Assembly (NCBI RefSeq): GCF_000420505.1
Contig: NZ_ATVB01000014.1
Coordinates: 1-38,428 of the forward strand
Length of the DNA stretch: 38,428 nucleotides
Direction of reading: 5' to 3'
From: Alloscardovia omnicolens DSM 21503
GTDB lineage: Bacteria > Actinomycetota > Actinomycetes > Actinomycetales > Bifidobacteriaceae
Notes under the pieces: model-generated
What the model saw: the letters and a program-made list of their open reading frames with translations, nothing else
Told to the model about the DNA's origin: nothing
The model's database searches: none
Made by a program: the position numbers and the translations under genes
Shown here: one piece after another, positions 1 through 38,428 of the stretch
Position numbering within the stretch: the first letter of the stretch is position 1
Layout of the letters: each line of letters opens with the position of its first letter

Positions 1-285
1 AGTGCACGTATCGATATCGACCATGTGTCGTATCGAGTCCGCTATGATCGCGTGGACGCGTATGGACGAGTCACTCTTCGATATAAAGGACGAATACTGC
101 ATTTAGGGTTGAGTAAAAAACGTAAGAATTGTCCCGTTATTCTCCTGATTCATGGCAACCATGTCATCGCGCTGGATAGACAGATTCACCAAATCATTGG
201 ATATTTCGAACTAGACGAAACAAAAAACTATCAAAAACTCCTACCAGCAACCACCATCACAGACAAAAACGGAACGATATCTTGA
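1..285 (+). CDS. IS481 family transposase, C-terminal fragment (5' end outside window)
   Basis: The reading frame is open from base 1 (residues ARIDIDHV and onward) and stops with TGA at 283-285. The segment YRVRYDRVDAYGRVTLRYKG followed by ILHLGLSKKRKN resembles the beta-rich C-terminal tail found after the DDE integrase core in IS481 transposases of actinobacteria. The DDE catalytic residues lie upstream of the window and cannot be checked, so whether the gene is intact is unknown. An apparent GTG start at 25 is not a real start because the frame runs on upstream. The stop codon lies inside the first copy of the element's end repeat. Confidence 0.7.
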   Translation, partial: SARIDIDHVSYRVRYDRVDAYGRVTLRYKGRILHLGLSKKRKNCPVILLIHGNHVIALDRQIHQIIGYFELDETKNYQKLLPATTITDKNGTIS

Positions 286-347
286 CACATACCAACGCAA
301 AAACAAAACAAAATGTGCCAAAACACCGGAACGATGTCTTGACACAT
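271..347. repeat. Duplicated IS end sequence (direct repeat pair)
   Basis: Positions 271-290 and 328-347 share 19 of 20 bases (ggaacgat[a/g]tcttgacacat). The inner copy overlaps the transposase stop codon and the outer copy appears to be the element's terminus. Two transposase-binding ends or a nested insertion could explain it. Confidence 0.75.
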
Positions 348-355
348 GACATCCG

Positions 356-439
356 TGCGCACGGGGGGAGTTGAACCCCCACGACCTTAGCGGTCACTGG
401 CACCTGAAGCCAGCGCGTCTACCATTCCGCCACGTGCGC
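356..439 (-). tRNA. tRNA-Leu (anticodon CAG)
   Basis: Read on the minus strand, the acceptor arms GCGCACG (439-433) and CGTGCGC pair, with discriminator A at 356. The anticodon arm is CTGGC-TTCAGGT-GCCAG, giving anticodon CAG. A long variable arm (TGACCGCTAAGGTCG region) and a TTCAACTCC T-loop mark a class II tRNA. The length is 84 nt and CCA is not encoded. It lies 47 bp downstream of tgt on the same strand. Confidence 0.96.
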
Positions 440-486
440 AAACAACACAACAGTAGCATAAGTTGCTCCTGTTGTGCAAACTTTCG

Positions 487-1953
487 TTAACCTCGCGAGC
501 CGTTCGCGTAGAAACGAGCTAAATACTGATCTTTAAAATCAGCAAAATATCCGCCATCAATAGACGCGCGAATATCGTCGAGCAAACGAATAAAGAAGCG
601 TTCGTTGTGAATCGTGGTAAGCGTCGCGCCGGTCATCTCTCCCGCGCGCAACAGATGATTCACATACGCGCGCGTATAGTTGCGGCACGTGTAGCAGTCG
701 CAGCCGTCCTCAATCGGCGAGAAATCGAACTTAAAAGCGGCGCGCTTAATATTCCAGCGGCCGTCCTTCGTAAACACAGCGCCGTTACGCGCGGTGCGAG
801 CTGGAGCCACACAATCAAAAGTATCGCCACCGTTCTCTACGCCCGCAAAAATATCGTCCACCGCGGCAATGCCAAGCACGTGACGAGGCTTATTTTCTGG
901 CAGTTCATCGCAAATCCAAGCGCAGGTTTCGCCCAAAATGCGCTTTTCGATAGCGCCACCAATGCCGAAGCCATCAAAATCGAGCGAGCCAATCTGAGAA
1001 GCGGCCTTGCGGCGCAGGTCTTCGTAGTTCGCACCTTGAACCACGCCAAACAGCGCCTGATACGGCTTACCCAGCCTCTCCTGCGTTAAACGCTGATGCT
1101 CGGTCACGCAGCGCTTCGCCCAACGGAAAGTGCGCTCAACAGACTCCTCCTGGTAACGGCGCGTGTTCATGAGTGTGGTCAGTTCGTCGAAAGCGAACAT
1201 AATATCGGCGCCAATATTATGCTGAACGCGCATGGAAATCTCAGCAGAGAAGCGGTGCATACCGCCGTTAAGCGGAGACTTAAAGCTGACGCCATCTTCG
1301 TCCACAAACGCCAAACGCTCCTTGCCCTCAGCGATAACGTCGTCGCTCTTCATGCCCTCAATATCCATGGCGAGGGTCTTCTTAAAACCGGCGCCCAAAC
1401 TCATAACCTGGAAACCGCCCGAATCGGTAAACGTAGGCTTAGCCCAGTTCATAAACTCGTTAAGACCGCCCGCCGCGTCCATCACAGCTTCGCCCGGACG
1501 CTCGTACAAGTGGAAAGCATTGGCGAGCATAACCTGCGCGCCGTTCGTCTCCATCTGCTCGCGCGTAACCGCCTTCATCGTCGCCTGCGTTGCCACCGGC
1601 ACAAAGCACGGCGTCTGAATATCGCCATGCGGCGTGTGAATCATACCCGTGCGGCCGTGCTTGCCGTCCAAACGTGTGTGAATCTCAAAACTGAAGGCAC
1701 TGCGATCGCCGGGCTGCCCTGGAGCTGCGCCCTTCGGAGCGAACTTTGGCTTCGGGAAGATTGTGCCTTCTGGTGCCTTCGTTTGAACCTGGACGTAATT
1801 GAAGTGCGGGATGCTCTTCTTTTTCTTACGCTTGCGCTTGCGTTTTTTGCGTGGGGTTGTTTCTGGGGTTGGGGCTTCCGCTTGCGTTGCTTCCGCTAGT
1901 GGGGTGGCTTCCGCTTGCGGGGTCGCGTTGAGCTCTTTTTCTACATCTGTCAT
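487..1953 (-). CDS. tgt: tRNA-guanine transglycosylase
   Basis: This enzyme exchanges guanine-34 of GUN-anticodon tRNAs for a 7-deazaguanine base, the queuosine pathway insertion step. The protein has 488 residues, longer than the usual 370-430. Visible motifs are TDSGGFQVMSLGAG (general acid Asp), FDCVAPARTARNG (nucleophile Asp), and the zinc ligands C-x-C-x2-C in CDCYTC with the His in TTIHN. The first ~75 residues are a low-complexity extension holding a Lys/Arg run (RKKRKRKRKKKK), possibly an RNA-binding tail. The substrate-pocket loop reads GIGGAIEK where characterised bacterial enzymes have GGLAVGE and eukaryotic ones GGLSGGE, so the preferred base (preQ1 or queuine) is uncertain. No other queuosine gene is in the window. 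The ATG at 1953 is the furthest upstream start; the extension could in part reflect a start chosen too early. Confidence 0.94.
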   Translation of the reverse strand: MTDVEKELNATPQAEATPLAEATQAEAPTPETTPRKKRKRKRKKKKSIPHFNYVQVQTKAPEGTIFPKPKFAPKGAAPGQPGDRSAFSFEIHTRLDGKHGRTGMIHTPHGDIQTPCFVPVATQATMKAVTREQMETNGAQVMLANAFHLYERPGEAVMDAAGGLNEFMNWAKPTFTDSGGFQVMSLGAGFKKTLAMDIEGMKSDDVIAEGKERLAFVDEDGVSFKSPLNGGMHRFSAEISMRVQHNIGADIMFAFDELTTLMNTRRYQEESVERTFRWAKRCVTEHQRLTQERLGKPYQALFGVVQGANYEDLRRKAASQIGSLDFDGFGIGGAIEKRILGETCAWICDELPENKPRHVLGIAAVDDIFAGVENGGDTFDCVAPARTARNGAVFTKDGRWNIKRAAFKFDFSPIEDGCDCYTCRNYTRAYVNHLLRAGEMTGATLTTIHNERFFIRLLDDIRASIDGGYFADFKDQYLARFYANGSRG

Positions 1954-2336
1954 GCGTTCTACTGTATTGCATGGCTGGCACGAGCGCTAGCTGGGGGGTC
2001 TCTTGAAGTGACCGTGAAGTGTACGTGAAAAGTGATTGGCTATAGCCAGTACCGTTTCACACACTAAAATCAGCGGTTTTTAGTCGAAAACCGCGCGTGC
2101 ATCGTGATTGATCCATGTCATTCCCGGTTCACGCATCTGCGAGACATTACGCATCCGTACCCGACATGATCCACAACAGCACCAAACATCAAAACCGAGG
2201 TGTTCACATAATGTATGGATAAAAGAATTTGATAGTTTATAGCTAGTTTTCAGGTTATTCTCAGATTAGTGGGTTTTTCTAGTACTCAGGAAATGAAGAA
2301 CGCCTACGTGACGTTTTAGTTGCTGAAGGAGAATTA
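1954..2336. other. Intergenic region between divergent tgt and htrA, with palindromes
   Basis: No gene is seen in these 383 bp. A 36-bp palindrome at 2025-2060 has outer arms GTGAAA/TTTCAC and a 12-bp perfect core TGGCTATAGCCA. A second hairpin at 2073-2094 pairs GCGGTTTT with AAAACCGC around a 6-nt loop. The promoters of both divergent genes must lie here, but no convincing -35/-10 pair was identified. The htrA ribosome binding site is GAAGGAGA, six bases before the ATG. Confidence 0.6.
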
Positions 2337-4118
2337 ATGACAAACGAAAATATGCAACAACCAGAGGGTGAAGAGGAATACACAGGATTAATTCAGTCTT
2401 ATCCAACGACTCCCGCGCAGGGTAATACACAGAATACACAGAATCCATATAACGCGACATATAGCACAACGCCGATGCCATCCGTTCCAACGACGCCAAC
2501 GACGCCAGCTGTGCCGACTTATCCAGTGCAGAACCAGTACGCTCAGAATCAGTATGCTCAGCAGGGCGTTCCACAGTACACCGCAGCGGCTTACGGAACG
2601 CAGCCAACCCAGCCAATTCAATCTGCACAGACTCAGGCAGCGTATACGGCCCAACCACAAACATCAACCCAGCCAACCCCAGCCCAGCAAGGCTCGGCAG
2701 CTCCAGGCGGACCATCCTACACAGCTCCAGACACATCAGCTGCTGCTATGAACACGGCTCAGGCCAAGAATCGCAACGCTTTTGCAGATCCAGCGAACGC
2801 ATACGGAACGCAGGCAAGTGTTACCGCGTCGGGTGTGGCAGCGAACGCGGAAACCGTGTCAACGCTTATAAAGAAGAACCGCGCCACCACTATCTGGGCA
2901 GCAGCGGGTGCGGCTGCAGTGGCCGCGCTGCTCGTGGCTGGTCTCGGTTTCGCGGGAATCCGTACGGGCATCATCTCTATCCCTGCGCAGTCAACGCTCA
3001 GCTCTATTGAAAGCTCTACGGGCGGCACAGGTACGGCCAGCTCGAGCGCATCGAACGTCAACTGGACAGCAGTGGCTAAGAAAGTAGCGTCCTCCGTGGT
3101 CTCTATCCAGGGAACAGTGCAGAACGGAACGGTCATCGGTTCTGGCGCTATCCTCGATAAGGACGGCCATATTATTACGAATAATCACGTGGTCTCCGGC
3201 GCGAGCGACTTGCAGGTAACGCTCTCGGACGGCAGCATGTACAAGGCAAAGGTTGTGGGCACCGATCCAACCACCGATTTGGCGGTTATTCAGCTCGAAA
3301 ACGCGCCAAGCGACTTAACGCCAGTAAGCTTCGCCGATTCCGACAAGCTGGCTGTGGGTGAATCCGTAATGGCTATTGGTAGCCCGCTCGGTTACGAGAA
3401 CACAGCAACCACCGGTATCGTTTCAGCAGTAGATCGCCCGGTTTCGGTTTCCAGCGAAGATAACAGTGGCAACGTTGTGGTTACGAACGCTATTCAGATT
3501 GACGCGTCCATCAACTCCGGTAACTCGGGCGGCCCAACCTTTAATGCGGAAGGCAAGCTTGTGGGCATCAACTCCTCGATTGCAACCGCGGGCAGCTCCA
3601 GCTCGTCCGAAGGTTCCTCCGGCTCCATTGGTATCGGTTTCGCTATCCCAGCGAACCTCGCCAAGTGGGTTTCCAGCGCCATTATTAAGAACGGTAAGGC
3701 AACCCACGTATCGCTGGGCGTAACGGTGAAGTCTGCAACAGCTACCGCGGACGGCGTTACCCGCTCCGGTTCACAGGTACAGAGCGTCGTTCAGGGCTCT
3801 GCTGCTGAGGCCGCCGGCATTCAGAAGGGCGATACCATCGTTGCGTACGACAAGCACACGGTTGTTTCGAACTCCGCTTTGCTCGGTTACGTGCGTGCTA
3901 CCCAGCTCGGCGAGAAGGTTACGCTCACCGTTATCCGCGACGGTAAGACTTTGGATTTGACTGCAACGATGAACAAGGAAGAAACTTCCACTGCTTCCTC
4001 GAATTCGAACGGAAACAGCCAGAACAACCAGAACCGTAACAACCAGAACCAGAACAATGGTGGCGATGATGATAACTTCACGAACCCATTCGAACAGTTC
4101 TTCGGAGACGGTCAGTAA
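2337..4118 (+). CDS. htrA: HtrA/DegP-type membrane-anchored serine protease with PDZ domain
   Basis: This is an envelope-quality-control protease of 593 residues. Residues 1-180 are a Gln/Pro/Thr-rich cytoplasmic region, followed by one membrane segment at about 185-208 (TTIWAAAGAAAVAALLVAGL). The trypsin-like domain carries His284 (TNNHVV), Asp314 (TTDLAVI) and Ser397 (GNSGGPT). A PDZ domain follows at about 455-535 (SVVQGSAAEAAGIQKGDTIV). The tail is Asn/Gln-rich (SQNNQNRNNQNQNN) and ends in an acidic patch with two Phe-containing stretches. This layout matches actinobacterial HtrA/PepD proteins. The start at 2337 has a strong GAAGGAGA ribosome binding site. It is followed by a hairpin at 4152-4189 and appears to be a single-gene transcript. 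Confidence 0.95.
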   Translation: MTNENMQQPEGEEEYTGLIQSYPTTPAQGNTQNTQNPYNATYSTTPMPSVPTTPTTPAVPTYPVQNQYAQNQYAQQGVPQYTAAAYGTQPTQPIQSAQTQAAYTAQPQTSTQPTPAQQGSAAPGGPSYTAPDTSAAAMNTAQAKNRNAFADPANAYGTQASVTASGVAANAETVSTLIKKNRATTIWAAAGAAAVAALLVAGLGFAGIRTGIISIPAQSTLSSIESSTGGTGTASSSASNVNWTAVAKKVASSVVSIQGTVQNGTVIGSGAILDKDGHIITNNHVVSGASDLQVTLSDGSMYKAKVVGTDPTTDLAVIQLENAPSDLTPVSFADSDKLAVGESVMAIGSPLGYENTATTGIVSAVDRPVSVSSEDNSGNVVVTNAIQIDASINSGNSGGPTFNAEGKLVGINSSIATAGSSSSSEGSSGSIGIGFAIPANLAKWVSSAIIKNGKATHVSLGVTVKSATATADGVTRSGSQVQSVVQGSAAEAAGIQKGDTIVAYDKHTVVSNSALLGYVRATQLGEKVTLTVIRDGKTLDLTATMNKEETSTASSNSNGNSQNNQNRNNQNQNNGGDDDNFTNPFEQFFGDGQ

Positions 4119-4151
4119 AGGCTGGTAAAAGCTAAGCGACAGTACAAAGCA

Positions 4152-4189
4152 GTGGGGTAAACAGTGTTACGACGGTGTTTACCCCCCAC
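4152..4189 (+). terminator. Hairpin downstream of htrA, probable terminator
   Basis: GTGGGGTAAACA pairs with TGTTTACCCC(CC)AC across a 12-nt loop, with a two-base bulge. There is no run of T after it (ttgcgtatttg), so it may act as a weak or processing hairpin rather than a classical terminator. Confidence 0.55.
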
Positions 4190-4311
4190 TTGCGTATTTG
4201 TGTACACTGTTTCTTTCGCCCGCGTTTTCCTATATCCTTGTGCCTAGAGGTTTTCTGAGAACATAGACCATAGAACATAGACCACAAAAACTTCAAGGAT
4301 TATTCAAAACT

Positions 4312-5736
4312 ATGCGAGATTTTAAGGTAGCTGTTGTGGGCGCTGGCCCAGCAGGCGTGTATGTGTCCGATATTTTGCTGCGTCAGTTGGCGGCTAAGCG
4401 CGATGAGCTCGGTTTGGGCGCTGACGCGACCGCGCAGATTGATTTGTTCGAAAAGCTTCCAGTTCCCTTTGGTTTGGTGCGCTACGGCGTGGCTCCTGAT
4501 CATCCGGCAATTAAGTACATTATTGGCGCGCTCGAAAAGACGCTGAACAATCCGCAGATTCGCTTGATGGCCGATGTTGAGTTCGGTCGTGATATTGAGC
4601 TCGACGATCTTCGCTCTCGCTACGATGCTGTTATTTTCGCAACCGGCGCGGTAGATGACCGCCCGCTGACCATTCAGGGCGCAGACGCGCGCGGCGTTTT
4701 CGGCGCAGCCCGTTTCGTTGAGTGGTACGACGGCTATCCAACCGCTTCGCCGGATTGGGACTTGTCTGCTTCTCACGTGGCGGTTCTCGGTGGCGGCAAT
4801 GTGGCGATGGATATTTCGCGCTTGCTCGTGCGCTATCCGGACGACCTGCTACACACCGACATTCCGCAGAACGTGTACGACGGTTTGGACGCGAACAAGG
4901 CTGAGGATGTGCACGTGTTCGTGCGCCGCGACGTAACGCACGCCAAGTTTTCCGTACAGGAACTGCGCGAGCTTGAGGCTCTGCCAGGCGTAGAAATCGT
5001 TACTTTCGATAGCGATTTCGCTCCAGGAACCTTGACCGAAGCGCATATGGCGGCAGCCAGCGAAGACAAGTTAACGCGTCAGATGGTCGATGAGCTGATT
5101 GCCGTGCGCGAGATGAGCCTGAAGATGATGACTGAACACGTTGATTTTGAAGGCAACCCAGCACGTCGCCGCTTCTACCTGCACTTCAACACCAACCCAG
5201 TAGAGGTGCTCACCAACGATGCCGGCTGCGTTGCGGGCGTGCGCGTGGAGAAAACGACAACCACTCCAGATGGCACGATGAACGGTAGCGGAGAATTCAC
5301 CGATGTAGCAGTGGAGGCGGTGTATCACGCTATTGGATACAAGCCTGCTCAGGTGAGTGGTATTCCATACGATGAGCGCGCTTACACTCTCGACAACGAG
5401 GGCGGCCGCATTAACGGTCTCGACTTCGTGTACGCCACGGGTTGGGCCAAGCGCGGACCTGTGGGACTGATTGGCTCCACAAAGTCAGATGCTCTCGAAA
5501 CCGTGGAAAATCTCCTGACCGACTGGTCAGCAAGCGAATCAAAGGGACGCGTAGCAGCTCAGCCACAATCAGATATTGCGGATCTGCTGGCCGAGCGCGG
5601 CGTGCAGCCTTTGGATTACGCGGCCTGGCAGCGTGTGGACGCGTACGAGCGCGCTCGCGGCGCCGAGGTTGAGCGCGAACATATTAAAGTAATCGACGAG
5701 AACGAGCTGCGTGCGCTGGCTCGCGGCGAAAAGTAG
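4312..5736 (+). CDS. fprA: NADPH-ferredoxin/adrenodoxin reductase (FprA type)
   Basis: This flavoenzyme moves electrons between NADPH and ferredoxin or flavodoxin. The 474 residues match the FprA/adrenodoxin reductase family in length. The FAD-binding Rossmann motif is VVGAGPAGVY at about 8-17, followed by the family segment KLPVPFGLVRYGVAPDHP. The NADP-binding motif is VLGGGNVAMDISR at about 158-170. The C-terminal FAD contact is GWAKRGPVGLIGSTKSDA. The ATG at 4312 is preceded by AAGGA about 12 bases upstream. The stop is 6 bp before htpX, suggesting a two-gene transcript. The ferredoxin partner is not in the window. Confidence 0.95.
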   Translation: MRDFKVAVVGAGPAGVYVSDILLRQLAAKRDELGLGADATAQIDLFEKLPVPFGLVRYGVAPDHPAIKYIIGALEKTLNNPQIRLMADVEFGRDIELDDLRSRYDAVIFATGAVDDRPLTIQGADARGVFGAARFVEWYDGYPTASPDWDLSASHVAVLGGGNVAMDISRLLVRYPDDLLHTDIPQNVYDGLDANKAEDVHVFVRRDVTHAKFSVQELRELEALPGVEIVTFDSDFAPGTLTEAHMAAASEDKLTRQMVDELIAVREMSLKMMTEHVDFEGNPARRRFYLHFNTNPVEVLTNDAGCVAGVRVEKTTTTPDGTMNGSGEFTDVAVEAVYHAIGYKPAQVSGIPYDERAYTLDNEGGRINGLDFVYATGWAKRGPVGLIGSTKSDALETVENLLTDWSASESKGRVAAQPQSDIADLLAERGVQPLDYAAWQRVDAYERARGAEVEREHIKVIDENELRALARGEK

Positions 5737-5742
5737 GTAAAA

Positions 5743-6657
5743 ATGCGAATCCGTGGTCATGCGAACGGCTTTAAAACGCTCGTTTTGTTCTCGCTTATGT
5801 GGGCGCTGATTTTTCTGGTCTGGTACTTTACCGGCGGATCGCGCGGCACGCTCGGCATGTACGTGCTGCTGGCCGTGGCCATGACCTTCGGTAGCTACTG
5901 GTTCTCCGACAAGCTCGCGCTCGCCTCCATGCAGGCGGTGCAGGTGAGCGAGCAGGAGCAGCCGGCGCTGTACGCGATTGTGCGCGAACTGGCCGGCCGC
6001 GCGAATAAGCCGATGCCGCGCATTTATGTGGCTCCGACTATGTCGCCTAACGCTTTCGCAACCGGACGCAATGAGCGTCATGCCGCGGTGTGCTGCACGC
6101 AGGGTATTTTGAATTTGCTGGACGAGCGCGAAATTCGCGGCGTGCTCTCGCACGAGCTCATGCACGTGTACAACCGCGACATCCTCACCTCCTCGATTGC
6201 CTCGGCCATGTCGATGGTGATTACATATCTGGCCTACTCGCTGCGCTACTTTGGCGGCTCCTCGCGCGACGACCGCGACAATGCCGGTTCCGCTCTTGGC
6301 GGCCTGCTCACCTTGATTTTGGCTCCGATCGGCGCCTCGCTTATTCAGATGGCGATTTCGCGCACGCGCGAATACGATGCGGACGAAGACGGTTCGGCGC
6401 TCAGCGGCGATCCGCTCGCGCTCGCTTCCGCGCTGGCTAAGATCGAAAGCTCTGTTCAGCAGGTGCCGATGCGTCAGACCGCAGGTACACAGAACGTGTC
6501 CGCGTCGATGATTTCCAGCCCGTTTAGGATTCAGGATATTAACCGCCTCTTTTCGACGCATCCGCCGACCGCTCAGCGCATCGCTCGTTTGGAGCAGATG
6601 GCGATCGACCTCGGTCAGAACGTGCAGCAGGTAGCGCCGAACTATCAGCAGAGCTAA
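5743..6657 (+). CDS. htpX: Membrane zinc metalloprotease HtpX
   Basis: An M48-family protease that degrades damaged membrane proteins, 304 residues long. Two N-terminal membrane helices (about 12-30 and 37-56) precede the catalytic motif HELMH at 137-141, with the third zinc ligand Glu210 in REYDADEDGSAL. Two further hydrophobic segments lie at about 150-168 and 184-205. The C-terminal FSTHPPTAQRIARL is the family's conserved end motif. It is 6 bp after the reductase gene. HtpX with the upstream HtrA gives two envelope-proteolysis genes within 4 kb. Confidence 0.96.
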   Translation: MRIRGHANGFKTLVLFSLMWALIFLVWYFTGGSRGTLGMYVLLAVAMTFGSYWFSDKLALASMQAVQVSEQEQPALYAIVRELAGRANKPMPRIYVAPTMSPNAFATGRNERHAAVCCTQGILNLLDEREIRGVLSHELMHVYNRDILTSSIASAMSMVITYLAYSLRYFGGSSRDDRDNAGSALGGLLTLILAPIGASLIQMAISRTREYDADEDGSALSGDPLALASALAKIESSVQQVPMRQTAGTQNVSASMISSPFRIQDINRLFSTHPPTAQRIARLEQMAIDLGQNVQQVAPNYQQS

Positions 6658-6675
6658 TCGGTAGGAGTAATGTTT

Positions 6676-6709
6676 TAGGAGCGTGTACACATGTCTGTGC
6701 CCGCTCCTA
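6676..6709 (+). terminator. Hairpin after htpX
   Basis: TAGGAGCG (6676-6683) and CGCTCCTA (6702-6709) form an 8-bp perfect stem around an 18-nt loop. No T-run follows, so termination is plausible but unproven. It separates htpX from the magnesium operon leader. Confidence 0.45.
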
Positions 6710-6765
6710 CTGTATGAATGTTTAGCGATTATCTCTCAACAAACAATCTCAAGAGAAGGGTTTGT

Positions 6766-6798
6766 ATGAAACCTCGACCGTGTAGGTTAATTCGATAA
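6766..6798 (+). CDS. Ten-codon leader peptide ORF upstream of the magnesium operon
   Basis: The ORF encodes MKPRPCRLIR and stops with TAA. It has a strong ribosome binding site (AGAAGGG at 6754-6760, five bases before the ATG). It ends two bases before the first of two competing hairpins that cover the next gene's ribosome binding site. Two prolines at positions 3 and 5 and a basic C-terminus recall the proline-rich MgtL leader of Salmonella mgtA, although MgtL has acidic residues before its prolines. Translation-dependent control of the Mg2+ genes is inferred from position and structure; the peptide itself could be incidental. Confidence 0.55.
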   Translation: MKPRPCRLIR

Positions 6799-6800
6799 GA

Positions 6801-6849
6801 CCCTCCAGCGCCTGTGCACCGGAGGGCGGCAACCGGAAGGTGGCAGGAG
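6801..6849 (+). promoter_or_regulatory. Mutually exclusive RNA hairpins over the Shine-Dalgarno of the MgtE-like gene
   Basis: Option 1 pairs CCCTCC (6801-6806) with GGAGGG (6821-6826). Option 2 pairs CCTG..CACC (6811-6820) with GGTG.CAGG (6839-6847), which traps part of the AGGAG at 6845-6849. The two share the loop region of option 1, so only one can form easily. A ribosome finishing the leader ORF would cover CCCTCC. A third possible pairing is CCGG (6819-6822) with CCGG (6832-6835). Confidence 0.5.
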
Positions 6850-6853
6850 CACT

Positions 6854-8761
6854 ATGATTTATTTGTCTCAACTTGTGGGAAACCCAGTTCTCGATGTGAA
6901 CGGTGAAAAGATCGGGACCGTATCGGATCTGGGAATCGCCACAAAAGAAGTTTTCCCACGCGTCACATCCTTGGCATTTATGGGGCCAGGCAAGACGCCA
7001 TTTATGATTAGCTGGCGCAAATACGTTGAATCGTACGATGAGCACGTTGTGCATCTCAAAGTGAGCGCCACGGATATTCGTTTTAGTTATTTGCAATCGG
7101 ACGAGGTTTTGATCGCCCGCGATATTTTGAACAAGCAAATCGTTGATACACAAGGCATGCGCGTCGTGCGCGTAAACGATCTTAAGTTGTCAGATACGTC
7201 CAGCTCACAGCTGCGCTTGCTCGGTGCGGACGTGGGCGCGCGCGGACTGTTGCGCACTTTCGCCCCGCTGTGCGAGACGATTGCTGTGAAAGTAAGCTCG
7301 GCTTTCGGCAAGCCACTTCCAGAGCGTTTGATTGCTTGGAGCTACATGAATTTGGTTGACCGCAACCTCTCGGACGTTCAGTTGAGCGTAACGCATAAGA
7401 CGCTCGATGATATGCATCCGGCAGATATTGCAGACATTATTGAACGCCTCGACCCGCGTTTGCGCGGTCAGGTTTTTGCGCAGTTAGATGATGAACAGCG
7501 CGCGGATGCGATGGCCGAGTTTGATGATGACCATATGGCGGTCGAGCTGATGGGCGGTATGGCGGAGATGGACGCTTCTCGACTGCTGAGCGCCATGGAT
7601 CCGGACGATGCGGCCGAGCTCGTGAGCGAACTTGATTACAATAAAGCAGAGAAACTGCTGCGTTTAATGGGTGTGAAGGAACAGCACGCTATTAGGCAAC
7701 TGCTCGGTTACCGCGACGAAACTGCTGGTCGTATTATGACCAGCGAAGTGGTGGCGTTGCCAAAGAATACGACGGTTGCCGAAACGATTGCGCATTTGCG
7801 TACCTTGGACGAAGACTTCGAAGCTGTGCGCTATATCTACCTCAACGATGCGCAAGGCGAGTTGTGGGGCGTAGTGCCGATCGACTTGCTGGTTATTAGC
7901 GATGAGCAGGTGAAGTTGGGCGATTTAGCTACGCGCGATTTGATTGTGGCTCATCCTGATGATGATCAAGAAGACGTGGCTTTGAACATTGCCAAGTACA
8001 ATCTGCTCGCCATACCAGTAGTAAACGAAAAGAAAGAACTGCTCGGCATCGTAACCGTCGATGATGCTTTAGATGTGTTGGAAGAAGAGCACGCCGAGGA
8101 CTTGCAGATTGCTGGTGCTTCGCAGGCAGATACCGAACACGATAAAGGTCGCAGCGCCTTCATGTGGATGTTGCGCCGCAATACATGGGTAGTTATGTTC
8201 GCCTTGGTGGCTGCCGTGTGTACTGTGGCGGCGTGTGAGATGTTTGCGCGTGTGTCGGGTTCGGTGTCGGGTGGTGTTGCGTCTGCTGTGATTGCCGGCT
8301 TGCTCGCTAGCCTGAGCGTTCCAGTAGCCTTAATTATCACTGACGATGCGCTCTCGTACACCACCAGCATCTATTTGGAATACGATGCTGACGATGAGGA
8401 CGCTCCTTCCGCTCTCGGCTTTAGCTTAAAGATGATTGCCCTAGGCATTGCTTTCGCCGCAGCTTTCGTGCTGTTCTACGCCATGTGCGGTGAATTGGGT
8501 GGATGGTTCATGGCGCGCGGTGGTGCTGGTTCTTTGGAGCATCTGCGCGAGGCTTTGCTGGCCAGCATGTGCGCTGCAGGAGTCTCCATTGTGGTCTCGC
8601 TGGCCAGTATGCCAGCCTATTTAGCGCGATTGCGAAGTCGTGATGCTCATAATAAAGACAGTAACGGTTGGGCAATGTCCAACACGGCTATGGGCGTGTG
8701 CGCAGCAGTATTTATGGTGGTGTTTGGCGTGGCCTTGGGCCTCCAGCTGGGGGTGATGTAA
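6854..8761 (+). CDS. PRC-barrel / MgtE_N / CBS-pair protein with C-terminal membrane domain
   Basis: The protein has 635 residues. Two PRC-barrel-like units occupy about 1-165 (GNPVLDVNGEKIGTVSDLGI, then KQIVDTQGMRVVRVNDLKL). An MgtE_N-like helical domain follows at about 183-290 (HPADIADIIERLDPRLRGQV), then a CBS pair at about 291-415 (GRIMTSEVVALPKN and ALNIAKYNLLAIPVV). The end holds about five membrane segments (444-632). The soluble part matches the Mg2+ sensor of MgtE channels, but the membrane part lacks recognisable conserved MgtE channel motifs, so calling it a Mg2+ channel is unsafe. Its stop codon abuts the start of the Nramp-related gene, implying translational coupling. I infer a cytosolic Mg2+-sensing partner or regulator of that transporter; a stand-alone transporter remains possible. 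Confidence 0.82.
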   Translation: MIYLSQLVGNPVLDVNGEKIGTVSDLGIATKEVFPRVTSLAFMGPGKTPFMISWRKYVESYDEHVVHLKVSATDIRFSYLQSDEVLIARDILNKQIVDTQGMRVVRVNDLKLSDTSSSQLRLLGADVGARGLLRTFAPLCETIAVKVSSAFGKPLPERLIAWSYMNLVDRNLSDVQLSVTHKTLDDMHPADIADIIERLDPRLRGQVFAQLDDEQRADAMAEFDDDHMAVELMGGMAEMDASRLLSAMDPDDAAELVSELDYNKAEKLLRLMGVKEQHAIRQLLGYRDETAGRIMTSEVVALPKNTTVAETIAHLRTLDEDFEAVRYIYLNDAQGELWGVVPIDLLVISDEQVKLGDLATRDLIVAHPDDDQEDVALNIAKYNLLAIPVVNEKKELLGIVTVDDALDVLEEEHAEDLQIAGASQADTEHDKGRSAFMWMLRRNTWVVMFALVAAVCTVAACEMFARVSGSVSGGVASAVIAGLLASLSVPVALIITDDALSYTTSIYLEYDADDEDAPSALGFSLKMIALGIAFAAAFVLFYAMCGELGGWFMARGGAGSLEHLREALLASMCAAGVSIVVSLASMPAYLARLRSRDAHNKDSNGWAMSNTAMGVCAAVFMVVFGVALGLQLGVM

Positions 8762-10042
8762 GTGAGAGTACAGAAGAGTCGCATGAATCGCGCGGTCGAT
8801 ACCGGCCGCACATCGTGGTTACCAGAAGACTTCACCTGGCGCAAACTGCTCCTCGCCGTAGGTCCAGGCATGGTTGCCGCGCTCGCAGGTGCGGACGCTG
8901 GTGGCGTGGCTACCTATTCCACGGCCGGCGCTCAGTTTGGTTTTAAGCAGTTGTGGACCGTGCCCATTATGTGCTTCCTGCTGATTGTGGCGCAAGAAAC
9001 CGCCGCCCGCGTCGGCTGCGTTACCGGTAAAGGCTTCGCCTCGCTTATTCGCGAACAGTTTGGCGTGCGCAAGTCCGTGCTGGCCATGCTGGCTTTGCTT
9101 ATTTCGAATACCACGGTTACGCTGTCTGAATTCGCAGGTATCGCCTCTGGTTTGGGTCTGTTCGGTATTCCAGCTTATTTGTCGGTTCCTGTGGCGGCCC
9201 TGGTTATTTGGCTGCTCACCATGAGCGGCTCCTACCGCCGTATCGAGAAGATTCTGCTGGCTATTAGCTGCATCTTCCTCACTTATGTGGTGGCTGGCTT
9301 TATGGTGCATCCGAATTGGTCGCAGGCCGCGTTCTATACAGCTGTGCCCGTTTTCGAACCCTCGTCTGCGTATATGAGCCTGCTTGTGGCGAATGTAGGT
9401 ACCACGATTGCACCGTGGATGATTTTCCTTGCGCAGTCCAACGTTGTCGAGAAGAACTTGCATTCCTCCGACCTGTTTTATCAGCGCGTAGACACGATTT
9501 CCGGTGCAGTTATCGCTTCTGCCATCAGCTGGTTTATTATTCTCACTACGGGTGCGGTACTCGCGCCCGCGCATATTAAAGTTAACGAGGCTGCTGATGC
9601 TGCTATGGCTTTGGCTCCTTTAGTCGGTGACTACGCGCAGATTCTGTTTGGTGCTGGGCTCGTGGGCGCATCGTTTTTGGCGGCCTGCGTCTTGCCAGGC
9701 ACGACGTCGAGCGCGATTTGTGAGGCGTTTGGCTGGGAGAGAGGAGCCGATCGCAGTTGGGGTGAGGCGCCTGCTTACCGCGGCATTATTACTGCAGTTA
9801 TCGTTTTCTCTGCAGTTATCGTGATTATTCCGGACGTAAACCTTTTTGGCATTATGATGGCCGCGCAGGTGATTAACGGCATTCTTCTGCCCGTTTTGCT
9901 CATCTTCCTCGTTTCGATTGCATCAGATAAGCGCCTGATGGGCTCTCATATCAATTCAAAATTGTGGACATGGCTTACGTGGTTTACGATTGCCGCGGTT
10001 GTGGTGCTCACGGTCATCATGTTTGTGCTTCAGTCAGCGTGA
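8762..10042 (+). CDS. Nramp-related Mg2+/Mn2+ transporter (NRMT-like)
   Basis: An 11-12 helix membrane protein of 426 residues with the Nramp (SLC11) fold: GPGMVAALAGADAGGVATYS in helix 1 and VGTTIAPWMIFLAQSNVV in helix 6. Canonical Nramps have DPGN in helix 1 and MPH in helix 6. Here these read DAGG (45-48) and APW (217-219), so the Asn and the soft-metal Met ligands are replaced by Gly and Ala. This is the substitution pattern described for Nramp-related magnesium transporters, which carry hydrated Mg2+. The GTG start at 8762 directly follows the upstream stop codon. The 3' end overlaps the convergent symporter gene by 13 bp. The Mg2+ assignment rests on these motifs and the MgtE_N/CBS neighbour. 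Confidence 0.85.
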   Translation: MRVQKSRMNRAVDTGRTSWLPEDFTWRKLLLAVGPGMVAALAGADAGGVATYSTAGAQFGFKQLWTVPIMCFLLIVAQETAARVGCVTGKGFASLIREQFGVRKSVLAMLALLISNTTVTLSEFAGIASGLGLFGIPAYLSVPVAALVIWLLTMSGSYRRIEKILLAISCIFLTYVVAGFMVHPNWSQAAFYTAVPVFEPSSAYMSLLVANVGTTIAPWMIFLAQSNVVEKNLHSSDLFYQRVDTISGAVIASAISWFIILTTGAVLAPAHIKVNEAADAAMALAPLVGDYAQILFGAGLVGASFLAACVLPGTTSSAICEAFGWERGADRSWGEAPAYRGIITAVIVFSAVIVIIPDVNLFGIMMAAQVINGILLPVLLIFLVSIASDKRLMGSHINSKLWTWLTWFTIAAVVVLTVIMFVLQSA

Positions 10043-11415
10043 CCAATCTGCTCAAGTACGCGCTTTTCTGCGTACGTAGCAAAAATCAAGCCGCCTGCTA
10101 AGCACAAGCCGGCCGCAATCAGCGCGGTCAAGCGATAACCCATACCTGCAGAACCGATGAGCGCAACCGAAGTAAACACAATCATGGCGACGGACTGGCC
10201 AAGCTTCATGCTAAAGGTGCGCGCGGCATAGAACATGCCCTCGCGCTTTTCGCTGGACTCAATCGAATCGGCCTGCGCGACGTCGGCGAGCACAGCCTGC
10301 GGCAAAATGCCCAAAATGGCCATCGGTACGGCCGCCAAAATGACCATAACCACCGCCCATACGATCGACGGAATGCCGAACTGACCGGCTTGCGAAGTGA
10401 GAACGAAGCCGAGCACAAAAATCATGAAAGCGCTGAAAACAAGCGGTTTCTTGCCGATTCGCTTGGCGGCGATGTTCACGGCGGGGTAGAAGAGCAGTGA
10501 GATGACCGTCATGCCGGCGAACAGGAAGAAGGTCATCGAAGCATCGAAGCCCATAAGTTCGGTGATGTAGAACGGCATACCGGTTTGGAAAATCGTCAGG
10601 CCAATCCAATAGAGCACATCCGAGGCGATAAAAATCTGGAACTGACGGTTCTTAAACGTCTTGCTCAGGCTCTCCCACACGCCAATCGTGGACGGCTCCA
10701 TCGTTGCGTAGGTTTTCTCGTCGATGGTAAAGGTCGGCATCAGCATGCAGACGATAGCTACTGTGCTCAGGATTGCGACGGTTATGCGGAAATTCGTAAC
10801 GAAGCCCCACGCTTGCGGCAGGGCGCCCGCGATGTTCGGTACGAGATAGGCTACGGCCGTACCGATAAAGAAGGTGGTGGAAATCGAGGTGGAGACGTTA
10901 ATGCGCAGTTCTTTCGTGCTGCCCAGCTCCGGGATGAGCGCGTTATATGGCGTGCAGTAGCAGGTCATGCAGAAGTAGAAGATCAGAACGAGGGTGAACA
11001 GCGTAGCATTATTAATCGCTGATTCGTGGTTTATCGGCATAATAAAGATGGCTGTGGTGACTACGCCGAACGGGATGGCAGCCCACTGCATAAACGGCAT
11101 GCGCCGGCCTCGCGGATTCTTCGAGGCGTCTGATTTTCCGCCAATCCACGGGTCGAGAAACGCGTCGATAAGGCGACCGCTGGCCGTAATAGCGCCGATA
11201 GTTGTGAGCCCTAAAACGATTGCGCCTTGCGTAATGAAGATGGGCATCCCTTGGTTTTGCAGGTCTTGGCTTGGCTGATAAAAATAGACCAGCCAGTTGC
11301 TAATAATTCCCGACAAAATAGACCAGCCTAGCTGACCGATGGCGAACAGCCACAGGATGCGCGAGGTGGCGAGGGCTTTGGTTGTGGTGTTGTTGGTGTT
11401 CGTGTTCATGTTCAT
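10030..11415 (-). CDS. GPH family sugar:cation symporter (MelB-like MFS)
   Basis: A 12-helix carrier of 461 residues. The glycoside-pentoside-hexuronide family signature is GRLIDAFLDPWIGGKSD near residue 75-90, including the Asp residues that bind the coupling cation and sugar in MelB. NPRGRRMPFMQWAAIPFG follows, as is typical of this family. The ATG at 11415 has AAGGAG seven bases upstream. The sugar is not predictable; the gene lies outside the ABC-transporter locus and has no adjacent glycosidase. Its last 13 bp overlap the convergent Nramp-related gene. Confidence 0.9.
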   Translation of the reverse strand: MNMNTNTNNTTTKALATSRILWLFAIGQLGWSILSGIISNWLVYFYQPSQDLQNQGMPIFITQGAIVLGLTTIGAITASGRLIDAFLDPWIGGKSDASKNPRGRRMPFMQWAAIPFGVVTTAIFIMPINHESAINNATLFTLVLIFYFCMTCYCTPYNALIPELGSTKELRINVSTSISTTFFIGTAVAYLVPNIAGALPQAWGFVTNFRITVAILSTVAIVCMLMPTFTIDEKTYATMEPSTIGVWESLSKTFKNRQFQIFIASDVLYWIGLTIFQTGMPFYITELMGFDASMTFFLFAGMTVISLLFYPAVNIAAKRIGKKPLVFSAFMIFVLGFVLTSQAGQFGIPSIVWAVVMVILAAVPMAILGILPQAVLADVAQADSIESSEKREGMFYAARTFSMKLGQSVAMIVFTSVALIGSAGMGYRLTALIAAGLCLAGGLIFATYAEKRVLEQIGHAD

Positions 11416-11577
11416 TGCGGGCTCCTTTGCCTTGTGAGATTATTCTATCTAAGTTGCCGCGTTTGGCGTGCTCGCGTGACGTTCTGCGCGTTCTGTAACT
11501 GTTTGTCGGGTGGGGTTTCGGGTGGGGCGGTGATACACTATCTCTCGTGCTTCGTGTGCACTTTAAGAAGCACTATT

Positions 11578-11648
11578 GCGAATGTAGTTCATCGGTAGAA
11601 CGAGAGCTTCCCAAGCTCTAGAGGCGGGTTCGACTCCCGTCATTCGCT
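11578..11648 (+). tRNA. tRNA-Gly (anticodon CCC)
   Basis: The acceptor stem pairs GCGAATG (11578-11584) with CATTCGC (11641-11647), with discriminator T. The anticodon arm AGAGC-TTCCCAA-GCTCT gives CCC, and the T-loop is GGTTCGACTCC. It is 71 nt with no encoded CCA. A possible -10 (tacact, 11534-11539) lies upstream. Confidence 0.96.
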
Positions 11649-11668
11649 CTGATGGATTGTGTTGGGCG

Positions 11669-12066
11669 GTGTTGCCCAATTCCTTCCCACGTTGTGAGAG
11701 TTAATGCTTTTTCTATGCGTAGTCCGAACCTAATTTGCCGTAACACTCAAACGCCGGCTGCAGATTGGGAGTTACAGGTGGCGTTGGGTGAATATTAAAG
11801 GACAATTCGGCAGTATCGCTCAAACGGTTCCCAAGGATTGAGCATTAAAGAAATTGTGAATGTTCACAAGTTCTTTCAAACGGCTGTATCTCTCAATTGG
11901 TTTCTAGCGATTGGGAAATACGGGTGTAAATGGGGGCTTGGAACAAGAATTTCGCCTGTATCTCCCAATCTATAATTGGGGATTGAGTGTTGCGGATCGA
12001 AATAGCCCCTTTGAGTAGTCGCTTTTGGATGTATCTCTCAAACCCTAAATAGGGATTGAGAGATAC
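11669..12066. repeat. Array I: 36-bp divergent palindromes at 73-bp spacing (CRISPR-like geometry)
   Basis: Five 36-bp units begin at 11740, 11813, 11886, 11958 and 12031, giving steps of 73, 73, 72 and 73. A weaker sixth starts at 11669. Each has a left arm like GTATCTCTCAA and a right arm like TTGAGAGATAC. The unit at 12031-12066 is nearly perfect (11-bp outer stem, one mismatch, then CCCTA/TAGGG). Units differ at roughly a third of positions, but arm changes are partly matched: pair 4-33 is T-A in most units and A-T at 11740, and pair 6-31 is T-A or G-C. The 36-37 bp between units is unique. The region fills the gap between tRNA-Gly and the DUF559 gene, whose stop is 32 bp from the last unit. 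No cas gene is present. Confidence 0.8.
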
Positions 12067-12098
12067 GGAGCATGAGTCTGCCGGAAAACGATTCATAC

Positions 12099-13148
12099 TT
12101 ATAGGACGGATTCAGATTCTAGAAGGGTCCTTAATGCGCTAGACTCTTCGCGGAAATTCTCTCGCTGTATCACTGCAACTGAAAGAAGATGGTGCATAAG
12201 TTCCCTGGGGGAGAGCAATTCTTTCCAAGTTACCCTGATGAAGGAGTAGCCTAACATCTCCAACAATTGTTGCCTCTTTATAGATTCTTGTCTTGCGTCT
12301 AAAAACTCGTCCTCGTTGCTGCCCATCTTTCCTTTTCCATCGAATTCGATGAGCAAGTTTAAACCTGGTATAGCGAAATCTGCATAGTAATCATTCCCCC
12401 GTGCATGAATTTTGTACTGGGTTACGTACTGATTTGGGAAAGTTGCACACACAAATGGTAGTAATGCTGCTTCGGCGATATTTTCGCATCCCGCATCCGC
12501 AGTGTTAATGATTAGCTCAGCTCGCTTGTAATTGAATAGTCTGGGATATTTTCTCCTAACATTCTTGAGCGATGTGAGCAATGTATCCTTTACTTTCTTC
12601 TCGGCAATGCGAGAATCTTTTTGATGGAACCGCGAGAATGACGTCACTTCATGTAGTATTTCCGAGACAGCTACGATTGCATCGATAGCTGGCCGCGATA
12701 GGGCTATTCTCAAAGACGTAAGCACAAGCGATTCCACAGGAAGACCGTTAATATTCTGGACATGTTTTTTGCTTAGCATGAGTGCGCTTGGCAAGAATTT
12801 TCTTGAAACCACAGTGTGCTTACAGATTTCAACTTCCTTTAAATCGACGATATGGCGATCGTTCCCTTTTACTGCACGGATCTCAGGTGTATTGTCCCAA
12901 GTTGGTATGCCGTGTATGAGCATCGCCGATTCATGGGTGAAACACTCAATACCAGTACGTGTTGCATAAACAGCATGAATCCTAGCGAGGTTCACTGCAT
13001 CGCGAATTTCCCAGGCCGGACTATCTTTGCTGAATCGCTCGGTATTCATTACTACGCCGCGCATTATTTTTGCGTAGTGCTTATTGTATTTCTTAGAATC
13101 ATTGCCTTTGAGTACGATTATTTCTGGCTGCTGTATCGAAGTCTTCAT
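12099..13148 (-). CDS. AbiEi-like / DUF559 (PD-(D/E)XK-type) protein
   Basis: A protein of about 349 residues. Its N-terminal half has AbiEi-type features (KIMRGVV, then ECFTHESAMLIHGIP). The C-terminal ~100 residues match DUF559, a Vsr-like nuclease fold: YYADFAIPGLNLLIEFDGK with Asp and Glu/Lys candidates for the active site, and LEMLGYSFIRVTWKELL. Such proteins are common in actinobacteria and are sometimes linked to type IV toxin-antitoxin systems; their function is not established. The frame is open to a GTG at 13220, but the ATG at 13148 fits the family better; neither has a good ribosome binding site. A 24-bp palindrome spans this ATG. A truncated antitoxin-like ORF lies upstream and array I lies directly downstream. 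Confidence 0.7.
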   Translation of the reverse strand: MKTSIQQPEIIVLKGNDSKKYNKHYAKIMRGVVMNTERFSKDSPAWEIRDAVNLARIHAVYATRTGIECFTHESAMLIHGIPTWDNTPEIRAVKGNDRHIVDLKEVEICKHTVVSRKFLPSALMLSKKHVQNINGLPVESLVLTSLRIALSRPAIDAIVAVSEILHEVTSFSRFHQKDSRIAEKKVKDTLLTSLKNVRRKYPRLFNYKRAELIINTADAGCENIAEAALLPFVCATFPNQYVTQYKIHARGNDYYADFAIPGLNLLIEFDGKGKMGSNEDEFLDARQESIKRQQLLEMLGYSFIRVTWKELLSPRELMHHLLSVAVIQRENFREESSALRTLLESESVL

Positions 13149-13157
13149 ACTTCGATA
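13134..13157. promoter_or_regulatory. 24-bp palindrome at the start codon of the DUF559 gene, candidate operator
   Basis: TATCGAAGT (13134-13142) and ACTTCGATA (13149-13157) are perfect 9-bp arms around a 6-bp spacer that contains the start codon. The position suggests autoregulation, as seen for AbiEi-type antitoxins, or an mRNA hairpin hiding the start. Confidence 0.55.
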
Positions 13158-13249
13158 GTGCCTGCAATAACCACAGAAAACCAAACTTAAACGAACATGT
13201 GAACCGATGTGGAAACGCACCTACGATTTGCTTTTAATATAGAACAAAC

Positions 13250-13435
13250 CTAGTCAGAGTTCGTTTCAGGGAGTTGAGAACTCGCGTTTAACTGATCTTC
13301 ATCAAATTCATATGGTCGCCCGCGACGAGGTTCAGTAACCTCGCCAGTCCATGTACCGTTTTCGTACTTAGCGATCATGTCTTCAAGCTGTTCTTCGGTT
13401 AAGCCAAATTCTGAAGTAATATTTAATTCGTTCAT
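13250..13435 (-). CDS. Small acidic antitoxin-like ORF, probably C-terminally truncated
   Basis: A 61-residue ORF from ATG 13435: FGLTEEQLEDMIAKYENGTW, then a GRP motif and an acidic stretch. This resembles the N-terminal part of ribbon-helix-helix antitoxin-like proteins, in which GRP is followed by a beta strand such as xSFRLPES. Here the matching place reads ASSQLPETNSD and then stops, so the DNA-binding fold seems lost. The open frame extends to 13645, but that part looks non-coding. No Shine-Dalgarno is visible. The assignment is by resemblance only. Confidence 0.4.
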   Translation of the reverse strand: MNELNITSEFGLTEEQLEDMIAKYENGTWTGEVTEPRRGRPYEFDEDQLNASSQLPETNSD

Positions 13436-13792
13436 GATATTTTGTTGAAGTTTTGTATGTCTGACGCTCATAATTCTATCGTCACGAGTGTGCGAACTCA
13501 CAACAATACCTTGCGCCAACCCGTGCGTTCCGCTCAGCGTGTGCATGCTGGGACTAAGCTCTCGCCTAACCGCAGGTTTCCTCCTTACGAAAACATGTTC
13601 TTCTGTATAGGCGTTTCGTTGCTGGGGAAGAGCGGTACAGAACATTCATTCGATACGAAGTGAGCGCAAACTTTATCGCGCGCTTTCGCTGAGCGAGCTG
13701 TTTTATCTGAACAATCAAACCCCAAAAAGCTCGACAAACCCCGCGACACGCGTCGAACTAAGCCATTTTGCAACCCAAAATCACAACTCTTT

Positions 13793-13847
13793 TTGACATT
13801 ATGGAACACCGGTGTATCATAGAAGCAGTGGTACACAGATGTACCAC
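13793..13847 (+). promoter_or_regulatory. Promoter and operators of the sugar ABC transporter operon
   Basis: A -35 TTGACA (13793-13798) and -10 TATCAT (13815-13820) are 16 bp apart. Between them lies the palindrome ACACCGGTGT (13806-13815) with a central CG, as in LacI-family operators. At the expected transcript start is a second palindrome with arms GTGGTACA (13828-13835) and TGTACCAC (13840-13847). Both are placed to block RNA polymerase. The LacI-family gene at 19709 is the likely regulator. Confidence 0.75.
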
Positions 13848-13962
13848 CTGCGAATTGGAGAAAAGACACTGCATAGAACACGATGAGAACGCAACGACGG
13901 TTCTCGCACAGATGAGCCAACAATCATCTTGAATCATCTGCGCAGTGTTGGAAGGAGCGAAA

Positions 13963-15321
13963 ATGCGACATTCGAAAAAGATTCTTGCAGCAGTGGCTGC
14001 AGTATCGGTGCTCACAGGTCTTGCTGCCTGCAGCAACTCAGGCAGTTCCGATAAGGCGTCATCTAAGGGCGATGCCAATAAGGCCGAGCTTGTCTTCTGG
14101 GGCTGGGATTCGGGCAACTCCATGAAGGATCTTATTGCCGAATTCGAGAAGGCAAACCCAGGAATCACGGTGAAGTTTAATAACACCGGTACTGCATCCG
14201 ACACTCAGACTGCTCTTACAAATGCTGTTGCAGCGGGTAACGGAGCTCCGGATGTTGTTATGCTCGAAGACCCAACAGTTACCCAATTTGCAGTAACTGG
14301 CGATTTGGTTTCACTAGACGAGTTTGGTGCAAACAAGCTCGAAAATGATTTCGCAGCCGGTCCATGGAACAAACTTCAGTACGGTGGTAAGTCTTACGCT
14401 CTGCCGATTGATTCGGGTCCAGAAGTGTTCTTCTATAACAAGGCTGTTTTTGATAAAGCGGGTGTCGACGGTTCTCAGATTAAGACATGGGACGACTACT
14501 ACGAGGCAGCGAAGAAGGTTCGCGCGATAGGCTCGTACATTACAAATAACTCGGGCTCCTCGATGGAGTATCAGCCGTTTACCGCTCAGACATGGCAGGC
14601 AGGCGCGCATCCTTGGAAGGTCGATGGTGAAAACATTACCATCGATATGACCAAAGATGCGGGCATGAAGAAGTACATTGAGTTCCAGCAGAAGTTGATC
14701 GATGAGGATCTGATTGATACCAAAATTGCCAACTGGTCCGATGACTGGAACCGCTCTCTCAACGACGGTACCCTCGCATCCCTCACGATCGGCGCGTGGA
14801 TGCCAGTGAACTTGATGAACGGCGCTCCAGATCAGGCGGGTAACTGGCGTGTAGCTCAGCTGCCGCAGTGGAACGAAGGCGACGAAGTGTCTGCAGAAGA
14901 TGGCGGTTCCGCACTGGCTGTCGTTAAGCAGTCCAAGCAGCAGGCTGCAGCATACAAGTTTGTTGAGTACTTGACTCACGGCGAGGGCGCAGACACGATG
15001 GCTGCAACCGGTACGTTCCCAAGCCTTAAGCGTATTTTGGAATCTAAGTCCTTTGTTGATCCAAGCGCAGAAGCTAATAAGAAGGTGAACGACTTCTTTG
15101 GCGGTCAGAACGTAAATGAAGTTCTGTCTCAGGCTGCTCAACGCAAGGTAACAGAATTCCAGTACCTGCCATATAACCCATTTGCGCAGACCACATTCGG
15201 CGACCAGATTTCTAAGGCGTACTCTAAGGACACCACTTTAGAGAAGGCTATGGCAGCTTACGCTAAGGCTCTGGCTGAGCACGGTGAACAGCAGGGTTAC
15301 AAGGTAACCAACAAGAACTAA
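13963..15321 (+). CDS. Sugar ABC transporter substrate-binding lipoprotein
   Basis: A 452-residue extracytoplasmic binding protein (family 1 sugar-binding). The signal peptide MRHSKKILAAVAAVSVLTG ends in lipobox LAAC, with lipid attachment at Cys23. LVFWGWDSG, then GAPDVVMLEDPTVTQFA and a C-terminal helical domain are typical of oligosaccharide-binding proteins. The ATG at 13963 has GAAGGAG upstream; the GTG at 13945 is not used. It is first in an operon with two permeases; no ATPase gene is present, so a shared MsiK-type ATPase encoded elsewhere is expected. The substrate is inferred to be a beta-galactoside oligosaccharide from the adjacent GH42 gene. Confidence 0.94.
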   Translation: MRHSKKILAAVAAVSVLTGLAACSNSGSSDKASSKGDANKAELVFWGWDSGNSMKDLIAEFEKANPGITVKFNNTGTASDTQTALTNAVAAGNGAPDVVMLEDPTVTQFAVTGDLVSLDEFGANKLENDFAAGPWNKLQYGGKSYALPIDSGPEVFFYNKAVFDKAGVDGSQIKTWDDYYEAAKKVRAIGSYITNNSGSSMEYQPFTAQTWQAGAHPWKVDGENITIDMTKDAGMKKYIEFQQKLIDEDLIDTKIANWSDDWNRSLNDGTLASLTIGAWMPVNLMNGAPDQAGNWRVAQLPQWNEGDEVSAEDGGSALAVVKQSKQQAAAYKFVEYLTHGEGADTMAATGTFPSLKRILESKSFVDPSAEANKKVNDFFGGQNVNEVLSQAAQRKVTEFQYLPYNPFAQTTFGDQISKAYSKDTTLEKAMAAYAKALAEHGEQQGYKVTNKN

Positions 15322-15332
15322 AACACACCTTT

Positions 15333-15423
15333 AGATTAGCTGGCTACTTGTAGAGCACAGGAGGCGGTATACGCCATTTCTGCCAGTGATCGTCTGTCAC
15401 TTGCGCAAGTAGTCAGCCAATCT
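15333..15423 (+). other. Structured RNA between binding-protein and permease genes
   Basis: Long arms at 15333-15350 and 15406-15423 pair at 16 of 18 positions. They enclose two smaller stems, GGCG/CGCC (15363-15375) and AGTGA/TCACT (15385-15401), giving a multi-branched shape. It lies inside the operon, where such structures often protect the upstream message and keep binding protein in excess over permease. Confidence 0.65.
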
Positions 15424-15455
15424 ACATAACGCTTAACAAAAATGAGGAGTACACC

Positions 15456-16355
15456 ATGAGTAATGTGGACACTGTTCCAACGAACAAGCGTCACGGAGAC
15501 TGGCGCGGATGGAAATTCGTGTGGCCATTCTCCTGCGCATTCATCTTCGTCTTTATCGTCCCAGTTCTTTACGCTATCTGGATTTCTTTCTATCAAAACC
15601 GCATGGTTGGCGGAAATAAATTCGTAGGTTTCGCGAACTATCAAAGACTTCTTAGCGATGCACAGTTTTGGAGCGCGGTCGGACACGTAGCTCTCTTTAC
15701 TGTGGTGCAGGTACCAATCATGTTGTGTTTATCGGCCATGATGGCGCTCGCCCTCGACTCCATGAAGCTGCACGGTACCAAGTTCTTCCGTATCGCAACC
15801 TTCTTGCCATACGCAGTACCAGCCGTGGTCTCCACCCTTATTTGGGGTTTCGTATACGGCGCAAAATACGGCCTGGTTGGCTCCATGAACTCCTGGTTCG
15901 GCTGGCACGTCGATGTCCTGAGTCCTAACGTTTTGCTCGCCTCTATCGGAAACATCGTAACCTGGGGTTACGCGGGCTATAACATGCTCATCTTCTACAG
16001 CTCCTTGTCTACTATCCCTCACTCGCTGTACGAAGCGGCTTCGATCGACGGTGCAAGCGAATGGCAAGTCATCAAGAGCATTAAACTGCCTGAGCTGAGA
16101 GGCTCACTGGCAATCACCGTTATCTTCTCTATTATCGGCTCGTTCCAGCTGTTTAACGAACCAAGCATCTTGCAGAACATGGTTCCAGGAAACGCGGTAA
16201 CGACCTATTACACGCCAAATATGTACGCGTACAACCTGAGCTTCTCAGGTAACCAGAGTAATTACGCGGCAGCACTGGCCATCGTTATGGCCATCATCAC
16301 TATGGCTGTGGCTTATGCAGTGCAGTTGCGCGGCATGAAAGATCAAATGAAGTAA
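15456..16355 (+). CDS. Sugar ABC transporter permease (MalF-type)
   Basis: A 299-residue inner membrane permease with six predicted helices, beginning near WKFVWPFSCAFIFVFIVPVL. The EAA loop that contacts the ATPase reads EAASIDGASEWQVIKSIKLP. The ATG at 15456 follows GAGGAG. It pairs with the next permease to form the channel of the importer. Confidence 0.94.
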   Translation: MSNVDTVPTNKRHGDWRGWKFVWPFSCAFIFVFIVPVLYAIWISFYQNRMVGGNKFVGFANYQRLLSDAQFWSAVGHVALFTVVQVPIMLCLSAMMALALDSMKLHGTKFFRIATFLPYAVPAVVSTLIWGFVYGAKYGLVGSMNSWFGWHVDVLSPNVLLASIGNIVTWGYAGYNMLIFYSSLSTIPHSLYEAASIDGASEWQVIKSIKLPELRGSLAITVIFSIIGSFQLFNEPSILQNMVPGNAVTTYYTPNMYAYNLSFSGNQSNYAAALAIVMAIITMAVAYAVQLRGMKDQMK

Positions 16356-16389
16356 GCAGCACAAAGCAAGCACAAGTTTGGAGATAACC

Positions 16390-17400
16390 ATGGCAACAGC
16401 ACAATCAACGTTAACAGTAGACAAGTTGGATAAGAAAACTGTAGCGCTCAAAGAAAAGGAAGTGCGTAAACGCGAACGTGAACGCGCGCGCCGCATACGC
16501 ATCGACGAGGAAGCCGAGCGCAAACGCGCAGCCAAGGCAGGCTTCGCGAACGTAAACAACCCGCGTCGAAGCATCGGTTTAACACTCGTATGCGCTATTT
16601 TCGCCTTCTACTGCCTCTTCCCGTTCATTTATTTAATGATTAACGCCACGAAAACGCAGGCGGACTTCACCTCGACGTTTGGTCTCGGCTTCGGTAAGGG
16701 CTTCGCCTTGTGGGACAACATCGTAGGCGTATTCACCTACCAGGACGGCATCTTTACCCGCTGGTTCATCAATACGATTCTGTACGTAGTACTGGGCGCA
16801 GGCGGTGCGACCCTGCTGGCAATTATGGGCGGTTACGGTCTTGCTAAGTTCCGCTTCCCAGGTCGTAAAGCAGTGTTCGCGGTGATTATTGGCTCGATTT
16901 CTGTGCCAGGTATCGCGCTCGCTGTTCCACAGTTCCTTTTGTTCGCAAAGCTCGGCCTCACCAATACACCGTGGGCAATGATTATTCCGTCGCTCATTTC
17001 TCCGTTCGGTTTGTACCTCATGTGGGTGTTCTCCGATCAGGCAGTGCCAACAGAACTGCTCGAGGCAGCGCGTGTAGACGGCGCTGGAGAAATGCGCACC
17101 TTCTTTACCGTAAGCTTGCCACTGCTGGCACCAGGTATCGTAACGACCGCGCTCTTTACTATCGTGGCGACATGGAATAACTACTTCCTGCCATTGATTA
17201 TGCTTAAGGATTCCAACTGGTATCCACTGACTATCGGTTTGAACCAGTGGAAAGATCAAGCCTCGATGGCGGGTGGAACAGCTATTCAAAACCTTGTGAT
17301 TACTGGTTCGCTTATTACCATTATTCCTCTGGTTATTGCCTTCCTGCTCCTGCAGCGCTACTGGCAGTCCGGCCTGGCAGCTGGAGCTGTAAAGGAATAA
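16390..17400 (+). CDS. Sugar ABC transporter permease (MalG-type)
   Basis: A 336-residue permease with an EAA loop EAARVDGAGEMRTFFTVSLP. Before the first helix (about 65-85) is a highly charged cytoplasmic stretch (KEKEVRKRERERARRIRIDE), longer than usual, likely helical or coiled-coil. The ATG at 16390 has TTGGAG just upstream; a TTG at 16378 in the same frame overlaps that site and is rejected. It is third in the operon, 34 bp after the first permease. Confidence 0.93.
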   Translation: MATAQSTLTVDKLDKKTVALKEKEVRKRERERARRIRIDEEAERKRAAKAGFANVNNPRRSIGLTLVCAIFAFYCLFPFIYLMINATKTQADFTSTFGLGFGKGFALWDNIVGVFTYQDGIFTRWFINTILYVVLGAGGATLLAIMGGYGLAKFRFPGRKAVFAVIIGSISVPGIALAVPQFLLFAKLGLTNTPWAMIIPSLISPFGLYLMWVFSDQAVPTELLEAARVDGAGEMRTFFTVSLPLLAPGIVTTALFTIVATWNNYFLPLIMLKDSNWYPLTIGLNQWKDQASMAGGTAIQNLVITGSLITIIPLVIAFLLLQRYWQSGLAAGAVKE

Positions 17401-17569
17401 AAAGGATAAAATACAATACCTGCCGACGCGAAGACTGGGTCTTGCTCTCCTGATTTATCGCAAGCCTTCTAGCTTGCAAGCATGCCTCCTCCATCTTCCT
17501 CACTTCGGTGACTTTTGAGGTCTTTGCGCCGGCGCTCCTCCTCTTTTCTTAGACCATAAAGGACTTCTT
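17401..17569 (+). other. Intergenic leader of the beta-galactosidase gene with small hairpins
   Basis: GCAAGC (17460-17465) pairs with GCTTGC (17472-17477) and a CAC-UUCG-GUG tetraloop lies near 17502-17512. No T-run or clear promoter was found, so read-through from the permease genes is likely, with possible processing. Confidence 0.4.
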
Positions 17570-19666
17570 ATGAAAAGCCTTACGAACAGCAGATTCTCAT
17601 GGCCAGCACTGCTTACTGAAAGCACCACCGGCATTGCTTTTGGCGGCGACTACAATCCCGATCAGTGGCCAGAAGATGTGTGGACTCAAGATATTGAGCT
17701 CATGAAGCGCGCTGGCGTTAATGTTGTAGCTCTGGGAATTTTTAGCTGGGACCGCATTCAGCCTACTGAAGATACATGGGATTTCGCGTGGCTCGACCGC
17801 ATTATCGGGCTCTTAGGCGATGCTGGTATTGCTGTAGACCTAGCAACATCCACCGCGAGTGCGCCAATGTGGCTGTATAAGAGGTATCCGCAAGTTTTGC
17901 CAGTCGACAAGTATGGTCACACTGTTCATGCAGGTTCGCGTCAGTCGTGGCGTCCAACAAGCAAGGTTTTCCGCGAGTTTGCATTGGAAATGTGCCGCCA
18001 GTTAGCACTGCGTTACGGCAATAATCCAACGGTCACGTCGTGGCATGTGGGCAATGAGTATGGGTGGAATAACCGCCACGACTACTCGGAAGACGCAGCG
18101 CAAGCCTTTATTACCTGGTGCGAGAACAAGTACGGCACTATCGATGCGCTCAACGAAGCATGGGGTACCAGCTTCTGGTCGCAAGAAGTGCGCAGCTTCG
18201 ACGAGGTTCAGTTGCCCTACCATATGGGCGCCGACTCGATGGTTAACCCCTCGCAACAGCTTGATTTCGAACGCTTCGGCAACGATATGCTGCTCGATTT
18301 ATACCGTGCAGAACGCGATGCTATACAATCAATCTGCCCAGACAAGCCATGCACAACGAACTTCATGATTTCCACCGATCAGTGCTCTATGGACTACCAG
18401 CAGTGGGCAGCAGAAGTAGACTTCGTATCCAACGACCATTACTTCCATGAGGGCGAATCACACCTCGACGAGCTCACCTGTTCCGATGCGCTCGTTGCTG
18501 CTTTGGCACAGGGTAAACCGTGGTATGTTATGGAACATTCGACATCTGCTGTGCAATGGAAGCCTCTCAACGCACGCAAGCGCAATGGCGAGCTTTTGCG
18601 CGATTCCTTAGCTCACGTGGCTATGGGCGCCGATGCTATTAACTTCTTCCAATGGCGCCAGTCGCGTTTTGGAGCAGAAGCTTTCCATTCGGCTATGGTT
18701 CCTCATGCAGGCGAAGATTCGAAGCTTTTCCGTGGCGTATGCGAACTCGGCTCGAGCCTCAAGCTCCTCAGCGATGCTGGGCTGCCAGGAAGCACGCTAA
18801 AGCCTTCCGATACGGCCATTCTGTTTAGCGCAGCCTCGGAATGGGCAACGCGCTGTGAGACTTTGCCAAGCAAGAAACTCTCGCACTGGCATGATGTTTT
18901 GGCATGGTACCGCGGATTTGAAGACGCCGGCGCTCGCGCAGACGTCGTTCCGCTCGCCAACGATTGGAGCGACTATTCCACGGTAATTTTGCCGACCGTG
19001 CTCGTGCTCTCGGACAGCGACACAGAACGCTTAGCTACTTTCGCGAAGAACGGCGGTCGCGTAATTATTGGCTACGCCACAGGTTTGATTGATGAAAACT
19101 TCCACATTGGCTTGGGCGGCTACCCAGGCGCAGGCAACGGGCTACTGCGAGATATGCTCGGCGTGCGCGGGGAAGAATTCAACATCCTCGGCGAAGAGCT
19201 GGGTGACGAAGATCAAGCGATTAAGCTCTCCAATGGCGCTCAATCAGTGCTGTGGCAAAACGATATTTCGGTTCGAGACGATGTCGATGTTCTCGCGACC
19301 TACACGGGCGAAGCTGCAGACGACTGGGAGCTCAACAACATCCCAGCCTTCACGCGCGCTCGCTACGGCAAGGGGACCGCATATTTCGTTGGCTGCGACC
19401 TCGACCGCGCAGCCATTGCGAATTACCTCGGCGAAGTGCTGCAGACAGAAAGTGTAACCACTACCAACCTCCTGCATACCGTGCGTGAGAGCGAAAACGC
19501 TGTTTTCGACTTCTACTTCGCACGAGCAGAAACAGACTTGGCGCTTGTATGCCTCCCGCAGGACGCCCAAGTGCTCATCATCTCGAGTGCACAAAAATCA
19601 AGCGATACAGACAACTCATACGCTCTGAACCGTAATGGTATACTCATTACGAAAAGAGGGCGCTAA
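17570..19666 (+). CDS. Beta-galactosidase, glycoside hydrolase family 42
   Basis: A cytoplasmic retaining enzyme of 698 residues, the usual GH42 length, that removes terminal beta-galactose. FGGDYNPDQWPEDVW at about 24-38 opens the TIM barrel. The acid/base is Glu163 (SWHVGNEYGWNN) and the nucleophile is Glu322 (WYVMEHSTSAVQWK). The beta-galactosidase trimerisation-like domain follows at about 390-600, then a small C-terminal domain. No signal peptide is present, so it acts on imported oligosaccharides from the upstream ABC system. The ATG at 17570 is preceded by AAAGGA. Expression is probably under the LacI regulator encoded 42 bp downstream. Confidence 0.95.
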   Translation: MKSLTNSRFSWPALLTESTTGIAFGGDYNPDQWPEDVWTQDIELMKRAGVNVVALGIFSWDRIQPTEDTWDFAWLDRIIGLLGDAGIAVDLATSTASAPMWLYKRYPQVLPVDKYGHTVHAGSRQSWRPTSKVFREFALEMCRQLALRYGNNPTVTSWHVGNEYGWNNRHDYSEDAAQAFITWCENKYGTIDALNEAWGTSFWSQEVRSFDEVQLPYHMGADSMVNPSQQLDFERFGNDMLLDLYRAERDAIQSICPDKPCTTNFMISTDQCSMDYQQWAAEVDFVSNDHYFHEGESHLDELTCSDALVAALAQGKPWYVMEHSTSAVQWKPLNARKRNGELLRDSLAHVAMGADAINFFQWRQSRFGAEAFHSAMVPHAGEDSKLFRGVCELGSSLKLLSDAGLPGSTLKPSDTAILFSAASEWATRCETLPSKKLSHWHDVLAWYRGFEDAGARADVVPLANDWSDYSTVILPTVLVLSDSDTERLATFAKNGGRVIIGYATGLIDENFHIGLGGYPGAGNGLLRDMLGVRGEEFNILGEELGDEDQAIKLSNGAQSVLWQNDISVRDDVDVLATYTGEAADDWELNNIPAFTRARYGKGTAYFVGCDLDRAAIANYLGEVLQTESVTTTNLLHTVRESENAVFDFYFARAETDLALVCLPQDAQVLIISSAQKSSDTDNSYALNRNGILITKRGR

Positions 19667-19708
19667 ACCAAGCCTAATCTCAGGGGCTTAAGCGATAAAG
19701 GGGAACGC

Positions 19709-20776
19709 ATGGCAAGCTCGACAGACTCGAATATGCACAACAAGCGCGTTACGCTACGCGATGTCGCACGCGAAGCCGGCGTCTCCCTCAAAACCGCGTC
19801 CAACGTTATTAACGGAACCGGACGTATGGCGCAGTCTACGCGCGATCATGTGCAAGGGGTTATTGATACGCTCGGTTACCGCGTCAATATTGCCGCGCGC
19901 AACCTCAACCGCAATCATACGGGCTTTATAACGCTTGCCGTGCCGAGCCTTACGCCGCCGTATTTGGCGGAACTGGCCAACCGTGTTATCGACGAGGCGA
20001 GGCTGCGCAACTATTCCGTGTACGTTACGACGTACGCGGAGGGTTCGGCGCAGGGTGCGCGCGAACTGATCGAGAACTTTAACAGCACAGTGTCTGATGG
20101 CATGATTTTGTCGATGAGTGAGGTCGAGGAGTTTCATCCCGAAGACCTCGAAACCTCGTTCCCGCTCGTATGTGTGGGTGCGCGAACCACGTGGGGCAAG
20201 GCAGATCATGTAGCGCTCGACGATGTGCAGGCCGCGTCACGAGCTGCCTCGTATCTGTTCGACTGCGGCTCGAAACAGCTCGCCGTCGTGGGCATGCGCG
20301 AAAAGAACGTAGACCTCAGCACCATTCTTACCGCCACAGAAGGTAATGCGCAGCTTCGCGCTCGCGGCGTTGTGGAGGAATGCGCACGCCGTGGCCTCGA
20401 CATGGATGAACGCTTGCTCGGCTACACCGGTCAGGACTGGACGATTGGCTCCGGCTACCGCGTTACCGAGCGCCTGCTCGAAAGCAAAGTTCCGTTTGAC
20501 GGCATCGTTGCGCTCAACGATCAGCTCGCGATTGGCGCGATGTCCGCTTTGCGCTCGCATGGCGTTGAGATTCCGGGCGATGTTCAGGTGATTGGCTTCG
20601 ACAACATCGAGGAATCCGCATACCTGCAGACCCCGCTCACTACGATGGATTCGCGTTTGGAATGGATCGCGCCAACCGCTGTCGACCGCATTTTAGGTCG
20701 CATCGACGGCAGCATTAACGCGCCGGAGGATATTATCGAGACGGCAGACGTTATCGTTCGAAAGACGACACGATAA
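19709..20776 (+). CDS. LacI family transcriptional regulator
   Basis: A 355-residue repressor-type protein. The helix-turn-helix is VTLRDVAREAGVSLKTASNV, followed by the hinge helix YRVNIAARNLNR, which inserts at the central CG of operators. The sugar-binding core covers about 70-345 (FITLAVPSL, then VIGFDNIEESAYLQTPLTTM). The ATG at 19709 has AAGGGGA upstream. Candidate targets are the CG-centred palindromes at 13806-13815 and 23318-23333, which would tie the importer and the esterase genes to one regulon. Its 3' end overlaps the convergent esterase gene by 26 bp. Confidence 0.94.
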   Translation: MASSTDSNMHNKRVTLRDVAREAGVSLKTASNVINGTGRMAQSTRDHVQGVIDTLGYRVNIAARNLNRNHTGFITLAVPSLTPPYLAELANRVIDEARLRNYSVYVTTYAEGSAQGARELIENFNSTVSDGMILSMSEVEEFHPEDLETSFPLVCVGARTTWGKADHVALDDVQAASRAASYLFDCGSKQLAVVGMREKNVDLSTILTATEGNAQLRARGVVEECARRGLDMDERLLGYTGQDWTIGSGYRVTERLLESKVPFDGIVALNDQLAIGAMSALRSHGVEIPGDVQVIGFDNIEESAYLQTPLTTMDSRLEWIAPTAVDRILGRIDGSINAPEDIIETADVIVRKTTR

Positions 20777-22253
20777 ACGGTTCTGCAGGAACACCGGATC
20801 GGCTCATGATTGGCTTCGCGCCCCAGCAATACCAACCGTAACGCAGGCTTTCTGGCTCGTTCGCGCAGGAGAGGAGAACCTCGTTTCCGTGCACCAGCAC
20901 TTTCGAGACCTCGATATCAAAAACAGCACTATCAACGTCGGGCACTAGCTCCTCGTTAAAAGCTAACAGCACTTGATTTGAATCGAGTAAACGCGCGGAC
21001 AGCAGTTTCACGCTCGAACGGGTTAGCACAGTGTGTGCTAAACGGCGACCGGGCGTGCGCTTATCGGTGGGATGAACATCGTCTTCCTCGCCGCAATCCA
21101 TCAAACATGCCAAAAACGCGCTGTCGGTTTCACGTGCAACCTGCGCTTGAGCGGCGCGAATCTCCACCCACCCCAGCGTCTCCATAAACTGGGGAAGTTG
21201 CGCAATAATAAACGGCAGGTTCGCGCTCCACGCAGCGCGCCACTGATCAATCATGTGGCGCAATAAAATCGCATAATCATTGGCATGCGGCGTATCTTCC
21301 TCACCTTGATACCACAGCACTCCGCGCGCGCTAAATGGTGCGATGCGCTCAACCATAGCCTCGAACGGACCGGTGGGTCTAAACTGGGAAAAATTGGTGA
21401 GCGGCGGCGGCCAGGGGCACTCGCCACGGTTCGGGTTGCCGGCTGCAGCGTTCCACGCATCAAAATCGTTCTGCCACGCGTTCATGCACGCTCGCTGCTC
21501 GCTCTCACTTAACCCCTCAATCGCTTCAAGATAGTGCTGCCAATAGCGCTCGCCCTCTTTCGCGCTGAGCAGAAAATCGCGGCTCATCCAGCAGCTTACC
21601 GAGGTGCCACCCACATAACAATCAACAATGCCAATCGTTACGTTCGGTTCGCTCTCGAGCATGCGCTCGGCAAAGAAAAACGCCACAGCGGACATGCTCC
21701 CGCTCGTGTTCTCGTTGCAATTGTGCCAAGTTGTCAGCTGCTCGTCGGCGAGGAGCTCGCTATCGACGCGACCGCGCTTAGGCACGTTATAAAAACGAAT
21801 CGGCAGGCTCGCGCTGTGCTCAATTGCGGTTTCGGCGCCGTCCGCGTTGTGCAACTCGAACTCCATGTTGCTCTGACCGGCCGCAATCCATACCTCGCCA
21901 ATCATCACGTCCTCGTAATGCAGAAAAACGTTCTCGCCGCTTACGTGCAGAACGTATGGTCCGCCCGCAGGCTGAGCGGGCAGAGTTGCCAGCCATGACC
22001 CGTCCGAGTTCACAGTACAGGTCGCTACTGCAAGTCCGTGCGTATTATCGCTCAGACAGACGCGCACCTGCAGACTCGGCTCGCCCGTTCCGAAAACGGC
22101 AATCGGCGCGTCTCGCTGCAGCACCATATGATGACTAAAAATCGCAGCCGGCTGCAACTGTGCTGAACCGAGCGGCTTGCACGGCTGCGTGCGATCGGTT
22201 GTCCCGGTCTCGCTCGAACCCGGCGCTGGACCGGTTGCTAACGTGCGTGCCAT
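20751..22253 (-). CDS. Sialate O-acetylesterase-like carbohydrate esterase (SASA domain)
   Basis: A 500-residue SGNH-fold esterase with no signal peptide, so probably cytoplasmic. The nucleophile motif is GEVWIAAGQSNMEF, followed by a block III-like ARGVLWYQGEEDT and the C-terminal DDVHPTDKRTPGRRLA with Asp and His. An N-terminal beta domain (about 30-125) precedes it. The family removes acetyl groups from sialic acid or other acetylated sugars. No sialic-acid gene is nearby, so acetylated plant or host oligosaccharides are more likely. Its start overlaps the upstream esterase gene by 16 bp, with GGGAGG as ribosome binding site, indicating coupling. Confidence 0.85.
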   Translation of the reverse strand: MARTLATGPAPGSSETGTTDRTQPCKPLGSAQLQPAAIFSHHMVLQRDAPIAVFGTGEPSLQVRVCLSDNTHGLAVATCTVNSDGSWLATLPAQPAGGPYVLHVSGENVFLHYEDVMIGEVWIAAGQSNMEFELHNADGAETAIEHSASLPIRFYNVPKRGRVDSELLADEQLTTWHNCNENTSGSMSAVAFFFAERMLESEPNVTIGIVDCYVGGTSVSCWMSRDFLLSAKEGERYWQHYLEAIEGLSESEQRACMNAWQNDFDAWNAAAGNPNRGECPWPPPLTNFSQFRPTGPFEAMVERIAPFSARGVLWYQGEEDTPHANDYAILLRHMIDQWRAAWSANLPFIIAQLPQFMETLGWVEIRAAQAQVARETDSAFLACLMDCGEEDDVHPTDKRTPGRRLAHTVLTRSSVKLLSARLLDSNQVLLAFNEELVPDVDSAVFDIEVSKVLVHGNEVLLSCANEPESLRYGWYCWGAKPIMSRSGVPAEPFIVSSFER

Positions 22254-23296
22254 ATGCTGCCTCCCAAGTTTTCGATATGTGCAATCAGTTCGCGCGCCAT
22301 CTCCTTATGCTCGACAATGCGCGGATGGCCAGGCGTCCCGCTTGCGTTGCGCGTGTATATCAGGTGAGAGATGCGTGCGGTTTTAAGCGAGTCTATCGCG
22401 TCCTTAATCGCGCGGTCCCACGTGCTGTCGTGCTGCATAATCGACGTCGCGCACACAATATGCGCGGACGGATACGTTTCGCGCAAAGTCTCGAGGAACG
22501 CTGCGTAATTGCGGCGCCACTGCTGAGCACGCTCGCCCTTGTAGTCGCTGGCCATAAAGTCGTGCGGATGTGCGTCGTTCTGGCCTAGAGCGACCACAAT
22601 AATGTTTGGCTGATACTGTTGGGCGTTCCACGTCGTGAGCGGCCCAAGATCGGGATTGTATTGCACGCGGTCCCACACGCTGGTCATGCCGATATAGTCC
22701 GGCTCATGGAACCAGCCGATACCATCGGTGAGCGAGATGCCGCCTTGAGAAATCGTGTGCAGCTGCGCGTTCAGCTCGCGCGCCGCGATAGCCCCGTACG
22801 ACCACCACGCGTTACTGTAAGCGCTCAAATCCATGTTCGGATCTGCTTGACCTGCATAGAGTATGGCCTCGTTGCGCTCGCCGCAGGTAATAGAGTCGCC
22901 AAACATAAGGATTTTGCGCTCGGGAAGCGGGTTGGACGTTGGGTGGGCTGTTGCGTTGTCATCGAGCAGAAAACCCTCGACCTCGATATAGTGCTGACCG
23001 TCTTGGCGCTTAAAGAACGTTACCTCGTGATCGATATCCGGCAAGTTTTCAGGGAGAAGGAGGTTGAGTGTCTCGTTATCTTGATTGATGCGCAGTTTAC
23101 GCTCGCAGCCGTCAATGATGATGCCGATATGCGAGTCGCCGTACGCGCGGCGATTTCTGAGTCGGATGCCGATGCGCGTGCCGGTGAATCGGAACGTGGC
23201 TTGAGTGTAAGGGAAGACCCAGAGTTGGGCGGTGGCTATGTTTTCGGTGCGACCCATGACTTGAATCGCTGAATCCGTAATGCTCAGAAGCTTCAT
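22238..23296 (-). CDS. CE2-like SGNH acetyl-esterase
   Basis: A 352-residue protein with an N-terminal jelly-roll domain (about 1-125) and a C-terminal SGNH domain, the architecture of carbohydrate esterase family 2. Block motifs are MFGDSITCG (Ser nucleophile), VVALGQNDAHP (Gly and Asn oxyanion) and GTPGHPRI (catalytic His). The usual DxxH is replaced, consistent with a Ser-His dyad as in CE2. No signal peptide is seen. The ATG at 23296 has AAAGGA. It is the first gene of a two-esterase operon. Paired esterases of different families suggest removal of acetyl groups at different positions on imported oligosaccharides before GH42 acts. Confidence 0.8.
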   Translation of the reverse strand: MKLLSITDSAIQVMGRTENIATAQLWVFPYTQATFRFTGTRIGIRLRNRRAYGDSHIGIIIDGCERKLRINQDNETLNLLLPENLPDIDHEVTFFKRQDGQHYIEVEGFLLDDNATAHPTSNPLPERKILMFGDSITCGERNEAILYAGQADPNMDLSAYSNAWWSYGAIAARELNAQLHTISQGGISLTDGIGWFHEPDYIGMTSVWDRVQYNPDLGPLTTWNAQQYQPNIIVVALGQNDAHPHDFMASDYKGERAQQWRRNYAAFLETLRETYPSAHIVCATSIMQHDSTWDRAIKDAIDSLKTARISHLIYTRNASGTPGHPRIVEHKEMARELIAHIENLGGSIWHAR

Positions 23297-23317
23297 TGCA
23301 TTCCTTTCGCGACAACG

Positions 23318-23333
23318 ACTTAATCGGTTCAGT
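23318..23333. promoter_or_regulatory. Candidate LacI-type operator upstream of the esterase operon
   Basis: ACTTAATCGGTTCAGT is an imperfect palindrome with a central CG, lying 22 bp upstream of the esterase start. It is the right size and place for the local LacI regulator, but shares little sequence with the palindrome at 13806-13815. Confidence 0.4.
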
Positions 23334-23377
23334 TAGGTTTTATGATAGTGGGTGGTATGGGCAATGGGGTGGGCGAG

Positions 23378-23480
23378 GGTCGTGAGGAGTGATTTACGGT
23401 ACGGCTCGTTTTTCACGACCTTATAATGATGGTTTTGGGGCCGTGGGCAACGAGTCGTAAAGTCAATCATCTTTCACGCC
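23378..23480. repeat. Paired long inverted repeats upstream of the esterase operon
   Basis: A 43-bp palindrome has perfect arms GGTCGTGA (23378-23385) and TCACGACC (23413-23420). In addition 23378-23410 is an imperfect inverted copy of 23449-23480; the inner 20 bp match at 16 positions (AACGAG-CGTA core). It could be a small transposon-like remnant or another member of the palindrome arrays. The rest of 23297-23696 shows no gene. Confidence 0.55.
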
Positions 23481-23696
23481 ATGATTTTGGCTGAAAATGC
23501 TCATCTGACAAGCCCTGACTATATTCAACGCGACTCCACCTGAAAACAACATGCGTAATATCAACGCTAACTAACAGTTCTAGCAACACGAAAATGACCG
23601 ACCAAAAAGTCGAGTCAAACCCAGTTCAACACCCCATATACCGCACAATATCAACAAAAACCAGGAAACCCAGCAACACAATCTAACCAATAAGCC

Positions 23697-24661
23697 ATGA
23701 ATCAAACATGCGATGAAATTATTGATTTTGAGATGCTGGGTTATCTGGAGCAGATTGACATGGATAATCCGTCGTCCCCTATGACGATTAAGTGAGAGAT
23801 TATTGAGTCCATCAACAGGGCGATTGCCGCCCACAACAAGGGACCAGAAGACCCGCCTGGGTCTGGCGAGCTCCCGTCCCCTATGAAGGGCGACGACAGG
23901 TACAAGATGCTCAAGACCCTGCCAGCAAGGCAGGTCGCCTTGATTCTCATCCATCGCCACCGCGTGCGTCGCATCAATGTCGGCGGCACCAAGACCAAGA
24001 ACTACGCGCTTGGCATGTCTGTCTCCGAAGGGGCGGACGAGGGAATCTATGACTTCGACGAGGACAAGATTTGCGCTCTGGCATCCGAGTACAACGCGAT
24101 TGACGACTATCGCAACTGGAAGTCTGTCTTGGAGGCACTCAAGGTCTTGGCACCAGTTGTCGCGCCTTGTGCGGATGCGGATTCGGTTGCCGTCGGAAAC
24201 GGCATCTACGATTACGGGAACAAGTTCTTGATACCGCTCGACCCCGAGCTTGTCTTCACGATGAAGTCGCATGTGGATTCGTCGATAATGCGCCGAACCA
24301 GTTTATCAAGATGCCCGACGGCGAGGTCTGGGACGTCGAGAGCTGGATGCAAGGCCTTTCTGACGACCCTGAGGTGGCGGCTTTCCTCTGACGCGTGCTC
24401 GGCGCAGTCATACGCCCTAACGTGTCATGGAACCATTCCATCTGGCTGCTGTCCGAGGTCGGCAACAATGGCAAGGGCGCGCTGTGCCGACTGATGAGGA
24501 ATCTGCTTGGCGATGGCGCACATACGTCAATCAACCTCAAGCAGTTCGCTGAGCAGTTTGGGCTTGATGATTTGCTGAACGCATCGGCAACAAATATTTT
24601 CGGGTTACAGAAAATACGGATGAAGCATGTAGCTTGCGGTCTCTTGCAAATCTTGCAGTAG
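23697..24661 (+). pseudogene. Decayed phage/plasmid primase-helicase (D5-like)
   Basis: The frame from ATG 23697 is broken by TGA at 23793-23795, continues (QVALILIHRHRVRRIN to FTMKSH) until about 24275, then shifts to another frame (VDNAPNQFIKMPDGEVWDVE). That frame meets a second TGA at 24389-24391 and resumes with VLGAVIRPNVSWNHSIWLLS. The Walker A-like segment EVGNNGKGALCRLMRNLLG identifies a superfamily 3 helicase attached to a primase, as in phages and plasmids. The helicase is cut off soon after (KQFAEQFGLDDLLNASATNIF). Two nonsense codons, one frameshift and 3' loss make it non-functional. No integrase or structural genes accompany it. Confidence 0.8.
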
Positions 24662-24730
24662 TGCAAGATCGTTACGAGAGTCAATAACACTAGGGTTGTT
24701 GGTAGTAAGGAATTCTTTCGTAGCAGAAAA

Positions 24731-24762
24731 TGGGACGCCCAAACCATCGAATGTGCGTCCCA
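24731..24762 (-). terminator. Rho-independent terminator of the DUF1801 gene
   Basis: TGGGACGC (24731-24738) and GCGTCCCA (24755-24762) form an 8-bp perfect stem. On the minus strand it is followed by TTTTCTG. It lies 24 bp after the DUF1801 stop codon. Confidence 0.75.
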
Positions 24763-24786
24763 TCGAGTAAAGAAGCTCAATTAACC

Positions 24787-25206
24787 TTACTTCTCGCATT
24801 TATACGGATTCATCTCATCCGGCAGCCAAAAACTCGTCACGTCTTTCTTCAGCTCCATCTGCTCCGCAATCGCACGGTTGAGCAAATCAAAAGGCAGCGG
24901 CTTGCTCAGTGGGAAGTTTACCGTGCGCTTTAAGCACTTGTATCTAGCCGCAGTAAAATCAGTGCGCATACGCTCTAAAACAACGTCCTCGGCCGCGCCG
25001 CTCACATGTGCTTTCGAAGCGGAAAAGCCAACAATAAACGTGCCGTGATGCGTAAACATCGGCTGGTTCCACGCGATGTGCGTCTCAAGTTCAGTATGAT
25101 TCTCTACCATCCACCCGAGCAGTTCGCGCATAAATTCGCGCGTCGTATCGGGAACGCGCGGACCGGCGAGGTACTTCTCGAAATCAGCAGGAAGTTGGGT
25201 AGCTAT
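24787..25206 (-). CDS. DUF1801 (YdhG-like) protein with apparent ATA start codon
   Basis: The protein has about 139 residues. ETHIAWNQPMFTHHGTFIVG is characteristic of DUF1801 proteins, small CyaY/YjbR-fold proteins of unclear function. The first ATG in frame (25131) would remove the conserved N-terminus ATQLPADFEKYLAG and has no ribosome binding site. Further upstream the frame holds no ATG, GTG or TTG before a stop, but an AAGGAG sits five bases before ATA at 25206-25204. Relatives would read M-ATQLP at this point. I therefore place the start at ATA, either a rare initiation codon or a recent ATG-to-ATA mutation that lowers expression. It diverges from the P-type ATPase gene. Confidence 0.72.
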   Translation of the reverse strand: MATQLPADFEKYLAGPRVPDTTREFMRELLGWMVENHTELETHIAWNQPMFTHHGTFIVGFSASKAHVSGAAEDVVLERMRTDFTAARYKCLKRTVNFPLSKPLPFDLLNRAIAEQMELKKDVTSFWLPDEMNPYKCEK

Positions 25207-25244
25207 ACTATCTCCTTCGATGCAAGTATTGTTCGATTAGTATA
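25204..25244. promoter_or_regulatory. Inverted repeat in the 54-bp divergent promoter region
   Basis: TATACTA (25204-25210) and TAGTATA (25238-25244) are perfect 7-bp arms 27 bp apart. They lie in the short gap between the DUF1801 and ATPase start codons. The TATACT strings may also serve as -10 elements in each direction. A metal-responsive regulator could bind here, but no candidate gene is near. Confidence 0.4.
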
Positions 25245-25260
25245 CCTGTAAGGAGCAAAG

Positions 25261-27186
25261 ATGAAGAACGCTCAACTGCAGCGCGTGTGGCAGTCCATGA
25301 AGGACGTGCCCATGCTGTTCGTTACGCTCGCGGTGCTGCTCGTGCTCGTTATTCTGAGTGAAAAGGGTTTCGAGGACGCGCGTGTGTGGGTGGTGGCCGG
25401 GCTTGTGCTCGTCACCGTTATCGATACGCTCATCGGCATGATTGCCGACATTAAAGAAGGCCACGTCGGTTTGGACGTGCTGGCTGTGGTGGCGATTATT
25501 TCCACGCTGGCCGTGGGCGAGTTTTGGGCATCCTGGGCCGTTGTGCTCATGATTTATTCCGGCTCGGTTATCGAGGCGTACGCGCAAAGCTCGGCCGAAC
25601 ATAACCTCACCGCTCTGCTCAGCGCTGCTCCTCAGACCGCGCATGTGCTCGGTGCGAACGACAGCCTGCGCGATGTGCCCGTTTCCGAGGTTCAGGTTAT
25701 GGACCTGCTACTCGTTAAACCGGGCGAAACCGTTCCGGTCGATGGCGTCGTTATGAGCGAACGCGCGGTTGTTAATCTCGCCATGATTAACGGCGAACCG
25801 CTTCCTCAAACCGTTTTGAACGCTCAGCGCGTGCCATCAGGCGCGGTGAATGATTCCGAAAGCTTTACCCTGCGCGCCATCGCCTCCGCCGAGGATTCGC
25901 AGTATCAGCGCATCTTATCTCTGGTTAAGCAGGCGCAGGAGTCGCGCCCGCGCTCGGTGCGTACCGCTGATCTGCTGGCTGTGCCGTTTACTGTTATCGC
26001 GTTCTTCCTCGCCGGCTTGGCCTGGTTCCTCAGCGGCGATCCGGTGCGCTTTACTCAGGTTCTCGTGCTCGCCACGCCGTGTCCGCTGCTCATTGCGGCT
26101 CCGGTCGCGTATCTGGGCGGTACTTCGCGTCTGGCTGCCGCGGGCGTGCTGATTAAAGGGCAGGAAGTGCTCGAACAGCTCACGCGCGTCGGTTCGGTGT
26201 TCTTCGATAAAACTGGAACGCTTACGGTTAAGCAGCCGCAGGTTGTGCGCGTCGAGCGTTTTACCTCGGGCTATAGCGACGACGTGATTCTCGCTGCGGC
26301 CGGCGCGGTCGAATCGTACTCCATCCATATTCTGGCGCTCGGTATTGCGCGTGCCGGCAAGAAAGTGCGCGCGGCTACTCTGCCTGTGCTCAACGTGGAC
26401 GCAGTATCTCACGTGTCGGAACGTAGCGGTTATGGGGTGAGTGCTATCGTGGACGGTCACGAGGTGCGCGTCGGCCGGCGCGGTTTCGTCGAGGAATCTG
26501 CAGACAGTGCGGGCTTCGCGAAATCAGGGCGATTGCTGAAGCACGATGCGAGACTGACGGCCCTGCGCGAGGCAGACGAAATGGGTGCGTACGTTTCGAT
26601 TGACGGCGAACTCGTCGGGCGAATCGTTCTGCGTGATGTTGAACGCTCGAATGCGCGTACTACTATCGAGCGTTTGCGCGCTCTGGGCGTGCGCTCTATT
26701 TCCATGCTTACCGGTGATGGTCCTGTGTCCGCGAACCGCGTGGCAGCGGCCGTGGGGATTGCTGTCGAGGACGTGCATGCGAAACTGCTGCCGGAGCATA
26801 AGCAGAGGATCCTCAATAATGCGCGTAGTGGTGGTGGAGCTGGCGCGATTGTTATGGTGGGTGATGGCGTAAACGATGCGCCAGTGCTGGCCGCGGCCGA
26901 TATTGGTGTCGCGCTCACGGACGGCTCGTCGTCGGCGGCCTCCCAAACCGCGCACATGGTTATTATGAACGACGACCTGAGCTTGCTGTCGCGCTCCATC
27001 GAGATTGCGCGCCGTACGCGCCGTGTTATGCTGCAGGCTGTTTTCCTTGGCCTTGGGTTGGCTCTCGTGGGTATGATTGTAGCAACGTTTGGAGTAATCC
27101 CCGCAGTGGTGGGTGCTTTCGGTCAGGAAGCGATTGACGTGGTGTCGATTGTGTGGGCGCTCAATGCTGTGCGAGAAGTGAAGTAG
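25261..27186 (+). CDS. P1B-type heavy-metal-translocating ATPase (atypical motifs)
   Basis: A 641-residue membrane pump with no N-terminal metal-binding domain. The phosphorylation site is Asp316 (FFDKTGTLT), the hinge motif is MVGDGVNDAPVL, and the membrane metal motif is TPCPL at 272-276, where copper pumps have CPC. The nucleotide-domain HP signature SEHP is replaced by SYSIHIL (352-358), and the actuator TGES by INGEP (176-181). These changes mark a divergent P1B subgroup; the metal cannot be predicted. The ATG at 25261 has AAGGAG. The stop is 16 bp before the aldolase gene. Confidence 0.88.
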   Translation: MKNAQLQRVWQSMKDVPMLFVTLAVLLVLVILSEKGFEDARVWVVAGLVLVTVIDTLIGMIADIKEGHVGLDVLAVVAIISTLAVGEFWASWAVVLMIYSGSVIEAYAQSSAEHNLTALLSAAPQTAHVLGANDSLRDVPVSEVQVMDLLLVKPGETVPVDGVVMSERAVVNLAMINGEPLPQTVLNAQRVPSGAVNDSESFTLRAIASAEDSQYQRILSLVKQAQESRPRSVRTADLLAVPFTVIAFFLAGLAWFLSGDPVRFTQVLVLATPCPLLIAAPVAYLGGTSRLAAAGVLIKGQEVLEQLTRVGSVFFDKTGTLTVKQPQVVRVERFTSGYSDDVILAAAGAVESYSIHILALGIARAGKKVRAATLPVLNVDAVSHVSERSGYGVSAIVDGHEVRVGRRGFVEESADSAGFAKSGRLLKHDARLTALREADEMGAYVSIDGELVGRIVLRDVERSNARTTIERLRALGVRSISMLTGDGPVSANRVAAAVGIAVEDVHAKLLPEHKQRILNNARSGGGAGAIVMVGDGVNDAPVLAAADIGVALTDGSSSAASQTAHMVIMNDDLSLLSRSIEIARRTRRVMLQAVFLGLGLALVGMIVATFGVIPAVVGAFGQEAIDVVSIVWALNAVREVK

Positions 27187-27202
27187 GTAATTGTAGGTAA
27201 TT
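27183..27202 (+). repeat. Tandem 10-bp duplication between the ATPase and aldolase genes
   Basis: GTAGGTAATT occurs twice in a row, starting in the ATPase stop codon and ending at the aldolase ATG. It leaves the aldolase with only weak Shine-Dalgarno-like GTAGGT. Confidence 0.8.
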
Positions 27203-28237
27203 ATGACAGTTGCAACACCAGAACAATATTCCGCCATGTTGGCGGCAGCGCGCGAAGGCGGATACGCTTTCCCCGCCATTAACGTAACGAGTTCACAAAC
27301 GCTCAACGCGGCTTTGCAGGGCTTAGCAGATGCCGGTTCGGACGGTATTATTCAAATTTCTGTGGGTGGTAGCGCGTATGTGAGCGGACAAAAGCTCAAA
27401 GACCGCGTTGTGGGTTCACGTGCTTTCGCGGCTTTCGCGCGCGAAGTTGCCTCGCAGTACCCAAACATTACGGTCGCTTTGCACACAGACCATTGCGCGA
27501 AGCAGTACCTCGGCGAGTGGGTTGATCCTCTGCTCGACATGGAGATTGGGGCCGTACGCCGTGGCGAGGAGCCGCTCTTCCAGTCGCACATGTGGGACGG
27601 CTCGACTGTGCCACTGCAGGAAAACCTCGATATTGCTTCCCGTTTGCTCGAGAAATCGGCTTTGGCACATACCGTGCTCGAAATTGAGATTGGTGCTGTG
27701 GGCGGCGAGGAAGATGGTCATCGCGCGGAAATTAACGAGAAGCTGTATTCGACTGTGGACGATGCGCGTTTAGTTGCCGACCGGCTCGGCCTGAGCGTTG
27801 GATCTGACGGTGCTGCGCGGTACATGGCGGCCTTCACTTTCGGCAACGTACACGGTTCGTACAAGCCAGGCATTGTGAAGTTGCGCCCCGAGATTTTGCG
27901 CGATATTCAGGGGTTTGTGGGGTCTAGCGAGGGGCAGAGCAAACCGTTCTACCTAGTCTTCCACGGTGGCTCCGGCTCTACCGCGTCTGACATTGCACGT
28001 GCGGTAAGCTATGGCGTGGTAAAGATGAACATCGACACCGATACCCAGTACGCCTTCACCCGCGCCATCGCCGGCCACATGATGGCTAACTACGACAAGG
28101 TTCTTAAAATCGACGGAGAAGTGGGCGATAAGAGCAAGTACGATCCGCGCTCTTGGGGTCGCGAAGCCGAGGACTCTATGGCCGCTCGCGTAATCGAGGC
28201 CTGCGTTCAGCTCGGTTCGGCTGGGCGGGCGATTTAA
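27203..28237 (+). CDS. fba: Class II fructose-bisphosphate aldolase
   Basis: This zinc enzyme cleaves or forms fructose-1,6-bisphosphate; in bifidobacteria it works mainly in gluconeogenesis and the lower part of carbon metabolism. Of 344 residues, ALHTDHCAK (His94, Asp96, His97) holds catalytic Asp and zinc His, and EIGAVGGEEDG is the family's metal/loop motif. NVHGSYKPG, FHGGSGS and NIDTDTQYAFTRAI bind phosphate and zinc. It is the longer class IIA type. A clear terminator follows at 28242. It is unusual that such a normally abundant enzyme lies only 16 bp behind a metal ATPase; a promoter inside the ATPase gene may drive it. Confidence 0.96.
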   Translation: MTVATPEQYSAMLAAAREGGYAFPAINVTSSQTLNAALQGLADAGSDGIIQISVGGSAYVSGQKLKDRVVGSRAFAAFAREVASQYPNITVALHTDHCAKQYLGEWVDPLLDMEIGAVRRGEEPLFQSHMWDGSTVPLQENLDIASRLLEKSALAHTVLEIEIGAVGGEEDGHRAEINEKLYSTVDDARLVADRLGLSVGSDGAARYMAAFTFGNVHGSYKPGIVKLRPEILRDIQGFVGSSEGQSKPFYLVFHGGSGSTASDIARAVSYGVVKMNIDTDTQYAFTRAIAGHMMANYDKVLKIDGEVGDKSKYDPRSWGREAEDSMAARVIEACVQLGSAGRAI

Positions 28238-28241
28238 CAAT

Positions 28242-28290
28242 TCACCCCGTACTACAGGTTTTGTTGTGGTAAGGGGTGATTTGTTTGTTG
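28242..28290 (+). terminator. Terminator after fba
   Basis: TCACCCC (28242-28248) pairs with GGGGTGA (28273-28279), extended by CTAC/GTGG inside, and is followed by TTTGTTTGTTG. The structure and T-rich tail fit a Rho-independent terminator. Confidence 0.7.
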
Positions 28291-28305
28291 TGGGGTGTGC
28301 GCTTG

Positions 28306-28613
28306 GCTTTAACTTTCATCAGTAACGACATTGGTGAACGTTAAAGCTTTCTGACCGGTTAAATCAGTGGTGGTAAAGGCTTTACCAGGTAGCGCTAACG
28401 CACAGCTATGAAAAAGCTACAGCAGCAACCCTGTACTCGTATGCGCTCATATGCGAGCAAAATCAAGCTTTCCAAGCACAAAACGAGCTGACCGGATGCT
28501 GTATCGTTCATAGATAACCATCATCTATGAGAGTTAAAGCTTTCTGAAGCCAAAAATACGCCAGCGGAAGGCTTTGCCATTCATAGCTAAGCATTAGCTA
28601 CGAAAGCTAAAGC
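28306..28613. repeat. Array II: ~42-bp palindromes at ~73-bp spacing upstream of purA
   Basis: Five palindromes are centred at about 28326.5, 28398, 28446.5, 28519 and 28592, giving steps of 72, 48, 72.5 and 73. The first (28306-28347) has GCTTTAAC/GTTAAAGC outer arms and a second stem TTCATCAGT/ATTGGTGAA in exact register, with G-T pairs. The fourth (28498-28540) has TCATAGAT/ATCTATGA. The fifth (28571-28613) has GCTTT/AAAGC and TAGCTAA/TTAGCTA. Outer arms are shared while inner stems differ but still pair. The remainder of 28291-28723 holds no gene; the purA promoter was not clearly seen. Confidence 0.75.
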
Positions 28614-28714
28614 AGAAAACGCCCGCCGGGCACATAACCCAAACACTCCACCGCCCCACTCCGCCCTCGTAGAGCGTTCAGAGTATCCTCGGAATGTAGT
28701 TCTTTTATGCGTGA

Positions 28715-30025
<1,311 letters not shown>

Positions 30026-30034
30026 ACAGTAACC

Positions 30035-30691
30035 GTGGCAAAACACAGGACAGCGTCGCGCGCTCGAAAACCGCGCGTTAATCGCACACCTCTCACAGAC
30101 ATCTGGATGTACCTAGTGGTGTTTGTGGGCGGTGCGCTGGGCACTGCCGCGCGTTACGGTATAAGCAGCAGCATGAACACGCTGCCACATCCGCTGTCTA
30201 TTCGCTGGGGAACTTTTACCGCGAACGTTATAGCAGCTTTCGCGCTCGCAGCCATTACTGCGGCCCTGAGTCACACCTTGCTCTCTGAGCACGCGCCGGC
30301 ATCTCAAAAGCGCGCAGGCGAGTTGATTTCTAAAGGCCTTGGCATGGGCGTGTGCGGCGGTTTATCTACGATGTCTACGCTCGCTCTCGAGATTGCGGCG
30401 AGTGATTACGGCTGGTCGTATGCGATTGTTTCGCTCGCTGCCGGCATCGTCAGCGCCATTCTTGGAGCGCTGTTCGGTACGTGGGCAAGCGGAGCCAAGC
30501 GCGCGCAACGTCGAGCACAACAGCACCAGCAACAGCAAACGCTGCGCCGTTCTCGCGTGAGCGCTCGTCGCCGCGCCCACATTCAAAACAAGAGCCAAAA
30601 CAAAAGCGTAACGCGCCGCGTAAGCCGAGCTACGCAAAAAGCTAGTGAAAATTCGCAGCGGGTACGTGCGCGCAAGCATCGCAAGCACTAA
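30035..30691 (+). CDS. crcB: Fluoride channel CrcB/Fluc with long basic C-terminal tail
   Basis: Exports fluoride as a dimeric channel. The core of about 130 residues has GGALGTAARYGISS, WGTFTANVIAAF (conserved Asn) and GVCGGLSTMSTLALE, with four membrane helices. Residues ~150-218 form an Arg/Lys/Gln-rich cytoplasmic tail (KRAQRRAQQHQQQQ) far beyond the usual length of about 125. The start is a GTG 9 bp after purA with no good ribosome binding site, so coupling to purA is likely. Its partner crcB lies 2.6 kb away at 33302 instead of adjacent. No fluoride riboswitch was recognised upstream. Confidence 0.88.
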   Translation: MAKHRTASRARKPRVNRTPLTDIWMYLVVFVGGALGTAARYGISSSMNTLPHPLSIRWGTFTANVIAAFALAAITAALSHTLLSEHAPASQKRAGELISKGLGMGVCGGLSTMSTLALEIAASDYGWSYAIVSLAAGIVSAILGALFGTWASGAKRAQRRAQQHQQQQTLRRSRVSARRRAHIQNKSQNKSVTRRVSRATQKASENSQRVRARKHRKH

Positions 30692-30735
30692 AGTCATCAC
30701 GTAAACAAGCAGCGAGCAATCACAAGGAGTTTGCG

Positions 30736-31389
30736 ATGACCGAGACCGCGCCTGCCGCGCCAAGCGCGACGCCAAGCGCCGCGCCCGAATCGATCTACGG
30801 ACCGTACCGTCGCGCAATGGAGCGCGTGCGCGACAGCGTCATCGAATCGCTCGAACAAGCCAACGCGCGAACCAAGGAATCAACCGGCTATTCGTTGTAC
30901 GAGCACGTGAATACGCGCATAAAATCAGACGAATCCATGCGCGAAAAATGTGAGCGTAAAGGTCTCGAAGCCAACGCTTACAATGCGCTCACCCGTGTGC
31001 GCGATGCGATCGGCGTGCGCGTGGTTACCCGTTTTATCGACGATATTGAGCTGGTGGTGCGCGAGCTCGAGCAGATTGAGGGCGTTGAGGTCGTCGAGAA
31101 AAAAGATTACGTTTTTAACGCCAAACTGAATGGCTACCGCTCGTATCATGTGATTGCCAGCGTGCGTGACCCTCTAAACCCAGCCAGCGCGTACTTTGTG
31201 GAAGTACAGATTCGCACTATCGCGATGGATTCGTGGGCGGCGCTCGAGCATGAGCTTAAGTACAAAAAGGGCATTAAAAATCAGGAGCGTATTGTCGCCG
31301 AGCTGAAGCGCTGCGCGGACGAGCTGGCTTCCTGCGATATGAGTATGCAAACGATCCGCCATTTAATGAATGAGGCCGAAAGCGAGTAG
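30736..31389 (+). CDS. Small alarmone synthetase (RelA/SpoT synthetase-domain protein)
   Basis: A 217-residue (p)ppGpp synthetase of the RelQ/RelP type, transferring pyrophosphate from ATP to GTP or GDP. Visible motifs are RIKSDESMREKCERKG (ATP side), RDAIGVRVVTRF, KDYVFNAKLNGYRSYH (GTP side) and FVEVQIRTIAMDSWAALEHELKYK with the catalytic Glu. No hydrolase, TGS or ACT domain is present. The first ~18 residues are Pro/Ala-rich. The ATG at 30736 has AAGGAG. It is 3 bp before the response-regulator gene, so alarmone synthesis and a two-component system share a transcript, an uncommon pairing. Confidence 0.92.
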   Translation: MTETAPAAPSATPSAAPESIYGPYRRAMERVRDSVIESLEQANARTKESTGYSLYEHVNTRIKSDESMREKCERKGLEANAYNALTRVRDAIGVRVVTRFIDDIELVVRELEQIEGVEVVEKKDYVFNAKLNGYRSYHVIASVRDPLNPASAYFVEVQIRTIAMDSWAALEHELKYKKGIKNQERIVAELKRCADELASCDMSMQTIRHLMNEAESE

Positions 31390-31392
31390 CAC

Positions 31393-32073
31393 GTGAAAAT
31401 CCTTATAGCAGAAGACGAGCAAGCGCTGCGCCGCGCGTACACGGTGGCGCTCGAGAGGCAGGGGTACGAGGTAACCGCGGCCGCGAACGGTCAGGAAGCC
31501 TTAGATTTAGCGGAATCCCATGCCTTCGACGTTATGATTTTCGACATCATGATGCCGATTAAGACCGGTCTCGAAGCCGTGCAGGAGCTGCGCGCTCGCG
31601 GAAACTCGACGTACATTATTATGCTCACCGCTATGTCGGAAATCGATGACCGCGTAAACGGCTTAGATGCCGGCGCCGACGACTACCTCACCAAACCGCT
31701 TTCGCTTAAAGAGCTGATGGCGCGGCTGCGTTCGCTCGAGCGCCGCTTCGACACGAATTTTGGCAGCAAAGAGATTAACTTCGGTAACATAACGCTTAAC
31801 GTGCGCGAGCAGGAAGTGAGCGCGCACAGCTCCATGCGCTTAAACGCGAACGAGGCGAAACTGCTCGAATATCTTATTCTTAACGCGCAACACGCGCCGG
31901 TTACTCACGAAGACGTGTACGAGCACGTTTTCGCAAACAACGAGGATAAAGACGCCGGCTACGTTTGGATTTACATTTCGTACGTTAAGAACAAGCTCAA
32001 GGCTATCGGCGCGCAGGTGCGCATAACCGGCGAGGACGGCGGCCCGTACGGTTTGGAGATAGCTGATGCTTAA
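31393..32073 (+). CDS. OmpR-family response regulator
   Basis: A 226-residue DNA-binding regulator. The receiver domain (1-115) has acidic pocket EDE at 7-9, phosphoacceptor Asp51 (MIFDIMMP), conserved Thr in IIMLTAMSE and Lys in YLTKPL. The winged-helix domain (about 130-222) ends in YVWIYISYVKNKLKAIG, similar to OmpR-type recognition helices. Translation starts at GTG 31393, 3 bp after the alarmone synthetase stop, and overlaps the kinase gene by 8 bp. Confidence 0.95.
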   Translation: MKILIAEDEQALRRAYTVALERQGYEVTAAANGQEALDLAESHAFDVMIFDIMMPIKTGLEAVQELRARGNSTYIIMLTAMSEIDDRVNGLDAGADDYLTKPLSLKELMARLRSLERRFDTNFGSKEINFGNITLNVREQEVSAHSSMRLNANEAKLLEYLILNAQHAPVTHEDVYEHVFANNEDKDAGYVWIYISYVKNKLKAIGAQVRITGEDGGPYGLEIADA

Positions 32074-33289
32074 AAAACTTCGTTTGCGCTTTACCCTTAT
32101 TACAGCGCTGGTTGTGCTGATTATTACGATTGCGCCCATTTCTGTGCTCAACTTCGTCTCGCACTGGGAGAGCGGGCGCGAAACGAGCGTGCTGCTGCGG
32201 CTGATTAACTTCCATAAGGGCATGCTGCCGGCGGAAAGCGTAGACGGAGAAAGTGAGCATTATCAGTACTTTAGCGTGTACCGCTCGTCTAGCGGGGAGG
32301 TTTCCGTAACGTCCAAGCGCAACCTCGATAACGTGTCGGACACGCAAATATCCTCGGCTGCCGAGACCCTGCTTGATTCGTTGAGCACAGCGGGAACGGT
32401 GATTATTGCCGATCAAAGCTTCTCCTACCAGGTGGTGAGCGAGTCGGACGGGTTGCGCCTGTCCGCCGTGAATATTAACGCGCAACTCGCCAACCGTTCG
32501 CGCCTGTTCCATATCTCCATCGCCATGTTCCTCGTGGCACTGTTCTTCTTTATAAGCGTGGCGGCCATCATTTCCAAGTGGGCGGTGCAGCCTTTCGTGG
32601 AGAACTACAAGAAACAGAAACGCTTTATTGCCAACGCCGGGCACGAGCTGAAAACGCCGCTGGCTATTATTTCCGCGAACACCGAGCTACAGGAGATGAT
32701 GGAAGGCGAGAGCGAATGGAGTGCGTCTACCAAAGCGCAGGTAGAGCGCATGACTGCGCTGATTAATCAGATGGTGTCGCTGGCACGTTTGGAAGAGCAG
32801 CCAGATGTGACGCTGGGCGACGTGAACTTCTCCGAAACCGTGCAGAACGCGGCCTCCAGTTTTAAGAGTTCCATTATGCGCGACGGTAAAACTTTCCACA
32901 TGGACGTGGCCGAGGGGATTAACATTAAAGCCGAAGCGAAATCCGCTTTCGAGCTGGTGAACATTCTCGTGGACAACGCCAACAAATACTGCGATGACGG
33001 TGGCAACGTGTCTGTGCTCTTGCGCAAGTCGCGAGATCCGCGCTATTCCGCGCATCTTGAAGTAGCCAACACCTACATGGACGGCAAAGGCAAAAACTAT
33101 TCGCACTTCTTCGAACGTTTCTACCGCGATGACGAATCGCACACGCGTGCCGGTTCGAGTGAGTCGGAGAAAACCACGTCCGGCTTTGGCATTGGACTGA
33201 ACATGGCGCAAAGCATGGTGAAGCTCTTTAAGGGCCGCATTGACGTGCGATACAGTGAGGATACTATTATTTTCGTAGTACGACTGTAG
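32066..33289 (+). CDS. Sensor histidine kinase
   Basis: The protein has 407 residues. Two membrane helices (about 9-30 and 150-171) flank an extracytoplasmic sensor region of ~120 residues that I do not recognise. The dimerisation domain has His193 (NAGHELKTPLAII). The ATP-binding domain has N-box NILVDNANKYC, F-box FFERFYR and G-box GFGIGLNMAQSMV. No HAMP domain is evident between helix 2 and the His box beyond a short linker. It overlaps and surely phosphorylates the preceding regulator. The stimulus is unknown; the neighbouring crcB raises the possibility of halide or envelope stress. Confidence 0.94.
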   Translation: MLKKLRLRFTLITALVVLIITIAPISVLNFVSHWESGRETSVLLRLINFHKGMLPAESVDGESEHYQYFSVYRSSSGEVSVTSKRNLDNVSDTQISSAAETLLDSLSTAGTVIIADQSFSYQVVSESDGLRLSAVNINAQLANRSRLFHISIAMFLVALFFFISVAAIISKWAVQPFVENYKKQKRFIANAGHELKTPLAIISANTELQEMMEGESEWSASTKAQVERMTALINQMVSLARLEEQPDVTLGDVNFSETVQNAASSFKSSIMRDGKTFHMDVAEGINIKAEAKSAFELVNILVDNANKYCDDGGNVSVLLRKSRDPRYSAHLEVANTYMDGKGKNYSHFFERFYRDDESHTRAGSSESEKTTSGFGIGLNMAQSMVKLFKGRIDVRYSEDTIIFVVRL

Positions 33290-33301
33290 GGAAGGAATGT
33301 T

Positions 33302-33676
33302 GTGTCTCTAACAACACTGCTGATGGTGAGCCTGTGCGGCGGTCTCGGAGCTGTCGCGCGCTTCGTTGTGGATACGCTCATTAAGCGCGTCTCCACCGGC
33401 TTCTTCCCATGGTCCACGTTATTCATTAACACGCTGGCCGGCTTCCTCTTCGCCGCCTGCGTTATCTATCTGCGCTCCTACGACCTGAACATGTACGTTC
33501 TGGCCACCAGCGGCTTCCTCGGCGGCTTCTCCACCTTCTCGACCGCGATGAACGAAATTATTTCGCTCGCCCGCGCTCGTCACTTTGTTGACTGCCTCGT
33601 CTACGCCGTCTGGTGCATCGGTCTGCCCGTATGCGCGGTTCTCGTAGGCGTTGCCCTGTTTGGCGCTCTCGCTTAG
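33302..33676 (+). CDS. crcB: Fluoride channel CrcB/Fluc, second copy
   Basis: A 124-residue channel subunit of normal length: GGLGAVARFVVDTL, WSTLFINTLAGFLFA (conserved Asn) and SGFLGGFSTFSTAMNE (Phe-box residues lining the pore). Four helices are predicted. Translation starts at GTG 33302 with GGAAGGA upstream, 12 bp after the kinase, so it belongs to the alarmone/two-component transcript. Gram-positive bacteria often make heterodimers from two crcB genes, and the copy at 30035 is the likely partner. The 3' end overlaps the convergent CLC gene by 4 bp. Confidence 0.94.
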   Translation: MSLTTLLMVSLCGGLGAVARFVVDTLIKRVSTGFFPWSTLFINTLAGFLFAACVIYLRSYDLNMYVLATSGFLGGFSTFSTAMNEIISLARARHFVDCLVYAVWCIGLPVCAVLVGVALFGALA

Positions 33677-35379
33677 TATGCGCTCGAGCACAGCAGGTTC
33701 AGCTCTTCTCTCGCTTGGCGCTGATGCTCGCCGGTATACATAACCACAATCCCATCACCCGGCTGAATAACCGTTGTTGCGCGCGGTACGAACTCTTTGC
33801 CGCCGCGCCGCACAGAAATAACCGCGGTATGTTCTGGCCAGTTAATCTTTCCAATCGCTTTGCCCATAGCCGCGCTATCGAGTTCGACCGGCAGAGAGAT
33901 TAAGGCTGATTGACTTGCTTTATCCACCGTTGGTTTGCTCGACTTCATAAAGCGATTGAGCAGTGCGTGATAAATCGGCTGCGTTCTGAGCGCATCGGAA
34001 ACAGCCAAAGAAATTAGGGTGACCGTTGCCACCGGAAGCATGTGCACGAGCGAACCGGTCATTTCAATCACCAACATCATCGACGTAATCGGAGCCTTCA
34101 CCGAAGCCGTGAGCGTTCCCGCCATCGCCAAAACTGCGAACGTGGCAATCAGTTGCGGACTAATCGGAGCAACCCGCGCGAAAATACTGCCGGTCACAGC
34201 GCCTACCGTCAAAATCGGCAAGAAAATGCCGCCCGGAGCGCCGCTGCCGAAGCTGGTCGCGGTAAAAAGCATTTTTATGAGCAGTAGTACGACGAGCATT
34301 CCCAGCGGGCTTGCTGCGTGTTCGGCGAAATCGATAAGCGTGGCGCCGCCGCCCAGAGCTAGCGGCAGGAAAATGCCCACCGGCAGAGCCAGTGCAATCG
34401 CAATAAACAGGCGCCAGTGCAGTGCGATATGACTATACGCGGTCTGCAAGCCGAGCAACAGCGCGTTCATCGCCGCGCCCGTTATGCCGCTAACCAGGCC
34501 GAGCGGGATGAGCCACACATAACTGTTGAGGTGGAGCTGTTCGACCGCGACGAAATGCAAAACTGGGTTAAAGCCCAGGAAAATCTTAGACATGAGGTCT
34601 GCGGTGAGTGCGGCCGTGGTGGCGGTGAGCAAAACAGTCGGGTTAAAACTGCGGTAGACTTCCTCGAGTGCGAACATCATGCCGGACAGTGGGGCGCTGA
34701 ACGCCGCGGACAAGCCTGCCGCCGCACCTGCCGCCGTAAAGTTATCGCGCTCAACATTGTTCTTGCTCATGCGCACGCCAATGCCGGCAGCTGTGGCCGC
34801 ACCGATTTGAATGGACGGGCCTTCACGGCCGAGGCTCATGCCGAAGAAGCCGCAGACGATGCCTGCCGTAAAGCGCACAAACAGAATTGACCACCAGCGC
34901 ATTTTGAGCCCCCACAACAGCACGCCCTCAACTTGAGGAATACCCGAGCCGGTAGCCATCGGCTCCCACGCGACGAGCTTGGCGATGGCTGCTGTGGCTG
35001 CTGCGGCGGTGAACAGGAATGCGAGGATTGTTAGGGGGTGGTTAGCCATGTATTGGTACGCGACTACCGCCCAATTATTGCCATACGCGATGATTGCTCG
35101 ATACGCCACCACCAACAGTCCCGCTCCCGCGCCGCACATAATCCCTCGCAACGCAATTGACCACTGACGGCGGTGCGACCCCGACAGCAGCTCCTGGATG
35201 TGCGTGCGGTAGCGGCGTGAAAGCGCGCGGGTGGTGGGGGTGGTGTTTTCGTTGTTCGTGGCGGTGGTGGCGGTTGAGTTCGTGAGGTCGAAGTCGTCGG
35301 CGATATCGTCCACAACGTCGGCGTTGAGATCAGGCTCGTGGTTTGGTTTGTGACTTGGCGCGGAATCGTGTGCGGTCAT
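33673..35379 (-). CDS. clcA: CLC-type chloride channel/antiporter with C-terminal RCK_C domain
   Basis: The protein has 568 residues. After a ~55-residue acidic, Thr/Asn-rich cytoplasmic start come the CLC signatures GSGIPQVEG (144-152, selectivity Ser), GREGPSIQIG (184-193, gating Glu186) and GSGAPGGIFLPI. The final ~75 residues (ISLPVELDSAAMGKAIGKIN to IVVMYTG) form a TrkA-C/RCK_C-like ligand domain. Fluoride-exporting CLCs have Met in place of the selectivity Ser, so this protein is probably chloride-selective despite its crcB neighbours. The ATG at 35379 has GGAGAAG seven bases upstream. Confidence 0.92.
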   Translation of the reverse strand: MTAHDSAPSHKPNHEPDLNADVVDDIADDFDLTNSTATTATNNENTTPTTRALSRRYRTHIQELLSGSHRRQWSIALRGIMCGAGAGLLVVAYRAIIAYGNNWAVVAYQYMANHPLTILAFLFTAAAATAAIAKLVAWEPMATGSGIPQVEGVLLWGLKMRWWSILFVRFTAGIVCGFFGMSLGREGPSIQIGAATAAGIGVRMSKNNVERDNFTAAGAAAGLSAAFSAPLSGMMFALEEVYRSFNPTVLLTATTAALTADLMSKIFLGFNPVLHFVAVEQLHLNSYVWLIPLGLVSGITGAAMNALLLGLQTAYSHIALHWRLFIAIALALPVGIFLPLALGGGATLIDFAEHAASPLGMLVVLLLIKMLFTATSFGSGAPGGIFLPILTVGAVTGSIFARVAPISPQLIATFAVLAMAGTLTASVKAPITSMMLVIEMTGSLVHMLPVATVTLISLAVSDALRTQPIYHALLNRFMKSSKPTVDKASQSALISLPVELDSAAMGKAIGKINWPEHTAVISVRRGGKEFVPRATTVIQPGDGIVVMYTGEHQRQAREELNLLCSSAY

Positions 35380-35444
35380 GATCTTCTCCTTGCAGTTTCC
35401 GTGCCTTTGCCGGCGCTCATACTCTCAATGTTCTCTATCTTACT

Positions 35445-35634
35445 CGTGGGGGGGGTGGGGGGTATGGCGGGCTAACAATGTTCACGTCCGTTTGAAGGCT
35501 GGTTTTGTGGTGGATTCGAACGTGAACAGTGTGGCTTCGCTGAACACACAATGCTCACGTCCGCAAGTTGTTGAAAATTGGGCTTATCGTGTGCGTGAAC
35601 AGTGTGAGTATGGCGTACGACACTCTCTACGTCC
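35445..35634. repeat. Array III: palindromic repeats at ~73-bp spacing upstream of ilvA
   Basis: The central unit (35521-35559) pairs CGTGAACAGTGTG with CACAATGCTCACG at 11 of 13 positions. The next (35594-35631) repeats the left arm exactly and pairs it with CACTCTCTACG. The first (35445-35486) keeps the right arm CAATGTTCACG while its left arm is degraded to a G-run after CGTG. ACGTCC after the right arm recurs at 35484, 35557 and 35629 (steps 73 and 72), and GTATGGCG at 35462 and 35608 (146 apart). Confidence 0.72.
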
Positions 35635-35648
35635 TCTCGGATGTTCCT

Positions 35649-35680
35649 GAATCGTGAATGGCTAGAGCGATTCACGATTC
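35649..35680. repeat. 32-bp palindrome before ilvA
   Basis: GAATCGTGAA (35649-35658) and TTCACGATTC (35671-35680) are perfect 10-bp arms with a 12-bp spacer. It lies 14 bp after array III and shares the CGTGAA/TTCACG core. It may be an ilvA operator or another array unit out of phase. Confidence 0.7.
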
Positions 35681-35789
35681 ACGCACCAACACCACCCACC
35701 CCACCACCCGCGCGCCGCACGCCCTCGCCTGTACAACCGTGCGGTTTAGACTTGGAGCAAGATAGATGCGAATCAGTGAGGAGACATCC

Positions 35790-37112
35790 ATGACCACCAC
35801 CCACGCGACCCACGAAAATCACCCAGCAGAAACCTACGCCGACTACCTCTCCCGCGACCACGCCGCTGACCTCAAACTCGCAGCCGAGCGCTTGGCCTCG
35901 GTCGCACGCCATACCCACCTCGAAGAGTCCCAGATTCTCTCCGAGATGACCGGCGCTCGCGTGCTGCTCAAGCCAGAGAACTTGCAGAAGACCGGCTCGT
36001 TCAAGCTGCGTGGTGCGTATAACAAGATCGCGTCGCTGTCGCAGGACGAGCTCGACCGCGGCATCATCACGGCTTCCGCAGGCAATCACGCGCAGGGCGT
36101 AGCGTATGCGGCTCGCGAACGTGGCGCGCACGCGACGATTGTTATGCCGCGCATCACGCCGCCAATCAAGGTGGATGCTACCCGCGCGCTGGGTGCGACG
36201 GTGGCGCTCGAGGGTGATGTTTTCGACGAGTCAAGCGCGTACGCTGCCAATGCTGCGCGCACGCAGGGTCTCACTTTTGTGCATCCGTTTAACGATTACG
36301 AGGTTCTCACCGGTCAGGGCACTATTGCGATGGAGATTTTGGAGGACTGCCCTGAGGTTACCGATATCCTCGTTCCGCTCGGTGGCGGCGGTTTGGGCGC
36401 GGGTGTTGCGATGGCTGTAAAGACTTTCGCGCCGCACGTGCGCGTTATTGGCGTTACGCCGGAGGGCTCGGTTGCCTTCGGTCAGTCGTTCGCGGCCGGC
36501 GAGCACCGCGTGCACGCTGCCGACGCTGTGCACACGGCTGCCGAGGGCGTTGCCGTGCGCGAGCCGGGTTCGCTCACTTTCGCTCTGCTCGAGAAGTACC
36601 TCGACGGCTTCGTTACTGTGTCCGAGCGCGATATTTCCGAGATGATTTTGCTGATGCTCGAAAAACATAAGCTCGTCGTCGAGGCTGCCGGAGCCGTGTC
36701 TTTGGCTGCTTTGAACGTTCTCGATAAAGTTCAGGCTCTTCCTGATTTAGAGGCGCCGCTCGAGGCTCCTGCTTTGAGTGAGCGCGTAATCGTTCCGATT
36801 TTGTCCGGCGGCAATATCGATACCGTTACGATGGGCGCGGTTATTCAGCGCGGTATGATTTCGCGCGGCCGCATTATGCAGTTCGGCGTTGAACTTCCAG
36901 ATACGCCTGGTCAGCTCGCTTTGATCGCTCAGATTCTTGCTGATTTGCGCGCGAACGTGATCGAGCTGAACCACGATCAGTTCAAGGCTCAATCACATTA
37001 CACAAACGCGGTACTGCTGGAAGTGACGGTTGAAACAAACGGTCCTGATCATATCCAACAGATTATGGACGCTCTACATGTTAAGGGATTCCGCGTCAAT
37101 CGCGTCTACTAA
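35790..37112 (+). CDS. ilvA: Threonine ammonia-lyase (threonine dehydratase)
   Basis: A PLP enzyme that converts threonine to 2-oxobutanoate for isoleucine synthesis. From ATG 35790 (GAGGAG seven bases upstream) it has 440 residues; an ATG at 35766 in the same frame lacks a comparable site. PLP Lys72 lies in QKTGSFKLRGAYN, SAGNHAQG is the substrate Asn loop, and VPLGGGGLGAG binds the phosphate. One ACT domain covers about 365-440 (GVELPDTPGQLALIAQIL), the single-ACT layout of catabolic or feedback-variant forms. The last 39 bp overlap the convergent sirtuin gene. Confidence 0.95.
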   Translation: MTTTHATHENHPAETYADYLSRDHAADLKLAAERLASVARHTHLEESQILSEMTGARVLLKPENLQKTGSFKLRGAYNKIASLSQDELDRGIITASAGNHAQGVAYAARERGAHATIVMPRITPPIKVDATRALGATVALEGDVFDESSAYAANAARTQGLTFVHPFNDYEVLTGQGTIAMEILEDCPEVTDILVPLGGGGLGAGVAMAVKTFAPHVRVIGVTPEGSVAFGQSFAAGEHRVHAADAVHTAAEGVAVREPGSLTFALLEKYLDGFVTVSERDISEMILLMLEKHKLVVEAAGAVSLAALNVLDKVQALPDLEAPLEAPALSERVIVPILSGGNIDTVTMGAVIQRGMISRGRIMQFGVELPDTPGQLALIAQILADLRANVIELNHDQFKAQSHYTNAVLLEVTVETNGPDHIQQIMDALHVKGFRVNRVY

Positions 37113-37811
37113 AGCAGGTAAAGCTTTCTCAATGGGCTCGCGAATAATATCGTTCGCGAGCCCATCCATATGTGTGGGCTGTGCGTTCATAATGCGAATG
37201 TGCTTACCGAGCTGAGCGGCGAATGGAATCAGCGATGCTGCTGGATACACTTCCAAACTCGAGCCAATCACCCACAGCTCATCCGCTTCCTCTATCAGGG
37301 CTGCTGCTTTCTCCATCGCGCCATGTGGGAGAGCTTCACCAAAATAGGTAACGTTCGTCTTCATCAAACCGTTGCAGCGTGGACAGTGCGGATCCGGAGT
37401 CTCATCTAAAGCGTCCATAATCTGCGCGGTCTTGCAGTCAAAACCGCAGTCCATGCAGTGCGAAGTGGCAATGGTTCCGTGCAGGTTGACAACTTTCTCG
37501 GGCGAATTGCCCGCGCGCTCGTGCAGACCGTCGAAGTTCTGCGTGGCAATAACGCTGAGAGCGCCCATCTGCTCGAGCTTAACCAGCGCCTGATGTGCCG
37601 GACCCGGTTGCGCCTGCCACACCGCGGACTCCTTCTGCCAGCGCCAGGAGTACTCCCGAGCCTGCTGATTGCTCACAAACAAATCGATGTCGTACACGCT
37701 CGTCTGCTCGGGATGCTTGGTCCACACGCCATCGGGACCGCGGAAATCGGGGATGCCTACAGAGGTGGAAATGCCTGCGCCGGTAAAAACGGCAATAAGT
37801 GGAGTAGTCAT
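37074..37811 (-). CDS. cobB: NAD-dependent protein deacylase (sirtuin)
   Basis: A 245-residue Sir2-family enzyme that removes acyl groups from lysines using NAD. GAGISTSVGIPDFRG (11-25) binds NAD, TQNFDGLHERAG (90-101) and catalytic His111 (NLHGT) form the active site, and Cys119, Cys122, Cys143 and Cys146 bind zinc. The frame runs open through the upstream tRNA gene to 37901, but the protein begins at ATG 37811, where similarity starts. No strong ribosome binding site is visible. It overlaps ilvA by 39 bp tail to tail. Confidence 0.95.
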   Translation of the reverse strand: MTTPLIAVFTGAGISTSVGIPDFRGPDGVWTKHPEQTSVYDIDLFVSNQQAREYSWRWQKESAVWQAQPGPAHQALVKLEQMGALSVIATQNFDGLHERAGNSPEKVVNLHGTIATSHCMDCGFDCKTAQIMDALDETPDPHCPRCNGLMKTNVTYFGEALPHGAMEKAAALIEEADELWVIGSSLEVYPAASLIPFAAQLGKHIRIMNAQPTHMDGLANDIIREPIEKALPALVDAIDAESLNM

Positions 37812-37843
37812 ACTTCGATTGTAGACCGGGGAAAAAGAAAAAG

Positions 37844-37917
37844 TCGGGTTAGCGGGATTTGAACCCGCGACTTCCTCGTCCCGAACGAGGCGCGCTACCA
37901 AGCTGCGCTATAACCCG
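37844..37917 (-). tRNA. tRNA-Pro (anticodon CGG)
   Basis: On the minus strand CGGGTTA (37917-37911) pairs with TAACCCG, with discriminator A at 37844. The anticodon arm CCTCG-TTCGGGA-CGAGG gives CGG, and the T-arm is GCGGGTTCAAATCCCGC. It is 74 nt with no encoded CCA. It is 32 bp upstream of the sirtuin start on the same strand. Confidence 0.96.
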
Positions 37918-38359
37918 ATGTTGCCAATATTGTGGCAACGGTGGATATCCTACTCCGTGCACGGCATATTTTAAGAGAAGGGCGTGTGCTTGCGCGGTTT
38001 GTGGTTGCGGTGGTACTATATGCAAGGAAAAACAATGATGTATTTCTGTGTTGATTCGCAGAAATGAACGCGACACGCCGATGCTTTGCATCTGGGCGCG
38101 TGGTGGTGTATTGTTTTTATTCGCTGCCTGATGCGGCTGATTCCTCTTTGGTTTGGGGTTTTGGTTGGTTTGTGTTGTGGTGGTTTGAGAACTCAAGAGC
38201 GTGTTTTGTACTACTTTTTATGTTTTGATAATGCCAGTGACAGCTGAATGATTTTGTTGTTTGGTTGTTTTTTGTGCGTTGAATGCTTTATTTTTTGTAG
38301 AGTGTTTTTCGTTATTTTTCTTTTATTTTGTGAGTCATTTATTGTGATTCTTCATGATT
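37918..38359 (+). other. rRNA operon upstream and leader region
   Basis: No protein gene is seen. GTTGCCA/TGGCAAC (37920-37939) is a 7-bp inverted repeat next to tRNA-Pro. In the leader, ATTTCTG pairs with CAGAAAT (38042-38065), and CACGCC-GATGC pairs with GCATC-GGCG (38074-38098). TTTGAGAACTCAA near 38184-38196 matches the conserved boxA-like/processing segment of actinobacterial rRNA leaders. The last 150 bp are strongly T-rich. Confidence 0.65.
37990..38019 (+). promoter_or_regulatory. rRNA operon promoter
   Basis: A -35 TTGCGC (37990-37995) and -10 TACTAT (38014-38019) are 18 bp apart, with start expected near 38026. Position 340 bp before the 16S gene and the leader elements downstream support it. 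Confidence 0.65.
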
Positions 38360-38428
38360 TTTTTGTGGAGGGTTTGATTCTGGCTCAGGACGAACGCTGG
38401 CGGCGTGCTTAACACATGCAAGTCGAAC
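38360..38428 (+). rRNA. rrs: 16S rRNA, 5' end (cut by window edge)
   Basis: GGTTTGATTCTGGCTCAG (38371-38388) is the conserved 27F primer region, followed by GACGAACGCTGGCGGCGTGC and TTAACACATGCAAGTCGAAC. The TTTTTGTGGAGG start resembles bifidobacterial 16S. The mature 5' end is placed by alignment to E. coli position 1 and could be off by a few bases. Confidence 0.96.

Follow-up and report, generated by a model that had tools for sequence, protein, structure and literature searches.

Phased palindromic arrays adjoin AbiEi-like/DUF559 nuclease-like genes in Alloscardovia and suggest a self-spreading genetic element

Introduction

The closest described parallel to the locus analysed here is the association of REP sequences, and of the BIMEs that they form, with RAYT genes. 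In the part of PMC2817692 drawn on here, RAYTs are presented as tyrosine transposases related to those of IS200/IS605 that always lie between two inverted REPs, and the REPs of the case described there carry a GT(A/G)G head. Three further systems bear on the protein encoded at the locus. I-Bth0305I, according to an excerpt of PMC3943268, joins a nuclease domain to DNA-binding parts and forms a dimer on a nearly 60-bp target. AbiEi, from a type IV toxin-antitoxin system, binds inverted repeats that extend to 23 bp and are set 3 bp apart (PMC3985639, in the section used here). For Legionella, a passage of PMC12308824 describes recombination hot spots formed by repeated segments that carry a DUF559 protein together with a transposase. 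A search of the open-access literature found no report that links DUF559 proteins to palindromic arrays.

The present analysis concerns a 38,428-nt stretch of the Alloscardovia omnicolens genome, termed the window, in which a series of palindromes lies next to such a gene. The window's own genome is designated G000, that of the sister species G003, and the other genomes of the genus G001, G002 and G004.

Results

The array in the window

Five 36-bp units, separated by steps of 73, 73, 72 and 73 bp, were confirmed at the positions given by the original prediction (Table 1). They are imperfect palindromes, and comparison of their sequences upheld the strong divergence that had been claimed for them. 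In this register, which was picked by eye, the five 36-mers form 52 of 70 outer Watson-Crick pairs; when the same geometry was placed elsewhere in the window (36,600 placements), no more than 32 pairs were formed. The self-match of the window at lags of 55-99 peaks at lag 73, above all 500 dinucleotide shuffles, albeit narrowly (0.414 versus a shuffle maximum of 0.405). A step of 72-73 bp corresponds to about seven helical turns (7 x 10.4-10.5 bp, or near 73), which makes helical phasing plausible.

A weak sixth unit, located at about 11667-11669, was supported by R1, a model of 13 units (the five of the window and eight from the arrays L009 and L010 described below). In the window search R1 matched positions 11665-11709 (26.1 bits, E 5.4e-5), and the PWM score of the unit, 21.3, exceeds the highest value, 19.5, among 20 simple window shuffles. 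The partly compensatory arm changes proposed earlier gained no support from the 13 units: on five measures, 467-499 of 500 shuffles did equally well or better.

Table 1. Features of the array and its immediate surroundings (positions in the window)
Feature	Position	Strand	Basis
tRNA-Gly (CCC), directly before the array	11578..11649	+	
Palindromic unit 0, weak and degenerate	11669..11704	.	R1 match, PWM
Palindromic unit 1, 36 bp	11740..11775	.	R1 training member
Units 2-4 with the 36-37-bp spacers between units 1 and 5	11776..12030	.	three spacers align in order with two other arrays
Palindromic unit 2, 36 bp	11813..11848	.	R1 training member
Palindromic unit 3, 36 bp	11886..11921	.	R1 training member; BLAST match elsewhere in the genome
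Palindromic unit 4, 36 bp	11958..11993	.	R1 training member; BLAST match elsewhere in the genome
Palindromic unit 5, 36 bp, most perfect, arms 94% complementary	12031..12066	.	R1 training member
Gene for an AbiEi-like/DUF559 (Vsr-like) nuclease-like protein	12099..13220	-	Pfam, alignment, structure model

Related arrays in the same genome

A BLAST search of the region against its own genome returned two more arrays of the window palindrome type, L009 and L010, each with four units at an exact 73-bp step. Judged by translation similarity, L009 is flanked by rpsT and an ilvE-like gene, and L010 precedes glnA. Across these two arrays and that of the window, the spacers can be aligned in order. 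In total, R1 gave at least 34 matches in G000 at E<=10, with 150 of 479 candidates scored, in seven places, two of which appeared only at E >1. Other palindromes among these matches were a single one in L045 and two, 73 bp apart, in L047. L046 holds four units with a CTCAC...GTGAG core at an exact 73-bp step, and on inspection of the L011 and L049 matches no array was seen. A long hairpin of similar sequence, CCGTGG...CCACGG, closes both solo arrays (L009:4377-4422 and L010 at about 4640-4680) and is absent from the window array. The sequence at L046:5320-5410 carries a motif that we assume to be a TPP riboswitch ahead of thiamine genes.

A second palindrome type, that of L055 and L054, is represented by the model R2, built from 13 units of three G003 arrays. 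R2-like units occur in about 20 places, at least, in G000 at E<=1, some of them in a 73-bp register; their scores are lower in this genome (47 bits at the best site and 34 at the next), from which the R2-type gene is absent. Within the window, a second, degenerate array was recognised by eye at 35473-35690, between the open reading frames 33673-35379 (-) and 35766-37112 (+), and its last unit (35641-35688) is an R2-type palindrome of 47 bits. Weak single palindromes were also seen at 2019-2064 (R2-like, E 0.0016) and 28497-28542 (R1-like, E 0.012). Elsewhere in G000, a further palindrome type was recognised by eye in L192:474-811, where four of its units and an R2-like one share a single 73-bp register; no gene of its own was found for this type.

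The adjacent gene and its product

The window array ends 33 bp beyond the stop codon of the neighbouring gene. The DUF559 assignment of this gene proved sound: the window copy matches PF18741 (E 0.00035) and PF04480 (E 0.014), both short of the Pfam cut-offs, and PF04480 passes its cut-off in the four other copies from the genus. The first 28 residues of the protein are predicted with low confidence, and the true start of the gene may be the ATG at 13148. A small neighbouring open reading frame (13250-13645) had no Pfam match at E<=0.001.

The structure model of the window protein has a mean pLDDT of 89.5. Its C-terminal domain was aligned with NGO0050 (3hrl; Z 12.0, rmsd 1.7, 91 aligned), I-Bth0305I (3r3p; Z 11.7, rmsd 2.7, 97 aligned) and Vsr (1cw0; Z 10.3, rmsd 2.3, 104 aligned), and residues 30-242 with AbiEi (6y8q; Z 7.0, rmsd 5.5, 162 aligned). 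The middle part weakly matches nucleotidyltransferase-like toxins at Z 7-8 (about 7.5 for MenT3/TglT), and fold matches with Z <8 may reflect a common arrangement alone. Foldseek returned no PDB match to the model at E<=0.001, and PADLOC reported AbiEi in one of four proteins (E 0.0038). Among 27 aligned homologues, a subset picked from the 49 loci considered below, the invariant residues were E250, Q268, D281, E292, D294, G295, K298, R316 and R329. They presumably include the active-site acids; E250, D281, E292, D294 and K298 accompany the predicted Vsr-like fold. The model points to a Vsr/homing-endonuclease-like C-terminal domain and, weakly, to an AbiEi-like N-terminal part. By tblastn, no match was found in phage and plasmid sequences, and a scan of viral contigs gave one weak match (L056).

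Pairing of gene and array in the genus

Five copies of the gene were detected in the five genomes of the genus, two in G000 (that of the window included) and three in G003; none was found in G001, G002 or G004. At the family level, the gene was present in 2 of 189 genomes. A search for DUF559 genes that co-occur with such arrays had been proposed as a check; all five genus copies found adjoin a palindromic array with a 72-73-bp step. These arrays, of four sequence types, are those of the window, of L046, of L048 (the G003 site corresponding to L046) and of the two G003 genes at L055, which have palindromes distinct from the window type and from one another. By eye, gene and array are about 20 to 230 bp apart in all five cases. 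In L046 and L048 the array is at the 5' side of the gene; the window and the two L055 cases have it past the 3' end. The array is always on one side only, and the two flanks share no 11-mers in any of the five.

Dispersal and differences between species

In G003, R2 detected at least 25 loci, one of them beside its gene, and a renewed search of the fetched G003 stretches yielded 112 units, each site being counted once. Conservation of the 73-bp step in a related genome had been named as a check, and the step is indeed kept in the sister species: 83 of 87 steps were 72 or 73 bp (72 bp, 62 times; 73 bp, 21 times; 71 bp, twice; 69 and 75 bp, once each), and 74 of 77 were so when the three R2 training loci were left out. 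The arms of the R2 units often carry like letters at pairs 7-42, 12-37, 17-32 and 20-29 (76, 60, 57 and 52 of the 112 units, respectively), that is, there are two arm sub-types. The sign of pair 7-42 is uniform in 19 arrays and mixed in one (L182), five of the 25 arrays having fewer than two scorable units; one unit orientation is kept per array in 19 of the 20 scorable arrays.

The genome counts obtained with R1 and R2 are lower bounds, with at most 150 first-look candidates scored per genome. At that depth, the gene-less genomes G001, G002 and G004 gave no R1 match at E<=1 and, respectively, 0, 2 (best E 0.02) and 0 R2 matches at E<=0.1. The rpsT-ilvE and glnA sites carry window-type arrays in G000 and R2-type arrays in G003. 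The intergenic site upstream of glnA measures approximately 200-230 bp in the three gene-less species, where it is empty, versus about 540 bp in G000 and 675 bp in G003; for G002 the sequence of the short stretch was inspected as well. The presence of the two array types at the same two loci in sister species could alternatively reflect insertion hot spots.

When 22 G003 array sites were queried, nine had both flanks on one G000 contig. At six of these nine, G000 lacks a comparable array (L207-L210, L213 and L214); of the other three, L206 holds a single palindrome of a different kind, L211 an R2-like unit in degenerate form, and L212 a weak signal at 73 bp. L178/L210 is the clearest empty site. 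The other alignments of G003 and G000 sites are mostly poor, and no clean case of target-site duplication was seen in them. Solo arrays outnumber those that are linked to a gene.

Distant homologues and their flanking repeats

A profile of the five genus proteins matched at E<=1e-10 in 27 of 297 order-level genomes. Loci were scored as positive in a two-flank test when the two 600-bp flanks of the gene had at least ten 11-mers in common. This was the case at 22 of the 49 gene loci versus 1 of 19 control regions (at any position). The Fisher p of 0.0016 (22/27 versus 1/18) is exploratory, the statistic having been chosen after the loci had been viewed, and orthologous loci (for example L058-L060, L084-L086 and L087/L089/L090) are not independent. 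Control positions with ten or more common 11-mers numbered 3 of 285, all in L106. The 27 gene loci below the threshold include the five genus loci, which scored zero. An earlier statistic (11-mers present at least three times, score of at least 50) separated poorly, with 17 of 49 loci versus 3 of 19 controls.

The distant relatives examined lack the 72-73-bp step and carry repeats of 19, 31, 95 bp and other lengths. Direct flanking copies of 85-135 bp with 91-99% identity were found in L058, L061, L093 and L097, and an inverted flanking pair of 73 bp (96% identity) in L066. Six-copy repeats occur in L062 (90 bp) and L087 (142 bp), with 66-94% identity. Beside the nuclease gene, the steps of the latter repeats are irregular (181/253 and 190/255/260 bp). 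In genus g84, a 19-bp repeat is present 11 times in G436, 10 times in G453 and not at all in G366, and all 21 matches lie within about 2.3 kb of the gene. At L084, L085 and L086 of this genus, the 19-bp repeats were observed as direct and inverted copies on both sides of the gene. A G366 control region far from its genes (L109) holds a repeat like that of L084, and the repeats are therefore not strictly private to the gene.

The association of gene and repeats had been described as positional only. With all five genus genes next to an array and 22 of 49 two-flank loci versus 1 of 19 controls, it is systematic: the gene-repeat pairing in the genus is real, with signs of a wider pattern.

Discussion

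Comparison with described systems

As in the REP/BIME and RAYT systems, dispersed or clustered imperfect extragenic palindromes are tied here to a nuclease gene that sits among its own repeats, the term cognate being used for this gene on the grounds of adjacency. Several properties set the two apart. The enzyme is DUF559/Vsr-like, whereas RAYTs are IS200/IS605-related (Transposase_17); the arrays show a strict 72-73-bp step and a single unit orientation; at the genus genes a one-sided array takes the place of the two inverted REPs; and the distant homologues inspected mostly have direct copies on both sides, L066 being inverted. The gene-repeat system works like the RAYT/REP kind and is not a member of it.

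With I-Bth0305I and Vsr, the window protein shares the modelled fold of the catalytic domain and the apparent joining of a nuclease domain to DNA-binding parts. In contrast to those enzymes, it is encoded by a free-standing gene, and the likely target, judged from the sequence, would be a multi-copy array and not a conserved gene. AbiEi, for which a long imperfect palindromic target is described in part of PMC3985639, aligns with residues 30-242; on the other hand, the low Z of this predicted similarity is tied with that of the nucleotidyltransferase toxins, and the AbiEi-like part appears here fused to a nuclease domain. The DUF559 and MTES_1575 REase families are those of the C-terminal domain. 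Precedents for a long palindromic target thus exist for both halves of the protein, given the repeats of up to 23 bp bound by AbiEi and the nearly 60-bp target of I-Bth0305I.

A proposed mechanism

We give an even chance to the reading in which the array consists of DNA recognition sites of the adjacent AbiEi-like/DUF559 protein, and copying at breaks spreads the arrays and, occasionally, the gene. The protein would recognise the long imperfect palindromes in duplex form through its AbiEi-like N-terminal part and, with its Vsr/homing-endonuclease-like C-terminal domain, would nick or cleave the DNA at these sites. Neighbouring proteins, bound 72-73 bp apart, would lie on the same side of the helix, where they could bridge. 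Repair of the break by copying from another array would then place arrays, and now and again the gene, at new intergenic sites. Such copying would account for the different genes with different repeat types and for the scattered solo arrays. By analogy, the nuclease probably spreads palindromes as RAYT transposases spread REPs. What is observed is the gene-repeat pairing in the genus, the dispersal of the arrays, their presence or absence between species and their fixed geometry; binding, cutting and nuclease-driven spread are what we infer. Of the options listed originally, a mobile palindrome family and a phased protein-binding site both fit.

A broader proposal, which we hold tentatively and at somewhat less than even probability, is a new class of self-spreading element. 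In it, a Vsr-like nuclease would be fused to an AbiEi-like DNA-binding part, and each gene lineage would have its own helically phased array as target and vehicle. Array sequences would be replaced over time at constant loci and with the 72-73-bp geometry intact; through copying driven by the resident nuclease, the rpsT-ilvE and glnA sites would thus come to differ in palindrome between sister species.

Several observations count against the mechanism. The genus arrays are one-sided, unlike those of RAYTs; more than half of the 49 loci (27) were not positive in the two-flank test while one control region was; the L109 repeat lies away from a gene, and the L192 type was found without one of its own. 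To these are added the lack of a clean target-site duplication, the hot-spot alternative and the absence of the step from the distant relatives examined.

Alternative explanations

One alternative gives the palindromes a regulatory or architectural role without any mobilisation: bound by this protein or another one, the phased sites might serve in autoregulation of the gene or in chromosome organisation. AbiEi is described as an autorepressor that acts on its promoter via long inverted repeats (PMC3985639, in the section used here), the phasing is strict, and the L046 and L048 arrays are at the 5' side of their gene. Nevertheless, the window array and two others of the five in the genus are found past the 3' end of the gene, sister species differ in whether corresponding sites carry an array, and many distant homologues have common repeats on both sides of the gene. 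We judge this regulatory or architectural role unlikely, albeit the strongest competitor to spread by copying. More doubtful is the view that an unrelated transposase moves the arrays as passive miniature elements, with DUF559 genes gathering in the same tolerant intergenic places. It would suit the excess of solo arrays and the several palindrome types, at least one of which was found without its own gene; it sits poorly with arrays of four repeat types at five of five genus genes, and with the g84 19-bp repeat, all 21 matches of which surround the gene.

A chain of RNA hairpins, acting as small RNAs or terminators, is improbable. Both strands of the array do fold better than shuffles (z -7.2 and -7.3), but palindromes fold in any case. 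If a single strand folded, G-T pairs would be expected to outnumber A-C mismatches on that strand, whereas the two are balanced (47:39, p 0.45; 138:145 in the 112 R2 units). Covariation, recommended earlier as a check, did not rise above shuffles in the 13 units of the window type or in the 112 of the R2 family; pairing in the latter was lower than expected from shuffles, 999 of 1000 of which reached at least its level. No Rfam match lies within the array at gathering thresholds. Moreover, arrays sit between convergent (window and L009), tandem (L010) and divergent (L046) genes, a statement that covers these four loci alone; assignments by longest open frame (9, 7, 4 and 2 of 22) include at least one wrongly read flank, rpsT beside L129. 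Duplex DNA recognition with two slightly different half-sites would fit the sequences better than RNA hairpins. The chance that the locus is a decayed CRISPR array, finally, is close to nil, and this candidate was rejected. Its 36-bp units and 36-37-bp spacers have the appropriate lengths; yet three window spacers have aligned counterparts, in the same order, in two other arrays and are therefore not acquired CRISPR spacers, the units differ strongly from one another, and related arrays of fixed geometry recur at many sites. A blastn search of 50,697 phage records gave no match, and a Pfam scan of ten window proteins gave none named Cas.

Implications

The gene-linked repeat arrays suggest an undescribed kind of self-spreading genetic element. 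The candidate DNA target beside each copy of the gene makes the role of the window protein directly testable. The strict 72-73-bp phasing across several palindrome sequences offers a handle on how nuclease assemblies might read spaced sites and, if the pairing reflects spread, a second, unrelated class of enzyme would be doing the work of the RAYT-REP systems.
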